Shown piece by piece: positions 1 to 64,000 of a stretch of 64,000 nucleotides of DNA; positions within the stretch are counted from its first letter, which is position 1; every line of letters begins with the position of its first letter. The notes below the pieces were generated by a model. It worked only from the letters and a program-made list of their open reading frames with translations. It searched no databases and was not told the origin of the DNA. The stretch comes from Actinokineospora inagensis DSM 44258. Lineage in GTDB: Bacteria > Actinomycetota > Actinomycetes > Mycobacteriales > Pseudonocardiaceae. Both the position numbers and the translations under genes were made by a program. Location: contig NZ_AXWW01000013.1 in the NCBI RefSeq assembly GCF_000482865.1, forward strand, positions 62,001-126,000, given 5' to 3'.

Positions 1-1535
1 CTGGAGAACTTGGTCTCGGTGGCGGTGATGTCGGAGTTGCCGCCCGCGCCGATGCCGTTGCTGATCAGCTCGGTGGGCACGGTGACCGGGATCTGGCCGC
101 CGTTGCCGCCGCCGACGGAGTCGTCGCCGCTGGTGCCCGCGTCGCCGCCCGCGTTGGTGGTGGTGATGTTCTCGCAGGCGATGGTGGAGTTGCCACCGAT
201 GACGCCGCCGTTGGCGCAGGAATCGATCGGCGCCGAGATCGGGTTGTTGACCAGGGTGCCGGAGAGCACGCCCTGCTCGCCGCGGGTGATCGCGGTGCCG
301 CCGACGCCGGTGTCGATCACGTTGTTCTGGTCGGTGGTGGCGTTGCCGATCACGCCTGCCGCGTTGCCGATGGCCGAGACCGGGGCAGCGGTGGAGGTGG
401 CGCCGATCGCGCCGCCGAGCACCGAGTCGGTGCCGTTGGAGCGGTTGCCGCCGCCCGCGACGGACACCAGGTCCGAGGCGCAGGTGGTGTGCGACTGGCC
501 GACGACGACCGACGAGGTGCAGTCGGCGGTGGTGGGCGCGGTGATGGCGGGCTGCACGATGTTGCCGCCGCCGGTGGAGTCGACGCCGTTGGTGTGCACG
601 TACACCGGGTTGCCGCCGAGGTCGGGGCTCTGCGCGCCGGACTGGGCGGTGGTGGAGTTGACCGAGTTGGCGGTGGCCTTGCCGAGCACGCCGAGACCGG
701 TGCCGGTGCCGCGGACCGGGGCGGTCAGCGGGACGACGGCGCCGTTGCCGCCGAGGGTGGAGTCCTCGCCGTCGGTCTTGATGACGCCACCGGCCAGGCT
801 GTCGGAGCTGGTGGTGGAGTCCGAGTCGGCCTTGCCGCCGACGGTGACCGCGTTGCCGTTGAGCTGGACCGGGCTCGCGCCCTGGGCGCCGACGACGTTG
901 CCGGACAGCGTGCCGTCCGCACCGGTGGTGGTGATGTCGCCGTCGGCGTGCGCGGTCTGGTCGGCGGTGTTGTGCGTGGTGGCGTCGCCCAGGATGCTGG
1001 CGGCGTTGCCGGTCACCTGGACCGGGGCGGCGTAGTCGAGGTTGACGACGTTGCCCGCGATCGCGCGGTCCTCGCCGGTCGTGCTGACCGGGCGGGAGAT
1101 GTTGGTGGTCTGGGTCGAGTTGTTGGTGACCGACGAGTCGCCGCCGAGGGCGATCGCGTTGCCGGACACGTCGACCGGGACGGTGACGCCGCTGACGATC
1201 TTGTTGGCGCGCAGCGGGGCGTTGTTGCCGGTGAGCAGCTTCTCCGAGGCCGAGTCGGCCAGCGGGGCGACCAGCGTGCCACCCGGGACGGCCTTGAGGA
1301 CCTCGCGGGGGCTGGTGGAGATGGTGCGGTTGACGTCCGGCAGGCGCTTGTCGCCCAGCACGGTGCCGATCGCGTTGTTCTGCACCCTTGCGTCGACGAC
1401 GACCTTCGTGTCCAACGCGGGCGCGGGGGTGTCCGGGTTGACGTTGTCATCGGCGGAGGCGATTCCGGTGCCCAGCATGAGCAAGCCACCGGTGACCAGC
1501 GCGGTCTGGAATCCGCGCTTAGCCCAGGTCTGCAT
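1..1535 (-). CDS. Secreted repeat-rich surface protein (C-terminus cut by window edge)
   Basis: The reading frame starts at ATG 1535 behind a good AAGGAG ribosome site and runs off the left edge, giving at least 511 residues. The N-terminus (MQTWAKRGFQTALVTGG..., ending GIASADD) is a signal peptide. The rest is made of degenerate 25-40 residue units of the type PV-x-V-x-GNA-x-x-x-x-G-x-A, rich in G, N, T, S and V, with short Cys-containing insertions such as TADCTSS and SCANGG. This resembles the GN-rich hydrophobic modules of actinobacterial chaplins and rodlins, but it is far longer than a chaplin and I cannot assign it to that family. A role as a cell-surface or aerial-structure protein is inference. 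Confidence 0.75.
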   Translation of the reverse strand, partial: MQTWAKRGFQTALVTGGLLMLGTGIASADDNVNPDTPAPALDTKVVVDARVQNNAIGTVLGDKRLPDVNRTISTSPREVLKAVPGGTLVAPLADSASEKLLTGNNAPLRANKIVSGVTVPVDVSGNAIALGGDSSVTNNSTQTTNISRPVSTTGEDRAIAGNVVNLDYAAPVQVTGNAASILGDATTHNTADQTAHADGDITTTGADGTLSGNVVGAQGASPVQLNGNAVTVGGKADSDSTTSSDSLAGGVIKTDGEDSTLGGNGAVVPLTAPVRGTGTGLGVLGKATANSVNSTTAQSGAQSPDLGGNPVYVHTNGVDSTGGGNIVQPAITAPTTADCTSSVVVGQSHTTCASDLVSVAGGGNRSNGTDSVLGGAIGATSTAAPVSAIGNAAGVIGNATTDQNNVIDTGVGGTAITRGEQGVLSGTLVNNPISAPIDSCANGGVIGGNSTIACENITTTNAGGDAGTSGDDSVGGGNGGQIPVTVPTELISNGIGAGGNSDITATETKFS

Positions 1536-1563
1536 GGTTCTCCTTCATGGGTTGAACAGGCAC

Positions 1564-1607
1564 GGGTGACCACGACGCCGGGCGCGTCGGGAGGCGGGTG
1601 GTCACCC
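1564..1607 (-). terminator. Nested hairpin between two leftward genes
   Basis: GGGTGACCAC (1564-1573) pairs with GTGGTCACCC (1598-1607), and GACGC...GCGTC (1574-1588) forms an inner stem. It lies just downstream of the 1707-2576 gene and upstream of the 1535 start, both leftward. There is no clear T-tract, so it could be a terminator or a 5' UTR structure. Confidence 0.45.
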
Positions 1608-1706
1608 GGGATTTCGGCGAGAGGTACTGGCTCAAGGCGCGGCCTCGGCCCCGCGGACGTGGGCGCTGGACCTGGGGAGCGCTGGGCTCCCCGGCCGCGC
1701 CGCGGA

Positions 1707-2576
1707 TCAGTCGGGGGTGACGCCGGGCTGTGCGGCGACCGCCGCGACAACCACGACCGGGGTCGCGCGGTGCGCGAGTGCCGGGGTGGTGTCGGAATCG
1801 GCCGGGGTGACGGCCACCAGGCCGTGACCGAGGGCGTCCGCCGCGCCTGCGCCGGTGGTGTTCACCGGGCCTGCGGGAGCGGGCATGCTCAACGGCGCCA
1901 GCGGGCTGGGGCCGGTGGGTCGGGTGGGGTTCGGCCGGTCGGCCCGCGCGTCGGCGGTCTCGGGGGAGCCGCGCTGGGACAGGCCGGTGCCCGCGGCGCG
2001 CCGGGTGGCGCCCGCCGGGTGCCGGTCGGCGACCTGGGCGGCCGGGGCCGCGCTGGTCGCGGCCGGGTCGGCCTGCGTGACGTCGGGAGATCCGGGCGCC
2101 GGGTCCGCGAGCGGCCCGGTCGGCCCGGCCGCGGGGGCGACCTGGTGGCTGGTGCCGCGGCCTGCCGACCCGCCGAGCGGCAGGTCGAGCCGGACGGGGC
2201 GCAGTTGCCTGGCCAGGTCACGGCCGAACTGGTCGACGGCCTGGGTGGCCTGGGTGGCCGTCCGGGTCGCCTGGTGGCTCACCTCGGTCACCCGGGTGGC
2301 GTCGACCGGTTCGCCGACGAGCGTGCCCACCCGGTCGGTCAGCCCGACCAGGGCGGTCTTGACGTCGACGAGGGCGGGGGCGTCGGGGGCGGCGTCCACC
2401 ACCGACCGCAGATCGTGCTGCAGGTCGGTGGCGACATCGGCGCTCGCGGTGGCGGTGGCGAAAGCCCACGCCGCCGCGGTACCCGCGAGGGTGCCACCGA
2501 GGACGAGCAGGGCACGGGAGAGGACGCGCCGCGTCGCGGTCGCCTCTCTCGTCTGCACGTCGTCGTGGCCGCTCAT
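1707..2576 (-). CDS. Secreted Ala/Pro-rich protein of unknown function
   Basis: 289 residues from ATG 2576 (MSGHDDVQTRE...). Residues ~18-45 form a signal peptide or membrane anchor (LSRALLVLGGTLAGTAAAWA...ATASADV). A helical segment follows with repeated ATR/ATQ motifs (THQATRTATQATQAVDQFG-like), then a long low-complexity Pro/Ala/Gly/Thr region and a hydrophobic end (VVVVAAVAAQPG). No catalytic motif is visible. A perfect 10-bp hairpin (2608-2629, loop GT) sits in its leader. It may work with the secreted repeat protein next door, but that rests only on shared orientation. The frame could be extended 23 residues upstream to 2645, but that adds no plausible N-terminus. Confidence 0.6.
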   Translation of the reverse strand: MSGHDDVQTREATATRRVLSRALLVLGGTLAGTAAAWAFATATASADVATDLQHDLRSVVDAAPDAPALVDVKTALVGLTDRVGTLVGEPVDATRVTEVSHQATRTATQATQAVDQFGRDLARQLRPVRLDLPLGGSAGRGTSHQVAPAAGPTGPLADPAPGSPDVTQADPAATSAAPAAQVADRHPAGATRRAAGTGLSQRGSPETADARADRPNPTRPTGPSPLAPLSMPAPAGPVNTTGAGAADALGHGLVAVTPADSDTTPALAHRATPVVVVAAVAAQPGVTPD

Positions 2577-2794
2577 CGCTTGTCCCGGGTCGCCCTTCCG
2601 ATCCGTGTGCACGGCGGGTCCGCCGTGCAGCGAAAACACTCGCACCCGAGCGGGTCGTTATGCACGCGTGACTCAGGATGCCCACCGGATCGTGTGACGA
2701 ACACAGAGTGTTTCCACAGATCACGCTCAGCGACTATCACTGGTGATCGCGGGTTTCCGCCCCGAGCTGTCCACAGGGTCGAACCGAGCGGAAC

Positions 2795-5035
2795 TCAGTC
2801 CCGCTTCAGCACCCGGGTCGCTCCGGCGGCCGCCGTGGTGGCCAGGATCCAGCCGACCGCGATCAGCACCCCCGAGATCCACTGGGACGCGCCGACCATC
2901 CGCCACTTGTTGTCCTGCCCCAGGTCGACGATGGGCAGCAGCAGGTCGGTGGACAGCAGCGGCGGGTTCCACACCGGGTTCACGTCGTTGTCGAGCTTCT
3001 GCATGGTGTGCGTGCTGAACCAGAGCGTGCCGAGGATCCAGAACAGCGCGAGCCAGATCATCGCCAGCCACGGCCGGTACCCGAAGCCGACGGTGATCTC
3101 CTGCAGCCGCCCCCAGAACCGGCCTGCCCAGTGGAGTTCGGCGTACCGGCGGCGCTGCCGTTCGAGGTGGACCTGTCGCGCCAGTTCCTCCTGTCCGCCT
3201 TCGGAGTAGACGGCGGCCAGTCGCTCGTAGGGGCCGGGCGCGAAGTCGGGTTGAACCTCCCGCAGCCACTGCAGCCGCGTTTTGACAGTTACCTCTGGCA
3301 CCGCGGTGAGTGCGGTAAAGGTGAAATCCTCCAGTTCCACACCACCGTGCGCCGCCCACAGCCCGGGGCCGTCGAACACCGACACCGCCGACGCGCGGGT
3401 GAGGATCACCGCGCCGCGCGGCGGTCGCCGTTCGGGGAAGATCAGCACCAACTCCTGCGCAGTGAGCCCGTACGCGGAGAACACCTTGTCCGCGACGGGG
3501 TCCGCGGGTCTGGTCCGCCCACCGAGCCGGGCCCCCGCGAAGGTGGCCATCTTGCCCACCTCGACGAGCCGCACCCGTACACCGCCGATGGCGCGGAACC
3601 CGTGGCTGCACAGCAGGTCTTTGCCGATGGTCGCGACGCGCGCGTCCAGCGAGGGCTTGACCGTGCCGTCCGGGCGTAATCGCGGCTTGGTGAGGTGCGC
3701 GCCGGAGCAGTCGAGGCTGGAACCGATGTTGGCGTTCTGCAGCCGGATCGACCCCGCCGCGCGGATCTTGCGCAGGAACAGGGTGCCGCCGACGCGCAGC
3801 CGGTCGGCGAACAGCACGTCAACACCCGGCCCGCGCAACCGTGCCCGGGACAGGCTCGCGCTGCCGTGCACGTGCGCGTCGACCAACCGGACCTGGCCAT
3901 AAGCGCGCAGCGCGGTCCGCGGGTCGCCGTCGGTGCCACCCACCCCGGTCTGCGCGCCGCGGGCCTCGACGTCGCCGAGCACCTCGACCCCGTCGGCGAC
4001 CAGGGCCACCGACACCCGGCCGACGTCGCGGCCCTCGGCGAACGCCCGCGCCATGTCCTGGACGGCCGAGCGGCGGCCGAGGGTCGCCCCGGACAGCAGC
4101 AGGTGACCGCCGATCTTGGCGCCGCGCAGGCCGACGGTGCCGCCCGCGGTGAACCCGCTGTCGAGCTTCAGGTCGCCGTCCACCCGCAGCCGGTCGGCGT
4201 CGAGGACGTAGTGGTTGTCGACCGTGCCCCTGGGCAGCACGCGCACCTGGCCGTCGCCGTCACGGGCGTCGTGCAGCCGCGCGCCGGAGAACACCGCGTC
4301 ACCGCCGATGCGCGCGCCCGAGAGGATCACCGTGCCCGCCACGTCGAACTGGCCGCCGCCGGTGTCGCACAGCATGTTGCCCACGATGACAAGACCGCTC
4401 GCCTCCAGCGCGGTCCCCGACGGGTGCGCCAGCCGGGCGCCGGTGAGGTGGACGCTGCCGCCGACGTGCGCGCCACGCAGCCGCAGTTCGCCGAACACGC
4501 GCAGCGCGACCGCCTGGATCGACCCGGAGACCCGCAGCCGGGCGCCGAGCAGCGCCGCCGCCCCCGCGTTGCGCAGCACCGCCCCGGCCAGCCGCAGCGT
4601 CCCCTCGACAGTGGCGTCGGTCAGGTCCAGCACCCCTGAACAGGTGTAGCCGGACTCCAACAGCAGATCGCTGCCCACCCGCACGTTCCGCGCGAACAGT
4701 CCGGGCATCCGGCAGCCGCGCAGGCTGAGCGCGACCAGCCGGGCCATCCGCAGCACCGGGGCGTGCTCGAACTCGCACCGCTGCAGCGTGATGACCGGGT
4801 CGACGGTGCGGCCCTCCAGGTCGAACCGGCCGGTGACGTGCGCGTTGTCCAACCGCAGCGCGGGCATCGCGCCCTGCCCGAGCGGGTAGGCGCCGACCAG
4901 CAGCGCGGCCAGCACCGGGCCGCGGACCCGTCGGTCGGCGCGGCCCGCCAGGTCCAGCCGGGCACCGTCGCGGAAGGACTCGAGGACCGCCCGTTCGGTG
5001 TCGGTGAGCTCGTCCGGCGGCACGTAGGCGGTCAC
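2795..5035 (-). CDS. Large beta-repeat membrane-anchored protein
   Basis: About 746 residues from GTG 5035 (VTAYVPPDELTDTERAV...). The frame is open to 5224, but that start would overlap the divergent permease gene. Most of the protein is repeats of hydrophobic residue-G-x-L-x-L-x-GA-x-V/I-GG-x-V/L, typical of a parallel beta-helix of the pentapeptide/quadrilateral type. The C-terminus carries two membrane segments (WLAMIWLALFWILGTLWF and SGVLIAVGWILATTAAAG) separated by an outside loop. Similar actinobacterial proteins are sometimes called membrane-associated oxidoreductases, but no cofactor motif is visible here, so I do not support an enzymatic role. The beta-helix probably faces the cytoplasm. 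Confidence 0.7.
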   Translation of the reverse strand: MTAYVPPDELTDTERAVLESFRDGARLDLAGRADRRVRGPVLAALLVGAYPLGQGAMPALRLDNAHVTGRFDLEGRTVDPVITLQRCEFEHAPVLRMARLVALSLRGCRMPGLFARNVRVGSDLLLESGYTCSGVLDLTDATVEGTLRLAGAVLRNAGAAALLGARLRVSGSIQAVALRVFGELRLRGAHVGGSVHLTGARLAHPSGTALEASGLVIVGNMLCDTGGGQFDVAGTVILSGARIGGDAVFSGARLHDARDGDGQVRVLPRGTVDNHYVLDADRLRVDGDLKLDSGFTAGGTVGLRGAKIGGHLLLSGATLGRRSAVQDMARAFAEGRDVGRVSVALVADGVEVLGDVEARGAQTGVGGTDGDPRTALRAYGQVRLVDAHVHGSASLSRARLRGPGVDVLFADRLRVGGTLFLRKIRAAGSIRLQNANIGSSLDCSGAHLTKPRLRPDGTVKPSLDARVATIGKDLLCSHGFRAIGGVRVRLVEVGKMATFAGARLGGRTRPADPVADKVFSAYGLTAQELVLIFPERRPPRGAVILTRASAVSVFDGPGLWAAHGGVELEDFTFTALTAVPEVTVKTRLQWLREVQPDFAPGPYERLAAVYSEGGQEELARQVHLERQRRRYAELHWAGRFWGRLQEITVGFGYRPWLAMIWLALFWILGTLWFSTHTMQKLDNDVNPVWNPPLLSTDLLLPIVDLGQDNKWRMVGASQWISGVLIAVGWILATTAAAGATRVLKRD

Positions 5036-5099
5036 GAGCCATATCACATCAGACAAGTTGTTCACCGCGGACCGGTTCGACCGATTACCGTGATCCGCG

Positions 5100-6299
5100 A
5101 TGAGCAGAAACCGCGTCGCGGGCCTCAAGCACCGCACTACGCTCCCCGCCAACGACGTCACCCCGCTGGTGCCCAAGGGGCTCCGGGTCAGCGCCGCGCT
5201 GTCCTGGCGCTTCCTGGTGATCATCGGCGCGCTGTACGTGGTCCTCTGGCTGTTGGACTACTTCGCGGCCGCCGTCATCCCGGTGGCGATCGCCTTACTG
5301 CTCGCGGCGCTGATGGCCCCGGGGGTCGGCAAGCTGGTCGAGTGGCGGGTACCGCGCTCGCTGGCCACCGCGATAGTGCTGATCGGCGGCCTGGCCGTGG
5401 TCGGCGGTGTGCTCACCTTCGTGATCACCGAGTTCACCAGCGGCCTGCCCCAGTTGCAGACCCAGGTGAACAGCAGCCTCGACACGATCCAGACCTGGCT
5501 GTCCACCGGGCCGCTGCACCTGCGCGCGGACCAGATCCACTCGTTCCTGCAGAACGTGATCGACACGATCAAGAGCAACCAGGCGGCGATCACCTCGGGC
5601 GCGATCACCACGGCCGCGACCATCGGCGAGGTGCTGACCGGGTTGCTGCTGACCCTGTTCATCCTGATCTTCTTCCTCTTCGACGGGGCCGGGATCTGGC
5701 GGTTCGTGGTGCGCGGGGTGCCCGGTCCGGTCCGCGACCGGGTCGACGTGGCCGGTCGGCGCGGGTTCTCGTCGCTGGTCAGTTACGTGCGGGCCACAGC
5801 GGCGGTCGCGGTGTTCGACGCGGTCTTCATCGGCATCGGACTGTGGATCATCGGGGTGCCGCTGGTGGTGCCGCTGGCCGCGCTGGTGTTCCTCACCGCG
5901 TTCATCCCGATCATCGGGGCGCTGGTGGCGGGCACCGTGGCGGTGTTGATCGCGCTGGTGGCCAACGGGTTCGTCTCGGCGCTGCTGGTGCTCGCGGTGC
6001 TGGTCCTGATCATGCAGATCGAGAGCCACGTGCTGCAGCCGTGGCTGCTCGGCCGCGCGGTGAAGCTGCACCCGCTGGCCGTGGTGCTGGCCATCGCCGT
6101 CGGCCTGATCGCGGCGGGCATCGCCGGGGCGCTGCTGTCGGTGCCGCTGCTGGCCGTGCTCAACGCCGGGATCCGGTCGCTGCTGCACGAGGGCGGCACC
6201 GATCCGGACGAGGTGGACGTGCTCGACGACGCCTCGTCCCAACCCAACGTCACCGAGGACGACGAGGCGGGCGACCAGCCGGAGCCGGGGCGAGTGTGA
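5100..6299 (+). CDS. AI-2E family (PerM/YdiK-like) membrane transporter
   Basis: 399 residues with about eight membrane spans: two pairs at each end and a long extracytoplasmic helix around residues 115-175 (LPQLQTQVNSSLDTIQTWLS). This is the characteristic layout of the AI-2E/PerM permease family. The family motif region IPIIGALVAG near residue 285 and ESHVLQPWLLGR near 318 are present. The acidic hydrophilic tail lies in the cytoplasm. Members exchange varied substrates (signals, Na+/H+), so the substrate here is unknown. It is divergent from the beta-repeat protein gene, and its stop overlaps the start of the histidine kinase gene (GTGA), so transporter and kinase are probably co-expressed. 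Confidence 0.9.
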   Translation: MSRNRVAGLKHRTTLPANDVTPLVPKGLRVSAALSWRFLVIIGALYVVLWLLDYFAAAVIPVAIALLLAALMAPGVGKLVEWRVPRSLATAIVLIGGLAVVGGVLTFVITEFTSGLPQLQTQVNSSLDTIQTWLSTGPLHLRADQIHSFLQNVIDTIKSNQAAITSGAITTAATIGEVLTGLLLTLFILIFFLFDGAGIWRFVVRGVPGPVRDRVDVAGRRGFSSLVSYVRATAAVAVFDAVFIGIGLWIIGVPLVVPLAALVFLTAFIPIIGALVAGTVAVLIALVANGFVSALLVLAVLVLIMQIESHVLQPWLLGRAVKLHPLAVVLAIAVGLIAAGIAGALLSVPLLAVLNAGIRSLLHEGGTDPDEVDVLDDASSQPNVTEDDEAGDQPEPGRV

Positions 6300-7450
6300 T
6301 CCGGCAGCCGGGGCGGGCGGTCCGCAAGGACGCGCTCAAGCCGCTCTGGCGGGCCTCGGTGCTGCTTCGGGTCATCACGTTGCTGTTCGCGGCGGGGGTG
6401 GTGGCCGCGCACTCGGGGCAGTACGCGGACGACGCGCTGGCCTGGGTGGCGGTCGGGGTGATGGCGGTGTGGACCGTCGTCACCTCTTACTACTACCTGG
6501 GCCGCGCCAGGGTCGCGCTCTGGTTCACCGTGGTCGACTTGGCGCTGTGCTGCGCGGTGATGTGCCTGTCCCGGCTCGTGCTGACCCACCGGCAGTTGAC
6601 CGTGGACGACGTGCCGCTCATCCCCACCGTGTGGGTGACAGCCGTGGTCGCGGTCGGCGCGGTCCGATCCGGCATGGTCGGCGGCACGGTGTTCGGCGCG
6701 GTCGTCGCCGCCTTCAACTACGGGGTGCGCGGCTACGTCGACACCGACCTGACCAGGGACCTGGTGCTGCTGGTCGGGGTCGGGTTCGTGGTGGGGTTGG
6801 CGTCGTCGACGTCGAAGCAGTCGGCCGAGCGGCTGGCGATGGCGATGCGGGCCGAGGCGGCGACCGCCGAGCGGGAGCGGCTGGCCAGGACCATCCACGA
6901 CAGCGTGCTGCAGGTGCTGGCCCGGGTCCGCAAGCGCGGCCGGGAGCTGGGTGGGGAGGCCGCCGAGCTGGCCGAGTTGGCGGGCAGGCAGGAGGTGGCG
7001 CTGCGCGCGCTGGTCGCCGCCGCGCCGCTGGAGTCCAACGGCAGCGGTCAGGCCGACCTGCGGCCGCGGCTGCAGGTCCTGGCCACCGACCGGTACCAGG
7101 TGTCGGTGCCCGGGACACCGGTGACCGTCCCCGAGTCGGCCGCGACCGAGCTGGCCTACCTGGTGCGGGAGGCGCTGGAGAACGTCGACCGGCACGCCGG
7201 TCCGACCGCGCGCGCCTGGGTGCTGCTGGAGGACCTCGGCCAGGAAGTGGTGGTCAGCGTCCGCGACGACGGCGTCGGCATCCCGGCGGGACGGCTGGCG
7301 GCGGCCGAGGAACAGGGGCGGCTCGGGGTGGCCCGGTCCATCCGGGGTCGGGTGGCCGAACTGGGCGGCACGGTCACCCTGGAGACCGCACCCGCGCAGG
7401 GCACCGAGTGGGAGATCCGGCTGCCGTACCCGGGGAGGTCGTGTGGCTGA
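6296..7450 (+). CDS. Sensor histidine kinase (MacS/DUF5931-like)
   Basis: 384 residues from GTG 6296, overlapping the previous stop by 4 bp. The N-terminal ~165 residues hold four to six membrane spans with no large external sensor domain, as in MacS-type kinases. The phosphoacceptor helix reads ERERLARTIHDSVLQVLARV (His in TIHDS). A HATPase domain follows with N-box LVREALENVDRHAG and G-box VRDDGVGIPAGR. It belongs to the HisKA_3/NarX class and should phosphorylate the LuxR-type regulator encoded next, whose start overlaps its stop by 8 bp. The lack of an extracellular domain suggests it senses membrane or envelope state (inference). Confidence 0.92.
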   Translation: MIRQPGRAVRKDALKPLWRASVLLRVITLLFAAGVVAAHSGQYADDALAWVAVGVMAVWTVVTSYYYLGRARVALWFTVVDLALCCAVMCLSRLVLTHRQLTVDDVPLIPTVWVTAVVAVGAVRSGMVGGTVFGAVVAAFNYGVRGYVDTDLTRDLVLLVGVGFVVGLASSTSKQSAERLAMAMRAEAATAERERLARTIHDSVLQVLARVRKRGRELGGEAAELAELAGRQEVALRALVAAAPLESNGSGQADLRPRLQVLATDRYQVSVPGTPVTVPESAATELAYLVREALENVDRHAGPTARAWVLLEDLGQEVVVSVRDDGVGIPAGRLAAAEEQGRLGVARSIRGRVAELGGTVTLETAPAQGTEWEIRLPYPGRSCG

Positions 7451-8105
7451 GCGGGCGATCTCGGTGATGGTCGTCGACGACCACCCGATCTGGCGCGACG
7501 GAGTGGCCCGCGACCTGGCCGAACGCGGGTTCGACGTGCGGGCGACGGCCGGGGACGCGCCCTCGGCGGTGCGGATCGCCCGCGCGGTGCGGCCCGATGT
7601 GGTGCTGATGGACCTGAACCTGGGCACCGGTTCCGGCGTGGACGCGACCCGCGAGATCACCGGCGAGTTAGCCGGCACGCGCGTGTTGGTGTTGTCCGCC
7701 AGCGGCGAGCACAACGACGTGTTGGAAGCCGTGAAGGCAGGAGCCTTCGGTTACCTCGTCAAGTCCGCGTCCGCGGAGGAGTTGGACGACGCTGTTACCC
7801 GTACCGCCACAGGTGACGCCGTCTTCACCGCGGGCCTGGCCGGGCTGGTCCTCGGCGAGTACCGGCGGATGGCGGCAGGCCCGGCGGACCCGGCGACCCC
7901 CCAGCTCACCGACCGCGAGACCGACGTCCTGCGGCTGGTCGCGAAGGGGCTGACCGCCCGCCAGATAGCCGATCGACTCGTCCTGTCGCACCGCACGGTG
8001 GAGAACCACGTGCAGTCCACGCTGCGCAAACTGCAGTTGCACAACCGGGTCGAACTGGCCAGGTACGCCATCGAACACGGGCTGGACGCCGACCCGCCGC
8101 AGTAG
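7443..8105 (+). CDS. NarL/LuxR-family response regulator
   Basis: 220 residues from GTG 7443. The receiver domain shows the acidic pair VVDDHPIWRDGV, the phospho-Asp in VVLMDLNLG, the switch region VLSAS and Lys in YLVKSASAEE. The C-terminal LuxR helix-turn-helix reads LTDRETDVLRLVAKGLTARQ and SHRTVENHVQSTLRKL. It is the partner of the upstream kinase, with coupled translation. It probably regulates this same operon (permease, kinase, regulator, DUF1707 protein) and envelope targets, by analogy with MacRS; no operator is recognisable. Confidence 0.95.
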   Translation: MAERAISVMVVDDHPIWRDGVARDLAERGFDVRATAGDAPSAVRIARAVRPDVVLMDLNLGTGSGVDATREITGELAGTRVLVLSASGEHNDVLEAVKAGAFGYLVKSASAEELDDAVTRTATGDAVFTAGLAGLVLGEYRRMAAGPADPATPQLTDRETDVLRLVAKGLTARQIADRLVLSHRTVENHVQSTLRKLQLHNRVELARYAIEHGLDADPPQ

Positions 8106-8114
8106 CCTGGACCG

Positions 8115-8732
8115 GTGAGCACCGAACCGATCAACCCGCGAGACCTGCGGGTCTCCGACGCCGAACGGGAGCACGTCGTCGGCATCCTGCAGAAGGCCAT
8201 CGGCCAGGGGATGCTCAGCCTCGACGAGTTCACCGCCCGCACCGACACCGCGCTGGCCGCCAAGACCCGGGTCGAGCTCAACGTCGTCCTGGTCGACCTG
8301 GCGGGCGTGGTCAACCGCGAACCCGGTAGCCCCACCGCGATGCCGCCGCAAGAGTTCCGCGCCGTCATGTCCTCGATCAAGCGCGAGGGGGTGTGGACCG
8401 TCCCGCGCGAGATGGCCGTGCACAACCGGATGGGCTCCAGCGAGTTCGACTTCACCGAGGCCGTCATCAACCACGCCGAGGTGCACATCCGGCTGGAGGT
8501 CCTCGGCGGTTCGGTCGAAATGCTGCTCCCCGACGGCGCGGGCTGCGTGAGCGACGAGGTGAGCGTGATCGCGGGCAAGGTGGAGAACAAGGTCGGCGCC
8601 GCTCGCGGTGGGCCGCTGTTCGTGCTGACCGGGCGGGTGAAGGCCGGGTCGGTGCAGATACGCAGGCCCAGCTACATCCACATCGGGTCGCTGACCGTCC
8701 GCAAGCCGTGGAAACTCAGTTGGGACACCTGA
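8115..8732 (+). CDS. DUF1707 and cell-wall-response (LiaF-like) domain protein
   Basis: 205 residues from GTG 8115, nine bases after the response regulator stop. Residues ~6-60 are a DUF1707 domain (LRVSDAEREHVVGILQKAIGQGMLSLDEF-like core with the conserved R-S-D-x-x-R and G-R/Q-L motifs). Residues ~95-200 form the beta-rich fold seen at the C-terminus of LiaF/VraT-type proteins (VHIRLEVLGGSVEMLLP, LTGRVKAGSVQIRRPS). There is no membrane segment. LiaF-like proteins modulate envelope-stress two-component systems, so its place after a kinase-regulator pair suggests an accessory role in that pathway (inference). Confidence 0.8.
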   Translation: MSTEPINPRDLRVSDAEREHVVGILQKAIGQGMLSLDEFTARTDTALAAKTRVELNVVLVDLAGVVNREPGSPTAMPPQEFRAVMSSIKREGVWTVPREMAVHNRMGSSEFDFTEAVINHAEVHIRLEVLGGSVEMLLPDGAGCVSDEVSVIAGKVENKVGAARGGPLFVLTGRVKAGSVQIRRPSYIHIGSLTVRKPWKLSWDT

Positions 8733-8848
8733 TTCTTATGCGGAAATGCTGACAAGGCAGTGCGGAAAGTTGAGATGGACCGCGTGGCGTTGTCGGCGCA
8801 AGACTCCGCAGCGGAGGGTGTCGCACCCGCCGCAGGGGAGGAAGAACG

Positions 8849-9877
8849 TTGAAGGCACTGGTCAAACCGGCCGCCGGTCCCGGGCTGGAACTGCGGGACG
8901 TCCCGGACCCCGAGCCGGGTCCCGGTGACGTGGTGCTGCGGGTGCTGCGCACCGGCATCTGCGGGACCGACCTGCACATCGAGGCGTGGGACGAGTGGGC
9001 GGCCAACGCGGTGCAGGCGCCCCTGGTGGTCGGGCACGAGTTCGTCGGCGAGGTGGTCGCCATCGGCGCCGCGGTGACCAAGGTGTCCGTGGGGGACCTG
9101 GTCTCCGGTGAGGGCCACCTGGTGTGCGGGCGCTGCCGCAACTGCCGGGCCGGGCGCAGGCACCTGTGCGCGAACACCGTCGGCCTCGGCGTGCACACCA
9201 ACGGCGCGTTCGCCGAGTACGCCGTGCTGCCCGAGGGCAACGCCTGGGTGCACCGGCACGACGTCGACCTGGACGTGGCCGCGATCTTCGACCCGTTCGG
9301 CAACGCGGTGCACACGGCGTTGTCGTTCCCGGTGCTCGGCGAGGACGTGCTGATCACCGGCGCCGGTCCGATCGGGCTGATGGCCGCCGCGGTCGCCAAG
9401 CACGCGGGCGCCCGGCACGTGGTGGTCACCGACGTCAGCGAGCCGCGGCTGGAACTGGCCCGCAAGATCGGCGCGACGCTGGCGCTGGACGTCAGCGCGC
9501 ACCGGATCGCCACCGTCTACCCGCAGTTGACCATGACCGAGGGCTTCGACGTCGGCATGGAGATGTCCGGGCAGCCCTCCGCGCTGCGCGAGATGATCGC
9601 CAACATGACGCACGGCGGCCGCATCGCCATGCTGGGCCTGCCCTCGACCGAGATCCCGGTCGACTTCAGCGCGGTCGTGCTGAAGATGCTGACCATCAAG
9701 GGCATCTACGGCCGGGAGATGTTCGAGACCTGGTACGCCATGTCCGTGCTGCTGCAAGCCGGGCTGGACATCTCGCCGGTGATCACCCACCGGTTCCACC
9801 ACACCGACTTCGCCGAGGCCTTCGCCACCGCCCGCGGCGGCGACTGCGGCAAGGTCATCCTGGACTGGGAGAACTGA
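8849..9877 (+). CDS. tdh: L-threonine 3-dehydrogenase
   Basis: 342 residues. The start is TTG 8849, behind GGGGAGGAAG. It oxidises L-threonine to 2-amino-3-ketobutyrate with NAD+. Zinc medium-chain dehydrogenase features are present: catalytic zinc Cys in TGICGTDLH, His-Glu in [10 protein letters not shown], four structural-zinc cysteines in [15 protein letters not shown], and the Rossmann motif [18 protein letters not shown]. The length matches bacterial Tdh (~340). It overlaps kbl by one base (TGATG), so the pair forms a two-gene operon for threonine to glycine plus acetyl-CoA. Confidence 0.96.
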
Positions 9878-11055
9878 TGTACGGCGCGCTGCGCGACGAC
9901 CTGCTCGGCACCATCGACGAGATCCGCGCCGCCGGGCTGTACAAGCCGGAGCGGGTGATCACGTCACCGCAGCGGGCGGCGGTCCGGGTCGGCGGCGACC
10001 CGGTGCTGAACTTCTGCGCCAACAACTACCTCGGTCTCGCCGACCACCCAGCCCTGGTCGCGGCGGCCAAGCGGGCGCTCGACGAGTGGGGCTTCGGGAT
10101 GGCCTCGGTGCGGTTCATCTGCGGCACCCAGGCCCCGCACAAGGAGTTGGAGGCGCGGATCTCGGCGTTCCTCGGCACCGCGGACACGATCCTGTACGGC
10201 TCCTGCTTCGACGCCAACGGCGGCCTGTTCGAGACCCTGCTCACCGACCGGGACGTGGTGATCTCCGACGAGCTCAACCACGCGTCGATCATCGACGGGA
10301 TCCGGCTGTGCAAGGCGGGCCGCAAGCGCTACCGCAACCGCGACATGGCCGACCTGGAGCAGCAACTGCGCGCCGCGGCCGACGCCCGCTACCGGCTCAT
10401 CGCCACCGACGGCGTGTTCTCCATGGACGGCTACCTGGCGCCGCTGGACGAGATCTGCGCGCTGGCCGAGCGGTACGACGCCCTGGTCATGGTCGACGAC
10501 TCGCACGCCGTCGGCTTCATGGGCGCCACCGGCCGCGGCACCCCGGAGCACTTCGGCGTCGGCGACCGGGTCGACATCTACACCGGCACCCTCGGCAAGG
10601 CCCTCGGCGGCGCCAGCGGCGGCTACACCTCCGGCCGCGCCGAGATCGTCGAGTTGCTGCGGCAGCGGTCCCGGCCGTACCTGTTCTCCAACTCGCTGGC
10701 CCCGTCGATCACCGCGGCCGCGCTGGCCGCGCTCGACCTGCTCGACTCGTCCGCCGAGCTGCTCACCCGGCTGCGCGAGAACAGCGCCCTGTTCCGGACC
10801 AGGATGACCGAGGCCGGGTTCGACCTGCTGCCCGGGGAGCACGCGATCATCCCCGTCATGATCGGCGACGCCGCCGAGGCGAGCCGGATGGCCGACCTGC
10901 TGCTCGACCAGGGCGTGTACGTGATCGGCTTCTCGTACCCGGTCGTCCCGCACGGCAAGGCCCGCATCCGCACCCAGATGTCCGCCGCGCACAGCACCGA
11001 CGACGTCAACCGCGCGGTGGACGCGTTCGTCGCCGCGCGGGCGAAGATGGCCTGA
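9877..11055 (+). CDS. kbl: Glycine C-acetyltransferase (2-amino-3-ketobutyrate CoA ligase)
   Basis: 392 residues. This PLP enzyme of the alpha-oxoamine synthase family splits 2-amino-3-ketobutyrate with CoA into glycine and acetyl-CoA, completing the Tdh pathway. Visible motifs are [23 protein letters not shown], the PLP-contacting [11 protein letters not shown] and the Schiff-base lysine in [14 protein letters not shown]. The C-terminal ...[14 protein letters not shown] is also typical. It is translationally coupled to tdh. The length is normal and no defect is seen. Confidence 0.97.
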
Positions 11056-11119
11056 TCGGCGGCTTTGCGGCAATTCGACACACCCGTCGGCTGCACCGGC
11101 GGCGGGCGGGGAGCACCAT

Positions 11120-12010
11120 GTGCTGGTGATCGACCCTCGACGACTGCGGGTCCTGCGTGCGCTCGCCGACCACGGCACCGTGACGGCGGCGGCCCAGGCA
11201 CTGCACCTGAGCCCGTCCGCCGTGTCGCAACAATTGGCCTCGCTGGAGTCCGAGGTCGGGCAGGAACTGTTGCGGCGCAAGGGGAGGCGGGTGTGGCTGA
11301 CCCCGGCGGGGGAGCTGCTGGTCGAACACGCGGACGCGGTGCTGGCCGAACTGGACCGCGCCGAGACCCGGCTCGCCGCCTACGCCGCCGGTGAGCTCGG
11401 TCAGGTCCGCATCGCCGCGTTCGCGTCCGCCATCACCACGGTCGTCGCCCCCACCATCGCCGCCCTGCGGCGGACGAACCCGGGCATCACCATCCTGGTG
11501 CGCGACGCCGAGGGCCAGGAAAGCCTCCCGCTGCTGCTCGACGGCGAGATCGACATCGCCATCACCATGCACACCGCGCACACCCCGGTCGAACACCGGA
11601 TCGTCTGGGACCCGCTCTACACCGAGCCCTTCGACGCCGTCCTGCCGCCCGACCACCCGCTGATCGGCCGCCCCACCGTCGCCATCACCGACCTCGCCGA
11701 CGACGACTGGATCGTCCCCCACCCCGGCAACCCCTGCCGCGAGGTCCTGCTCACCGCCTGTGCCAAGGCGGGCTTCACCCCCCGCGTCACCCACGCCTCC
11801 GACGACTTCACCGCCGAGGCCGCCCTGGTCACCGCCGGAGTCGGCATCGCGCTGATCCCCCGCACCGCCCTGCGCGGCATCGACCCCACCCAGGTCATCC
11901 CCGTGACCCCGGCCCCACACCGCCACGTCACCACCGCCACCCGCCGCGGCCGCGAATCCCACCCCCTCCTCCACCTCACCCGCAAAGCCCTCACCGACGC
12001 CGCGCCGTGA
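11120..12010 (+). CDS. LysR-family transcriptional regulator
   Basis: 296 residues from GTG 11120 behind GGGGAGCACCAT; GTG 11126 is an alternative. The N-terminal winged helix-turn-helix (LRVLRALADHGTVTAAAQAL, LSPSAVSQQLASLE) and the periplasmic-binding-protein-like effector domain (VRIAAFASAITTVVAPTIA...) are intact. It is 65 bp downstream of kbl on the same strand, so it could be the last gene of the tdh-kbl unit or have its own promoter. Small hydrophobic or amino-acid ligands are usual for this subgroup; control of threonine catabolism is only a guess. Confidence 0.92.
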   Translation: MLVIDPRRLRVLRALADHGTVTAAAQALHLSPSAVSQQLASLESEVGQELLRRKGRRVWLTPAGELLVEHADAVLAELDRAETRLAAYAAGELGQVRIAAFASAITTVVAPTIAALRRTNPGITILVRDAEGQESLPLLLDGEIDIAITMHTAHTPVEHRIVWDPLYTEPFDAVLPPDHPLIGRPTVAITDLADDDWIVPHPGNPCREVLLTACAKAGFTPRVTHASDDFTAEAALVTAGVGIALIPRTALRGIDPTQVIPVTPAPHRHVTTATRRGRESHPLLHLTRKALTDAAP

Positions 12011-12319
12011 ACAGGGGAGAGAGGTCAGGTCTTCGGTGCCACCGGCGCCGGTCGCTCGGGGGGCTACACGACCGGCGCCGATGTGCTCCCGGCTCGCGCC
12101 GGGGACCTGTGCACCCAGAGTTGGTGCGCCACAACTGACGCACAGTGTGGCACTAACGATCCCGTTGACCGTCCGATCGTTCACACTTGCGCACGTTCGC
12201 TAATGGCAACGCCCCCTGACTAGGCTCGATGCCGTGGGTAGCGCTCTCGTGGTATCGGGCGCGGCCACGCGGACCTCGTGGCGGGACGTGGGGTTACTTG
12301 GTTGTGTTAGTATTTACTC
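12011..12319. other. Intergenic region before the TetR gene
   Basis: 309 bp without a credible gene. The only structure seen is the imperfect inverted repeat GCCACA-N12-TGTGGC (12128-12151) and, at the right end, the TetR promoter and operator described separately. Confidence 0.5.
12308..12318 (+). promoter_or_regulatory. Extended -10 and operator-like palindrome at a leaderless start
   Basis: TGTTAGTAT contains an extended -10 (TAGTAT, 12308-12313) only six bases before the ATG at 12320, so transcription probably starts at the ATG (leaderless mRNA). The palindrome AGTA-TT-TACT (12309-12318) overlaps it and could be the site of autorepression. No Shine-Dalgarno sequence is present. No good -35 is seen. 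Confidence 0.45.
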
Positions 12320-12880
12320 ATGCAGGTAACAGTCACCGAGGCGGCCCGTCGGGAGCAGATCACAGGAGCGGCGATTGAGGTGCTGGCGGAGGTGGGGTAC
12401 GGGAAGACCTCGTTCGCACGGATCGTGGAGCACGCGGGGCTGAGCAGCACTCGGCTGATCTCCTACCACTTCCGGGGTAAGGACGACCTGATGATGGCCG
12501 TCCTCCTCGCCGCGATGGGCACGGTTGACGAGCGGATGACGGAGCGCTTGGCGGGGGTGACCGACCGGGTTGGGATGGTCCGCGGGTACATCGAGGCACA
12601 GGTTGGGTTGTTGTACACGCACGCCAAGCAGGTCAAAGCCATTCGAGAGGTTGCTTCGGGGGTCGCCGACCTGGCGCCGGTATTGGCGGAGTTCCGGCAT
12701 GGAAGGTTGGCTCGGCAGCTCACCCAGGGCCAGCGGGAAGGAGTCTTCCGCGAGTTCGATGTAACTGTGATGGCTCGAACAATCGCCAATGGGATTGATG
12801 GAGCTATCGACGCTGAGGTTGATCCGGAGATTTACGGACGGGAGTTGGCCGATCTGTTCATCCGGGCTTGTGTGGGATAA
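12320..12880 (+). CDS. TetR-family transcriptional regulator
   Basis: 186 residues. The N-terminal TetR helix-turn-helix is clear (RREQITGAAIEVLAEVGYGK, then FARIVEHAGLSSTRLISYHF-like recognition helix followed by RGKDDLMMAVL). The C-terminal ligand domain is helical and unassigned. Base composition is lower in GC than its neighbours and codon use is less biased, and the gene is followed by non-coding repeat DNA, which together hint at recent acquisition. No obvious target gene adjoins it; the MMPL locus downstream has its own TetR. Confidence 0.88.
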   Translation: MQVTVTEAARREQITGAAIEVLAEVGYGKTSFARIVEHAGLSSTRLISYHFRGKDDLMMAVLLAAMGTVDERMTERLAGVTDRVGMVRGYIEAQVGLLYTHAKQVKAIREVASGVADLAPVLAEFRHGRLARQLTQGQREGVFREFDVTVMARTIANGIDGAIDAEVDPEIYGRELADLFIRACVG

Positions 12881-12913
12881 AAGGGCCGCGCCCCTGGGAG
12901 TCTCACTGATGAA

Positions 12914-13016
12914 ACCCACCCCACATCGACGAAGGCCGCCAACCCACCCCACGCGCCTCAGAATAAACCCCCCGCCCATCGACGAAGCCCACCAACCGGC
13001 ACCGCGCGCCTCGAAA
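12914..13016. repeat. Two imperfect 53-bp direct repeats
   Basis: Two copies of an imperfect unit, each with CATCGACGAAG (12924-12934 and 12977-12987) followed by an A/C-rich stretch and GCGCGCCTC or CGCGCCTC (ends near 12963 and 13016). The period is 53 bp, not a multiple of three. The left ends match AAACCCACC/AAACCCCCC. No coding potential is seen. Confidence 0.6.
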
Positions 13017-13038
13017 CCCGCCGACACCAACCGCCCGC

Positions 13039-13173
13039 TGGGGTGAAGTTGTTTTGTTTGGGGGAGCGGTGGCCTAAGCCGGCAGGCGGGGAAGGCCACG
13101 CTTTCCAGTGGCCCCGCCTTTTAGCCTTACCCAGGCCACCGCTAGGGGCCCCAAACAAAACAACTTCACCCCA
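13039..13173. repeat. 135-bp palindromic element with nested hairpin
   Basis: The outer arms are perfect over 25 bp (13039-13063 and 13149-13173; core GAAGTTGTTTTGTTTGGGG and its complement). A second pair, GCGGTGGCCT/AGGCCACCGC (13066-13075, 13133-13142), continues the stem after a small asymmetric bulge. The centre holds its own hairpin (GGCGGGG-AA-GGCCAC, 13085-13099, against GTGGCCCCGCC, 13108-13118). It could be a MITE-like or REP-like dispersed element or a structured RNA. No terminal target duplication is obvious. Confidence 0.8.
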
Positions 13174-13265
13174 ACGGGCACAGCCCGAAAAATCCGGCGC
13201 CCCAGGCCGGCGTCGCCGAAGGCGACCAGGCCGAACCCCGAGGCGCAGCCGAGGCCCAGTGCCCC

Positions 13266-13694
13266 CTAAGAGCCCCAACCCCCCAGCCCCACCGCGTCAA
13301 ACTCGTCATAGTCCCCTTCACCACAGGACACACCAAGCCACCGCAGCGCCAACGAGATCGGACTAACCGGAGTGCTGTCTCCGTCAGCCATGTGCACCGG
13401 CCCGAACACCGATTCCCCACTAGCCCACACCTGCGCCGTCTGCATCCCCATCCCCCCAAAGAACTCAGCCTCGACATAGGCCACCGCCCCCCTCCCCGAG
13501 CTCGCCAAGAGCAACGGCAGCAGCGCAGCAGGCGCACGCCAGAAACCACCCAGCTTGGGTTCTCCGACGAGAAGATCCTCCGTCATCCGCAGAATCGACA
13601 GATGCTGCCCCAGCGGAAGCACAACAGCGCCAGGCAAAGCGAGCGCGTCAAGCACACCCCGCCCCCCAATCGCAGCTTCCAACGTATACGTCAC
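13266..13694 (-). CDS. Hypothetical protein coupled to the MMPL gene
   Basis: 142 residues from GTG 13694, overlapping the MMPL stop by 4 bp (GTGA), which strongly supports translation. It is soluble, begins MTYTLEAAIGGRGVLDAL, and contains hydrophobic strands (GAVVLPLGQHLSILRMT) and a Gly/Glu-rich middle (GRGAVAYVEAEFFGGMGMQ). No signal peptide, membrane span or catalytic motif is seen and I do not recognise the family. It probably acts with, or is induced together with, the exporter. Confidence 0.65.
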   Translation of the reverse strand: MTYTLEAAIGGRGVLDALALPGAVVLPLGQHLSILRMTEDLLVGEPKLGGFWRAPAALLPLLLASSGRGAVAYVEAEFFGGMGMQTAQVWASGESVFGPVHMADGDSTPVSPISLALRWLGVSCGEGDYDEFDAVGLGGWGS

Positions 13695-15805
13695 CGGGCA
13701 AGCTCCAGTTCGACCTCAGAAAGCCCCGCCTTCTCCTGCAACCGGCGCAGCGGTCGAGGCGCCCACCACGCGGCCGATCCGAACAGCCGGAGGATGGCGG
13801 GCACGAGCAGCATCCGCACGATCGTCGCGTCCAGCACCAACGCGACGATCATGCCGAGCCCGATGAACCGCATGCTCTGCAGCGACGACAACGCGAACGC
13901 CCCGGTCACGACTCCCAGCAGCAACGCCGCCGCGGTGATCATGCGGCCGGTGCGCACCAGCCCGGTCCGCACAGCGTCCTTTGTGGACATCCCGGTGTGC
14001 CGGGCCTCCACCATCCTGGACAGCAGGAACGTCTCGTAGTCCGTCGACAGCCCGAACACGACCGCGCCGATCAGCACCATCATGCCCGCCTGGGCTGGCT
14101 GCGGCGTGACGTCGAGCAACCCGGCGCCGTGCCCTTCCTGGAACACGAACACCAAGACACCAAACGTCGCCGACAAGCTAAGAGCACTCATGACAACGGC
14201 CTTGATGGGCAGTAGCACCGACCCGAACGCCAGGAACATCAGCACGAGTGTCGCCAGCACGAGGATCCCGACCATCCACGGGACCCGCGCCACGATCCCG
14301 TTGACCGAGTCGGCGACCAGGGCCGGGTAGCCGCCGACCATGACGGTCGCCGGTGCGGGCAGCGCCCGGATCGCGGTGATCGCGTCCCGGGTGGCGGGCG
14401 ACGCGGCGTCGGTGGTCAGCGGGGTGGTCAGCACGACGACCGACCCGCGGGCGCCGCTGGGCACGGCGTCGGCGACACCGGGGACGTGCTTGACCGCGGC
14501 GACGAAGGACCCGACAGCGGCTTGGTCCGGGACACCGGGGAAGCGCAGCACGATCTTCAGGGTGTCGTTGCTCGCCGCCGGGAAGTTGGCGGTGATCGCC
14601 TCGGCGGTGGCCCGGTGCGGGTCCCCCGGCGGGAGTTGGCGCTCGTCCGCGCCGCCGAACTGGGCGTTCCCGAACGGGAGGGCCAGCAGGACCAGCACCC
14701 CGACGATCGGCACGACGAACCACAGCGGCCGACGCATGACGGTGTCGGCGATCCGACCGAGGAACCGGGCCTCACCACCACTACGCCGCCGCCAGGGCAG
14801 GGACAGCTTGTCCACCCGGTGGCCGAGGATCGCGAGCAGCGCGGGCAGCAGCGTCAGCGACACGATCGCGGCGATGGCGACGGCCGACATCCCGCCGTAG
14901 GCCATGGATTTCAGGAAGTCCATCGGGAACACCAGCAGCCCGGCGAGCGCGATCACCAGCAGGGTGGCCGAGAAGGCGACCGTCCGGCCCGCGGTCGCCA
15001 CGGTCCGGCGCACCGCCGTCGGCACGTCCTGTCCGGCCGCCAACTCCTCGCGGAACCGGCCGACGGTGAACAACCCGTAGTCGATCGCCATGCCGAGTCC
15101 GAGCAGGGTCGCCACGTTGACGGCGAACGTGTTGACCTCCAGGCCGAGGCTGAGCAGCCGCAGCACGCCGAGCGCGCCGAAGATCGCGAGGCCGCCGACC
15201 AGGACCGGCAGCGCCGCGGCGACGGCACTGCCGAAGATCAGCACCAGCAGCACCAGGGTGACCGGCAGCGAGATCCCCTCGGCCACCGCGAGGTCCGCGT
15301 TCGACCGCTCGGTCATCGCCTGCTCGGTCGGCACCTTCCCGCCGACCTCCACCGCGACCCCGTCGACCGGCAGCAGGTCCTTGATCTTGTCGTAGGCGGC
15401 GTGCCTGGCGTCGAAGGTGTCACCGGCGAGGGTGATGGTGGCCATGGCCAGGTGCTTGTCCGGGCTGGCCAAGGCGGGCTGCTTGCTCGACCAGTAGTCC
15501 ACCCGCGCGGCGACGGCGGACGCCGGGAGCTTGGCCAGCGCGGCGGTGACCCGTCCGCCGACGGCCGGGTCGTCGACGTTCGGCGCCCGGTACAGCACGA
15601 CCACGTCGGCGGGTTTCTGGCCGAGCTCGTCCTGGATGACCTGGTCTACCCGGAACGACTCGCTGGCCGGGTCCTCGTAGCCGCCCTGGGTGAGCTTGCC
15701 GAACACGCCGAGGCCCCACAGGCCCGCGCCGATGGTGACCAGCAGGATGGCGACGAGCACCACCCACCGCCTACGGTGTACCACCGTTCCCCAGGATGCG
15801 AACAT
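13691..15805 (-). CDS. MMPL/RND-family membrane transporter
   Basis: 704 residues from ATG 15805 (MFASWGTVVHRRRW...), chosen because AGGAGGAAGC lies nine bases upstream; the frame is open to GTG 15880 but that part overlaps operator sequence. There are twelve predicted membrane spans in two RND-like halves, each with a large extracytoplasmic domain after the first span, and the family motif GMAIDYGLFTVGRFREEL in the first half and the equivalent FGLSTDYETFLLSRMVE in the second. It likely exports lipids, drugs or toxic hydrophobic compounds by proton antiport. It is divergently transcribed from a TetR gene, with a shared operator region. Confidence 0.92.
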   Translation of the reverse strand: MFASWGTVVHRRRWVVLVAILLVTIGAGLWGLGVFGKLTQGGYEDPASESFRVDQVIQDELGQKPADVVVLYRAPNVDDPAVGGRVTAALAKLPASAVAARVDYWSSKQPALASPDKHLAMATITLAGDTFDARHAAYDKIKDLLPVDGVAVEVGGKVPTEQAMTERSNADLAVAEGISLPVTLVLLVLIFGSAVAAALPVLVGGLAIFGALGVLRLLSLGLEVNTFAVNVATLLGLGMAIDYGLFTVGRFREELAAGQDVPTAVRRTVATAGRTVAFSATLLVIALAGLLVFPMDFLKSMAYGGMSAVAIAAIVSLTLLPALLAILGHRVDKLSLPWRRRSGGEARFLGRIADTVMRRPLWFVVPIVGVLVLLALPFGNAQFGGADERQLPPGDPHRATAEAITANFPAASNDTLKIVLRFPGVPDQAAVGSFVAAVKHVPGVADAVPSGARGSVVVLTTPLTTDAASPATRDAITAIRALPAPATVMVGGYPALVADSVNGIVARVPWMVGILVLATLVLMFLAFGSVLLPIKAVVMSALSLSATFGVLVFVFQEGHGAGLLDVTPQPAQAGMMVLIGAVVFGLSTDYETFLLSRMVEARHTGMSTKDAVRTGLVRTGRMITAAALLLGVVTGAFALSSLQSMRFIGLGMIVALVLDATIVRMLLVPAILRLFGSAAWWAPRPLRRLQEKAGLSEVELELAR

Positions 15806-15865
15806 GGGGTGCTTCCTCCTGCCACGGCCGAAAAGTGTTGTTGCGCCGAGGTCGGCGGAGGTTCG

Positions 15866-15917
15866 GTTAACACCGTTCACTCGCTCGTCACACTATCGGG
15901 TGGTGAAAGGTGTTCAC
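15866..15917. promoter_or_regulatory. Paired operator sites between MMPL and TetR genes
   Basis: Two copies of a 15-bp motif in opposite orientation: GTTAACACCGTTCAC (15866-15880) and GTGAAAGGTGTTCAC (15903-15917). The second is itself a palindrome of the form GTGAA-N5-TTCAC; the first differs by one base in the left arm. The placement between divergent exporter and TetR genes is what a TetR operator pair would look like. Confidence 0.65.
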
Positions 15918-15929
15918 AAGGAGCGCGGG

Positions 15930-16664
15930 GTGCACATGACGCAGGCCACACGGCGGGACCGGGCCGCGACCGACCGGGACATCCGCAGGCAGGCGCGCGC
16001 CCTCCTGGTGACCGACGGCCCGGCCGCGGTGACGCTGCGCGCCATCGCCCGCGAGCTGGGCATCACCGCGCCCGCGCTCTACCGCTACTACAGCTCCCGC
16101 GAGGACCTCATCGAGCACCTGCGCGCCGACGTGTGCGCCGACCTCGCCGCCGAGCTGGGAACCGACCTGGTCGAGGTCGACGAGGCCGACCACCTCGGCC
16201 AGGTGCTGGCCATCTGCCGCGGCTTCCGGCGCTGGGCGCTGGCCCACCCGCAGGAGTTCGGCCTGGTCTTCGCCTCGCCGTCGTCGACCGGCGCGCACTG
16301 CCCGGTCGGGACCGGGGACAACCCGCAGGACTCGTTCGGCCGGATCTTCCTGACCGTCGCGGGCCGGGTGCTGGCCAACGGCCTCCCGGTGACCGTGCCC
16401 GACGACACGGTGCCGGACGTCCTGGTCACCGACCTGACCCGGTTCCGCGACGAACTGCTGGTCACCATCGCCGAGTCCGGCACCGACCTGGCCGCCGACC
16501 AGCTCGGCATCGGGATCGCGCACGCGATGCTGCAGTTCTGGGTGCGGCTCTACGGCCAGGTGGCGCTGGAGGTGTTCGGCCAGTTCCCGTTCCCCGTGTC
16601 CGACGCCGAGCCGCTGTTCGAGACGATGCTCGCCGACCTGGTGCGCGACGTCGGACTGGGGTGA
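15930..16664 (+). CDS. TetR-family regulator of the adjacent MMPL exporter
   Basis: 244 residues from GTG 15930, six bases after AAGGAG (15918-15923); ATG 15936 is the alternative. The TetR helix-turn-helix is clear (RRQARALLVTDGPAAVTLRA, IARELGITAPALYRYYSSRE). The C-terminal region resembles the TetR_C_13/WHG type ligand domain (LAICRGFRRWALAHPQEFGL, HAMLQFWVRLYGQVALEVFG). By its divergent position and the paired GTGAA-N5-TTCAC sites it probably represses the MMPL gene and itself. It ends 4 bp before the convergent leuS stop. Confidence 0.9.
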   Translation: MHMTQATRRDRAATDRDIRRQARALLVTDGPAAVTLRAIARELGITAPALYRYYSSREDLIEHLRADVCADLAAELGTDLVEVDEADHLGQVLAICRGFRRWALAHPQEFGLVFASPSSTGAHCPVGTGDNPQDSFGRIFLTVAGRVLANGLPVTVPDDTVPDVLVTDLTRFRDELLVTIAESGTDLAADQLGIGIAHAMLQFWVRLYGQVALEVFGQFPFPVSDAEPLFETMLADLVRDVGLG

Positions 16665-16668
16665 GGGC

Positions 16669-19479
16669 TCACAGCACGATGTTGACCAGCCGCCCCGGGA
16701 CGACGATCACCTTGCGCGGCGCGCCGGAGCCGACCAGCACGGCCACCTTCTCCTCGGCCAGCGCCGCCGCCTTCACCTCGTCCTGCCCGGCACCCGCGGG
16801 CACGGTGACCCTGCCGCGGACCTTGCCGTTGACCTGGATCGGGTACTCGACGGTGTCCTCGACCAGGTAGCGCTCGTCGGCCGACGGGAACGGGCCGTGC
16901 GCCAGCGACTCGGCGCCGCCCAGCCGCTGCCACAGCTCCTCGGCGACGTGCGGGCACAGCGGGGCCAGCATCTGCACCACCGCCTCGGCGACCAGCCGCG
17001 GCGCTCCGTCGGGGAACGACTTGGTGACGTGGTTGTTCAGCTCGATCAGCTTCGCGCCCGCGGTGTTGTACCGCAGGTTCGCGTAGTCGTCGTGCACGCC
17101 CGCGATCGTCTTGTGCAGCAGCCGCAGCGTCGCCTCGTCCGGCTCGGCGTCGGTGACCCGCAGCGCGCCGGTCTCCTCGTCGACCAGGTTGCGCCACAGC
17201 CGCTGCAGGAACCGCTGCGCGCCGACGACGTCCTTGGTCGCCCACGGCCGGGAGACCTCCATCGGGCCCATGGACATCTCGTACAGCCGGAACGTGTCCG
17301 CGCCGTAGGCCTCGCACATCTCGTCGGGGGTGACGACGTTGCGCAGGCTCTTGCCCATCTTCCCGTACTCGCGGCGGACTTCCTTGCCGTCGAAGAAGAA
17401 CTTGCCGCCCTCCTCGACGACCTCGCCCGCGTTCACGTACACGCCGCGCTCGTCGGTGTAGGCGTACGCCTGGATGTAGCCCTGGTTGAACAGCCGCCGG
17501 TACGGCTCGACGCCGCTGACCTCGCCCAGGTCGTACAGGACCTTCTGCCAGAACCGGGCGTACAGCAGGTGCAGCACCGCGTGCTCGACCCCGCCGATGT
17601 ACAGGTCGACGCCGCCCGGGTCGCCGGGGGACTGGGGGCCCAGCCAGTAGCGCTCGTTCTCCGGGGCGCAGAACCGGTCCTGGTCGGTCGGGTCGACGTA
17701 GCGCAACTGGTACCAGCAGGACCCGGCCCAGTTGGGCATCGTGTTCGTGTCGCGCCGGTAGGTCTTGGGGCCGTCACCCAGGTCCAGCTCCACCTCGACC
17801 CAGTCGGTAGCGCGGGACAGCGGCGGCGACGGGACCGTGTCGGCGTCCTCCGGGTCGAACGTCCTGGGGGAGTAGTCGTCGACCTCGGGCAGCGCGACCG
17901 GCAGCATCGACTCGGGCAGCGCGATGGCGGTGCCGTCCTCGTCGTATACCACCGGGAACGGCTCACCCCAGTAGCGCTGCCGGGAGAACAGCCAGTCGCG
18001 CAGCTTGTACTGGATGGTGCCGTGCCCGTGGTCGTGTTCGGTCAGCCAGGCGATGATCGCCTTCTTGGCCTCGGCGATGCCAAGGCCGTCCAGGAACCCG
18101 GAGTTGACCGCCGGTCCGTCGCCGGTGAACGCCTCGCCGTCGAAGTCCTCGGGCGGCGCGACGGTGCGCACGACCGGCAGGCCGAACTCGGTCGCGAAGT
18201 CCCAGTCGCGCTGGTCCTGGCCGGGGACGGCCATGATCGCGCCGGTGCCGTAGCCCATCAGCACGTAGTCGGCGATGAACACCGGGATCCGGGCGCCGTT
18301 GACCGGGTTGGTCGCGTGCGCGCCGGTGAAGACGCCGGTCTTCTCCTTGTTCTCCTGGCGGTCCAGGTCCGACTTCGTCGACGCGGTGCGCCGGTAGGCC
18401 GCGACGGCCGCGGCCGGGGTGTCCGCGCCACCGGTCCACCGACCGTCCACATCGGACGGCCAGGCAGGCGCGGTGATCGCGTCGACCAGCGGGTGCTCCG
18501 GGGCCAGCACCAGGTAGGTCGCGCCGAACAGGGTGTCCGGGCGGGTGGTGAACACCTCGACGTCGGCATCCTGGGGGTCGCCGACGGTGAACCGGACCCT
18601 GGCGCCGTGCGAACGGCCGATCCAGTTGCGCTGCATCGCCTTGACCTTGTCCGGCCAGTCCAGCCGGTCCAGGTCGTCGATCAGCCGGTCGGCGTAGGCG
18701 GTGATCCGCATCATCCACTGGCGCAGGTTGCGCCGGAACACCGGGAAGTTGCCGCGCTCGCTGCGCCCGTCCGCGGTGACCTCCTCGTTGGAGACCACCG
18801 TGCCCAGGCCGGGCACCCAGTTGACCGGCGCGTCGGACAGGTAGACCAGCCGGTGCTCGTTCAGCACGGCCTGCCGCTCGCCCGCGGTCAGCCCCGCCCA
18901 CGGCCGCCCGTCCGGGGTCGCCCGCTCACCGGAGGTGAACTGCGCCTCCAAGTCGCTGATCGGCCTTGCCTTGCCCGCCGCCGGGTCGTACCAGGAGTGG
19001 AAGATCTTCAGGAAGATCCACTGCGTCCACCGGTAGTACTCCGGGTCGATGGTGGAGATCCGGCGGCGCTCGTCGTGGCCCAGCCCCAGCCTGCGGATCT
19101 GCCGCAGGTAGGTCTGGATGTTGTCCTCGGTGGTCTTGCGCGGGTGCTGCCCGGTCTGCACCGCGTACTGCTCGGCGGGCAGGCCGAACGCGTCGAAGCC
19201 CATCGTGTGCAGCACGTTGCGGCCGTTCATCCGGTGGTACCGGGCGAACACGTCGGTGCCGATGAACCCCAGCGGGTGACCGACGTGCAGCCCCGCGCCG
19301 GACGGGTACGGGAACATGTCCTGCACGAACAGCTTGTCCTCGGGCACCGGCCCGGCCAGCGGCCCGACCGGGTTCGGCGCGTGGTACGTGCCGTGCTGCT
19401 CCCAGTGGTCCTGCCAGCGCCGCTCGATCCGCCCGGCCAGCGCCGCGGTGTACCGGTGGGCAGGCTGCTCGTCAGTCAT
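16669..19479 (-). CDS. leuS: Leucyl-tRNA synthetase
   Basis: 936 residues from ATG 19479 ([14 protein letters not shown]...). It charges tRNA-Leu with leucine. The class I HIGH motif is HVGH at residues 65-68 ([16 protein letters not shown]), the KMSKS motif appears as GKMGKSLRN, and the CP1 editing domain lies between (around residues 250-450, with [12 protein letters not shown]). The length is usual for actinobacterial LeuRS. The frame upstream to 19569 is the transcribed leader, not coding. Expression is probably controlled by ribosome-mediated attenuation through the leader peptide at 19603-19641. Confidence 0.98.
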
Positions 19480-19540
19480 GGTGGAACGTCCCTCTCCGCG
19501 CTCTGGATCTACCCGCTGCTCAGCTCGAAGCGTCCTGGAA

Positions 19541-19577
19541 AAGCGAAAACCCCCCAGCCCGATGGGCATGAGGGGTT
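19541..19577 (-). terminator. Attenuator terminator of leuS
   Basis: Read on the minus strand, AACCCC...GGGGTT arms (19548-19577) enclose GCCC-loop-GGGC and are followed by TTTTCGCTTTT (19546 down), a Rho-independent terminator placed ahead of leuS. A competing antiterminator is visible: CAACC (19589-19593, plus strand) can pair with GGTTG (19574-19578), and a preceding stem GCCGCGCT/AGCGCGGC (19578-19585 with 19605-19612) provides the third alternative. Confidence 0.75.
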
Positions 19578-19602
19578 GCCGCGCTCACCAACCTGTCGCT
19601 GG

Positions 19603-19641
19603 TCAGCGCGGCCGACTAAGGAGCAGGCGGGCCACGCTCAT
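19603..19641 (-). CDS. Leucine leader peptide (MSVARLLLSRPR) for leuS attenuation
   Basis: A 12-residue frame, ATG 19641 to TGA 19603, carrying three consecutive Leu codons (CTG CTC CTT). It stands just before a set of mutually exclusive stems ending in a terminator upstream of leuS. When charged tRNA-Leu is scarce, a ribosome stalled on the Leu codons would cover the first strand of the 19578-19612 stem and free the antiterminator, allowing leuS transcription. A -10-like TAAAGT lies seven bases before the ATG, so the leader peptide is probably translated from a leaderless mRNA. The mechanism is inferred from structure; Leu attenuators are known in Actinobacteria. Confidence 0.75.
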   Translation of the reverse strand: MSVARLLLSRPR

Positions 19642-19648
19642 GGCAGCC

Positions 19649-19654
19649 ACTTTA
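19649..19654 (-). promoter_or_regulatory. Probable -10 of the leuS leader transcript
   Basis: TAAAGT on the minus strand, seven bases upstream of the leader-peptide ATG. It fits the TAnnnT actinobacterial -10 and places the start of transcription at the ATG. No convincing -35 is seen. Confidence 0.45.
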
Positions 19655-19686
19655 CCCCACCTGGTCCACTCCGTTTCGCCCCCGGG

Positions 19687-20823
19687 TCAGAGCCGGACGC
19701 CCAGAGCCACCAGTTGGGTGACCTGGGTTGTCGAGAAGTTGTCGTCGCTGACCAGCAGCAACGACCGCTCGCCGGTGCTCAGCCGGGGCCCCCAGGTGAT
19801 CCCCTCGATGTTGTCCACAGTGGACAAGTGCAGGTCGGCCAGGTCGACCAGCAGCCGCTTGGTCACCGGCCGCACACCGGTCGGGTCGACCAGGTCGCGG
19901 TTGGCGACGTTGGTGGCGCCCCTGGTGTCCACCTCGTAGACCCGGACCTTGTTGCCCACGCCCTGCACGAACGCGCGCTCCACCACCAGGAACCGGGTCG
20001 GGTCGACCGGGTCGACGGCCACGATCGCGGGCACGCCGTTCGAGGCGGCACCGGTCGCGGGCACCGGGCGGGCGAACACCGGCTCCTGCGGGTAGGCGTA
20101 CTGGGCGAGCTGGTGACCAGATCGGGTCTGCACCACGATCCGCGACAGCGCGCCGTGGTCCGGGGTGGCGTTCGGGCCGTCCTGCAGCAGCGGCCCTTCA
20201 ACCGCCGACACGACGAGCGTGCCCGCGGCCGCGTACGTCAGGCCCTCCAAAACCAGGTTCTGCTGCGGACCGCGGCCCGGGGTCATCTTCAGGTTCGCGG
20301 GCAGCGGCAACTCGTTGACGAAGGTGCCGTCGCGGCGGGTGTTGCGGATCGACGGGTCGATCAGCACCTCCGGGCGGCGCTCACCCTCCTGGCTCCACGT
20401 GTAGTTGCCGCTCCACGGGTCCACCCGGATGTCCTCGGGGTCGACCGTGGTGCCGTCCCCGGTCGCCAACGGCGGGTAGGTCTTGCCGTCCGGCCGCAGG
20501 AACGGGTGCGTGCCGGTGAACTGGACGTCGCCGATGCCGTTGGCCGAGACGTCGACGCGGGCGGTGTAGAAGCGGGCGGGCTGCAGCGCCGAGCGGTCGT
20601 CGCTGATGAACACGTACCCGCCGGTGAACGGGTCGCGGTCGATGCCGGACAACCCGCCGACGGTGGTGCCCTGGTAGGTCAGCGCGTGCGGGACGATCCG
20701 CTCGCCGATCAGCCGCACACCGCGCTGCGGCTGCGGGTGGTGCTGGGCGGAGGCGGAAGCGGGGGCGGCGAGCACGCCGGTCGCGACGGCGGCGGCGCAG
20801 ATGGCGGCTAAGGCGCGAGACAT
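19687..20823 (-). CDS. Secreted phytase-like (esterase-like) beta-propeller protein
   Basis: 378 residues from ATG 20823 (MSRALAAICAAAVATGVLAA...), a clear signal peptide with Ala-x-Ala cleavage near ASASA. The mature part matches the 'esterase-like activity of phytase' family: GTTVGGLSGIDRDPFTGGYV, PEDIRVDPWSGNYTWSQEGE, EGLTYAAAGTLVVSAVEG, DNIEGITWGPRLSTGERSLL and the terminal LLLVSDDNFS. It is probably an extracellular phosphoesterase-like enzyme; the substrate is not known. The frame can be extended 20 residues upstream without a better start. Confidence 0.85.
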   Translation of the reverse strand: MSRALAAICAAAVATGVLAAPASASAQHHPQPQRGVRLIGERIVPHALTYQGTTVGGLSGIDRDPFTGGYVFISDDRSALQPARFYTARVDVSANGIGDVQFTGTHPFLRPDGKTYPPLATGDGTTVDPEDIRVDPWSGNYTWSQEGERRPEVLIDPSIRNTRRDGTFVNELPLPANLKMTPGRGPQQNLVLEGLTYAAAGTLVVSAVEGPLLQDGPNATPDHGALSRIVVQTRSGHQLAQYAYPQEPVFARPVPATGAASNGVPAIVAVDPVDPTRFLVVERAFVQGVGNKVRVYEVDTRGATNVANRDLVDPTGVRPVTKRLLVDLADLHLSTVDNIEGITWGPRLSTGERSLLLVSDDNFSTTQVTQLVALGVRL

Positions 20824-20889
20824 GACGGACAGCACACCGCACCAGGGTGTCCGCCGGGTGGCGCGGGGACTACCGCCTAACATCGAGCC

Positions 20890-21309
20890 GTGAACCTCGT
20901 CCCGCTCGCGCCCCTGGTGGCAGGTCTCCCGCTGCTCGTCATCGGCGGACTCGGCCTGGCCGGGCGACTGCCCCGCAACCGCTTCGGCGGCGTCCGCACC
21001 CCGGCCGCGCTGCGCAGCGACGAGGCGTTCCGGGTCGCCAACAAGGTCGCGGGCCCGCCGACGGCCGTCGCGGGCCTGGTCGGTGTGCTGGGCGCGGTCG
21101 TCGGGTTCGCCCTGACCAGCACCGCCGCCGTGCTGACCGTGTCGGTGATCGCGGTGCTCGGCCTCGCGGTGATCACCCTCGCCGCCGGGGTGCTGGGCAA
21201 CCGGGCCGCCGAGGCCGTCCCCGAGCCCAAGCCCGCCGTCCCGGCCGGGTGCGCGGGCTGCCAGTGCGGCGGCTGCGACGTGCTGAGCAAGGTGTCCGGC
21301 TCGGCCTAA
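20890..21309 (+). CDS. SdpI-family membrane protein with Cys-rich tail
   Basis: 139 residues from GTG 20890. Three membrane segments (near residues 5-25, 58-78 and 80-102) and the family signature NRFGGVRTPAALRSDEAFRVANKVAG place it in the SdpI/YhfL family, which includes immunity proteins against SdpC-type toxins. Unusual for the family is the C-terminal cluster CAGCQCGGCDV, four cysteines in a CxxCxCxxC pattern that could bind a metal. Its stop overlaps the convergent yqgE stop (CTAA shared, 21306-21309). No toxin gene adjoins it. Confidence 0.8.
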   Translation: MNLVPLAPLVAGLPLLVIGGLGLAGRLPRNRFGGVRTPAALRSDEAFRVANKVAGPPTAVAGLVGVLGAVVGFALTSTAAVLTVSVIAVLGLAVITLAAGVLGNRAAEAVPEPKPAVPAGCAGCQCGGCDVLSKVSGSA

Positions 21310-21878
21310 TTCTCTCGAACGTCACCTGGATGGGTGGCCAGCAATGCCAGGGGCATGCCCTGGCGGCGCAGTACCCGACCCCAGAGGTCCTGCTCGGCGG
21401 GGGCGACCACGTCGCCGGGCAGCGCCGGGACCACGATCCAGTCGCCCCGATCGATCTCGCCCGCCAACTGGCCGACATCCCAGCCCGAGTAGCCCGCGAA
21501 TACCCGCAGACCGCGGAACTTCGGGGCCAACGCGTCCGGGTCGGCGTCCAGGTCGACCAGCGCCACCGGGCCGCGCACCCCGATCAGCCCGCGCACCCCG
21601 TCCACCTGGACCCCGGTGCGCATCGCCGCCAGGCACAGCGCGGTCTTCTGCTCGACCGGGCCGCCGACGAACACCGAACCGGGTTGGGTGACGTGCGGCC
21701 CCCAGTTCGGCAGGACGTCGTCCACCGGCACATCACTCGGCCGGTTCAGCACGACCCCGAGCGTGCCCTCACCGCGGTGATCGATGACGTAGACCACCGT
21801 GCGGCGGAAGTTGCTGTCGAGCAGGCTGGGCGCCGCGACCAGCAGCGTCCCCGGCTCGACGTCGACATCGGACGGCAC
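21306..21878 (-). CDS. YqgE/AlgH family protein
   Basis: 190 residues from GTG 21878 (VPSDVDVEPGTLLVAAPSLLD). DUF179 motifs are present: GTLLVAAPSLLDSNFRRTVV, HRGEGTLGVVLNRPSDV, VFVGGPVEQ and FAGYSGWDVGQLAGEIDRGDW. The family is widespread and cytoplasmic; AlgH is linked to alginate regulation in Pseudomonas but its biochemical role is unclear. The frame is open upstream to 21971, but family members start close to the chosen site. It is convergent with the SdpI gene and shares its stop bases. Confidence 0.92.
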   Translation of the reverse strand: MPSDVDVEPGTLLVAAPSLLDSNFRRTVVYVIDHRGEGTLGVVLNRPSDVPVDDVLPNWGPHVTQPGSVFVGGPVEQKTALCLAAMRTGVQVDGVRGLIGVRGPVALVDLDADPDALAPKFRGLRVFAGYSGWDVGQLAGEIDRGDWIVVPALPGDVVAPAEQDLWGRVLRRQGMPLALLATHPGDVREN

Positions 21879-22117
21879 ACCGACATGATCCCACCCGGAC
21901 CGGGAAGACCGGGAGCGGAGTTGGCAATACCGATCGATGCCGATCGATGCCGCGCGGGGAGCCGGGAACATCCGGGCGATTCCACACGTTGGACACAGCG
22001 GTCGGCGCCTTCGTGTCCCCCGGGCTCAACTAGAACCGCCTTCGTGGAATACCGCTCGGCTGGAGCCACGTCGCGCAACTCGCCGTGAGGCGACCGGGTG
22101 TCGGCCAGGATGGGCGG

Positions 22118-22147
22118 CCTCTCGGGGCCGCCCATCCCTGTCTGCTC
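22118..22147. terminator. Strong GC hairpin upstream of the MFS gene
   Basis: GGATGGGCGGCC (22118-22129) and its exact complement (22136-22147) with a six-base loop. It has no T-tract on either side and lies between the divergent yqgE and MFS genes, so it has no annotated gene to terminate in the rightward direction. It may be a leader structure of the MFS mRNA or end a short unannotated transcript. Confidence 0.45.
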
Positions 22148-22174
22148 TGACGGGCCTGGCTACGCTGACGAGTC

Positions 22175-23485
22175 GTGAGCACGGCCCGCACCGGATCCGA
22201 GCCAGAGGCACCCGAGCCCCAGCAGAGCAGGGTCGGGCCGCGCGCTTTGCTGGCCCTGCGTGGTTTCCGCGGGCTGCTACTCACCCGGTTCTCCGCCCAA
22301 TGGGGTGATGGGCTGTTCCAGGCCGGACTCGCCGGGGCGGTCCTGTTCAACCCCGAGCGCGCGGCCGACCCACTGGCCATCGCCGCCGGGTTCACCGCCC
22401 TGCTGCTGCCCTACTCGGTCATCGGCCCGTTCGCGGGCGCCCTGCTCGACCGCTGGGACCGGCGCCGGGTGCTGGTGGTCGCCAACGTGCTGCGCGGACT
22501 GCTGATCGTCGTGTCCGCGCTGGCGGTGGCCGTCGGGGCGAGCGGGACCGCGCTGTTCGTGCTGGCCCTGGTGGTGATCGGGGTCAGCCGGTTCATCAAC
22601 TCCGGGCTCTCCGCCGCCCTCCCGCACGTGGTGCCGGTGCGCAACCTGGTCGAGGCGAACGCGCTGGCGACCACCCTCGGCGCCGTCATCGCGGTCATCG
22701 GCGCGGGCTGCGCGGTCGGCCTGCGCGGGATCTTCGGCGACGACAACTTCGGCTCCGGCATGACCTCCGGCGTCGCGTTCGTCGGGTCGGCCGCCTCGGC
22801 TTGGTTCGCCATCCGCTTCCCGCGCGGCGCCCTCGGCCCGGACGAGGTCGACGAGCCGTCGCAGACCCTGCTCGCCGTCGCCCGCGGCCTGTTCGACGGC
22901 GGCCGCGCCGCGATCAAGACCCCGACCGTGCTCGCCGGGTTCGTCGCGCTGCTCGCGCACCGGATGGCCTTCGGGATCGCGCTGCTGGTCACCGCGCTGC
23001 TCATCCGGTTCCGGTTCGCCGCCGGACTCGGCGGGCTCGGCCAGGTCGCCGCCCTGTTCGGCGTCGGCATCCTGGTCGCGGGCCTGGTCACCGCCCGGAT
23101 CGTGGCCGCCGTCGGCTGGCGGCGCAGCCTCGCCGGGGGGCTGCTGCTCGGCGCCATCGGCGTCGTCGCGTTCGGGCTGCCGCTGACCATGCCGACCACA
23201 CTCGTCGCCGCGCTGGTGATCTCCTTCGCCGGGCAGGTGGTCAAGCTGTGCGTGGACGCCGCCGTCCAGCGCGACATCGGCGACGAGCTGCGCGGACGGG
23301 TGTTCTCCCTCTACGACACCCTGGTCAACGTCGCCCAGGTCGTCTCGGTCGCGCTCGCCGCGCTGGTCGTGGCCCCGGACGGGGCCTCGCCGCTACTCGT
23401 CCTCGCCGCCGGGGCCTGCTACCTCGTCGGACTCGGCGGGTTCGCCATCGTGTCCCGAGCGTCCCGAGCGGCCCGAATCTCCTGA
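22175..23485 (+). CDS. MFS transporter
   Basis: 436 residues from GTG 22175 with about twelve membrane spans. The MFS signature between spans 2 and 3 is present (GPFAGALLDRWDRRRVLVVA). The central loop is hydrophilic, and a C-terminal half repeat contains DELRGRVFSLYDTLVN, typical of the ENTS/MFS_3 (EntS-like) efflux group. The substrate is unknown, drug or siderophore export being common for that group. Its last 93 bp overlap the convergent cca gene. Confidence 0.9.
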   Translation: MSTARTGSEPEAPEPQQSRVGPRALLALRGFRGLLLTRFSAQWGDGLFQAGLAGAVLFNPERAADPLAIAAGFTALLLPYSVIGPFAGALLDRWDRRRVLVVANVLRGLLIVVSALAVAVGASGTALFVLALVVIGVSRFINSGLSAALPHVVPVRNLVEANALATTLGAVIAVIGAGCAVGLRGIFGDDNFGSGMTSGVAFVGSAASAWFAIRFPRGALGPDEVDEPSQTLLAVARGLFDGGRAAIKTPTVLAGFVALLAHRMAFGIALLVTALLIRFRFAAGLGGLGQVAALFGVGILVAGLVTARIVAAVGWRRSLAGGLLLGAIGVVAFGLPLTMPTTLVAALVISFAGQVVKLCVDAAVQRDIGDELRGRVFSLYDTLVNVAQVVSVALAALVVAPDGASPLLVLAAGACYLVGLGGFAIVSRASRAARIS

Positions 23486-24940
23486 GTCCCCTGAGTCTCG
23501 CGCAGCCACGGCCAGCCCCTGGGCGCGCGCCCAGGACAACAGCGCCGCCACCGCGTCGTCGTAGTCCAGCGGGCCCTGGTCGAGCCGCAGCTCCTTGAGG
23601 AACGACCACGCCTTGCCGACCAGCGGGCCGGGCGGGACGTCGAGCAGCCGCATGATCTCGTTGCCGTCCAGGTCCGGCCGCACCCTGGCCAGGTCCTCCT
23701 CGGCGGCCAGCCGGGTGATGCGCTCCTCCAGGCCGTCGTAGGTGCGCTGCAGGGTGCTCGCCTTGCGCCGGTTGCGGGTGGTGCAGTCGGCCCGGACCAG
23801 CTTGTGCAGCCGGGGGAGCAGGTCGCCCGCGTCGGTGACGTACCGGCGGACGGCGGAGTCGGTCCACTCGCCCTTGCCGTAGCCGTGGAACCGCAGGTGC
23901 AGGAACACCAGCCGGGAGACGTCCTCGATGACCTCCTTCGAGTACCGCAGCTCCCGCAAGCGCTTGCGGGTCAGCTTGGCGCCGACCACCTCGTGGTGGT
24001 GGAAGCTGACCCCGCCGCCCGGGATGTGCCTGCGGGTGTCCGGCTTGCCGATGTCGTGCAGCAGCGCGGCCAGCCGCAACACCAGGTCCGGGCCGCCCTC
24101 CTCCAGGTCGATCGCCTGGTCGAGCACCACCAGCGAGTGCTCGTAGACGTCCTTGTGCTGGTGGTGCTCGTCGATCTCCAGCCGCATCGCCGGTACCTCG
24201 GGCAGCACGTGGTCGGCCAGCCCGCTGTCGACCAGCAGCCGGACGCCCTCGCGGGGGTGCGCGCCGCAGAGCAGCTTGCTCAGCTCGGCCTGCACCCGCT
24301 CGGCGGTGATCCGGGCGATCTCCCCGGCCATGTCGCGCAGCGCGTCGAGCACCCGCGGCGCCGGGGTGAAGTCGAGTTGGCTGACGAACCGGGCCGCGCG
24401 CAGCATCCGCAGCGGGTCGTCGGCGAAGGACTCCTGCGGGGTCGCGGGCGTGTCGAGCAGCCGCTGGGCGAGCGCGTCCAGCCCGTTGTGCGGGTCGATG
24501 AACTGCTTTGTCGACAAGTCGATGGCCATCGCGTTGACGGTGAAGTCGCGGCGCACCAGATCCGCCTCGATCGAGTCACCGAACTGGACATCGGGGTTGC
24601 GGCTCACCCGGTCGTATGAGTCCGACCGGAACGTGGTGATCTCGCACTGCGCGCCGCGCTTGGCCGCCCCCACCGTGCCGAACGCGATCCCGGTGTCCCA
24701 GACCGCCTCCGCCCACCCGCCGACCAGCCGCAGGATCTCCTGCGGCCGGGCGTCGGTGGTGAAGTCCAGGTCGTTGCCCAACCGGCCGAGCATCGCGTCC
24801 CGGACACTGCCGCCGACCAGGTAGAGCCGGTACCCGGCGGCGGCGAACCGGGCCGCCAGCTCGTCGGCGACCGGCGAGACGCGCAGCAGCTCGGCAACGG
24901 CGTTGCGGGCGGCGTTGGTCGTGGCAGACGTTCGAGACAC
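23393..24940 (-). CDS. CCA-adding tRNA nucleotidyltransferase
   Basis: About 515 residues from GTG 24940 ([20 protein letters not shown]); GTG 24964 is possible. It adds or repairs the 3'-CCA of tRNAs, needed here because the encoded tRNAs lack CCA. Class II nucleotidyltransferase motifs: [20 protein letters not shown] with the DxD metal ligands, and [11 protein letters not shown]. An HD domain follows ([11 protein letters not shown]), giving the actinobacterial PcnA/CCA form. The last ~30 residues are a low-complexity D/S/G tail antisense to the MFS gene end, which suggests a relaxed terminus. Confidence 0.93.
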
Positions 24941-25020
24941 GATGGACGAGCGTATCCGCACCACCCGGCCGGGACGCGCACGCCCGTCCCGACTGCGCCG
25001 TTCGCACTACCATCGCGGTC

Positions 25021-25569
25021 ATGCCCCCGTCGTCCGGCAGGTCCCGAGGTGCCCGCACCGGGCGCCGGTTCCGCCGACGCGGCCGCAGGCTGACCACCGT
25101 CGACGAGACCTCGGCCGGTGGGCTCGTGGTCGACCCGGCCACCAGGTCGGTCGCGCTGATCGGCAGGCTGGACCGGCGCGGACGGCTGCTCTGGTCGCTG
25201 CCCAAGGGCCACATCGAGCCGGGGGAGACCCCGGAGCAGACGGCCGTGCGCGAGGTCGCCGAGGAGACCGGCATCGACGGCGAGGTGGTCCGCCCGCTCG
25301 GCACCATCGACTACTGGTTCATCGCCGACGGCACGAAGCGGATCCACAAAACGGTGCACCACTTCCTGCTCCGGGCCTACTCTTTCGAGCTGTCCGACGA
25401 AGACCTCGAGGTGACCGAGGTCGCGTGGGTGGCGCTCGACGAGTTGGACGACCGACTCGCCTACGCCGACGAGCGCCGTCTCGTCCGCAAGGCGAGGCAA
25501 CTACTCTCCGAGCATCCGCTTTCACTCGATCCGGTGGAGCGGGATCTACCCGAGGTCGGACGGGCCTGA
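25021..25569 (+). CDS. Nudix hydrolase
   Basis: 182 residues. The first ~25 are Arg-rich and may be disordered. The Nudix box is intact: GHIEPGE...REVAEETGI with the metal-binding REVAEE helix, preceded by SAGGLVVDP. It resembles the mycobacterial MutT4/Rv3908-type protein, which is found in this same place near murJ. Likely substrates are oxidised or dinucleotide nucleoside diphosphates. It is divergent from cca and 22 bp before the DUF6049 gene, with which it may be co-transcribed. Confidence 0.92.
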
Positions 25570-25590
25570 CCCGATGGCTGGAGAGAAGCC

Positions 25591-27768
25591 GTGAGCACTC
25601 GACTGCGCCGCGCCGCCTGCGCTGCGCTGGCCGCGGTCTGCGCCGTTCTCGGCGCGCCGCTGACCACCCAGTCCGCCGCCGCGTCCGAGGTGGCGGCGAG
25701 ACTGCGGGTCGACCTGGACCAACTGAACCCGCGGGTGGTGGAGGCCACCACCCAGTCGGTGACCGTCACCGGCCGCATCACCAACTCGAGCGACCGCCGG
25801 GTCGGGAAGATCGACGTGCGGCTGCAGCGCGGCGACGTGCTCGACGACGAGGCAGGCCTGCGGTCCGCGCTGGCCGACCCGCAACGCGGCGACGCGCTCA
25901 ACCGGCCCGCGGTCACCTCGGCGTTCCAGCCGGTGGCCGACGCGCTCGATCCCAACCAGAGCGCCCAGTTCAGCATCACCGTGCCGGTCGGGCCGGACAA
26001 GGGCGCGCTGAAACTCGACAAGCGCGGCGTCTACCCGGTGGTGCTCAACTTCAACGGCCTGCCCGACTACGGCCGCACCGAGCGGGTCGGCGCGCTGAGC
26101 ACGCTGCTGCCGGTGCTGGCCGTCCCGGGCGGCGGTCCGGCGGCGCCGCCCGCGCAGCCGACCCAGTTGAGCGTGCTGTGGCCGCTGATCGACGACCGCC
26201 CCCGCCGGGTGGAGACCCCGACCGACGGCAGCCGCACCGTGTTCGCCGACGACGGCCTCGCCGCGTCGATGTCCAGCGGCAGGCTGTTCAGCCTGGTCGA
26301 CACCGCCCGCGCCGCCGCGACGACCAACGTCGCCGCGCTGCGGTCGCTGTGCTTCGTGATCGACCCGGACCTGCTCGACACCGCGGCCGAGATGGCGGCG
26401 GGCTACTTCGTGCGCGCCCCGGACGGGTCGGTGTTCCAGGGCAGCGGCGCCCGCACCGCGCAGTTGTGGCTCGACCAGGTGAAGGACCTGACCCGCGGCC
26501 AGTGCGTCATCGCCCTGCCCTACGCGGACACCGACCTGGTCGCGTTAACCCGGGCGGGCACCGCCGACCTCGTGTCGATGGCGATGTCCGAGACGTCCTC
26601 GATCGAGGCGGTGCTGGGCACCAAGCCGCTGACCAACACCGTCTGGCCCGCGGGCGGCACCATGGACGCCCGCACCCTCGCCGCGCTGAGCGGCAACACC
26701 CACACCACCGTGATCGTCGACAGCACCCGGCTGCAGAACGCGCAGGGCTCGCTGCCGTACACGCTCGGCTCGAACCTGCGCGCCATCCCGTACGACCAGC
26801 TCGTCGCGAACTCGCTGGCCCCGAAAGCCTCCGACGACGACTCCGGGGTGAAGACCTCGTCCATCCAGAACGGCCTGGCCTCGCTGGTGTTCCGCGGCGG
26901 CTTCCAGAGCACCCCCGGCCAGTCCGTGCTGGTCGCCCCGCCCCGCCGGTGGACCGCCACCCCCGCCGAGCTGACCGTGTTCCTGCAGACGCTGAACTCG
27001 CTGGAGAGCCAGGGCTTCATCCGCCCGCTCGGCCTCGACGGGCTCGTCGCGGGCGGCGACCACGGCACCGCGACCGGCCTGGACTACTCGCCGACCGACA
27101 GCGCCGCCGAGATCCCGGCGCCGGTCACCGCCGAGCTCGCCAAGGTCAACGCGGTCCAGCGGGACCTGGTGACCAACGTGCTCTCCGAGGACGCCACGAT
27201 CAAGGTCACCCCGGACACCCTGGTCCGGCCGATGCGGTACGCGCTGGTCCGGGCCGGATCGTCGGCGTGGCGCGGCAACCCGGACGGCTCCCGCCGGGCC
27301 ACCACCGCCGTGTCCGACGAGATGAACGCCATGCTCGCCCAGGTGTCGGTCACCGACCCCGGCCGCCCGTTGTCGCTGGCGTCGAAGGACAGCCCGCTGC
27401 CGGTGTTCATCAGCAACGCCCTGCCGGTCGCGGTCCGCGCGAAGATCAACGTCGGTGGCGACCCCGGGCTCAAGCCGGAGCAGGCGTCCGTGGTCAAGAT
27501 CCCGGCCAAGGCGGGCATCCCGCGCTACCTGCCCGCGGAGGTCACCCGCACCGGCCGGTTCACCGTGACGATCTGGCTCACCACCGACAGTGGCACCTTG
27601 TTGGGAAAGTCCTCCCGGTTGGAGCTGAACTCCACCTCGTACGGCAGCATCACCATCGTGGTCACCGGCATGGCGGCCGGGGTCTTGGTGCTGCTGGTCG
27701 GTCTGCGGCTGGTGCGCAGGATCCGGGTGGCGCGCCGCGCCAAGGCGGCGGCGGACAGCGATCTCTAG
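25591..27768 (+). CDS. DUF6049 family secreted/membrane-anchored protein
   Basis: 725 residues from GTG 25591. A signal peptide (LRRAACAALAAVCAVLGAPL, then SAAASEVA) is followed by a long extracytoplasmic region and one C-terminal membrane span (ITIVVTGMAAGVLVLLVGLRL) with a basic cytoplasmic tail. Genes of this family sit directly upstream of murJ in most Actinobacteria, as here (35-bp gap), suggesting a role in peptidoglycan or envelope assembly with the flippase. The polysaccharide-deacetylase-like segments sometimes noted in this family are not clear by eye. Function is unproven. Confidence 0.85.
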   Translation: MSTRLRRAACAALAAVCAVLGAPLTTQSAAASEVAARLRVDLDQLNPRVVEATTQSVTVTGRITNSSDRRVGKIDVRLQRGDVLDDEAGLRSALADPQRGDALNRPAVTSAFQPVADALDPNQSAQFSITVPVGPDKGALKLDKRGVYPVVLNFNGLPDYGRTERVGALSTLLPVLAVPGGGPAAPPAQPTQLSVLWPLIDDRPRRVETPTDGSRTVFADDGLAASMSSGRLFSLVDTARAAATTNVAALRSLCFVIDPDLLDTAAEMAAGYFVRAPDGSVFQGSGARTAQLWLDQVKDLTRGQCVIALPYADTDLVALTRAGTADLVSMAMSETSSIEAVLGTKPLTNTVWPAGGTMDARTLAALSGNTHTTVIVDSTRLQNAQGSLPYTLGSNLRAIPYDQLVANSLAPKASDDDSGVKTSSIQNGLASLVFRGGFQSTPGQSVLVAPPRRWTATPAELTVFLQTLNSLESQGFIRPLGLDGLVAGGDHGTATGLDYSPTDSAAEIPAPVTAELAKVNAVQRDLVTNVLSEDATIKVTPDTLVRPMRYALVRAGSSAWRGNPDGSRRATTAVSDEMNAMLAQVSVTDPGRPLSLASKDSPLPVFISNALPVAVRAKINVGGDPGLKPEQASVVKIPAKAGIPRYLPAEVTRTGRFTVTIWLTTDSGTLLGKSSRLELNSTSYGSITIVVTGMAAGVLVLLVGLRLVRRIRVARRAKAAADSDL

Positions 27769-27802
27769 GGCTGACCTACTGGTCGGGCGGACGGGTGGGT
27801 GG

Positions 27803-29446
27803 ATGGAAACGAGGACGGTGCGGCGGGACGAGCCGGGCGCGGCGGACGGCGAACAGGTCCCGTCGCTGGCCAAGGCCAGCGGTTCGATGGCGGTCGCCAC
27901 CCTGGTCAGCCGGGTGACCGGGTTCGGCTGGAAGGTCCTGATGGCCTGGCTGGTCGGCATCAACGTCTACAACGACTCGTTCACCATCGCCAACACGCTG
28001 CCCAACATCATCTTCGAGGCGCTGCTCGGCGGGGTGCTGGCCAGCGTGGTGGTGCCGCTGCTGGTGCGCTCCCAGGACGACCCGGACGGCGGCGCCGCCT
28101 ACACGAACCGGCTGCTGACCGTCGGCATGACCGGCCTCGCGGTGGGCACCCTCATCGCGGTCGCCGCCGCCCCGCTGCTGACCAGCCTCTACGTCGACGA
28201 CTCCACCGGCAGGGCCAACGGCGACCTGGTCACCGCGTTCGCCTACCTGCTGCTGCCGGAGATCCTGTTCTACGGCCTGTTCGCGCTGCTGTCCGCGATC
28301 CTGCAGGCCCGGCACGTGTTCGGCCCGACCGCGTGGGCGCCGGTGGTGAACAACCTGGTGATCGTGGCGACCCTGGTCGCCTACGCGGTCACCCCCGGCG
28401 AGATCTCGCTGAACCCGGTCCGGATGGGCGACCCGAAGATCCTGGTGCTCGGTATCGGCACCACCCTGGGCATCGTCGTGCAGTCGGCGATGCTGCTGCC
28501 CGCGCTGCGCCGGATCGGGTTCCGGTTCCGGTGGAACTTCGGCTTCGACAGCCGGTTGCGCGAGTTCGGCGGGCTGGCGCTGTGGATCCTGGGCTACGTG
28601 CTGGTCAGCCAGGTCGGCATGGTCATCACCCAGCGGGTGCTGACCGCGGCCGCGGCGGGCGGTGCCTCGATCTACGCGAACGCGTGGCTGCTGTTCCAAC
28701 TGCCCTACGGGGTGATCGGGGTGTCGCTGCTGACCGCGATCCTGCCCCGGATGAGCAAGGCCGCCGCGAACAACGACATCGACAAACTGGTTGACGACCT
28801 GTCCACCGGCAGCAGGCTCTCCGCGGTGATGCTGGTCCCGATCAGCGCCGTGCTCACCGTCACCGGCTCCGCGATCGGCGTCGCGCTGTTCGGCACCGGC
28901 GCCACCGACGTCGCCCAGGCCGAGCGGCTCGGCGACGCGCTCGCCTTCTCCGCGTTCGGCCTGCTGCCGTACGCGCTGGTCATGCTGCAGTTGCGGGTGT
29001 TCTACGCGATGAAGGACGCCCGCACACCAACCTTGATCATGGTCGTGATGACCGTGGTGAAGATCCCGCTGATGTACATGTGCGCCGCCGTGGTCCGCCC
29101 CGACCAGGTCGTCATCGCGGTGCTGCTGGTCAACTCGCTGACCTTCGTGGTCGGCGCGGTGCTCGGCCAGATGTGGCTGTGGGTGCGGTTGGGCAACCTG
29201 CACAGCAAGAAGGTGGTGCGGGTCATCGCGGTGTCGGTGCTCGCCGGGGTCGTCGGCGCGCTCGCCGCCTGGGGGATCGGCCGGGTCGCGCTGCCGGACG
29301 TGCGGTCGCTGGTCACCGCCTGGGTGAACCTCGTCGTGCAGGGCCCGGTGGCCTGCGTCATCGCCTTCGGTGTGCTGGTCGCGCTGAAGGTGCCCGAGCT
29401 CAAGCCCGCGACGAGCCGAATCACCCGACTGGTGCGCCGGGGCTGA
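27803..29446 (+). CDS. murJ: Lipid II flippase MurJ
   Basis: 547 residues with 14 predicted membrane spans after a ~30-residue hydrophilic N-terminus. It flips lipid II across the membrane for peptidoglycan synthesis. MurJ/MviN signatures include SGSMAVATLVSRVTGFGWKV at the start of span 1, NTLPNIIFEALLGGVLASVV, and RVFYAMKDARTPT in the second half. In mycobacteria MurJ is one polypeptide with an intracellular pseudokinase and an extracellular domain; here those parts are encoded by the next gene. Confidence 0.95.
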   Translation: METRTVRRDEPGAADGEQVPSLAKASGSMAVATLVSRVTGFGWKVLMAWLVGINVYNDSFTIANTLPNIIFEALLGGVLASVVVPLLVRSQDDPDGGAAYTNRLLTVGMTGLAVGTLIAVAAAPLLTSLYVDDSTGRANGDLVTAFAYLLLPEILFYGLFALLSAILQARHVFGPTAWAPVVNNLVIVATLVAYAVTPGEISLNPVRMGDPKILVLGIGTTLGIVVQSAMLLPALRRIGFRFRWNFGFDSRLREFGGLALWILGYVLVSQVGMVITQRVLTAAAAGGASIYANAWLLFQLPYGVIGVSLLTAILPRMSKAAANNDIDKLVDDLSTGSRLSAVMLVPISAVLTVTGSAIGVALFGTGATDVAQAERLGDALAFSAFGLLPYALVMLQLRVFYAMKDARTPTLIMVVMTVVKIPLMYMCAAVVRPDQVVIAVLLVNSLTFVVGAVLGQMWLWVRLGNLHSKKVVRVIAVSVLAGVVGALAAWGIGRVALPDVRSLVTAWVNLVVQGPVACVIAFGVLVALKVPELKPATSRITRLVRRG

Positions 29447-29516
29447 CCCGCTCCGTCACCGGCACCCCGGCGATTTCCCGTAGGCTCGGTGCCGAAAGCG
29501 GCAGGTGGGGAGAGCG

Positions 29517-31085
29517 GTGACGACACGGCGGACCGAGTACCCGATGGGCGAGGGAGCGGCTGGTCAGCGGCCGGGCACCCTGGTCCCCGGCGGTGTGGTC
29601 GGCGACGGCCGGTACCGGCTGCTCGCCGAGTTCGGCCTCGACGAGCGGGTCGACGCCCACCTGTGGCGCGGGCAGGACAACCAGTTGCGCCGCGACGTCG
29701 CGCTCACCCTGTTGGTCGGCGACCCGGCCAACGCGACGGCCGCCAACGGCGCGCGGCGGGTCCTGGAGCGCACCATGCACGCCGCCCGCATCACCCACCC
29801 GGGGACCTCGCGGGTGCTCGACGTGCTCGGCCCCGGCAACGGCATCGGCCGCGACGAGGGCCTGCTCGGCATCGTGGTCGCCGACTGGTCCCAGGGCACC
29901 GACCTGGTCGACCTCATCGCCGAGCACCCGCTGCCGCCCGCGACCGCGGCCCGGCTGCTGGAGCCGCTGGCCGCCGCGGTCGAGTTGGCGCACCACTCGG
30001 GCATGGTGCTGGGTGTCGACCACCCGCAGCGGATCCGGGTCACCCCGGACGGCACGCTGCGGCTGTCGTTCCCCGGCCCGCTGCCCGAGGCGACCCTGCA
30101 GGACGACGTGCGCGGCCTCGGCGCGATCCTGTACCTGCTGCTCACCGGCCGCTGGCCGCTGCGCAACGCCCCCGCCCTGCCGCACGCGCCGCTGGCCCCC
30201 GACGGCCAGGTCGTACCGCCGCGCGCCCTGTTCGGCTACATCCCGTACGAGCTGTCCTCCGCCGCGGTGCGCAGCCTCGCCGACGACGCCACCGGCGGCA
30301 TCCGCACCAGCGCGGGCCTGCTGCGGGTGCTGGAGCGGGCCAAGCAGAACGAGGACGCCACCCAGGCCATCGCCGCGATCCCGCCGGACGACGACGAGGG
30401 TGTCGAGGACGACGACGGCACCGTCTGGACGACCCGGCGCCCCGCCAACGACCGGGCCAAGCGGCGCAAGCTGGCCATCGGCGTCACGGTGCTGGCCGTG
30501 GCCACCGTCGGCGTGCTGGCCTGGGTGGGCATGGAGCTGATCAGCTTCTTCGGCGACAGCTCGCCGACCTCCGGTGGTCCGACCGTGGTCGCCACCGCCC
30601 CGGGCAGCGCGGGCGGCAACTCCGGTTCGGCCGCCCCGAAGCCGCCGCAGCCGGGCACGCCGATCCAGGCCGCCGGGGTCGAGGTGTTCAACACGAAGGG
30701 CACCCCGGACAACCCGCGCAAGGCGAACCGGGCCGTCGACGGCGACCAGAAGACCTCGTGGAAGACCGACAAGTACCAGCAGCCGTTCCCGGCGCTCAAG
30801 CCCGGCGTCGGCATCATGGCCTCGTTCGCCGAGTCGGTGCCGTTCGCCGAGGTGGTCATCGACTCGCCGAGCTCCGGCACCGTGGTGGAGGTCCGCACCG
30901 CGCCGTCGGAGAAGCCCGCGCTGGAGGAGACCAAGGTCATCGGCCGGGCCACCCTGCAGGCCGGGCAGACCAAACTGCAGTTGGACACCGCGGAGCCGAC
31001 CCAGCACCTGCTGGTGTGGATCACCACCCTGGGCGACGGCAACGTCTCCGAACTGACCGAGATCGGCTTCGTCCGCGCCCAGTAA
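29517..31085 (+). CDS. Pseudokinase-membrane-discoidin-like protein, MurJ partner
   Basis: 522 residues from GTG 29517, five bases after GGGGAG. Residues ~25-270 are a Ser/Thr kinase fold lacking catalytic residues: the VAxK lysine is replaced (RRDVALTLLVG), the HRD loop is GVDHPQ and no DFG is found. After an acidic linker comes one membrane span (KLAIGVTVLAVATVGVLAWV, around residue 325) and an extracellular F5/8C (discoidin)-like domain (VEVFNTKGTPDNPRKANRAV...KTSWKTD). It corresponds to the C-terminal half of mycobacterial MviN (Rv3910-type), which recruits FhaA when phosphorylated. It probably regulates MurJ (inference from family and position). Confidence 0.85.
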   Translation: MTTRRTEYPMGEGAAGQRPGTLVPGGVVGDGRYRLLAEFGLDERVDAHLWRGQDNQLRRDVALTLLVGDPANATAANGARRVLERTMHAARITHPGTSRVLDVLGPGNGIGRDEGLLGIVVADWSQGTDLVDLIAEHPLPPATAARLLEPLAAAVELAHHSGMVLGVDHPQRIRVTPDGTLRLSFPGPLPEATLQDDVRGLGAILYLLLTGRWPLRNAPALPHAPLAPDGQVVPPRALFGYIPYELSSAAVRSLADDATGGIRTSAGLLRVLERAKQNEDATQAIAAIPPDDDEGVEDDDGTVWTTRRPANDRAKRRKLAIGVTVLAVATVGVLAWVGMELISFFGDSSPTSGGPTVVATAPGSAGGNSGSAAPKPPQPGTPIQAAGVEVFNTKGTPDNPRKANRAVDGDQKTSWKTDKYQQPFPALKPGVGIMASFAESVPFAEVVIDSPSSGTVVEVRTAPSEKPALEETKVIGRATLQAGQTKLQLDTAEPTQHLLVWITTLGDGNVSELTEIGFVRAQ

Positions 31086-31139
31086 CCCCTGGTCGACGCG
31101 GGGTTCAGCGAGCCTGCGACCGCCCTATACCCTGTCCGG

Positions 31140-31769
31140 GTGACCGCCGCCGCCAGTTCGGACGCCGACCTCATCGCGGCGCACGCCGCGGGAGACCAAC
31201 ACGCCTTCGCCGAGCTGGTGCGCAGGCACCGGGACCGGATGTGGGCGGTCGCGCTGCGCACCCTGCGCGATCCGGAGGAGGCGGCCGACGCGCTGCAGGA
31301 GGCGTTCATCTCGGCCTTCCGCGCCGCCGGGTCGTTCCGGGCGGAGTCGCAGGTCACCACCTGGCTGCACCGGATCGTGGTGAACGCCTGCCTCGACCGG
31401 GTGCGCCGCCGCCAGGCGCGGCCCACGGTACCGCTGCCGGAAGCCGGTCCCGGCGAGCCGGTCACGCCGCGGGACGCGATGGCCGAGCGGGAGACCAGGT
31501 TGGTGGTGCGGACGGCGCTGGCCGAGCTGTCCGAGGAGCAACGGGTGCCGATCGTGTTAGTCGACGTCGAGGGGTACTCGGTGGCCGAGACGGCGAAGCT
31601 CCTCGGCATCGCGGAGGGCACCGTCAAGTCCCGGTGCGCGCGGGGCCGCGCCAAACTGGCCAAAGTTCTCGGACATCTGCGGAACCCCGATGCAGATGCG
31701 AACGTCCCAGGTGGCGCTGTCGATGAGGGGCGAACCACGCCGATCCGGCGCCGCTGGGAGGGACGATGA
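31140..31769 (+). CDS. sigM: ECF sigma factor SigM
   Basis: 209 residues from GTG 31140. The sigma-70 region 2 is clear (FAELVRRHRDRMWAVALRTL...DPEEAADALQEAFISAFRA) and region 4 contains EGYSVAETAKLLGIAEGTVK. Location between the murJ/pseudokinase genes and trxB matches mycobacterial SigM. Its start is followed by an overlapping anti-sigma gene (ATGA). It likely responds to envelope or redox signals. The C-terminal ~25 residues beyond region 4 are basic and polar. Confidence 0.92.
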   Translation: MTAAASSDADLIAAHAAGDQHAFAELVRRHRDRMWAVALRTLRDPEEAADALQEAFISAFRAAGSFRAESQVTTWLHRIVVNACLDRVRRRQARPTVPLPEAGPGEPVTPRDAMAERETRLVVRTALAELSEEQRVPIVLVDVEGYSVAETAKLLGIAEGTVKSRCARGRAKLAKVLGHLRNPDADANVPGGAVDEGRTTPIRRRWEGR

Positions 31770-32554
31770 CCGACGAGCTTCGGGGCGCGAGCCCCGACGG
31801 GCCGCCATGGTCGGTCGACCTCTTGGCGGACCTGCACGCCGGTGTCCTCGACCCGCAGCGCAGCGCCCGGCTGTGGCCGCGGGTGAACGCCGACCCGGCC
31901 GCGCGAGCGGTCGTCAACGCGTTGGAGTCGGTGCGGGTCGGGCTTGGTGAGCTGAGCGCCGCCCCCGTGCCGCCGATGCCCACGCACCTGGCCGCCCGGT
32001 TGGACGCGGCGATCGCCGTCGAGGCGGGCCGCGCGTTCGGGCACGCCCCGGTCGCGGTGCAGGAGCCGCCCCGGCCCGCGCCCGTCATCGATCTCGCCGA
32101 GGCCCGGCGCAAGCGGAACCGGCGCACCGGGTTGGCCGTCGGCCTGGTGGCCGCGGCCGCCGCGGCGGTGGCCATCGGCTACGGGGTGCTGCCCACGACC
32201 CAGCCGACCGGCGGTGTCGCCGAACCGGCGCCGACCGCGAGCAAGCCGGGGTCGAGCGACCAGCCCGGCGCGGTGTCCCCGATCCCGGTGCAGAGCAACG
32301 ACCTGATCGGCGCCACCGCCAAGGTGGGCAACAAGAAGGACTACGGGTTCCTGAAGAACGCCGACGGCCTGGGCAAGTGCCTCACCGCGAACGGCCAGGA
32401 CGCGAAGGCCCAGCCGATCGGGGTCAGCCCGGTCACCCTCGACGGCACCCCCGGCGTGATGGCCATCCTGCTCACCGGCCAGATCGGCAGGCTGCGCGTG
32501 GTCGTCGTGCAGCCGGACTGCCACGCCCTGTTCAACGACGTCATCGGCCGCTGA
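31766..32554 (+). CDS. Membrane anti-sigma factor for SigM
   Basis: 262 residues, start overlapping the sigM stop by 4 bp. The N-terminal cytoplasmic ~115 residues contain the acidic anti-sigma-like start (PWSVDLLADLHAGVLDPQRS). One membrane span follows (GLAVGLVAAAAAAVAIGYGV), then a Pro/Thr/Ser-rich extracytoplasmic linker and a small C-terminal domain with Cys (GLGKCLTANGQ and VQPDCHALFN) that could sense redox or envelope signals. It corresponds by position to RsmA (anti-SigM) of mycobacteria. No zinc-binding HxxxCxxC is seen. Confidence 0.82.
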   Translation: MTDELRGASPDGPPWSVDLLADLHAGVLDPQRSARLWPRVNADPAARAVVNALESVRVGLGELSAAPVPPMPTHLAARLDAAIAVEAGRAFGHAPVAVQEPPRPAPVIDLAEARRKRNRRTGLAVGLVAAAAAAVAIGYGVLPTTQPTGGVAEPAPTASKPGSSDQPGAVSPIPVQSNDLIGATAKVGNKKDYGFLKNADGLGKCLTANGQDAKAQPIGVSPVTLDGTPGVMAILLTGQIGRLRVVVVQPDCHALFNDVIGR

Positions 32555-32604
32555 CCCGGCGCGCGCCGCCCCCGGGCCGGTGCGCGCCATCACCACGTCG
32601 GCGC

Positions 32605-32631
32605 GGAACAACGGCCGCCTACGATCGCGTT
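32605..32631 (+). promoter_or_regulatory. Possible sigma-R/SigH-type promoter of trxBA
   Basis: GGAAC (32605-32609) and GTT (32629-32631) separated by 19 bp match the GGAAT-N18/19-GTT pattern of thiol-stress ECF sigma factors, which control trxBA in other Actinobacteria. It lies ~60 bp before the trxB start. Confidence 0.45.
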
Positions 32632-32692
32632 GACAACAGTGGCGACCGGGCGACACCGCCCGGGGCGACGTCGAGGGGCGATGGAGGGGCAG

Positions 32693-33688
32693 ATGCCTGC
32701 GGAAGCAGACCAGATCCGGAACGTGGTCATCGTCGGCTCCGGCCCGGCGGGCTACACCGCCGCCGTCTACGCGGCCCGCGCCCAACTGGAGCCGCTGGTG
32801 TTCGAGGGCTCCCAGTTCGGTGGCGCGCTGATGACCACCACCGAGGTGGAGAACTTCCCCGGTTTCCGGGACGGGATCATGGGCCCGGACCTGATGGAGC
32901 AGATGCGCGCCCAGGCCGAGCGGTTCGGCGCCGAGCTGCGCCCGGAGGACGTCGAGTCGGTGGAGCTCGCCGGTGACGTCAAGTACGTCGTCGCGAACGG
33001 CACCCGCTACGCCGCCAAGGCGATCATCCTCGCCATGGGCGCCGCGCCGCGCTACCTGGGCGTGCCGGGGGAGCAGAAGCTGCTCGGCCACGGCGTGTCG
33101 GCGTGCGCGACCTGCGACGGGTTCTTCTTCCGCGACCAGGACATCGCGGTGGTCGGCGGCGGCGACTCGGCGATGGAGGAGGCGCTGTTCCTCACCCGGT
33201 TCGCCAGGTCGGTGACGCTGGTGCACCGCCGCGAGGAGTTCCGGTCCTCCCGGATCATGCTGGAGCGGGCGCGGGCCAACGAGAAGATCCGCTGGCAGCT
33301 CAACTCGGCGGTGACCGAGGTCCTCGGCGAGACCAAGGTCGAGGGCCTGCGGCTGCGCGACACAGTGACCGGCGCCGAATCGGTGCTCGACGCCACCGGT
33401 TTCTTCGTCGCCATCGGCCACGACCCGCGCAGCACCCTGGTCACCGGACAGGTCGACACCGACGACGAGGGCTACGTCGTCACCCGGGGCCGCACCAGCC
33501 ACACCAACCTCGACGGCGTCTTCGCCGCGGGCGACCTCGTCGACCACACCTACCGGCAGGCCATCACCGCGGCGGGCGCGGGCTGCTCCGCCGCGATCGA
33601 CGCCGAGCGCTGGCTGGCCGAGCACGGCACCGAGGCGGCCGAGACCACCCCGGAACTCGTCGGCGGCGGCTACAGCGCCGCGAACTGA
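32693..33688 (+). CDS. trxB: Thioredoxin reductase
   Basis: 331 residues from ATG 32693, five bases after GGAGG; ATG 32681 is an alternative. It reduces thioredoxin with NADPH through FAD. Motifs: FAD-binding [20 protein letters not shown], redox-active pair CATC in [16 protein letters not shown]-binding [19 protein letters not shown] and the terminal FAD motif [16 protein letters not shown]. It forms an operon with trxA 30 bp downstream. It probably has its own redox-responsive promoter (see 32605). Confidence 0.97.
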
Positions 33689-33718
33689 CCCCACCCACCG
33701 ACCTCGAGGAGCGCAAAG

Positions 33719-34048
33719 ATGGCAGCCAACACCGTCACCGTCACCGACAAGTCCTTCGCCGATGACGTCCTGACCAGCGAGAAGCCGGTGGTCGTCGACT
33801 TCTGGGCCACCTGGTGCGGCCCGTGCCGGATGGTCTCGCCGGTGCTCGACGAGATCGCGGGCGAGTACGCCGACAAGATCACCGTGGCCAAGCTGGACAT
33901 CGACGCCAACCCGGGCACCGCCCGCGACTACCAGGTGCTCTCCATCCCCACCATGATCGTCTTCCAGGGCGGCCGCCCGGTGCGCACCATCGTCGGCGCC
34001 AAGCCCAAGGCGATGCTGCTCAAGGAGCTCGACGAGTACCTCGGCTGA
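33719..34048 (+). CDS. trxA: Thioredoxin
   Basis: 109 residues with the active site WCGPC (FWATWCGPCRM) and the cis-Pro in SIPTMIVFQGG. It is a cytosolic disulfide reductase recycled by the upstream TrxB. Standard size. A Rho-independent terminator follows at 34064-34110, separating it from the cwlM-like gene. Confidence 0.97.
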   Translation: MAANTVTVTDKSFADDVLTSEKPVVVDFWATWCGPCRMVSPVLDEIAGEYADKITVAKLDIDANPGTARDYQVLSIPTMIVFQGGRPVRTIVGAKPKAMLLKELDEYLG

Positions 34049-34063
34049 GCCAGGCAACCCGGG

Positions 34064-34110
34064 ACCGGGGTCCGCGCGTCTGCAGATGCGACGCACGGGC
34101 CCCGGTTTTC
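34064..34110 (+). terminator. Rho-independent terminator of trxBA
   Basis: ACCGGGG (34064-34070) pairs with CCCCGGT (34100-34106), with a partly paired middle, followed by TTTT (34106-34109). Confidence 0.7.
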
Positions 34111-34247
34111 GCGTGATCGGACGACGCACCCGCCATCCCAGCGGGGGAACCGAACACCGACAAGGCACAATGGGTTACCTGTGCGGGGGTCACCGCACGG
34201 GTGCGCACCGGAGTCGACACCGGTGCCCGAGACGAGAGCGAGGGTGC

Positions 34248-35396
34248 ATGCGGGTACTGCGCCGCGGCGATGGGGGGCCTGCCGTAGCCGAGGTTCGGTC
34301 CACCCTGGCGGCGTTGGGCCTGGTGCCACCGGCCGGTGGGGTGGCGGGCGCCGCCGACCAGTTCGACCTGGCCATGGAGCAGGCGATCCGCGCGTTCCAG
34401 CAGCAGCGCGGGCTGATCACCGACGGGCTCATCGGCCCGGCCACCTACCGCGCCCTGCGGGACGCCACCTACCAGTTGGGCGGCCGCCCGCTGGCCTACC
34501 TGGTGTCCGCCCCGATCACCGGCGACGACGTGGCCACCCTGCAGGAGCGGCTGCTCGAGCTGGGGTACGACGCGGGTCGCCCGAACGGGGTGTTCGGCGC
34601 CCAGACCGAGGCGGCGCTGCGCAACTTCCAGCGCGACTACGGCCTCACCGTCGACGGCATCTGCGGCCCGGAGACGGTGCGCGCCCTGCGCCAACTGTCC
34701 CCGCGCGCCCGCGGCGGCCGCCCGGTGCTGCTGCGCGAGCAGGAGCGGGTCCGCCGGTCCGGGCCGCGGCTGACCGGCAAGCGCATCGTCATCGACCCCG
34801 GCCACGGCGGCGCCGACACCGGCGTGTCGGTGGACGGGGTCAACGAGTCGGACCTGATGTGGGACCTGGCGCGCAGGCTGGAGGGCCGGATGGTGGCCAC
34901 CGGCATGGAGGCGCTGCTCTCCCGCGGCCAGGACCAGTGCCCGGACGAGTCGACCCGCGCCCAGTTCGCCAACGAGGCCGGCGCGGACCTGGTGCTGTCG
35001 CTGCACTCGGACGCCAACCGGTCGCCGCTGGCGCAGGGCCTGGCCGGGTTCCACTTCGGCACCGGCAGCGGCAGCACGTCCACCCTCGGTGAGGCGATGG
35101 CCGGGCTGATCCAGCGGGAGCTGACCAAGCGGACCGGGCTGCGCGACTGCGGCACCCACCCGAAGACGTGGGAGCTGCTGCGGCTGACCCGGTGCCCGGC
35201 CGTGCGGGTGGAGATCGGGTACCTGACCAACCACGACGACCGGGTCCGGTTGACCGACCCGGCGTTCCGGGACGTGGTGGCCGAGGGGATCGTGGTCGCC
35301 GTCAAGCGGCTGTTCCTGCTCGGCGAGAACGACCAGCCCACCGGCAGCTTCACCTTCGCCGACGTGCTGGCGCACGAGCTGGCCAAGGCGGAGTAG
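34248..35396 (+). CDS. cwlM: CwlM-like N-acetylmuramoyl-L-alanine amidase family protein
   Basis: 382 residues from ATG 34248 (MRVLRRGDGG...). Two peptidoglycan-binding type 1 domains (residues ~5-65 and ~90-155; LPxFQxxxGLxxDGxxGPxT patterns such as IRAFQQQRGLITDGLIGPAT) precede an Amidase_3 domain (KRIVIDPGHGGADTGVS). Zinc ligands His (DPGHGG), Glu (NESD) and His (LSLHSDAN) and the catalytic Glu (VEIGYLTN) are all present. Without a signal peptide it is cytoplasmic, like mycobacterial CwlM, which regulates MurA and interacts with MurJ/FhaA rather than cleaving wall. The genomic place after trxBA is the same. Confidence 0.92.
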   Translation: MRVLRRGDGGPAVAEVRSTLAALGLVPPAGGVAGAADQFDLAMEQAIRAFQQQRGLITDGLIGPATYRALRDATYQLGGRPLAYLVSAPITGDDVATLQERLLELGYDAGRPNGVFGAQTEAALRNFQRDYGLTVDGICGPETVRALRQLSPRARGGRPVLLREQERVRRSGPRLTGKRIVIDPGHGGADTGVSVDGVNESDLMWDLARRLEGRMVATGMEALLSRGQDQCPDESTRAQFANEAGADLVLSLHSDANRSPLAQGLAGFHFGTGSGSTSTLGEAMAGLIQRELTKRTGLRDCGTHPKTWELLRLTRCPAVRVEIGYLTNHDDRVRLTDPAFRDVVAEGIVVAVKRLFLLGENDQPTGSFTFADVLAHELAKAE

Positions 35397-35423
35397 CCGC
35401 AAACGTTTGCGCCACAGCGTCGA

Positions 35424-35458
35424 GAAAAGCCCCCAGGACCTGGTCCTGGGGGCTTTTC
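35424..35458. terminator. Bidirectional terminator between cwlM and the GNAT gene
   Basis: AAAAGCCCCCAGGACC (35425-35440) and its exact complement (35442-35457) around a single base, giving a T-tract on both strands for two convergent genes. Confidence 0.88.
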
Positions 35459-35473
35459 CGCTGGTCAGGGGGT

Positions 35474-36100
35474 TCAGCGCTGAAGGACGGGGGACGCGGT
35501 GCTGATCGACACCGTGCCGAGCAGCCGCTCCAGGGCGGCCTCCACGTCTTCCTTCCAGGTGATGCCAGTGCGCAGCTCCAGCCGCAACCGGGGCCACCGC
35601 GGGTGCGGCCGGACCGTCTTGAACCCGACGCTGGTCAGGAAGTCGGCGGGCACCACGCAGGAGATCTCCTCGTCCGGCTTGGCGTCGCCGAACGCCTCGA
35701 TGGCCCGCACCCCGCGCCGGGTCAGGTCCTTGGCGACCGACTGGACCAGCATCCGGCCCAGCCCACCGCCGCGGAACTCCGGCAGCACGTGGAACCCGGT
35801 CAACACAACCGCGTCCGCGCTCACCGGCGACGTCGGGAACGCCGATGCCCGGGGGACGGCGTTCGGCGGGGCGTAGAGCACGAAGCCGACGGGGAGCTTG
35901 TCGCTGTACACCACCCGGCCACAGGAGCCCCAGTCGAGCAGAACGCTCGACACCCAGGCTTCCTTTTCCAGCTCGGTGGTGCCGAACTCCTCCGCCTGCT
36001 CTTTGAGGTGCGGCGCCAGCTCCCAGTACACGCATCCCCGGCAGTGCTTGGGGAGGTGCTCCAGGTTGTCCAGCGTGACGCCCACTACGCGTCGGGACAC
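35474..36100 (-). CDS. GNAT-family N-acetyltransferase
   Basis: 208 residues from GTG 36100, preceded by GGGAGG. The acetyl-CoA-binding motif V-x-x-x-x-RGGGLGRML (LPEFRGGGLGRMLVQSVAKD) is intact. The N-terminus has a Cys pair in PKHCRGCVYWEL, typical of the actinobacterial group that lies beside cwlM. The frame is open to 36256, but the family starts near VSRRVVGVTLDNL. Substrate unknown. Confidence 0.88.
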   Translation of the reverse strand: MSRRVVGVTLDNLEHLPKHCRGCVYWELAPHLKEQAEEFGTTELEKEAWVSSVLLDWGSCGRVVYSDKLPVGFVLYAPPNAVPRASAFPTSPVSADAVVLTGFHVLPEFRGGGLGRMLVQSVAKDLTRRGVRAIEAFGDAKPDEEISCVVPADFLTSVGFKTVRPHPRWPRLRLELRTGITWKEDVEAALERLLGTVSISTASPVLQR

Positions 36101-36271
36101 CCCACCTCCCGTGCTCGCGGTTCCGTCGCGCGCCCGCAGGGGGAAAGGACGCCGAGTTACCGCACCAGAATAGGGCGATGTGACCTGGGCCGGAACCGCG
36201 GACGGGAATCTCAGGGGTAAGTCACTCCTCTGGTTACACTGTTTTGACTGACCCACCCCTGGGAGTCACCC

Positions 36272-37591
36272 ATGAGCACCTCCGGCCACCTGCCCGACAG
36301 ACCGGGCGCCCGCAGTCTGGACCCGCACCTCGGCCGGTACGCGGCGCGAGCTACCGGGATGACGGCGTCCGAGGTGCGAGCCCTGTTCGCGGTGGCGAGC
36401 AGGCCGGAGGTCGTGTCCCTGGCCGGTGGCATGCCGAACCTGGCGGCGCTGCCGCTGGACTTCCTGTCCGAGCAGATCGCGTCCGTGGTCGCCGACGAGG
36501 GCCTCACCGCGCTGCAGTACGGCTCGGCGCACGGGGTCCCGCTGCTGCGCGAGCAGATCTGCGACGTGATGGCCCTGGAGGGCGTGACCGGGCACCCGGA
36601 CGACATCGTGGTGACGGTCGGGTCGCAGATGGCGCTGGACCTGGTGACCCGGATCTTCATCGACCCCGGCGACATCGTCCTCGCCGAGGGCCCGTCGTAC
36701 GTGGGCGCGCTGGGCACCTTCGCCTCCTACCAGGCCGACGTGCGGCACGTGGTGATGGACGAGCACGGCCTGGTCCCCGAGGCGCTGCGGGCCGCCCTGG
36801 CCGCCGCCGAACAGGCCGGGCGCCGGGTCAAGTTCCTGTACACGATCCCGAACTTCAACAACCCGGCCGGGGTGACGCTCGCGGTGTCCCGGCGGGCCGA
36901 GGTGCTCGACCTGTGCGCCCGGCACGACGTGCTGGTCATCGAGGACAACCCGTACGGCCTGCTCGGCTTCGACGGGCAGACCTACCCGGCGCTGCGGTCG
37001 ATGGACCCGGACAACGTGATCTACCTCGGGTCGTTCTCCAAGACCTTCGCCTCCGGCCTGCGGGTCGGCTGGGCGCTGGCCCCGCACGCGGTCCGGGAGA
37101 AGCTGGTGCTGGCCGCCGAGTCGGCCGCGCTGTGCCCGCCGACGCTGAACCAGATGATCGTGTCCCGGTACCTGGCCACGCACGACTGGAAGGGCCAGAT
37201 CAAGGCGTTCCAGAACACCTACCGGGAGCGGCGGGACGCGCTGCTGGCCGGGCTGGAGCAGTACCTGCCCGCCGGGTGCACCTGGACCCGGCCGGACGGC
37301 GGGTTCTTCGTGTGGCTGACCGTCCCCGAAGGGGTGGACACCAAGGCGATGCAGCCACGCGCGGTGACCGCCCGGGTCGCCTACGTGCCCGGCACCGGGT
37401 TCTACGCCGACGGGTTCGGCAGCAGGCAGATGCGGCTGTCGTTCTGCTACCCGCCGCCGGAGCGGATCACCGAGGGCGTGCGCAGGCTGGCGACCGTGCT
37501 GGCCGAGGAACTGGAGCTGCTGCGCACCTTCGGTCCCACCGCCAGCCGGACCCTGTCCGGCCCGCAGACCCCGGCGCCTGACACCGCCTGA
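36272..37591 (+). CDS. PLP-dependent aminotransferase (class I/II, MocR/LysN-like)
   Basis: 439 residues, ATG 36272 behind GGGAG. A fold-type I aminotransferase: substrate-side SLAGGMPNLAALP, PLP-contacting VTVGSQMALDLVTRIF, IPNFNNPAGVT, DNPYGLLGF and the Schiff-base lysine in GSFSKTFASGLRVGW. It is closest in pattern to 2-aminoadipate/aromatic aminotransferases (LysN/ARO8 type), but the substrate cannot be set by eye. It is divergent from the GNAT gene and 71 bp before the Ddl-like gene on the same strand. Confidence 0.93.
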   Translation: MSTSGHLPDRPGARSLDPHLGRYAARATGMTASEVRALFAVASRPEVVSLAGGMPNLAALPLDFLSEQIASVVADEGLTALQYGSAHGVPLLREQICDVMALEGVTGHPDDIVVTVGSQMALDLVTRIFIDPGDIVLAEGPSYVGALGTFASYQADVRHVVMDEHGLVPEALRAALAAAEQAGRRVKFLYTIPNFNNPAGVTLAVSRRAEVLDLCARHDVLVIEDNPYGLLGFDGQTYPALRSMDPDNVIYLGSFSKTFASGLRVGWALAPHAVREKLVLAAESAALCPPTLNQMIVSRYLATHDWKGQIKAFQNTYRERRDALLAGLEQYLPAGCTWTRPDGGFFVWLTVPEGVDTKAMQPRAVTARVAYVPGTGFYADGFGSRQMRLSFCYPPPERITEGVRRLATVLAEELELLRTFGPTASRTLSGPQTPAPDTA

Positions 37592-37662
37592 GCTCGTTTC
37601 CCGCGCGGTGTACCTTCGGGTCCGCCGCTGATCAGCGCTGCCTGCACGAGGGAGAAGTCACC

Positions 37663-38607
37663 GTGTCCGACCGTTGGGTTGCCGTGCTCGCCGGGGGCTT
37701 GTCGCACGAGCGGGACGTGTCGCTGCGGTCGGGCCGCCGGGTGTCGGCCGCGCTGCGGCAGGCCGGGCTGACGGTGGAGGAGTGGGACGCCGACGCCAGT
37801 CTGCTGTCCCGGCTCCGGGAACACCGCCCGGACGCGGTCGTGATCGCCCTGCACGGCGGCGAGGGCGAGAACGGCTCCATCCAGACCATCCTGGAACTGC
37901 TGGACATCCCGTACGTCGGCACCGACGCGGGCGCCTGCCGCCGCGCGTTCGACAAGCCCACCGCCAAGACGGAACTGCGCCGCGCGGGCATCCTCACCCC
38001 CGACTGGGTGGTGCTGCCGCAGAGCGCGTTCCGCGAACTCGGCGCCCAGCCGGTGCTCGACGCGATGGTCGCCCGCCTCGGCCTGCCGCTGATGCTCAAG
38101 CCCGACCAGGGCGGCTCGGCCCTCGGCGCCCAGGTCGTCCGCTCACCCGGCGAACTCCCGACCGCGATGGTGGGTTCGCTCGCCTACAGCGACGCGGTCC
38201 TGGCCGAGCGGTTCATCGACGGCACCGAGGTCGCCGTCACCGTCATCGACGGCCCGGACGGCCCGCACGCCCTGCCCGCGGTGGAGATCAGCCCCGAAAC
38301 CGGCGTCTACGACTACACCGCCCGCTACACCGCGGGCCTGACCACCTTCCACGTCCCGGCCCGCCTCGACGACGAGACCGCCGCCAAGGTCGCCGACTTG
38401 GCTGTCGCCGCCCACCGCCTCCTCGACCTGCGCGACGTCTCCCGCACCGACGCCGTGGTGAGCACGACGGGGGAGGTCTACTTCATCGAGGTGAACCTGT
38501 CACCCGGCCTCACCGAAACCTCGCTGCTGCCGATGGCAGCCGAGGCGGCGGGCCACTCCCTCGGCGACATCTACGCGGGCCTGGTCGACCGCGCCATCGC
38601 CCGCTAG
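37663..38607 (+). CDS. D-alanine-D-alanine ligase family protein
   Basis: 314 residues from GTG 37663 after GAGGGAGAA. ATP-grasp ligase with VAVLAGGLSHERDVSLRSG, ALHGGEGENGSIQTILE, KPDQGGSALGAQVV (ATP loop) and the terminal EVNLSPGLTETSLLP. It joins two D-amino acids for peptidoglycan precursors. Its loop reads GGSALG rather than the usual GSSVG, and the length is at the short end of Ddl, so it may be a paralogue with changed second-substrate specificity. A location beside parB occurs in Pseudonocardiaceae relatives as far as I recall. Confidence 0.9.
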   Translation: MSDRWVAVLAGGLSHERDVSLRSGRRVSAALRQAGLTVEEWDADASLLSRLREHRPDAVVIALHGGEGENGSIQTILELLDIPYVGTDAGACRRAFDKPTAKTELRRAGILTPDWVVLPQSAFRELGAQPVLDAMVARLGLPLMLKPDQGGSALGAQVVRSPGELPTAMVGSLAYSDAVLAERFIDGTEVAVTVIDGPDGPHALPAVEISPETGVYDYTARYTAGLTTFHVPARLDDETAAKVADLAVAAHRLLDLRDVSRTDAVVSTTGEVYFIEVNLSPGLTETSLLPMAAEAAGHSLGDIYAGLVDRAIAR

Positions 38608-38933
38608 CGGTTCTCGCCCGGCCAAGCGCTCACACCCGGTCGCCGCCGTTCCCGACGGCTCGCCGGGTCTCGACGCTCGTGAGCCGTACCGCGAGTCCTG
38701 ACTGCCGACTCGGACGCCGCTCAACCGACTCGCCTTCGGTGGCGAGATCATCACAGTCGGCCCGCCCTCACCGCGCGGGAGTCGGCTTCCACACGTCGGC
38801 GCAGTCGACGTGGTCGGCTCCGCCGAATCGAGCGGAACCAACCGTCAAGATCACCGGCCGGGAGCCGGTGACTGCTCGGCGCAGGCAACTGTCACCGTGA
38901 CGTATCGGCCTGGTGTGGTTGCCTGCGCCGATT
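38608..38933. other. Intergenic region between Ddl and parB genes
   Basis: 326 bp between converging genes, without a supported gene. Contains TCACCGGC-cggga-GCCGGTGA (38851-38871) and a 13-bp inverted repeat (38877-38930), listed below. No other feature is seen. Confidence 0.6.
38877..38930. terminator. Long inverted repeat between convergent genes
   Basis: CGGCGCAGGCAAC (38877-38889) and its exact complement (38918-38930); the loop holds GTCAC-C-GTGAC (38891-38901). It likely ends both the Ddl and parB transcripts. No T-tract. Confidence 0.6.
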
Positions 38934-39917
38934 TCATGTCTGATTCATCCCGTTTTGCGCCATCATGTCGACGATCCGTTCCAGGTCGTCGACCGAGCCG
39001 AACTCGACCACGATCCGGCCCTTGCGCTTGCCCAACTCGACCTTGACCCGGGTGTCGAACCGGTCGGACAGCTTGTCCGCCAGGTCCTGCAACCCGGGGG
39101 CGTGCATCGGCTTGCGCGGCGCGGGCTTCGGCTTGGCGGCGGGGGCGCCCTTGGCGAGGGTGACCGCTTCCTCGGTCGCCCGCACCGACAGCCCCTCGGC
39201 CACGATCCGGGTCGCCAGGTCCTCCTGGGCGCCCGCCTCGTCCAGACCGAGCAGGGCGCGGGCGTGCCCGGCGGAGAGCACCCCGGCCGCGACCCGCCGC
39301 TGCACCGGCAGCGGGAGCCGGAGCAGGCGGATGGTGTTGGTGATGACCGGCCTGCTGCGCCCGATGCGGCTCGCGAGTTCCTCGTGGGTCACCTCGAACT
39401 CGTCCAGCAACTGCTGGTACGCGGCCGCCTCCTCCAGCGGGTTCAACTGCGCCCGGTGGATGTTCTCCAGCAGCGCGTCCCGCAGCATCGCGTCGTCGGC
39501 GGTCTGCCGGACGATGGCCGGGATGGTGTCCAACCCGGCCCGCTGGGTGGCCCGCAACCGCCGCTCGCCCATGACGAGCTCGTAGCTGTCCGCGCCGAGT
39601 TCCCGGACCACGATCGGCTGCATGAGGCCGAACTCGCGGATCGAGTGCTCCAGCTCGGTCAGCGCCTCTTCGTCGAAGACCTGCCGGGGCTGCTTCGGGT
39701 TGGCGGAGATCGACGCGGTCCGGAGCTCCCGGTACACCGCGCCCGCGACCACGCCGCCCGAGTTCGGCTGGGCGGGGGTCGGGTCGATCGACTCACCGTT
39801 GCGCGCCGCGGGGCTGGGCAGCGTGATCCCACCGGTGGGCACGCCCGCCGGTGGGCCCTGCGGGATGAGGGCGGCCAGTCCGCGCCCCAGCCCGCCCTTG
39901 CGTCCGGGTCCGCTCAT
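38934..39917 (-). CDS. parB: Chromosome-partitioning protein ParB
   Basis: 327 residues. ParB binds parS sites around oriC and, with CTP, loads as a clamp that recruits ParA and SMC. The N-terminus starts [12 protein letters not shown], the conserved box reads [25 protein letters not shown], then [12 protein letters not shown], a HTH segment ([20 protein letters not shown]) and a C-terminal dimerisation part ([20 protein letters not shown]). The start overlaps the parA stop by 4 bp. Four matching parS sites are visible in the window. Confidence 0.97.
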
Positions 39918-40810
39918 CGCGGCGCCCCCGCTCCTCGTTCGGCAACTTCACGGGCGGCGTCCAGGTAGCTCATCGCGCCGCGGGAACCGGGGTCGTACGC
40001 GAGCACGGACTGCCCGAAGCCGGGGGCCTCGGACACCTTCACGCTGCGCGGGATGACGGTGGCGAGCACCGTGTCGCCGAAGTGGTGCCGCACCTCGGTG
40101 GTCACCTGGTCGGCGAGCTTGGTGCGGCCGTCGTACATGGTGAGCAAGATCGTGGAGACGGTCAGCGCGCGGTTGAGGTGACCCTGCACGAGCTCGATGT
40201 TCCGCAGCAACTGGCTGAGCCCCTCCAGCGCGTAGTACTCGCACTGGATCGGGATCAGCACCTCACGGGCGGCGACCATCGCGTTGACGGTGAGCAGGCC
40301 GAGCGACGGCGGGCAGTCGATGAACACGTAGTCCGGGTCGAGCATGTCCAACTCCTCGTCGGACAGCGCCTCCTTGAGCCGGGACTCGCGGGCGGCCATC
40401 GAGACGAGTTCGATCTCGGCACCGGCGAGGTCGATGGTGGCGGGCACGCAGTAGAGCCGGTCCGACTGGTCGCTCATCTGCGCCGCCTCGGCCAGGCCGA
40501 CCTCGCCGAGCAACACCTCGTAGACCGAGGGGGTGCCGGAGCGGTGGTCGACGCCGAGGGCAGTGCTGGCGTTGCCCTGCGGGTCGAGGTCGATGACCAG
40601 CACCCGCAGCCCGTGCAGCGCGAGCGCGGCGGCGAGGTTGACCGCCGAGGTGGTCTTGCCGACGCCGCCCTTCTGGTTGGCGACGGTGATGACCCGGCGG
40701 TGGGTGGGGCGGGGGAACATCTTGTCGGGGTGCTTCATCCGGGTGGCCCGCGCGGCTTCCTCTGCTATCGGGGTCCAGCCCGCGACGGAGGCGGGGGAGG
40801 GCTGGGTCAT
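39914..40810 (-). CDS. parA: Chromosome-partitioning ATPase ParA
   Basis: 298 residues from ATG 40810. The deviant Walker [19 protein letters not shown], the switch motif [15 protein letters not shown] and the Walker B-type [17 protein letters not shown] are complete. It drives segregation of origin-proximal DNA together with ParB. It is followed by parB with a 4-bp overlap. A parS site lies 49 bp upstream of its start, between it and rsmG. Confidence 0.97.
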
Positions 40811-40858
40811 GCTCAGCGCACCTCCCCGGCGACCGTCCGGTCCGCGGCGGGCGCCGTG

Positions 40859-40874
40859 GGTTTCACGTGAAACA
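40859..40874. promoter_or_regulatory. parS site 1
   Basis: GGTTTCACGTGAAACA, one mismatch from the TGTTTCACGTGAAACA parS consensus. Between rsmG and parA. Confidence 0.95.
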
Positions 40875-40888
40875 TCCCTGCTCCGATC

Positions 40889-41581
40889 TCAGCCTCGGTG
40901 TGCACCCTGATCCTTCCTCGTCCGCCAGGCCTGCCCGCCCGTGGACTGCACGCGTTCGATGAGCACCACGGTCGTCGGCAGGTCGAGCACGGTGGCGCCG
41001 CAGATCTCGACCACCGGTTCGCCACCCCCCACCGCGGCGACCTCGACCCGGTCCCGATCCACTTCCTCGGCGGCGCTCGCGCCCTTGACGGCGACCATCC
41101 GGCCGCCCCGCCGGAGCAGCGGGAGACACCACCCGGCGAGCTTGGCCAGCGGGGCGACCGCCCGAGCGGTGACCACATCCGCCCCGGACACCCGCGACCT
41201 GACCCCCGGCTCCTCGGCCCGTCCACGCAGCACGGTCACCGACGACAGGGCAAGAGTCTCCACCACCTCGTCCAGCCACGCCACCCGCCGCGCCATCGGT
41301 TCGACGAGCGTCACCCGCAGATCCGGCCGCGCGATCGCCAGCGGTATCCCGGGCAGCCCGGCACCCGACCCGACGTCCACCACGGTCGCCCCGGCAGGCA
41401 CCACCTCGGCGATGACGGCCGAGTTCAGCACGTGCCGATCCCACAGCCGCTCCACCTCGCGCGGCCCGATCAACCCCCGCCGCACCCCGTGCTCCGCCAA
41501 CAACCGCACGAACCGCTCCGCCGGCTCGACCCGCGCACCGAACACAGCCTCAGCCGCCGCAGGACGCTCCAGCTCACTCAA
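40889..41581 (-). CDS. rsmG: 16S rRNA 7-methylguanosine methyltransferase
   Basis: 230 residues from TTG 41581, six bases after GGAGAG; upstream extension to 41650 would read through parS 2. It methylates N7 of G527 (E. coli numbering) in 16S rRNA using SAM. Typical GidB motifs: [37 protein letters not shown] and [20 protein letters not shown]. Member of the leftward origin operon. Confidence 0.94.
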
Positions 41582-41595
41582 CAGCCACTCTCCGA

Positions 41596-41611
41596 TGTTC
41601 CACGTGAAACC
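41596..41611. promoter_or_regulatory. parS site 2
   Basis: TGTTCCACGTGAAACC, 14 bp upstream of the rsmG start. Confidence 0.9.
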
Positions 41612-41978
41612 ATGCCCCCCGATTGTCCCTGACGCCCCGCACTGATCCACCCAGGGTCGACAGAGTCGGTCCGTGTTCCTCAGATGGTGCTACCAGGGTT
41701 TGCTCGGGGGTGCGGCGGCGAGGGAAGTACGACACGGCGTACCCAGGCACCCGATACCGCGTCCAGGAGTCCCGTCGACCGATCACGGCACCCCACCGTG
41801 ACGTGAACTCGGTCAGGGCAGGCACCGACCGCAAGACCGCCCGCCCATTCGGCGCTCACAGTCAACGACAGAGACCCGACCGCGACCGCCAGCACACGGC
41901 CGATCGAGCGCCAGACCCACGACATACCCACCCGCTGACTGTGTCGGAACCCTGACCATTCCAGCACTGACTCGCCCA

Positions 41979-41994
41979 CGTTTCACGTGAAACA
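41979..41994. promoter_or_regulatory. parS site 3
   Basis: CGTTTCACGTGAAACA, one mismatch from consensus; between rsmG and jag genes. Confidence 0.93.
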
Positions 41995-42115
41995 CGCGAT
42001 CGACACTTCGCGCAGATCCACTGCCGCCGGACTTGCCGCACCTGGAGTCCAAGGGCCGCACTGCTGCAGGCGAGTTCACCGAGCAGCGGCTGTCGGGCAC
42101 AGGTCGCCCAACAAA

Positions 42116-42152
42116 AAGACGCGGCCCGCCGATAGCAGGCGGGCCGCGTCTT
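42116..42152 (-). terminator. Terminator of the rpmH-jag transcript
   Basis: AAGACGCGGCCCGCC (42116-42130) and its exact complement (42138-42152), followed on the minus strand by TTTGTTG. Confidence 0.85.
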
Positions 42153-42169
42153 GGTCTGGCTGGAGCGAG

Positions 42170-42715
42170 CTACTGCGGGAAGACCACCACGCGACGGCGG
42201 GGGTCTTCGCCCTCGCTTTCGCTGTGCACGCCCTTGATGACGGCGACCGCGTCGTGAATGACCTTGCGTTCGAACGGGGTCATTGGCTGCAGACGGATGC
42301 GTTCGCCGCTGGAGAGGACCTTCTGGGCGGTGGCGCGGCCGAGGTCGCGGAGTTCCTCGCGGCGGTCGGCCCGCCAGCCCGCGATGTCGAGCATGAGTCT
42401 GCTGCGGGTGCCCGTCTCCTGCTGGACGGCGAGCCGGGTGAGTTCCTGGAGGGCTTCGAGCACGTTGCCGCGGGGGCCGACGAGCTTCTCCAGGTCTTCG
42501 CCGCCGTCGATGCTGATGACGGCGCGGCTGGCCTCGACGTCGAGGTCGATGTCGCCGTCGTAGTCGAGGATGTCGAGCAGCCGCTCCAGGTAGTCGCCCG
42601 CGATGTCGCCTTCTTGGACCAGCAGTTCCTCGGTCGAGGCCGGGGCCTGCTCGGCCGCTTCCTCGGCGCCCACACCGTCGGCGGTCTTCTCGGACACCTG
42701 CACCGTTTCCGGCAC
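42170..42715 (-). CDS. khpB: KhpB/Jag RNA-binding protein (KH-R3H)
   Basis: 181 residues from GTG 42715 behind GGAGAGGAG. The N-terminal ~50 residues are acidic and disordered (no Jag_N domain). A KH domain follows (AVISIDGGEDLEKLVGPRGN) and an R3H domain ends the protein (RIRLQPMTPFERKVIHDAVA...GVHSESEGEDPRRRVVV). KhpB, with KhpA, binds RNAs and affects cell size and division in Gram-positive bacteria. Placed directly after yidC as in most Actinobacteria. Confidence 0.94.
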   Translation of the reverse strand: MPETVQVSEKTADGVGAEEAAEQAPASTEELLVQEGDIAGDYLERLLDILDYDGDIDLDVEASRAVISIDGGEDLEKLVGPRGNVLEALQELTRLAVQQETGTRSRLMLDIAGWRADRREELRDLGRATAQKVLSSGERIRLQPMTPFERKVIHDAVAVIKGVHSESEGEDPRRRVVVFPQ

Positions 42716-42745
42716 GGTTAACTCCTCTCCAGGTCGAGGCACGCC

Positions 42746-43819
42746 TCAGCGGTTCTTGCGACCTGACTTCTTGCTGCGGGATCGGTCTGCGCTCAGACCG
42801 GGAACCTGGGTGCCGCCCGACGCGGGTTTCGCGGCCTGGCCACTCTCGGCCTGCTGCACGGGTTTCGCCGTCGGGGCGGTCTTGCCGGACTGGGTCACCG
42901 GCTTGGGGTCGGTCGCCTCGGTGGTGGCCTCGTCGGCGGCGTCCTCGGGCGTGACCGGGGTGGGGCGCTTCTTGACCTGGGCAGGCTTCTGGCCGGGCTT
43001 GGGAGCGTTGGCGACGCGCTTCTCCTGGGCGGCGTTCTTGCGGGCCGCTTCCTCGGCGTCGATCTTCTTGTAGACGAAGCGCTGCTGCCAGAGGGTCCAG
43101 CCGTTGTTGGACAGCCAGTACATGATCAGGCCGATGGGGAAGAAGAAGCCACCGAAGAGGACACCCAGCGGGAAGATGTACAGGGTGAGCTTGTTCATGA
43201 TCGCGGTCTGCGAGGTGGCGGCGTCCGGGTTCTGGCGGCCGACCGAGTGCCGCGCGGTGAGGTGGGTCAGCGCGCTGGCGAGCAGCATCAGCGGGATGGC
43301 GACGACGATCACGTGCGAGCGCTCGACGCCGAACTTGGCGAGCTCGGTGGCGGGCTGGGTGATCCAGTTGCTCAGCCGGGCACCGAACAGGCTGGCGTCG
43401 ATGTAGCTCTCGACGCCGTGCTGGTCGAAGAAGTAGTTCTCGGTCTTGCCCGGCTTGAACTCGCGCAGCACGTGGAACAGGCCGATGAACACCGGGATCT
43501 GCAGCAGCATCGGCAGGCAGCCGCCCAGCGGGCTGACGCCGTGTTCGGCCTGGAGCTTCTGCATCTCCTGGGCCTGCTTCTGCCGGTCATTGGCGTACTT
43601 CTTCTGCAGCTTCTTGATCTCGGGCGCGAACTCCTGCATCTTCCGCATCGAGCGGACCTGCTTGACCATCGGCTTGAACAGGATGGCTCGCAGGGTGAAG
43701 ACCAGGAAGGCGATGCTCAGCGCCCAGGCGATCGCGCTCGACTCACCGAACACGTGTCCGAACACCCAGTGCCAACACCACATGATGAAGGACACCGGGT
43801 AGTAGATGAAATTGAGCAC
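42746..43819 (-). CDS. yidC: Membrane protein insertase YidC
   Basis: 357 residues from GTG 43819 after GAGGAGTAGC. It inserts membrane proteins alone or with SecYEG. It has the five-span Gram-positive type core: first span (LNFIYYPVSFIMWCWHWVFGH), cytoplasmic hairpin (EIKKLQKKYANDRQKQAQEM), GCLPMLLQIPVFIGLFHVLRE, and C-terminal spans (YIFPLGVLFGGFFFPIGLIM). The cytoplasmic tail is long, basic and Pro/Ala rich, as in other Actinobacteria; ends KSGRKNR. 30 bp separate it from khpB. Confidence 0.96.
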   Translation of the reverse strand: MLNFIYYPVSFIMWCWHWVFGHVFGESSAIAWALSIAFLVFTLRAILFKPMVKQVRSMRKMQEFAPEIKKLQKKYANDRQKQAQEMQKLQAEHGVSPLGGCLPMLLQIPVFIGLFHVLREFKPGKTENYFFDQHGVESYIDASLFGARLSNWITQPATELAKFGVERSHVIVVAIPLMLLASALTHLTARHSVGRQNPDAATSQTAIMNKLTLYIFPLGVLFGGFFFPIGLIMYWLSNNGWTLWQQRFVYKKIDAEEAARKNAAQEKRVANAPKPGQKPAQVKKRPTPVTPEDAADEATTEATDPKPVTQSGKTAPTAKPVQQAESGQAAKPASGGTQVPGLSADRSRSKKSGRKNR

Positions 43820-43823
43820 TGAG

Positions 43824-44129
43824 CTACTCCTCGGCGGCTGTCTTCTCGGCCGGATGGGGCTTGGTTCCGGTTCTGGGTGGCGGCACCGGGTCGAGGCCGC
43901 CGGGGTGCCACGGTCCGCAGCGCAGCAGCCTGCGCAGCGCGAGCCAGCTTCCGCGCAGGGCGCCGTGGGTGGTCAGCGCCTCCGCCGCGTACTCGCTGCA
44001 GCTCGGGTAGAACCGGCAGGCCGGGGGGAGCAGCGGCGAGACCCACCGCCGGTACCCGCGGACCGGCAGCAGCAACGCGCGGGCCACCGGCCCCGGGCGC
44101 GCCTGGCCCGCTGTGGTTGTCGTGCTCAC
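43824..44129 (-). CDS. yidD: Membrane protein insertion efficiency factor YidD
   Basis: 101 residues from GTG 44129. The conserved core [22 protein letters not shown] with PTCSEYAxEAL-type motif ([20 protein letters not shown]) and [13 protein letters not shown] is intact. It aids YidC-dependent insertion. Its start overlaps rnpA by 4 bp, and yidC follows 4 bp later. Confidence 0.95.
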
Positions 44130-44515
44130 GCCCCACCGCCATCGTCTCCGGCCGGACGCAACCGGCGGATCGCCGCGTCGAGGTCCTTGCCGAGTTCAGC
44201 GCTCGTCGCCGCCGCCGCTTCGGGCAGGGCTCGCACGACCAACGCGCTGCCGGGTGGGAGAGTTCCGATCCGGTCCCGGACCAGGTGCCGCAGCCGCCGG
44301 GCGACCCGGTGCCGGACGACGGCGTTGCCAACGGCCTTACTCACGACGAAACCGACCCTCGGCGTGGCGGCCGGTGGGTCGGCTTCGGTGGGTCGGTTGC
44401 CCCCGGCGGCCGTGATGGCGTGCAGCACGAGCCTCGGTCGACCGACGCGGCGCCCGCGCCTGGTCACCAACCGGAAGTCCGCGCTGCTGGTCAGCCGGGC
44501 GGCCGCGGGGAGCAC
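44126..44515 (-). CDS. rnpA: Ribonuclease P protein component
   Basis: 129 residues from GTG 44515. It binds M1-type RNA to process tRNA 5' ends. The RNR signature is [17 protein letters not shown], preceded by [12 protein letters not shown]. It is slightly longer than usual because of a Pro/Ala insertion ([16 protein letters not shown]) and a Gly-rich tail. 16 bp separate it from rpmH. Confidence 0.94.
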
Positions 44516-44531
44516 GGCGACGGGGGTGGGG

Positions 44532-44669
44532 TCAGGCCGACAGCTTGTCGCGGCCGCGACGGCGGCGCGACGCCAGGATGGCGCGGCCCGCGCGGGTACG
44601 CATCCGCAGGCGGAAGCCGTGCGTCTTGGCCCGGCGACGGTTGTTCGGCTGGAAGGTGCGCTTGCTCAC
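44532..44669 (-). CDS. rpmH: 50S ribosomal protein L34
   Basis: 45 residues from GTG 44669: [20 protein letters not shown] then [25 protein letters not shown]. The standard L34 sequence, highly basic. It is first gene of the leftward operon; promoter at 44804-44832. Confidence 0.98.
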
Positions 44670-44803
44670 GGCTGGTTCTCCCGGTACTCATCAGGTCAAG
44701 CTGGTCTGCCCGCCCCCGGCCGGTGTGCGGCCGGGAACTGAAAATCTGACGGCCCGCGCGCCGAGCACGCGGAACTCACCCGCCGCAAGCGGGAGACCTT
44801 ATG

Positions 44804-44832
44804 AGGGTACGCACCGCGGCCGCCGCCATCAA
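44804..44832 (-). promoter_or_regulatory. Putative rpmH promoter
   Basis: On the minus strand TTGATG (44832-44827), a 17-bp spacer and TACCCT (44809-44804), a good housekeeping-type promoter ~130 bp before the rpmH start. Confidence 0.55.
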
Positions 44833-44886
44833 ACCGGGGTCCGATGTGCGGCCCGACCTGGTCGGATCCGGTATGACCCCGGTGTC

Positions 44887-44915
44887 TTGTGGGCGGGCCC
44901 GACCGTTGTTACCGT
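44887..44915 (+). promoter_or_regulatory. Putative dnaA promoter
   Basis: TTGTGG (44887-44892), 17-bp spacer, TACCGT (44910-44915). It would give a leader of ~220 nt to dnaA that includes the DnaA boxes at 45051-45072, so autoregulation is plausible. Confidence 0.5.
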
Positions 44916-45050
44916 GCGGGCTCCCGGTTGGCCGGGACCGGTCGGAACGGGGTTAGGGAGCCCTGCCGCTCCGCCGCCGCCCGGCCACTGAGTACCTTTG
45001 ACCCCCCGAGCCGGGTACCCCCCTGGGTCAGCCGTACCTTTCGTGCACAG

Positions 45051-45072
45051 TTGTGGACAACCCTGTGGATGC
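45051..45072. promoter_or_regulatory. DnaA boxes in the dnaA leader
   Basis: TTGTGGACAA (45051-45060) is a perfect complement-strand TTGTCCACA box; TGTGGATGC (45064-45072) is a weaker one. Likely autoregulatory. Confidence 0.75.
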
Positions 45073-45144
45073 GCGTTTGACGGCAGCCACGCGCCGGGAC
45101 CAGCCTTACCGCCATTGCCGACGAGGGGAGGGGAGCAGGCGCCG

Positions 45145-46731
45145 ATGTCGGAGCACCAGATGAATCTCGGTGTGGTGTGGGAACAGGTCGTTCGCGAGCT
45201 GTCCGCCGGGACCCTGTCCCCGTCCCAGCGCGCGTGGATGCGGATGACCAGGCCTATCGGGTTGCTCGACGGCACGGCGCTGCTGTCCGCGCCGAGCGAC
45301 TTCGCCAAGGAGGCGATCGAGCGCGCGCTGCGCGAGCCGATCACCAACGCGCTCTCCCGCAGGCTGGGCCGGGTGGTGTCGCTGGCGGTCAAGGTCGACG
45401 CCGCGCCCGCCCTGCCGAACGCGGTCCCGGTGGTGGCGCCGCCGGTGGCCGGGTCACCGATGCCTGCCGAGGCCGACGGCGACACGATCACCATCCCGGC
45501 CGCCGAGGTGGCCGCGATCGACAGCCAGCCGGTGGCGCCGGTGCCCGTGGTCGTCGTGGAGGTCGATGACGACGGCGAGGAGGTGGACGAGGAGGGCGAC
45601 GCGCTCGCCACCGTCCACGAGATCTGGCCGACCTTCACCGGCCAGGCGCCCGCCAGCGGTCAGCCGTTCACCGCGCCCGCCCAACCGCAGACGTCGAAGA
45701 CCCGGTTGAACGAGAAGTACACCTTCGACACGTTCGTGATCGGCGCGTCGAACCGGTTCGCGCACGCGGCGTCGGTCGCGGTGGCCGAGGCGCCCGCGCG
45801 GGCGTACAACCCGCTGTTCATCTGGGGCGAGTCGGGTCTGGGCAAGACCCACCTGTTGCACGCGGTCGGGCACTACGCGCAGCGGCTGTTCCCCGGGATG
45901 CGGGTGCGGTACGTGTCGACCGAGGAGTTCACCAACGACTTCATCAACTCGCTGCGCGACGACCGGAAGGTGGCGTTCCAGCGCCGCTACCGGGACATCG
46001 ACGTGCTGCTGGTCGACGACATCCAGTTCCTGGAGGGCAAGGAAGGCACCCAGGAGGAGTTCTTCCACACCTTCAACACGCTGCACAACGCGAACAAGCA
46101 GATCGTGGTGTCCTCGGACCGGCCGCCGAAGCGGCTGGAGACGCTGGAGGACCGGCTGCGCACCCGCTTCGAGTGGGGGCTGATCACCGACATCCAGCCG
46201 CCGGAGCTGGAGACGCGCATCGCGATCCTGCGCAAGAAGGCGGCCCAAGATCGGCTGGCCGCGCCCGCCGAGGTGCTGGAGTTCATCGCGGCCAGGGTCG
46301 AGGCGAACATCCGGGAGCTGGAGGGCGCGCTGATCCGGGTGACCGCGTTCGCGTCGTTGAACCGGGCGCCGGTGGACGTGAGCCTGGCCGAGATCGTGCT
46401 GCGGGACCTCATCCCGGACTCGCAGGCCCCGGAGATCAGCGTGCCGACGATCATGGCGGTGACCGCGGAGTTCTTCGGCGTCTCGGTGGACGACCTGTGC
46501 GGCCCCGGCAAGACGAAAGCGCTTGCCCAGGCCCGCCAGATCTCGATGTACCTGTGCCGCGAGCTCACCGACCTGTCGCTGCCCAAGATCGGTCAGACCT
46601 TCGGCGGCCGCGACCACACCACGGTCATGCACGCGGACAAGAAGATCCGCAAGGAGATGGCCGAGCGGCGGCGCGTGTACGACCAGGTGCAGGAGCTGAC
46701 CTCCCGCATCAAGCAGCGCGCCCGCGCCTGA
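45145..46731 (+). CDS. dnaA: Chromosomal replication initiator DnaA
   Basis: 528 residues from ATG 45145 ([16 protein letters not shown]...) after GGGGAGGGGAG; the frame is open upstream but that is leader DNA. Domain I spans ~1-90, domain II is a long acidic linker (~100-180), and the AAA+ domain III carries Walker [14 protein letters not shown], Walker [12 protein letters not shown] and the sensor/arginine region. Domain IV holds the DnaA signature [15 protein letters not shown]. It opens oriC by binding DnaA boxes in the adjoining region. Confidence 0.98.
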
Positions 46732-46965
46732 TCTCTGCCCGCCGGTGTCCGAGCTCGTGGCAACCGTGCTCAGTTGGCGATGACCCCGCCTGCGGCGACC
46801 GAGTTCGCCTGACCCACCCGCACGCGTCGATCCGTCTCTCCGGCCTCCGGACAACTCACGCGCGCGTGTCGGGCTGTCCGCTGACGGATGGAGCCGCCGG
46901 AGCTGGCTGAGCGAGGCGGTCGCGCCCGGGGGTCGGCCCATGCCCAGATCCGGCGGTCGCACCTC

Positions 46966-47340
46966 TTTATTGCGGCGGTGGACGACCGTCCCCGCTCCCA
47001 GAAAGGTCGACACCGGTCGCGCGCCCGCGATCCGGTCGGTCCAGACTGCCTTGACCCGCCGTGGCGGCCGTTCCAGGCCCCGGCCCGGAGGCCACCGGAT
47101 CGGGCAGGGTCGACCGGTTCGGAGCGGTGGACGCGACCAGTCCCCAGCCGCAGAAAAGTCCGGCGTCGCCGCCCGGTCGCCGCCGCGCCAGGTTTATTGC
47201 CACCGTGGACCAGCTTCCCCACCAGCAGAAAAGTTCGCCACCGGCGGCCGCCCGGCGCCACCCGATCCGGCGACGAACCCGGGGAACGCGCCGGTTATTG
47301 GGCAGGTGGAACGCCGGTCCACCGGGGTAGAAAGGTCTCG
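46966..47340. repeat. Iteron-like repeats of oriC (three full, one partial copy)
   Basis: Module: (T)TTATTG, 5 bp, GTGGA(C), then AGAAA(A)G about 22-25 bp after the GTGGA start. Copy 1: TTTATTG 46966, GTGGAC 46978, AGAAA 47000. Copy 2 (lacks TTATTG): GTGGAC 47127, AGAAA 47152. Copy 3: TTTATTG 47193, GTGGAC 47205, AGAAA 47227. Copy 4: GTTATTG 47294, GTGGA 47306, AGAAA 47329. Each ends near a GGTC/GTTC/GTCC. GTGGAC is half of a DnaA box, so the units may be low-affinity initiator sites or sites for another protein. Confidence 0.65.
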
Positions 47341-47624
47341 AACGGGGGAACGCGGGTGTCCTGCGTCACCGGAATCGGTGGACAACCCGTGGACAACCCT
47401 GTGTACAGGCCTGTGGGTAGCGCTCGGGCGGGCTGGGGACGACTTGGCCCACATCTGGGGATGGCGCTGTGGACAACTCGGCCTCCCTGTGGACGGATCG
47501 AGCCTGTGGGTAACTCATCCACCGGACCCCCCAAGCTGTCCACGGATCCATCCCCGGGTTACCCACAGGTGGCCGTGCCCGCTGACCTGCGTGGACCACG
47601 GTCATCCACACAATCCACAGGGCT

Positions 47625-47680
47625 TACTACTAGTACTGTTTTTCTTCTCTTCCAGAGGAAGAAAAAGATTAAAAACAGGG
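47625..47680. promoter_or_regulatory. AT-rich DNA-unwinding element of oriC
   Basis: The most AT-rich stretch near the DnaA boxes, with CTTACTACTAGTACTG then TTTTTCTTC (47639-47647) and its complement GAAGAAAAA (47658-47666) around a 10-bp loop, then GATTAAAAAC. Immediately right of the DnaA box cluster, as expected for a DUE. Confidence 0.7.
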
Positions 47681-47862
47681 GACGGCAAAAGTTGGGGACA
47701 AGTCGCGGCGGCGGCCCGGGACGCGTCCGCCGTGGCCGGGGCGCCCCGGATGACGGGAGGGCGGATCACGCTCTACGGTTGGGGCTCACAGCGTGGACAG
47801 CTCGACGGTTCGGTCATCGCACGTCAGGTGCCGCCCACCGTCCGGGCCTGGAAAGGACACCC

Positions 47863-48993
47863 ATGAAGATCCGCGTCGAGCGCGACGGCCTGGCCGACGC
47901 CGTCGCCTGGGTCGCGCGCAGCCTCCCGTCCCGGCCCCCGGTTCCCGTCCTCGGCGGGGTGTTGTTGGACGCGGGCTCGACGGAGGGCGCCGACGGGCTG
48001 ACGGTTTCCGGCTTCGACTACGAGGTGTCGGCCACGGTCGGCGTCCCGGCGACGGTCGCCGACGGCGGGCGGACGCTGGTGTCGGGGCGGCTGTTGGCGG
48101 ACATCACGAAGTCGTTGCCCGCCCAGCCGGTGGAGATCTCGGTCGACGGCGCGCGGGTGGCGATCACGTGTGGCAGCGCGAAGTTCAGCCTGCCGACGAT
48201 GCCGGTGGACGATTACCCGGCGCTGCCGAACATGCCGCAGCACGCGGGGGAGCTGCAGGGTGAGGTGTTCGGCCAGGCGGTGAGCCAGGTCGCGGTGGCG
48301 GCGGGCAAGGACGACACGCTGCCGATGTTGACCGGTGTCCGGGTGGAGATCGCCGGGGACAAGTTGACGTTGGTGGCGACGGACCGCTTCCGGTTGGCGA
48401 TGCGGGAGTTCGAGTGGAAGCCGTCCGGGGATGTGGAGGACGCGGCGGTGCTGGTGCCCGCGCGGACCCTGGCCGAGGCGGCGAAGGCGTTGGGCAGCTC
48501 GGGGCGGACGGTGGAGCTGGCGCTCTCGTCCGGGGACGGGCTGCTGGGGTTGTCGGGGTCGGGGCGCCGGACGACGAGCCGGTTGTTGGACGCGGAGTTC
48601 CCGCGGTACCGGCAGTTGTTGCCGAGCGAGCAGACGTCCAGCGCGGTGATCGGGGTCGCGCCGCTGGTCGAGGCGATCAAGCGCGTGTCGCTGGTGGCCG
48701 AGCGCGGCACCCAGGTCCGGTTGGAGTTCGACAACGGGGTGCTGCGGTTGTCGGCGGGCGGGGACGACGAGGGCAGCGCCGAGGAGGAGTTGCCGGTGGA
48801 GTTCACCGGTGACCCGGTGACCATCGCGTTCAACCCGGGCTACCTGCAGGACGGGCTCGCCGCGTTGCACAACGACCGGGCGGAGTTGTCGTTCACCACA
48901 CCGAACCGCCCGGCGCTGATCAAGCCGGTCGGCGAGGATGGGGTCATCCCGGGCTACCTGTATCTGCTGATGCCGGTCCGGCTCCCGGGCTGA
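47863..48993 (+). CDS. dnaN: DNA polymerase III beta sliding clamp
   Basis: 376 residues from ATG 47863 after AAAGGA. The three-domain clamp fold is recognisable ([40 protein letters not shown] in domain 2; the C-terminal PxRLPG end, here LLMPVRLPG). It tethers polymerase III and is the landing site for RecF-pathway and repair proteins. Standard length. Confidence 0.98.
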
Positions 48994-49025
48994 CCGGACC
49001 ACCCGTCACACCGGAGGGAAAGACC

Positions 49026-49937
49026 GTGCAGCTGGGACTGGTCGGCCTGGGCAAGATGGGGTTCAACATGCGCGAGCGGCTGCGCGCCGCCGGGCACGAC
49101 GTGGTCGGCTACGACCGCAACCCCGAGGTCAGCGACAGCGCGTCGCTGGCGGACCTGGTCGGGAAGCTCGACGCGCCGCGCGCCGTGTGGGTGATGGTGC
49201 CCGCGGGGGAGGCGACCCGGCAGACGGTGGAGCAGTTGGGTGAGCTGCTCGCCGAGGGCGACCTGGTGATCGACGGCGGCAACTCGCGCTACACCGACGA
49301 CAAGGTCAACGCGGAGTTGTTGGCGGGCAAGAAGATCGGCTACCTGGACGTCGGTGTGTCCGGTGGCGTGTGGGGCAAGGAGAACGGGTACGGCCTGATG
49401 GTCGGCGGCGACGCGGACCTGGTCGAGCGGGCGCTGCCGATCTTCGACGCGCTCCGGCCGGAGGGGCCGCGGGAAGAGGGCTTCGCGCACGCGGGCAAGG
49501 TCGGCGCCGGTCACTACGCGAAGATGGTGCACAACGGCATCGAGTACGGGCTGATGCAGGCGTACGCCGAGGGCTACGAGCTGCTCGACGCCGCGCACGA
49601 GGTCACGGACGTCCCGGCGGTGCTCAAGGCGTGGACGCGGGGCACGGTTGTCCGGTCCTGGTTGCTCGACCTGCTGGTGAAGGCGCTCGACGAGGACCCG
49701 GGCCTGGCGGAGCTGACCGGGTACGTCGAGGACTCCGGCGAGGGTCGGTGGACGGTCGAAGAGGCGATCAACCACTCGGTGCCCGCCCCGGTGATCTCGG
49801 CCGCGCTGTTCGCCCGGTTCGGTTCGCGGCAGGGGGACTCGCCCGCGATGAAGGCGGTCGCCGCGTTGCGCAACCAGTTCGGTGGGCACGCGGTGCACAA
49901 GGCGGGACCCACGTCCGGCTCCGGCCACGTGGGCTAG
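49026..49937 (+). CDS. gnd: 6-phosphogluconate dehydrogenase (decarboxylating, short form)
   Basis: 303 residues from GTG 49026, 32 bp after dnaN. It oxidatively decarboxylates 6-phosphogluconate to ribulose-5-phosphate. Rossmann start [20 protein letters not shown], substrate motif [28 protein letters not shown] and [20 protein letters not shown]. It is the short ~300-residue type (GntZ/YqeC), often NAD-dependent. The position between dnaN and recF is characteristic of Actinobacteria. Its stop overlaps the recF start (TAGTG). Confidence 0.95.
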
Positions 49938-51094
49938 TGCGGGTCCGGCACTTGCAGGTCAGCGACTTCCGGTCCTGGGAGCGGGCCGACCTGGAGCTGG
50001 ACGGCGGGGTGTCGGTGCTGGTCGGCGCGAACGGGCAGGGCAAGACGAACCTGGTCGAGGCGATCGGGTACGTGGCCACGCTCGGCTCGCACCGGGTCGC
50101 CTCCGACCAGCCGCTGGTGCGGCACGGGTGCGCGCGGGCGATCGTGCGGACGGCGGTGGTCAACGACGGCCGGGAGTTGACGGTCGAGTTGGAGATCACG
50201 CCGGGCAAGGCGAACCGGGCCAGGATCAACCGCGGTCCGGTGCCGCGCACCCGGGACGTGTTGGGGATCTTGCGCACGGTGTTGTTCGCGCCGGAGGACC
50301 TGTCGCTGGTGCGCGGGGACCCGGGTGAGCGCCGCCGGTTCCTGGACGAGTTGTTGGTGTTGCGCGCGCCGCGGTACGCCGGGGTGCGCGCGGACTACGA
50401 GAAGGTGCTCAAGCAGCGGAACGCGTTGTTGAAAAGCGCGGCCACCAATCGGCGCGCGCGTCGGGCCGACCCGGACGCGGTGTCGACCCTGGACGTGTGG
50501 GACAACCACCTCGCGGTGCACGGCGCCCAGTTGTTGGCGGCCCGGTTGGACCTGGTCGCCGACCTGGGGCCGCGGGTCGCGGCGGCTTATGCCGGGGTGG
50601 CGCCGGAGTCACGTCCGGCGCACGTCGCCTACCGCTCGCAGATCGAGGACACGCTGCCCGCGGGATACGGGAAGCATGGTGGGGAGCGCGCGGACGTCGA
50701 GGTCGTGGCCGACGCGCTGCTGGCCAGGATGGCGCTGCGCCGGGACGCCGAGCTGGAGCGCGGGGTGAGCCTGGTCGGACCCCAGCGCGACGAGTTGGAC
50801 TTGGTTTTGGGGGAGACCCCGGCGAAGGGATACGCGAGCCACGGTGAATCTTGGTCGTTCGCGCTGGCGTTGCGGCTGGCGTCGTACGAGCTGCTCAAGG
50901 ACGAGGGCAGCGAGCCGGTGCTGGTGCTCGACGACGTGTTCGCCGAGTTGGACCGGCGGCGCAGGCAGCGACTCGCCGAGGTGGCGGTCGGCGCGGAGCA
51001 GGTCCTGGTGACGGCCGCGGTGGAGGAGGATGTGCCCGCGGAGCTGTCCGGGGTCCGGTTCGAGGTGGCCGGCGGGGAGGTGCGGCGTGTCTGA
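49937..51094 (+). CDS. recF: DNA replication and repair ATPase RecF
   Basis: 385 residues from GTG 49937, overlapping the gnd stop by one base. SMC-like ABC ATPase: Walker [21 protein letters not shown], signature region [20 protein letters not shown], and Walker [17 protein letters not shown]. It loads RecA at gapped DNA with RecO and RecR and acts at blocked forks. Its stop overlaps the dciA start by 8 bp. Confidence 0.96.
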
Positions 51095-51839
51095 CGACCT
51101 GTTCGGCGGCGCGCTGGACCCGGTACCGCCGCGACCACCCCGAGTGACCGGGCGCGGGCGAGTTGCCCCCACATCTGGGGATAAACCTGTGGATAGTGTG
51201 GATAACACCGTCACCGTGCGGCCATCCGGGGGACTCGGAGCGGGCAAAAGCCAGGCTCTATCCACACCCGGGGGTGGACAACTCGCCGATTCATCCACAG
51301 GGGTGACGCAGAGTGAGGGTGAGCCGCGGGACGCGGAGCAGCCGCGGGGCCCAGATCTTGCCAGAGCCGCGCTGGCCGCCGCCCGGCAGGCCGCCAAGGC
51401 CAACCCGAAACGCGTTGTTCCACGTGGAACAGTGGGCGCGACCTCGCGACGGCGACGACGGTGGTCCGGTCCGGGTGGTGACGAACGGGACCCGCAGCCG
51501 CTGGGCAGGCTCGCCTCCCGGATGGCCGTGGAGCGCGGCTGGCAGGAGAACCTCGCCGGCGGGCAGGTCTTCAGCCGGTGGTCCACACTGGTCGGAGCGG
51601 ATGTCGCCGAGCACGCCCAACCCGTCGCGATCAAGGACGGGGAGCTGACCGTGCGGGCCGACTCCACCGCGTGGGCCACCCAACTGCGGTTGCTGCAGCG
51701 CCAACTGCTGGCCAGGATCGCCGCGGCGGTCGGGTCCGGCGTTGTCGAGCGGCTCCGGGTGCAGGGTCCGTCCGCGCCGAGTTGGCGGTACGGGCCACGG
51801 CACGTTCCCGGTCGTGGACCACGGGACACCTACGGCTGA
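51087..51839 (+). CDS. dciA: DciA (DUF721) replicative-helicase loader/operator
   Basis: 250 residues from GTG 51087 behind GGGGAGG. The C-terminal half is the DUF721 domain ([60 protein letters not shown]). DciA is the ancestral helicase operator and interacts with DnaB. The N-terminal ~140 residues form a low-complexity linker (Pro/Gly/Ser, then Arg-rich). Its DNA contains five DnaA-box-like sequences and a perfect parS site, so the linker residues are partly dictated by DNA signals. Confidence 0.92.
51168..51299. promoter_or_regulatory. DnaA-box cluster inside dciA
   Basis: CCCACATCTGGGGAT then TGGGGATAA (51176-51184), TGTGGATAG (51188-51196), TGTGGATAA (51197-51205, complement of the perfect TTATCCACA), CTATCCACA (51258-51266), GTGGACAA (51274-51281) and TCATCCACA (51291-51299). 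Six candidates in ~130 bp of coding sequence is well above chance. The first part repeats a 15-bp oriC segment with the same spacing to CTGTGGA (see findings). Confidence 0.75.
51416..51431. promoter_or_regulatory. parS site 4, inside dciA
   Basis: TGTTCCACGTGGAACA, a perfect 16-bp palindrome, within the dciA linker coding region. Confidence 0.93.
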
Positions 51840-51961
51840 ACCTCGCGGGTCGAGACAGCGCGGGTGGCGTCCGGACTCGCGCTGGTTGTCAAGCGACGCT
51901 CTGTGAGCGAACCAGGGGTGTCCTTGACCCGATTCTGCGCGGCCGCACCAGTAGTATGTAG

Positions 51962-54016
<2,055 letters not shown>

Positions 54017-54062
54017 CCGGTCCCGCGTCGCCAAACCCCCCGCGTGAAAGGAACGCCCGGAC

Positions 54063-57000
54063 GTGACCGAAACCCTGCCCCCTCCTGGTGACCGCATCGA
54101 GCCGGTCGACATCCAGCAGGAGATGCAGAACTCCTACATCGACTACGCCATGAGCGTCATCGTCAGCCGCGCCCTCCCGGACGTGCGCGACGGCCTCAAG
54201 CCGGTCCACCGGCGCGTGCTGTACTCGATGTTCGACACCGGTCTGCGCCCCGACCGCAGCTACGTCAAGTGCTCCCGCGTCGTCGGCGACGTCATGGGCA
54301 ACTACCACCCCCACGGCGACTCCTCCATCTACGACACCCTGGTGCGCCTGGCCCAGCCCTGGTCCATGCGCTACCCGCTCGTCGACGGCCAGGGGAACTT
54401 CGGTTCCCCGGGCAACGATCCAGCAGCCGCGATGCGCTACTGTATTGATGCAGAAACGCGCGTAAAGATGCACGACGGCTCGTCGGTGCGGATCGGGGAC
54501 ATCGTCCCGGACGCGCAGCCGAACACCGACAACGTCATCGACCTCAAGGTCGCCGACCGCGACGGCAACCCCGTTCGCGCGGACAGGCTGTTCCACTCGG
54601 GCGAGCACCCGACGCTCAAGCTGACCACCCGCGAGGGGTACGAGCTGACCGGGACGCACAACCACCCGGTGCTGTGCCTGGTGTCGGTGGCCGGTGTGCC
54701 GACCTTGCTGTGGAAGCTGCTGGAGGAGATCCAGCCCGGCGACCGCGTCGTCATGCAGCGCACGCCGATGGAAGAGGTCGGCCTACCCACGGCTGGAGAA
54801 TGCGCAGCGGCAATTGATGCGGCCAAGCAACTCGTCGACATGACCAGCGAACCGGTGATCGTCGGACCAGACGGGTCTCCGGAGTCCGCACTTGCACCCG
54901 CCCCGCTCGTGCCGGAGTTCATCTGGCAGGGAGGTAGCGCGCTCAAGCGGGTATTCCTGCGTTCCCTGTTTGATGAGAGCGGGACATTCTCCGGTAGCAG
55001 CCACGAGATCGCTTACCCCACTCACAGCACCGCGCTCGCCCATGAGGTCCAGCAGTTGCTGTTGGAGTTCGGCGTGGTGAGCAAGCTGGTCGGCTATGAC
55101 GACGGTGAGATCAAGGTCGTGGTCACCAACCGCCGGGACGCGCGGCTGTTCGCGGCCAATGTCGGCTTCCTGCAGGCGAAGCAGGACCAGCTCGAGGCGA
55201 TCCTCGCCACCATCCCGACCGAGAGCCGCTCGATGTCGAGCGACCACGTGCCGTTCGTCGGCGAGTACATCCGCGCGAACGGCGCCGTTCGGTGGACTGA
55301 GCGCGATTGGCTGCGCAGGCACAACGTCGACCGGATCGAGCGGTGGGAGACCAATCGCGACGAGATCGTCGAGCGGATCACCCAGCCGGGGGTGCTCGAC
55401 GTCGTCGAGCCGTTGGTGGACGGGCGGTTCTACTACGCGCAGGTGAAGTCGATCGCCGACGCCGGGGTGCGGGCGGTCTACAGCATCCGGGTCGACACCG
55501 ACGACCACGCGTTCGTCACCGACGGGTTCGTCAGCCACAACACCGAGTCCCGGTTGATGCCGCTCGCGATGGAGATGTTGCGGGACATCGGCGAGGACAC
55601 CGTCGACTTCGGGCCGAACTACGACGGCAAGACCGAGGAACCGAGTGTTCTGCCGTCGCGGATTCCGAACCTGTTGGTGAACGGCGGTAGCGGTATCGCC
55701 GTCGGTATGGCCACGAACATCCCGCCGCACAACCTGCGTGAGGTGGCCGATGGTGTGGTGTGGGCGTTGGATAACCCGGACGCGTCGGACGAAGAGTTGT
55801 TGGCGGCGTTGCTGACCCGGGTCAAGGGGCCGGACTTCCCGACCAAGGCGTTGATCCTCGGTACGGCGGGCATCGAGGAGGCGTACCGGACGGGGCGCGG
55901 GTCGGTGCGGATGCGCGCGGTGGTGGAGGTCGAGGAGGACGCGAAGGGGCGCACCATCCTCGTCGTCACCGAGCTGCCGTACCAGGTGAACCCGGACAAC
56001 CTGATCGAGAACATGGCGCAGTTGGTGCGCGACGGGAAGCTCACCGGGATCTCCGAGATCGCCGACGAGTCGAACTCGCGCAGCGGCATGCGGATCGTGA
56101 TCGGCCTCAAGCGCGACGCGGTCGCCAAGGTCGTGCTGAACAACCTGTACAAGCACACGCAGTTGCAGCACAACTTCGGCGTCAACATGCTCGCCCTGGT
56201 CGACCAGGTGCCGCGGACGCTGCGGATCGACCAGATCGTCCGGCACTACGTCAACCACCAGATCGAGGTGATCGTCCGGCGCACCCGGTACCGGCTGCGC
56301 AAGGCCCAGGAGCGGGCGCACATCCTGCGCGGCTACGCCAAGGCGCTGGACATGCTCGACGAGGTGATCGCGTTGATCCGCCGGTCGCCGTCGGCCGACG
56401 AGGCCAAGGTCGGGTTGATCTCGCTGCTGGATGTGGACGAGATCCAGGCGACCGCGATCCTCGAGTTGCAGTTGCGCAGGCTGGCCGCCCTGGAGCGGCA
56501 GCGGATCATCGACGAGCTCGGCGAGATCGAGCGCTACATCGCCGAGCTGGAAGCGATCCTGGCCAGCGAGGAGCAGCAGCGGCAGATCATCCGCGACGAG
56601 CTGATGGAGATCGTCGACAAGCACGGCGACGACCGGCGCACCCGGATCATCCCGTTCGACGGCGAGGTGTCGGTCGAGGACCTGATCGCCGTCGAGGACG
56701 TCGTCGTCACCATCACCCGGACCGGCTACGCCAAGCGCACCAAGACGGACCTGTACCGGGCGCAGAAACGCGGCGGCAAGGGCGTGCAGGGCGCCACCCT
56801 CAAGCAGGACGACATCGTGGCGCACTTCTTCGTGTGCTCGACCCACGACTGGATCCTGTTCTTCACCAACAAGGGCCGCGTCTACCGCGCCAAGGCCTAC
56901 GAGCTGCCCGAGGCCAACCGCGCCGCCCGCGGTCAGCACGTCGCGAACCTGCTGGCGTTCCAGCCGGACGAGCAGATCGCGCAGGTCATCCAGATCAAGG

Positions 57001-57743
57001 ACTACACGGTCGCCCCGTACCTGGTCCTCGCCACCCGCGACGGCCTGGTGAAGAAGTCGAAACTGGCCGACTTCGACAGCAACCGCGCGGGCGGTCTCAT
57101 CGGTATCAACCTCCGTGAGGAGGACGAGCTCGTCGGCGCCGTGCTGTGCTCGGCCGACGACGACCTGCTGCTCGTGTCCGCGGGCGGCCAGTCCATCCGG
57201 TTCCACGCCAGCGACGAGGCGCTGCGCCCGATGGGCCGCGCCACCTCCGGCGTCCAGGGCATGCGGTTCAACTCCGGTGACGAGCTGCTCACCCTCGGTG
57301 TCGTGAAGGAGGGCACGTTCGTTTTGGTCGCCACCGACGGCGGGTACGCCAAGCGCACCCCGATCGAGGACTACTCGGTCCAGGGCCGGGGCGGCAAGGG
57401 CGTGCTGACCATCCAGCACGACAGCAGGCGTGGCAGGCTGGTGGGGGCGGTCATCGTGGAGTTGGAGGACCAGCTCTACGCGATCACCTCCTCCGGCGGC
57501 GTCATCCGCACCGCGGCCAAAGAGGTGCGCAAGGCGGGCAGGCAGACCAAGGGCGTCCGGTTGATGAACCTGGGCGAAGGGACCACCCTGGTCGCCATCG
57601 CCCGCAGCGCCGAGGCCACCGCCGAGGTCGAGGGGGAGATCGCGGAGGTCGAGGCCACCGAGGTCGACACCGCCGAGGTCGTGGTCGAGGCCACCGACTC
57701 GACGGACCCGACCGACGCGCCGGAGCAGACCGAGCAAGACTGA
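54063..57743 (+). CDS. gyrA: DNA gyrase subunit A, with an inserted intein
   Basis: 1226 residues in one frame, ~859 after intein removal. Gyrase A breaks and rejoins DNA; its catalytic Tyr126 (AMRY) is immediately followed by a 367-residue intein (54441-55541), then the C-extein starts [11 protein letters not shown]. The N-extein has [20 protein letters not shown], the breakage domain continues through [20 protein letters not shown], and the C-terminal beta-pinwheel contains the GyrA box [10 protein letters not shown]. The end is an acidic tail ([20 protein letters not shown]...). Must be spliced to be active. Confidence 0.97.
54441..55541 (+). mobile_element. GyrA intein with LAGLIDADG-like region
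   Basis: 367 codons from Cys1 to Asn367, with Thr+1 as the next extein residue. Block [21 protein letters not shown], block B TGTHNHPV (T72, H75), block [19 protein letters not shown] and block G VSHN are complete, so splicing should work. It is closely patterned on the mycobacterial GyrA intein (Mxe type), which uses the same insertion site. Residues ~115-320 replace the short linker of mini-inteins and contain one LAGLIDADG-like helix ([12 protein letters not shown], 172-183), but a second such helix is not clear; the nuclease may be decayed. Base use here is less GC-rich than flanking gyrA. Confidence 0.93.
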
Positions 57744-57784
57744 GCAGGACGTAAGACCGAACCACCAAACAGGGGACACCGCTC

Positions 57785-58582
57785 GTGACACAGCCCGAGA
57801 AGCCGGACACAACCGGACAGGAACCGGAACGGACTTCGGTCATCGCCACGACGGCCAAGGACGCGCCCACCACCGCGGAGAACGCCACCACACCCGACGA
57901 CGGTGGCGCGGTCGAGGCGAACGAGACCACGCCACCGCCGTGGGCGCGCGTCACCCAGGACCAGCCGACCCCCGCCGGGTTCCCCACCACCGAACCCGAC
58001 CCGGACGTCACCCAGGCCCTGCCCAACCCCGGCAACGGCCGCGTTTACCAGCAGCCCAACGACGAAGCCACCATCTCCGTCCAGCGGCCCGCCATCGCCA
58101 ACACCCCCCTGTTCACCGACCCGCCGCCCCGGGCAGCGGTCAACCTCGACAGCAGCCTGCGCACACCCCCCGGCGGCGCCGGAACCGGCCCCACCAGCGC
58201 CCGCCGCCCCGGCCGCGGCCCCCGCCGCGCCAACCTGCAGATCAAACGCGTCGACCCGTGGTCCGTGCTGAAGCTCAGCCTGGTCCTCGGCCTCTGCCTG
58301 TTCCTGATCGGACTCCTCGCCGTCGCCGCCCTCTACGTCGTCCTCGACGGCATGGGCGTCTGGGACAAGATCAACGGCATCTCCAGCGAACTGCTCAACG
58401 CCAGCGACAACGGCAACTCCGGCCCCCTCATCAGCGCGGGCCGCGTCTTCGGCATCGCCGCCATCATCGGCGCCATCAACATCATCCTGTTCAGCGCCCT
58501 GTCCACCGTCGGCGCCTTCATCTACAACTTCGCCGCCGACCTCGCGGGCGGCCTCGAAGTCACCCTCGCCGAACGCGAGTAG
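57785..58582 (+). CDS. DUF3566 membrane protein
   Basis: 265 residues from GTG 57785. About 150 residues of disordered Pro/Thr-rich cytoplasmic region lead into the DUF3566 domain (RRANLQIKRVDPWSVLKLSL) with two membrane spans (VLGLCLFLIGLLAVAALYVV and FGIAAIIGAINIILFSALST-like). Always downstream of gyrA in Actinobacteria; M. tuberculosis Rv0007-type proteins are of unclear function, possibly cell division-related. Confidence 0.92.
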   Translation: MTQPEKPDTTGQEPERTSVIATTAKDAPTTAENATTPDDGGAVEANETTPPPWARVTQDQPTPAGFPTTEPDPDVTQALPNPGNGRVYQQPNDEATISVQRPAIANTPLFTDPPPRAAVNLDSSLRTPPGGAGTGPTSARRPGRGPRRANLQIKRVDPWSVLKLSLVLGLCLFLIGLLAVAALYVVLDGMGVWDKINGISSELLNASDNGNSGPLISAGRVFGIAAIIGAINIILFSALSTVGAFIYNFAADLAGGLEVTLAERE

Positions 58583-58639
58583 GGGGATACCGATTTGGGG
58601 ACCCGAACACCCATGCGGTAACCTTCCGGTGTTCGACAC

Positions 58640-58713
58640 GGGCCTATAGCTCAGGCGGTTAGAGCGCTTCACTGATAATGAAGAGGTCGGAGGTTCAAGT
58701 CCTCCTAGGCCCA
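58640..58713 (+). tRNA. tRNA-Ile (GAT)
   Basis: 74 nt with acceptor GGGCCTA/TAGGCCC, anticodon stem CTTCA/TGAAG and loop CTGATAA giving anticodon GAT. The T-loop TTCAAGT is present. CCA is not encoded. Confidence 0.98.
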
Positions 58714-58774
58714 CGGGACGGACTCGGGCGATCTGTGTTCACGGAATGCGTGAACCGGGTCGTCCGTTGTCGTA

Positions 58775-58795
58775 TCTGGGGGGCGACCCCCCAGA
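58775..58795 (+). terminator. Hairpin downstream of tRNA-Ile
   Basis: TCTGGGGGG-CGA-CCCCCCAGA, a perfect 9-bp stem with a three-base loop, 60 bp after the tRNA. Such GGGGGCGACCCCC hairpins commonly follow actinobacterial tRNAs. Confidence 0.65.
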
Positions 58796-58817
58796 CCCCC
58801 ACGGTGCGGCGGGCGCC

Positions 58818-59160
58818 GGAACCAGCGTTTGCTCGCTCGGGCCTGTCGGCCCTCACATCGGTATGTAACCAATGGGCTTGTCGCCCCACGGTGCCTGGGC
58901 GGCGGAACCAGCGTTGCTCGCTCGGGCCTGTTGGCCCTCACATCGAGTATGTAATCAACGGGCTTGTGGCCCACGGTGCCGTGGGCGGCGGAACCAGCGT
59001 TTGCTCGCTCGGGCCTGTCGGCCCTCACATCGAGTATGTAGTCAATGGGCTTGTCGCCACGGTGCGGTGGGCGGCGGAACCAGCGTGGTTGCTCGACCTT
59101 CGGTCGTCGGGTCGAGGTGTGTGTGACCAATGGGGTTGTTGGCCCACAGTGCGGGGGCGC
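58818..59160. repeat. Four tandem 86-bp repeats
   Basis: Units start with GGAACCAGCG at 58818, 58904, 58990 and 59076, exactly 86 bp apart. Each carries GGGCCTGT(C/T)GGCCC and GGGCTTGT-(C/G)GCCC hairpins and the core CTCACATCG-A/G-GTATGTA. The fourth copy has diverged. The 86-bp period is not divisible by three, so a protein repeat is excluded. Confidence 0.9.
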
Positions 59161-59365
59161 GTAGGTCGTGGAACTTGTGGAGCGGCTGGGAGCGGGGCGG
59201 GGCCGTGTAGTCGGCGTGGGTCGCCTGCTCAACTGGCTGTGGGGGGTGTGGATCTAGGGGGATGGGGGTGGGTGGGGGCGGGGGTGTGGCAGACTGGGAG
59301 GGTGCCGGGCCGGACGGGGAGGGCCTGGGGACGTGGTGGAATTGTGCCTGAAGGAGGCATTGGTC

Positions 59366-59503
59366 GTGAAGAAGCTTCTTGCGCTTGCCGCGGTTGCGGG
59401 TGGCGTTCTGCTGGTCATCAAGCGGAAGAACTCGGCCAAGGCCGAGGCCGCGTTGTGGCGCGAGGCGACTGCGCCCGCGAACAATGGGGCGAAGAAGGCC
59501 TGA
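59366..59503 (+). CDS. DLW-39 family small protein
   Basis: 45 residues from GTG 59366 after AAGGAGG: VKKLLALAAVAGGVLLVIKR then KNSAKAEAALWREATAPANNGAKKA. The single membrane span with a basic, then W-containing, tail matches the DLW-39 family, small proteins found downstream of gyrA in Actinobacteria. Function unknown; membrane localised. Confidence 0.85.
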   Translation: MKKLLALAAVAGGVLLVIKRKNSAKAEAALWREATAPANNGAKKA

Positions 59504-59554
59504 AAAGGGCTTTGTGCAGTAGGCATGGCCAACGGTTTTGGGCCGTGCCGAAAT

Positions 59555-59627
59555 GGGGACGTAGCTCAATTGGCAGAGCACTGCCTTTGCAAGGCAGGGG
59601 TTAGGGGTTCGATTCCCCTCGTCTCCA
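59555..59627 (+). tRNA. tRNA-Ala (TGC)
   Basis: 73 nt; acceptor GGGGACG/CGTCTCC, anticodon loop TTTGCAA with anticodon TGC, T-loop TTCGATT. Its 3' part doubles as an integration site (see 59584-62120). CCA is not encoded. Confidence 0.98.
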
Positions 59628-59628
59628 C
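59584..59628. repeat. Left attachment repeat (in tRNA-Ala)
   Basis: 45-bp direct repeat beginning CCTTTGCAAGGCAGGGGTTA and ending TCGTCTCCAC; identical to 62076-62120. Confidence 0.9.
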
Positions 59629-59631
59629 GAT

Positions 59632-59769
59632 GTGAGCGAGAGCGGTAGAGGCAGGTCGGCGGCGGTGTTGGCTGCGGCGGAGGTCCTCCTGCTCGATGTC
59701 GACGGGCCGATGTGCGAGGTCTTCCCGACACTGGCTGCTGCGAACAGCGCGGCGGCTTGTTCGGTGTAA
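59632..59769 (+). pseudogene. HAD-hydrolase N-terminal fragment
   Basis: 45 codons from GTG 59632 to TAA 59767. The reading LAAAEVLLLDVDGPMCEVF matches LAAADTLLLDFDGPVCSVF of the HAD gene at 60685, but it stops after ~45 residues, before motifs II-IV. It begins only 5 bp after the tRNA. It is either the remnant of a second copy of the element or a recombination product. Confidence 0.7.
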
Positions 59770-59880
59770 GCCCTGTTCCAGCGGCCACCACCTCACGTGA
59801 AGCCCGCCCGGCCATCATGCCGTAGTTCGAGCTGTCCAAGAAGGCGACCTACCCGAGCGAGCTCTCTAGGTCGGCTAGAC

Positions 59881-59898
59881 AGGTCTGCGGGTAGACCT
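59881..59898. promoter_or_regulatory. Palindrome upstream of the GntR gene
   Basis: AGGTCT-GCGGGT-AGACCT, a perfect 6-bp inverted repeat, with CTAG-N5-CTAG nearby (59868). A candidate operator for the broken regulator. Confidence 0.4.
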
Positions 59899-59958
59899 AC
59901 AGATTTGCATGCGTGAGCGCACTTGTCCGTGCACGCACGGAACGACCGAGGGGCGGTC

Positions 59959-60688
59959 ATGGCACTCGATCCGGACGATCCGCGTCCGCCGTATGTGCAG
60001 GTGGCGAACGCTCTGCGCGCGGCGATCCTGACCAAGAAGTTCGCCGCTGGGGACAAGCTCCCATCCCGCGCTGAGCTGGCCAAGGCGTACAACGTCGCCC
60101 CCATGACCGTGCAGAACGCCCTACGTGAGCTGCGTGAAGAAGGCTTGATTGTGTCCCCGGGGAGAGACCTTGCACGGCGCCATGCAGGAGCCGCTGGACA
60201 AGATCCGTGCCGGACGCCTGCGGCCTGAGTCAATCCACGTGCGCATCCTCATCCCGGACACCACGGCCCCACTAGCCATTCCGTGCCGGGCAGACGACCT
60301 CACCGACAGCCCGGAGTTCCGAGCCCGCGCCACCGCGATCATGCACCGCCACGTTGGTGCCATCGTCGACACCGTCAACGAGCTGGGCTCACTCGGCCTG
60401 ATCAAGGAAGCCCGCGCCACGGTCCGCGTCCACCACGCCGCGCCGCTGTTCAAGCTTTACATCATCAACAACGAAGAGACCTTCTTCGGCTTCTACCCCG
60501 TCCGCGAACACGTCCTGACCTTCGGCGAGACCCCCACGCCGATCTACGACCTGATGGGCAAGGACGCCATCCTCTTCCACCACTCCACCACCGAGGACGA
60601 CACCAGCACCGGCAGCCAGTACGTCGAGCAGGCCCGCACCTGGTTCGACAGCATGTGGAACACCGTCAGCGCCGAGTTCACCCCATGA
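59959..60688 (+). pseudogene. GntR-family regulator, disrupted between DNA-binding and effector parts
   Basis: ATG 59959 opens a GntR winged helix-turn-helix (PYVQVANALRAAILTKKFAA, SRAELAKAYNVAPMTVQNAL). At ~60160 the phase changes: the HTH frame continues as nonsense to 60228, while another frame (from ~60149) encodes an effector-like domain to 60688 (GETLHGAMQEPLDKIRAGRL...YVEQARTWFDSMWNTVSAE). Related regulators carry both parts in one chain with a longer linker, so I infer a deletion plus frameshift. The C-terminal part could be made from the TTG at 60149 only with poor signals. Confidence 0.7.
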
Positions 60689-61365
60689 CCTCGGTTGACG
60701 ACCCCACCACCCTCCACCGACTGCTGGCAGCAGCCGACACGCTTCTCCTCGATTTCGACGGTCCAGTCTGCTCCGTCTTCGCGGGCTCCCCGGCCCCTGT
60801 GGTCGCCGACCAACTTCGTGACATCCTCGTCGAAGGTGGTCATGTCGTTCCCGCCCAGGTCAAAGCGTCTCTTGATCCCTTTGACGTGCTCCACTACGCC
60901 GCCACCCTCGGCCCCGACGAGGCTCGCTATGCGGAAGCAGCTTTCGCCGCCCACGAGGCCGAGGCCATAACCGGCGCTGCTCCCACACCAGGCGCGCACG
61001 AGTTGATGAGCGCTTGGTGTGGGAGCAACCGACCGTTGTTCATCGTCAGCAACAACAGCCGCACGGCGATCGACGCTTACATAGATCTCCACGGGCTCCG
61101 GAGTTTGGTCGCCGGTGTCTCAGCTCGTGAAGATGCCCGAGTCGACCGCCTAAAGCCGAACCCATACTTGGTTGACCAGGCGCTGGCCGGTCGGGCGCGA
61201 GATGCGGCTGTGTTTGTTGGCGACTCGGCCACGGACCAACAGGCTGCGCAAGCAGCACATGTGCCGTTCATCGGATTCGCGAACAAGCCAGAGAAGATCG
61301 ACGGGCTTGGCGCCGCCATGGCGACGTCGATGAGACTTCTAGCGGAAGCTGTGCAGCGCTTCTAG
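60685..61365 (+). CDS. HAD-family hydrolase
   Basis: 226 residues from ATG 60685, overlapping the preceding frame by 4 bp. HAD motifs: I LLLDFDGPV, II IVSNNS, III lysine in RLKPNPYL, IV VFVGDSATD. Likely a small-molecule phosphatase (phosphoglycolate phosphatase-like) with a helical cap (residues ~25-100). It appears intact in an otherwise decayed element. Its companion GntR is broken, so expression may be altered. Confidence 0.88.
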   Translation: MTSVDDPTTLHRLLAAADTLLLDFDGPVCSVFAGSPAPVVADQLRDILVEGGHVVPAQVKASLDPFDVLHYAATLGPDEARYAEAAFAAHEAEAITGAAPTPGAHELMSAWCGSNRPLFIVSNNSRTAIDAYIDLHGLRSLVAGVSAREDARVDRLKPNPYLVDQALAGRARDAAVFVGDSATDQQAAQAAHVPFIGFANKPEKIDGLGAAMATSMRLLAEAVQRF

Positions 61366-61848
61366 AACGTGTGGTCTTGGAGCCAGCGATGTACCCAGTC
61401 ACCCAACTGGTTGCCGCTGAGTCCGGCGACGTCCTCTTCGCTGAGCGGTGCGGTCACGGCGGTGTCGTCGGGGAGACGTCTGAAGATGCTGACCTCGGAC
61501 TCGCCCGGCTGCGTACCCACCTGGAGGTAGAGCGACGGGCCGAGGATGGAGTCGAGCCCAGTCCAGCATGCGGGTGCACGACTCACCCAGCGTGCCGGAG
61601 ACGTGGACCTCCACCCGACCGGACGGGGCACGCGTGGTGAACAGGCTGACGCTGCTTACCCACAGGCCGTGCTCAACGATGTGCTGGCGGACGGAATCGG
61701 TCAGCAGGGCGATCCGGTCCCACATGACGGTGGGTGTGATGGCTGCCGTGGTCTTCACGCGGCCACTCACCACCCTCTCTGGATATGCGTCCACAAAGGG
61801 CGCAAATTGTCGACCCGAGAGAGCTACCTTGAGTGCCTGGTCAGTCAC
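61362..61848 (-). pseudogene. Hypothetical protein gene with a frameshift
   Basis: A minus-strand frame from GTG 61848 (MTDQALKVALSGRQFAPFVD...) reads well to about SGTLGESCTRMLDW, then becomes Arg/Pro-rich. A second frame ending at 61362 carries the plausible continuation (GLDSILGPSLYLQVGTQPGE...NQLGDWVHRWLQDHTF). One frameshift near 61560 would join them (~160 residues). Function unknown. It ends 4 bp into the HAD gene tail. Confidence 0.5.
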
Positions 61849-62075
61849 CGTCCGCTTGCCGGAGTGGTTGTGCGTAGGTGGCGCAATGAGCAGGCTGACC
61901 GACTGGGTCGAGTCGGTGCCGGGGGAGCATATGCGGTGGCTTCGTGTGCCCCGGTCATGCCCCCAACGTGCCCGGATGGGTGGGGAACCACGGGGAACAG
62001 CGGCTGGAGACCCTGAGTTTATGACGTAGCGTCGTCAGAAATGGGCGCCCAGGTAACGCGCGGTATCCGTGGGCA

Positions 62076-62120
62076 CCTTTGCAAGGCAGGGGTTAGGGGT
62101 TCGATTCCCCTCGTCTCCAC
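62076..62120. repeat. Right attachment repeat
   Basis: Exact 45-bp copy of 59584-59628. It contains a tRNA 3' half but no 5' half, so it makes no tRNA. Confidence 0.9.
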
Positions 62121-62138
62121 CAACTGAATACGGGCGCG

Positions 62139-62179
62139 AAAGCCCAGGTCAGCCGGATGCTTCGGTCGACCTGGGCTTT
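62139..62179. terminator. Terminator displaced from tRNA-Ala
   Basis: AAAGCCCAGGTC (62139-62150) and its complement (62168-62179). It lies right after the right att, so before insertion it would have ended the tRNA-Ala transcript. It may also serve the convergent OsmC gene. Confidence 0.65.
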
Positions 62180-62199
62180 GTGCGGAATTGGGTGTCGGG

Positions 62200-62631
62200 C
62201 TAGTTCAGCGCCGCGTCCAGGGTGATGGTGGTGCCGGTGAGGGCGGCTGAGACGGGGCAGATTTGTTTGGCGGTGGTGGCGAGGGTGGTGAAGGTGTCGG
62301 CGTCGAGGCCGGGGACGGTGGCTCGGGTGGTGAGGGCGATGCCGAGGATGGCGAAACCCTCGCCTTGAGGGCCGAAGGTGACGACGGCGTTGGTCTCGAT
62401 GGACTCGGGTGGGGTGCCGTTCTTGCCGAGCAGGCCGGAGAGTTGCATCGAGTAGCAGGCGGAGTGCGCGGCGGCGATGAGTTCTTCTGGGCTGGTTTGG
62501 CCGTTGGCCTCTTGGGCGCGGGACGGGAAGGACACCGTGAACTCGGCGGCGCCGGAGGTGTCGAGGGTGACCTGGCCCTTGCCGCGGGCGATGTCGCCGG
62601 TCCAGACGGTGGTGGCCTTGCGGTCGGTCAT
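62200..62631 (-). CDS. OsmC/Ohr-family peroxiredoxin
   Basis: 143 residues from ATG 62631 after GAGGAGCGC. It matches OsmC: TSPEELIAAAHSACYSMQLS with the first catalytic Cys, and KQICPVSAALTG with the second. The enzyme reduces organic hydroperoxides. It is soluble and cytosolic. Leftward, alone, with the shared terminator downstream. Confidence 0.92.
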   Translation of the reverse strand: MTDRKATTVWTGDIARGKGQVTLDTSGAAEFTVSFPSRAQEANGQTSPEELIAAAHSACYSMQLSGLLGKNGTPPESIETNAVVTFGPQGEGFAILGIALTTRATVPGLDADTFTTLATTAKQICPVSAALTGTTITLDAALN

Positions 62632-62718
62632 GTGTTGCGCTCCTCGAGGTGTGGGGTGGGGCACCACAAGTCCTACCCGGGGGAGCGGCGGCGGGCATCT
62701 CGAGGGGGCGGGAAGTGT

Positions 62719-62752
62719 GGCGTGGCGGGGTCACAGCCAACCCCGCCACGCC
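62719..62752 (-). terminator. Terminator-like hairpin downstream of DoxX gene
   Basis: GGCGTGGCGGGGT (62719-62731) and its exact complement (62740-62752), loop of 8. No T-tract. Confidence 0.5.
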
Positions 62753-62806
62753 GGAGGTGCGCGTCAGCCCCGGTGTCCGGTCCGGAGGATGCGCGGAGGG
62801 GGTCGC

Positions 62807-63241
62807 TCAGCCCGTGACGCCCGCGGGTTCGCGCTCGGTGGACCGGGCGCGGCTGAAGATCTCGTCAACCGCCCACGTGCCGGGGCCGACGAACGCGATC
62901 AGCAGGAACGCCCAGCAGTACACCGCCGCGGGCTCGCCGCCGTTCTGGATGGGCAGCAGGGCGATGGACTGGTGTACGGAGAAGTACGCGTAAGCCATGG
63001 AACCGGAACAGACCAGCGCTGCCCAGCGGGTGCCGAGGCCGAGCAGCACCAGGGCGCCGCCGACCAACTGGATGGCGGCGGCCCACCAGCCGGGCCACTC
63101 GCCGAACGCGGGTACGCCGCCGCCCTTGGGACCGCCGAGGACGTTGAACAGGGTGGCGGCGCCGTGCAGGGCGAACAGGAAGCCGATGACGATCCGGAAC
63201 AGGGCTAGTACGTGGGCCTTTGTTCTGTCGAACAGGTCCAT
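62807..63241 (-). CDS. DoxX family membrane protein
   Basis: 144 residues from ATG 63241 (MDLFDRTKAHVLALFRIVIG...). Four membrane spans and the DoxX signature FRIVIGFLFALHGAATLFN, GGALVLLGLGTRWAAL are present. Members are linked to oxidative-stress defence in mycobacteria (with SodA/SseA) or to respiratory thiosulfate oxidation elsewhere; here it is next to osmC on the same strand. Confidence 0.9.
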   Translation of the reverse strand: MDLFDRTKAHVLALFRIVIGFLFALHGAATLFNVLGGPKGGGVPAFGEWPGWWAAAIQLVGGALVLLGLGTRWAALVCSGSMAYAYFSVHQSIALLPIQNGGEPAAVYCWAFLLIAFVGPGTWAVDEIFSRARSTEREPAGVTG

Positions 63242-63383
63242 GCCTGGCTCTCTTTCATTCGGAACAACAGGGGTGTCATCCATCCGTGGCCGAAGCCACA
63301 CACTCAGTAGTCCCCGAGGGCCTGATCCGGTTCAATGAGTGGCCGGGACCACACTTTGCGTGATCTGGTTGACTTGCCCCGCT

Positions 63384-63926
63384 ATGAGACGAGCCGTGAT
63401 CATCGCCGCGCCCCTGCTCGCCGTCGCGGCCTGCACCAGCAGCCCACCCGCGTCGCAGACCACCGCCGCGGCCCCCGCCCCGCCGACCGCCACCAGGTCG
63501 ACGGCGGCCGCGCCGAACGTGCCGCCCGCGCCCGAGCCCGCCGCCGACGGCCCGTGCCCGTACCTGGAGAGCGCGGTGGTGGCCGACGCCAACGGTCAGC
63601 ACGTGACGAAGGTGCGGACGTCGGCCGACAAGCCCGAGCCCGCGTGCTTCTTCTACCGGCCGGACGGCAGCGTGCAGTTGACCGTGCGGGTCTACTCCGG
63701 TGAGCCCGCGGTGGCGAAGCTGATCGTGGACCAGGCCGCGCCGATCACGTCGTCGAACCCGGCGTCGTCCCCGGCGGGCTGGACCGGCGGCTCGATGTCG
63801 ACGGACAAGGGCGCGGTCTACGCCGTCTCGAAGGCCGGTTCGGCCGTGGTGGTGACCACCAACCAGGAGCAGACCATCAAGGCCCGCAGGCTCACCGAGA
63901 CGGTCATCACCAACCTGGGGCTCTAG
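63384..63926 (+). CDS. Lipoprotein, DUF2020-like
   Basis: 180 residues from ATG 63384. Signal peptide with lipobox VAAC (LLAVAACTSS) followed by a Pro/Ala/Thr linker (residues ~20-55). The mature domain has DGPCPYLESAVVADANGQHV, a Cys in ACFFYRPDG and the sequence LTVRVYSGEPAVAKLIVDQA, resembling DUF2020 lipoproteins near gyrA in Actinobacteria. Surface-anchored; function unknown. Confidence 0.82.
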   Translation: MRRAVIIAAPLLAVAACTSSPPASQTTAAAPAPPTATRSTAAAPNVPPAPEPAADGPCPYLESAVVADANGQHVTKVRTSADKPEPACFFYRPDGSVQLTVRVYSGEPAVAKLIVDQAAPITSSNPASSPAGWTGGSMSTDKGAVYAVSKAGSAVVVTTNQEQTIKARRLTETVITNLGL

Positions 63927-63935
63927 ACACGCCGA

Positions 63936-63965
63936 TGGCGGCCACCCCGGACAGGGTGGCCGCCA
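63936..63965. terminator. Bidirectional hairpin after the lipoprotein gene
   Basis: TGGCGGCCACCC (63936-63947) and its exact complement (63954-63965), loop of six. Confidence 0.65.
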
Positions 63966-63978
63966 CCGACGCGAACCG

Positions 63979-64000
63979 CTAGTTCTTCTCCGAGCTGATC
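63979..64000 (-). CDS. C-terminal end of a leftward gene (cut by window edge)
   Basis: The minus strand reads ...ISSEKN-TAG. Together with the terminator between it and the lipoprotein gene this suggests a convergent gene entering from the right; in Actinobacteria a cyclophilin (ppiA) is often found here, but six residues cannot prove that. Confidence 0.35.

Follow-up and report, generated by a model that had tools for sequence, protein, structure and literature searches.

An array of predicted DnaA boxes in the helicase loader gene dciA, conserved across the Pseudonocardiaceae

Why should a helicase loader gene carry, within its coding sequence, a cluster of sequences resembling binding sites for the initiator DnaA, some of them shared with the nearby oriC? 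The case considered here is from Actinokineospora inagensis DSM 44258 (genome G000: 7.28 Mb, 97 contigs). In the window, the 64,000-nt stretch of DNA that was analyzed, the gene order is dnaA, oriC, dnaN, gnd, recF, dciA, gyrB, gyrA (from the list of open reading frames, with Pfam matches for DnaA, Gnd, RecF, and DciA and the others identified by reading). A first-pass annotation of the window had named the gene as dciA, and a match to PF05258 at residues 138–225 (E 4.3e-25) bears this out. The 5′ part of dciA has no match in plasmids. Further along, gyrA (54063–57743) seems to include an intein-like insert, its translation having been read by eye only.

Layout of the array

The features of dciA are as follows (offsets are from the triplet start, and genome counts are for the genus):

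51087..51839, plus strand: dciA, coding for the helicase loader DciA (250 aa; PF05258, ORF-list gene order); GTG start overlapping the recF stop
51168..51175, plus strand: flank CCCACATC, common to oriC, in an exact 15-mer repeat
51176..51205, boxes read on the minus strand: core triplet TGGGGATAA-ACC-TGTGGATAG-TGTGGATAA, three putative DnaA boxes
51258..51266, plus strand: inverted box CTATCCACA; TCCACA at fixed offset +85 in 13/16 genomes
51273..51281, minus strand: box-like TTGTCCACC; GGTGGA at fixed offset +97 in 11/16 genomes
51291..51299, plus strand: inverted box TCATCCACA; TCCACA at fixed offset +118 in 14/16 genomes
51416..51431, plus strand: parS-like palindrome TGTTCCACGTGGAACA, exact match

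The triplet occupies 30 bp of the N-terminal linker of dciA; with its flank, the plus-strand order is CCCACATC-TGGGGATAA-ACC-TGTGGATAG-TGTGGATAA. Its boxes are co-directional, with start-to-start distances of 12 and 9 bp, and the outer two are 21 bp apart (about two helical turns). The perfect TTATCCACA at 51197–51205 (minus strand) is the sole TTWTNCACA of the window. This box and the further box-like sequences around it are present as the first-pass annotation described them: a scan for TTRTCCACA with at most one mismatch finds 28 in the whole window, six of them within the 124 bp from 51176 to 51299 (at 51176, 51188, 51197, 51258, 51273, and 51291). TTATCCACA and TTGTCCACA are listed among high-affinity DnaA boxes in the available part of PMC4285127. 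The triplet is predicted to be bound by DnaA. The boxes correspond to about residues 27–71, ahead of the DciA domain, and the triplet is ~3.5–3.8 kb from the oriC boxes of the window. Linker length varies, yet the offsets of the three downstream boxes hold within the genus.

The parS-like palindrome at 51416–51431 is found with 0–2 mismatches in all 16 Actinokineospora genomes, 70–76 bp ahead of a conserved DPQP. Between the triplet and the gene end in 60 genomes of other genera, the best match has at least four mismatches; one of these genomes (G051) has a three-mismatch site upstream of the triplet, and seven other-genus genomes have one further downstream. Three weaker parS-like sites are found elsewhere in the window (40859, 41596, and 41979). 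In this genus, then, chromosome-control sites of two kinds seem to be present in the dciA linker.

Conservation of the triplet and constraint on its bases

With up to three mismatches allowed, the triplet pattern is found in 290 of 297 family genomes and in 46/46 genera, location in dciA having been checked for part of the matches only; a reversed control pattern gives none in the same genomes. By our reading of the match table, 270 genomes contain a single match and 20 contain two to four. The dciA region was read in 76 genomes, 16 of the genus and 60 from 45 other genera, and the array is in one frame relative to the DciA domain in all of them. Here the triplet was placed by its best consensus match up to 600 bp before the domain, a mild bias in favor of agreement; it fits the consensus with no mismatch in 39 genomes, one in 27, two in seven, and three in one, the poorest fits being G057 (five) and G053 (six). 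The 290/297 count is free of this placement bias, which does affect the third-base comparisons, the hairpin scan, and the 15-mer comparison below, as well as the box offsets above. Four of the seven negative genomes, all in genus g39 (L282–L285), have a dciA without boxes, so the triplet can be lost and is not required everywhere; other g39 genomes retain it with two or three mismatches. The remaining three are G461, whose linker includes a stretch of N; G496, which is 83% complete and has an odd frame; and G542, in which no dciA was found.

The first-pass annotation described this segment as if constrained by DNA and not by protein, and suggested synonymous-site conservation as a check. Against a background GC of 0.876 at third positions (70,817 codons), the third base of triplet codons 0, 4, and 7 is T in 76/76 genomes while the encoded residue varies (S/T/P/A and others; P/S/A/V/T; and S/G/T/A/D/N, respectively). 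Among 42 conserved columns of the DciA domain, none has a fixed third base. The six triplet third-codon bases are identical in 6210/6210 between-genus comparisons (one genome per genus; these share ancestry and are not independent), as against 48% agreement in 58,837 comparisons at fourfold sites of the DciA domain; within the genus, the figures are 720/720 and 59%. The boxes are thus kept at synonymous positions, and the DNA half of the claim holds. In 74/76 genomes the array has an in-frame start codon ahead of it. In 15 of 18 loci titled Pseudonocardia or Pseudonocardiales, however, there is a stop 8–50 bp before the array and no start codon ahead of it, so that the array there is at or before the dciA start; in one locus (L170), the frame through the array stops 55 bp on. 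Triplet prevalence, third bases, and arrays without a preceding start codon together give a conservation beyond what coding explains.

“Not by protein” was too strong. The array spells the peptide SGDNPVDSVDN in the genus, and six residues (G31, D32, V35, D36, V38, and D39) do not vary among 25 aligned DciA sequences, as would be expected of a short DciA binding motif. As the sole cause of conservation such a motif is refuted, and has next to no probability, since third bases stay constant even where the residue changes and agree in 100% as against 48% of comparisons, and since the array is retained in loci that have no start codon ahead of it; an additional protein role for the peptide is possible. 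The stretch looks like a DNA site for replication control as well as protein code.

Two other candidates were considered. A family-wide RNA hairpin is unlikely: inverted boxes able to pair with the triplet were found in the linker of only 22/60 other-genus genomes (and in 2/180 recF segments as a control), as judged from the sequences of the boxes. MtrA half-sites (GTNAC) occur at 7.5 per kb in the linker as against 2.3–2.75 nearby, and a site in the available part of PMC13189361 implies an 11-bp repeat for MtrA. This reading was dropped because most GTNAC copies (136/232) are in codon frame, perhaps as Val-Thr codons, and no exact pair near the triplet has the 11-bp repeat (three have 10 bp).

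Related elements at oriC and in other genomes

Two features of the origin bear on the comparison with dciA:

47448..47476: oriC module CCCACATC-TGGGGAT-N5-TGTGGACAA, its words and 12-bp spacing common to the dciA element
47630..47689: AT-rich oriC stretch (38% GC), likely the unwinding element

The dciA cluster had been described as repeating an oriC block, on the strength of a shared 15-mer. This 15-mer, CCCACATCTGGGGAT, is indeed exact at both 47448–47462 and 51168–51182, followed in each case by 4 bp and CTGTGGA. By itself the repeat is insufficient to exclude chance: with up to three mismatches allowed, two matches are found (both exact) against 1.77 expected, and 52 of 100 shuffles give two or more. 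Only two of 74 genomes (G000 and G005) have the exact 15-mer in both oriC and dciA, and the shorter CCCACANNTGGGGA is found in 22/76 dciA genes and 29/74 oriCs. At the level of sequence, the similarity is real as a module of two putative boxes. TGGGGA-N6-TGTGG is found in 43 of 74 extracted oriCs (26/44 genera); dinucleotide shuffles gave a mean of 0.06 and at most one over 50 rounds. Within the genus, the pair is present in 16/16 oriCs. The full triplet is found in 0/74 (extracts of 493–3087 bp, some overlong, with the dnaA end placed inexactly). What is repeated is therefore the two-box module and not the full block.

In a scan of the class with up to two mismatches, the triplet pattern is found in 25/296 genomes. 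Of these, 20 are among the 26 of Frankiaceae (f19), two belong to Actinokineospora, and three are isolated cases. The other two families of the order have none (0/24 and 0/2). The Frankiaceae triplets (L118–L137) have the same 12/9 spacing, with one or two mismatches, and are at genes other than dciA. Some are within the tail of a gene resembling padR (Pfam matches in L118 and L127), others next to a NUDIX gene (L132, L133, L134, and L137). If contigs are closed circles, they are ~32 kb (G168) and ~28 kb (G230) before dnaA. Queries with Frankia PadR and Ino1 gave no match in the window. A triplet near dnaA at other genes fits a role that is origin-proximal rather than specific to dciA, and the Frankiaceae triplets may also do something else.

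The geometry is not universal: when TGTGG-first triplets were searched with free gaps, 34 places were found in 29/296 class genomes, and the 12/9 spacing in 14 genomes, all Frankiaceae, with other spacings in other lineages. A broad contig scan gave at least 119 stretches with the pattern, 80 of which were covered by BLAST for dnaA-region genes; 49 loci, mostly from other phyla, were taken. Among the 48 of these having the pattern, it is outside ORFs of 90 aa or more in 34, and its neighbors varied in the 20 loci scanned. In a Propionibacteriaceae contig it is between dnaA and dnaN, and in a Corynebacterium contig beside dnaA.

The A. inagensis genome has other box arrays as well. There are 121 doublets of TTRTCCACA-N10-TTRTCCACA with one mismatch allowed (0 for a reversed control), for example L265:603–630, L268:536–563, L271–L276, and L279. 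CTTGACA followed by TCAGGAATGG is found downstream in 7/10 loci read, and eight neighboring ORFs scanned share no common family; the doublets are a putative operator or repeat family. Rfam ALIL pseudoknot (RF01497) matches were found at L272:2439–2566 and L273:452–579, the former overlapping an HTH_21/rve ORF and perhaps an insertion-sequence frameshift signal. A stretch of 336 bp at L262:1319–1654 (G000:C2:114818–115153) has six perfect DnaA boxes and near matches as well, and is possibly a further DnaA cluster.

Possible functions and known systems

The preferred reading, to which we give an even chance, is that the array is an origin-proximal, cis-acting DnaA assembly site that tunes initiation and is embedded in the helicase loader gene. 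DnaA would bind the triplet boxes cooperatively, forming a small ordered complex near but outside oriC, and this complex would tune initiation at oriC, for example through control of nucleotide state, handover of DnaA to oriC, or a loop to the matching oriC module. Being adjacent to oriC, the triplet would be doubled soon after initiation and could report that initiation has happened. The DciA linker, for its part, would tolerate the peptide spelled by the array. The 290/297 prevalence, the fixed third bases, the arrays without a preceding start codon, and the pair modules in 43/74 oriCs argue for such a site; the boxless dciA of the four g39 genomes and the lack of generality of the 12/9 spacing argue against it. 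A bolder version, in which the triplet is a key initiation switch outside oriC that couples DnaA assembly, loader supply, and origin firing in Pseudonocardiaceae, is speculative and on the whole unlikely.

The main rival is control of dciA itself, and the next is a split origin. Bound to the triplet, DnaA could be a roadblock to transcription within the recF-dciA message, or could sit over the start region, and the supply of loader would then track the amount of free DnaA. A role for DnaA as a transcription factor is established (PMC8203912, available part), and retention of the triplet at dciA also fits such control: all 76 genomes read keep the array there (scanned no further than 600 bp ahead of the domain), and the first possible in-frame starts are inside it in 15/18 Pseudonocardia or Pseudonocardiales loci. 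As a rule, however, the array is within the gene, with an in-frame start ahead of it in 74/76 genomes; Frankiaceae triplets are at other genes; and a sigma-70-type consensus scan of 50900–52100 found no promoter-like site, a weak test in a high-GC actinomycete. Control of dciA is quite possible, if on balance doubtful; control of gyrB, which the first-pass annotation proposed alongside it, is conceivable.

The first-pass annotation also proposed a second part of the origin: DnaA at dciA and oriC would loop out the intervening genes and form one initiation complex. The two share TGGGGA-N6-TGTGGA, and there is a second box cluster (51176–51299) besides that of oriC (47377–47701); origins split by a spacer gene have been described (PMC4285127, available part), and long-range contacts of DnaA domain I have been proposed in actinomycetes (PMC13270200, available part). 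The whole would span ~3.9 kb, however, compared with up to ~2 kb for the split origins reported in the available part of PMC4285127. The dnaN-start-to-triplet distance also varies, from 3181 to 3559 bp across loci, and in Saccharopolyspora spinosa (L207; oriC outside the locus) gnd is ~1.7 kb further off than usual. At dciA the lowest GC over 60 bp is 57%; in the window the gene lacks a counterpart to the AT-rich stretch of oriC and is therefore not an origin by itself, although a second part could do without one. The proposal survives as conceivable but improbable.

Titration of DnaA was another first-pass suggestion. In its plain form, with the array as a set of extra boxes that are copied early after initiation, it has the six boxes in 124 bp near oriC in its favor. 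Yet the genome has 494 perfect TTRTCCACA (40 for the reversed pattern), to which three to six extra sites add little, besides the 121 spaced doublets and the six perfect boxes on contig C2, and titration would work without fixed spacing; it is very improbable. A DNA-binding protein other than DnaA could conceivably read the triplet, TTGTCCACA forming the 121 genomic doublets as well, but in the same genomes oriC has these words too, at an identical pair spacing, and such a reader is likewise most unlikely.

A putative control site that overlaps coding sequence and is kept base for base over 46 genera suggests a hitherto unexplored layer of replication control; many of these genera are antibiotic producers. 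The dciA triplet is better conserved than the sole oriC module compared with it (290/297 vs. 43/74 genomes). For origin annotation the case carries a warning, since a conserved DnaA array close to an origin may be outside oriC. A search of titles and abstract openings, with subscription papers mostly outside its reach, found no description of DnaA boxes in dciA.

The E. coli loci datA, DARS1, and DARS2 need IHF or Fis. In the available part of PMC4585315 they are, like the predicted binding site in dciA, short DnaA-binding control loci apart from oriC; they are called non-coding there, whereas the dciA site is near oriC and mostly coding (15/18 Pseudonocardia or Pseudonocardiales loci differ). 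The split origins of B. subtilis and H. pylori (PMC4285127, available part) likewise have two box clusters with genes between them in the dnaA region. Here three genes (dnaN, gnd, and recF) intervene, the span is ~3.9 kb, and dciA lacks an AT-rich stretch. Streptomyces and B. subtilis also have clusters of DnaA boxes outside oriC, which are thought to restrain or time initiation. The dciA array resembles these in being a group of DnaA boxes away from oriC, and differs in being a rigid 30-bp triplet, in the coding sequence of a helicase loader, with its bases fixed over 46 genera.
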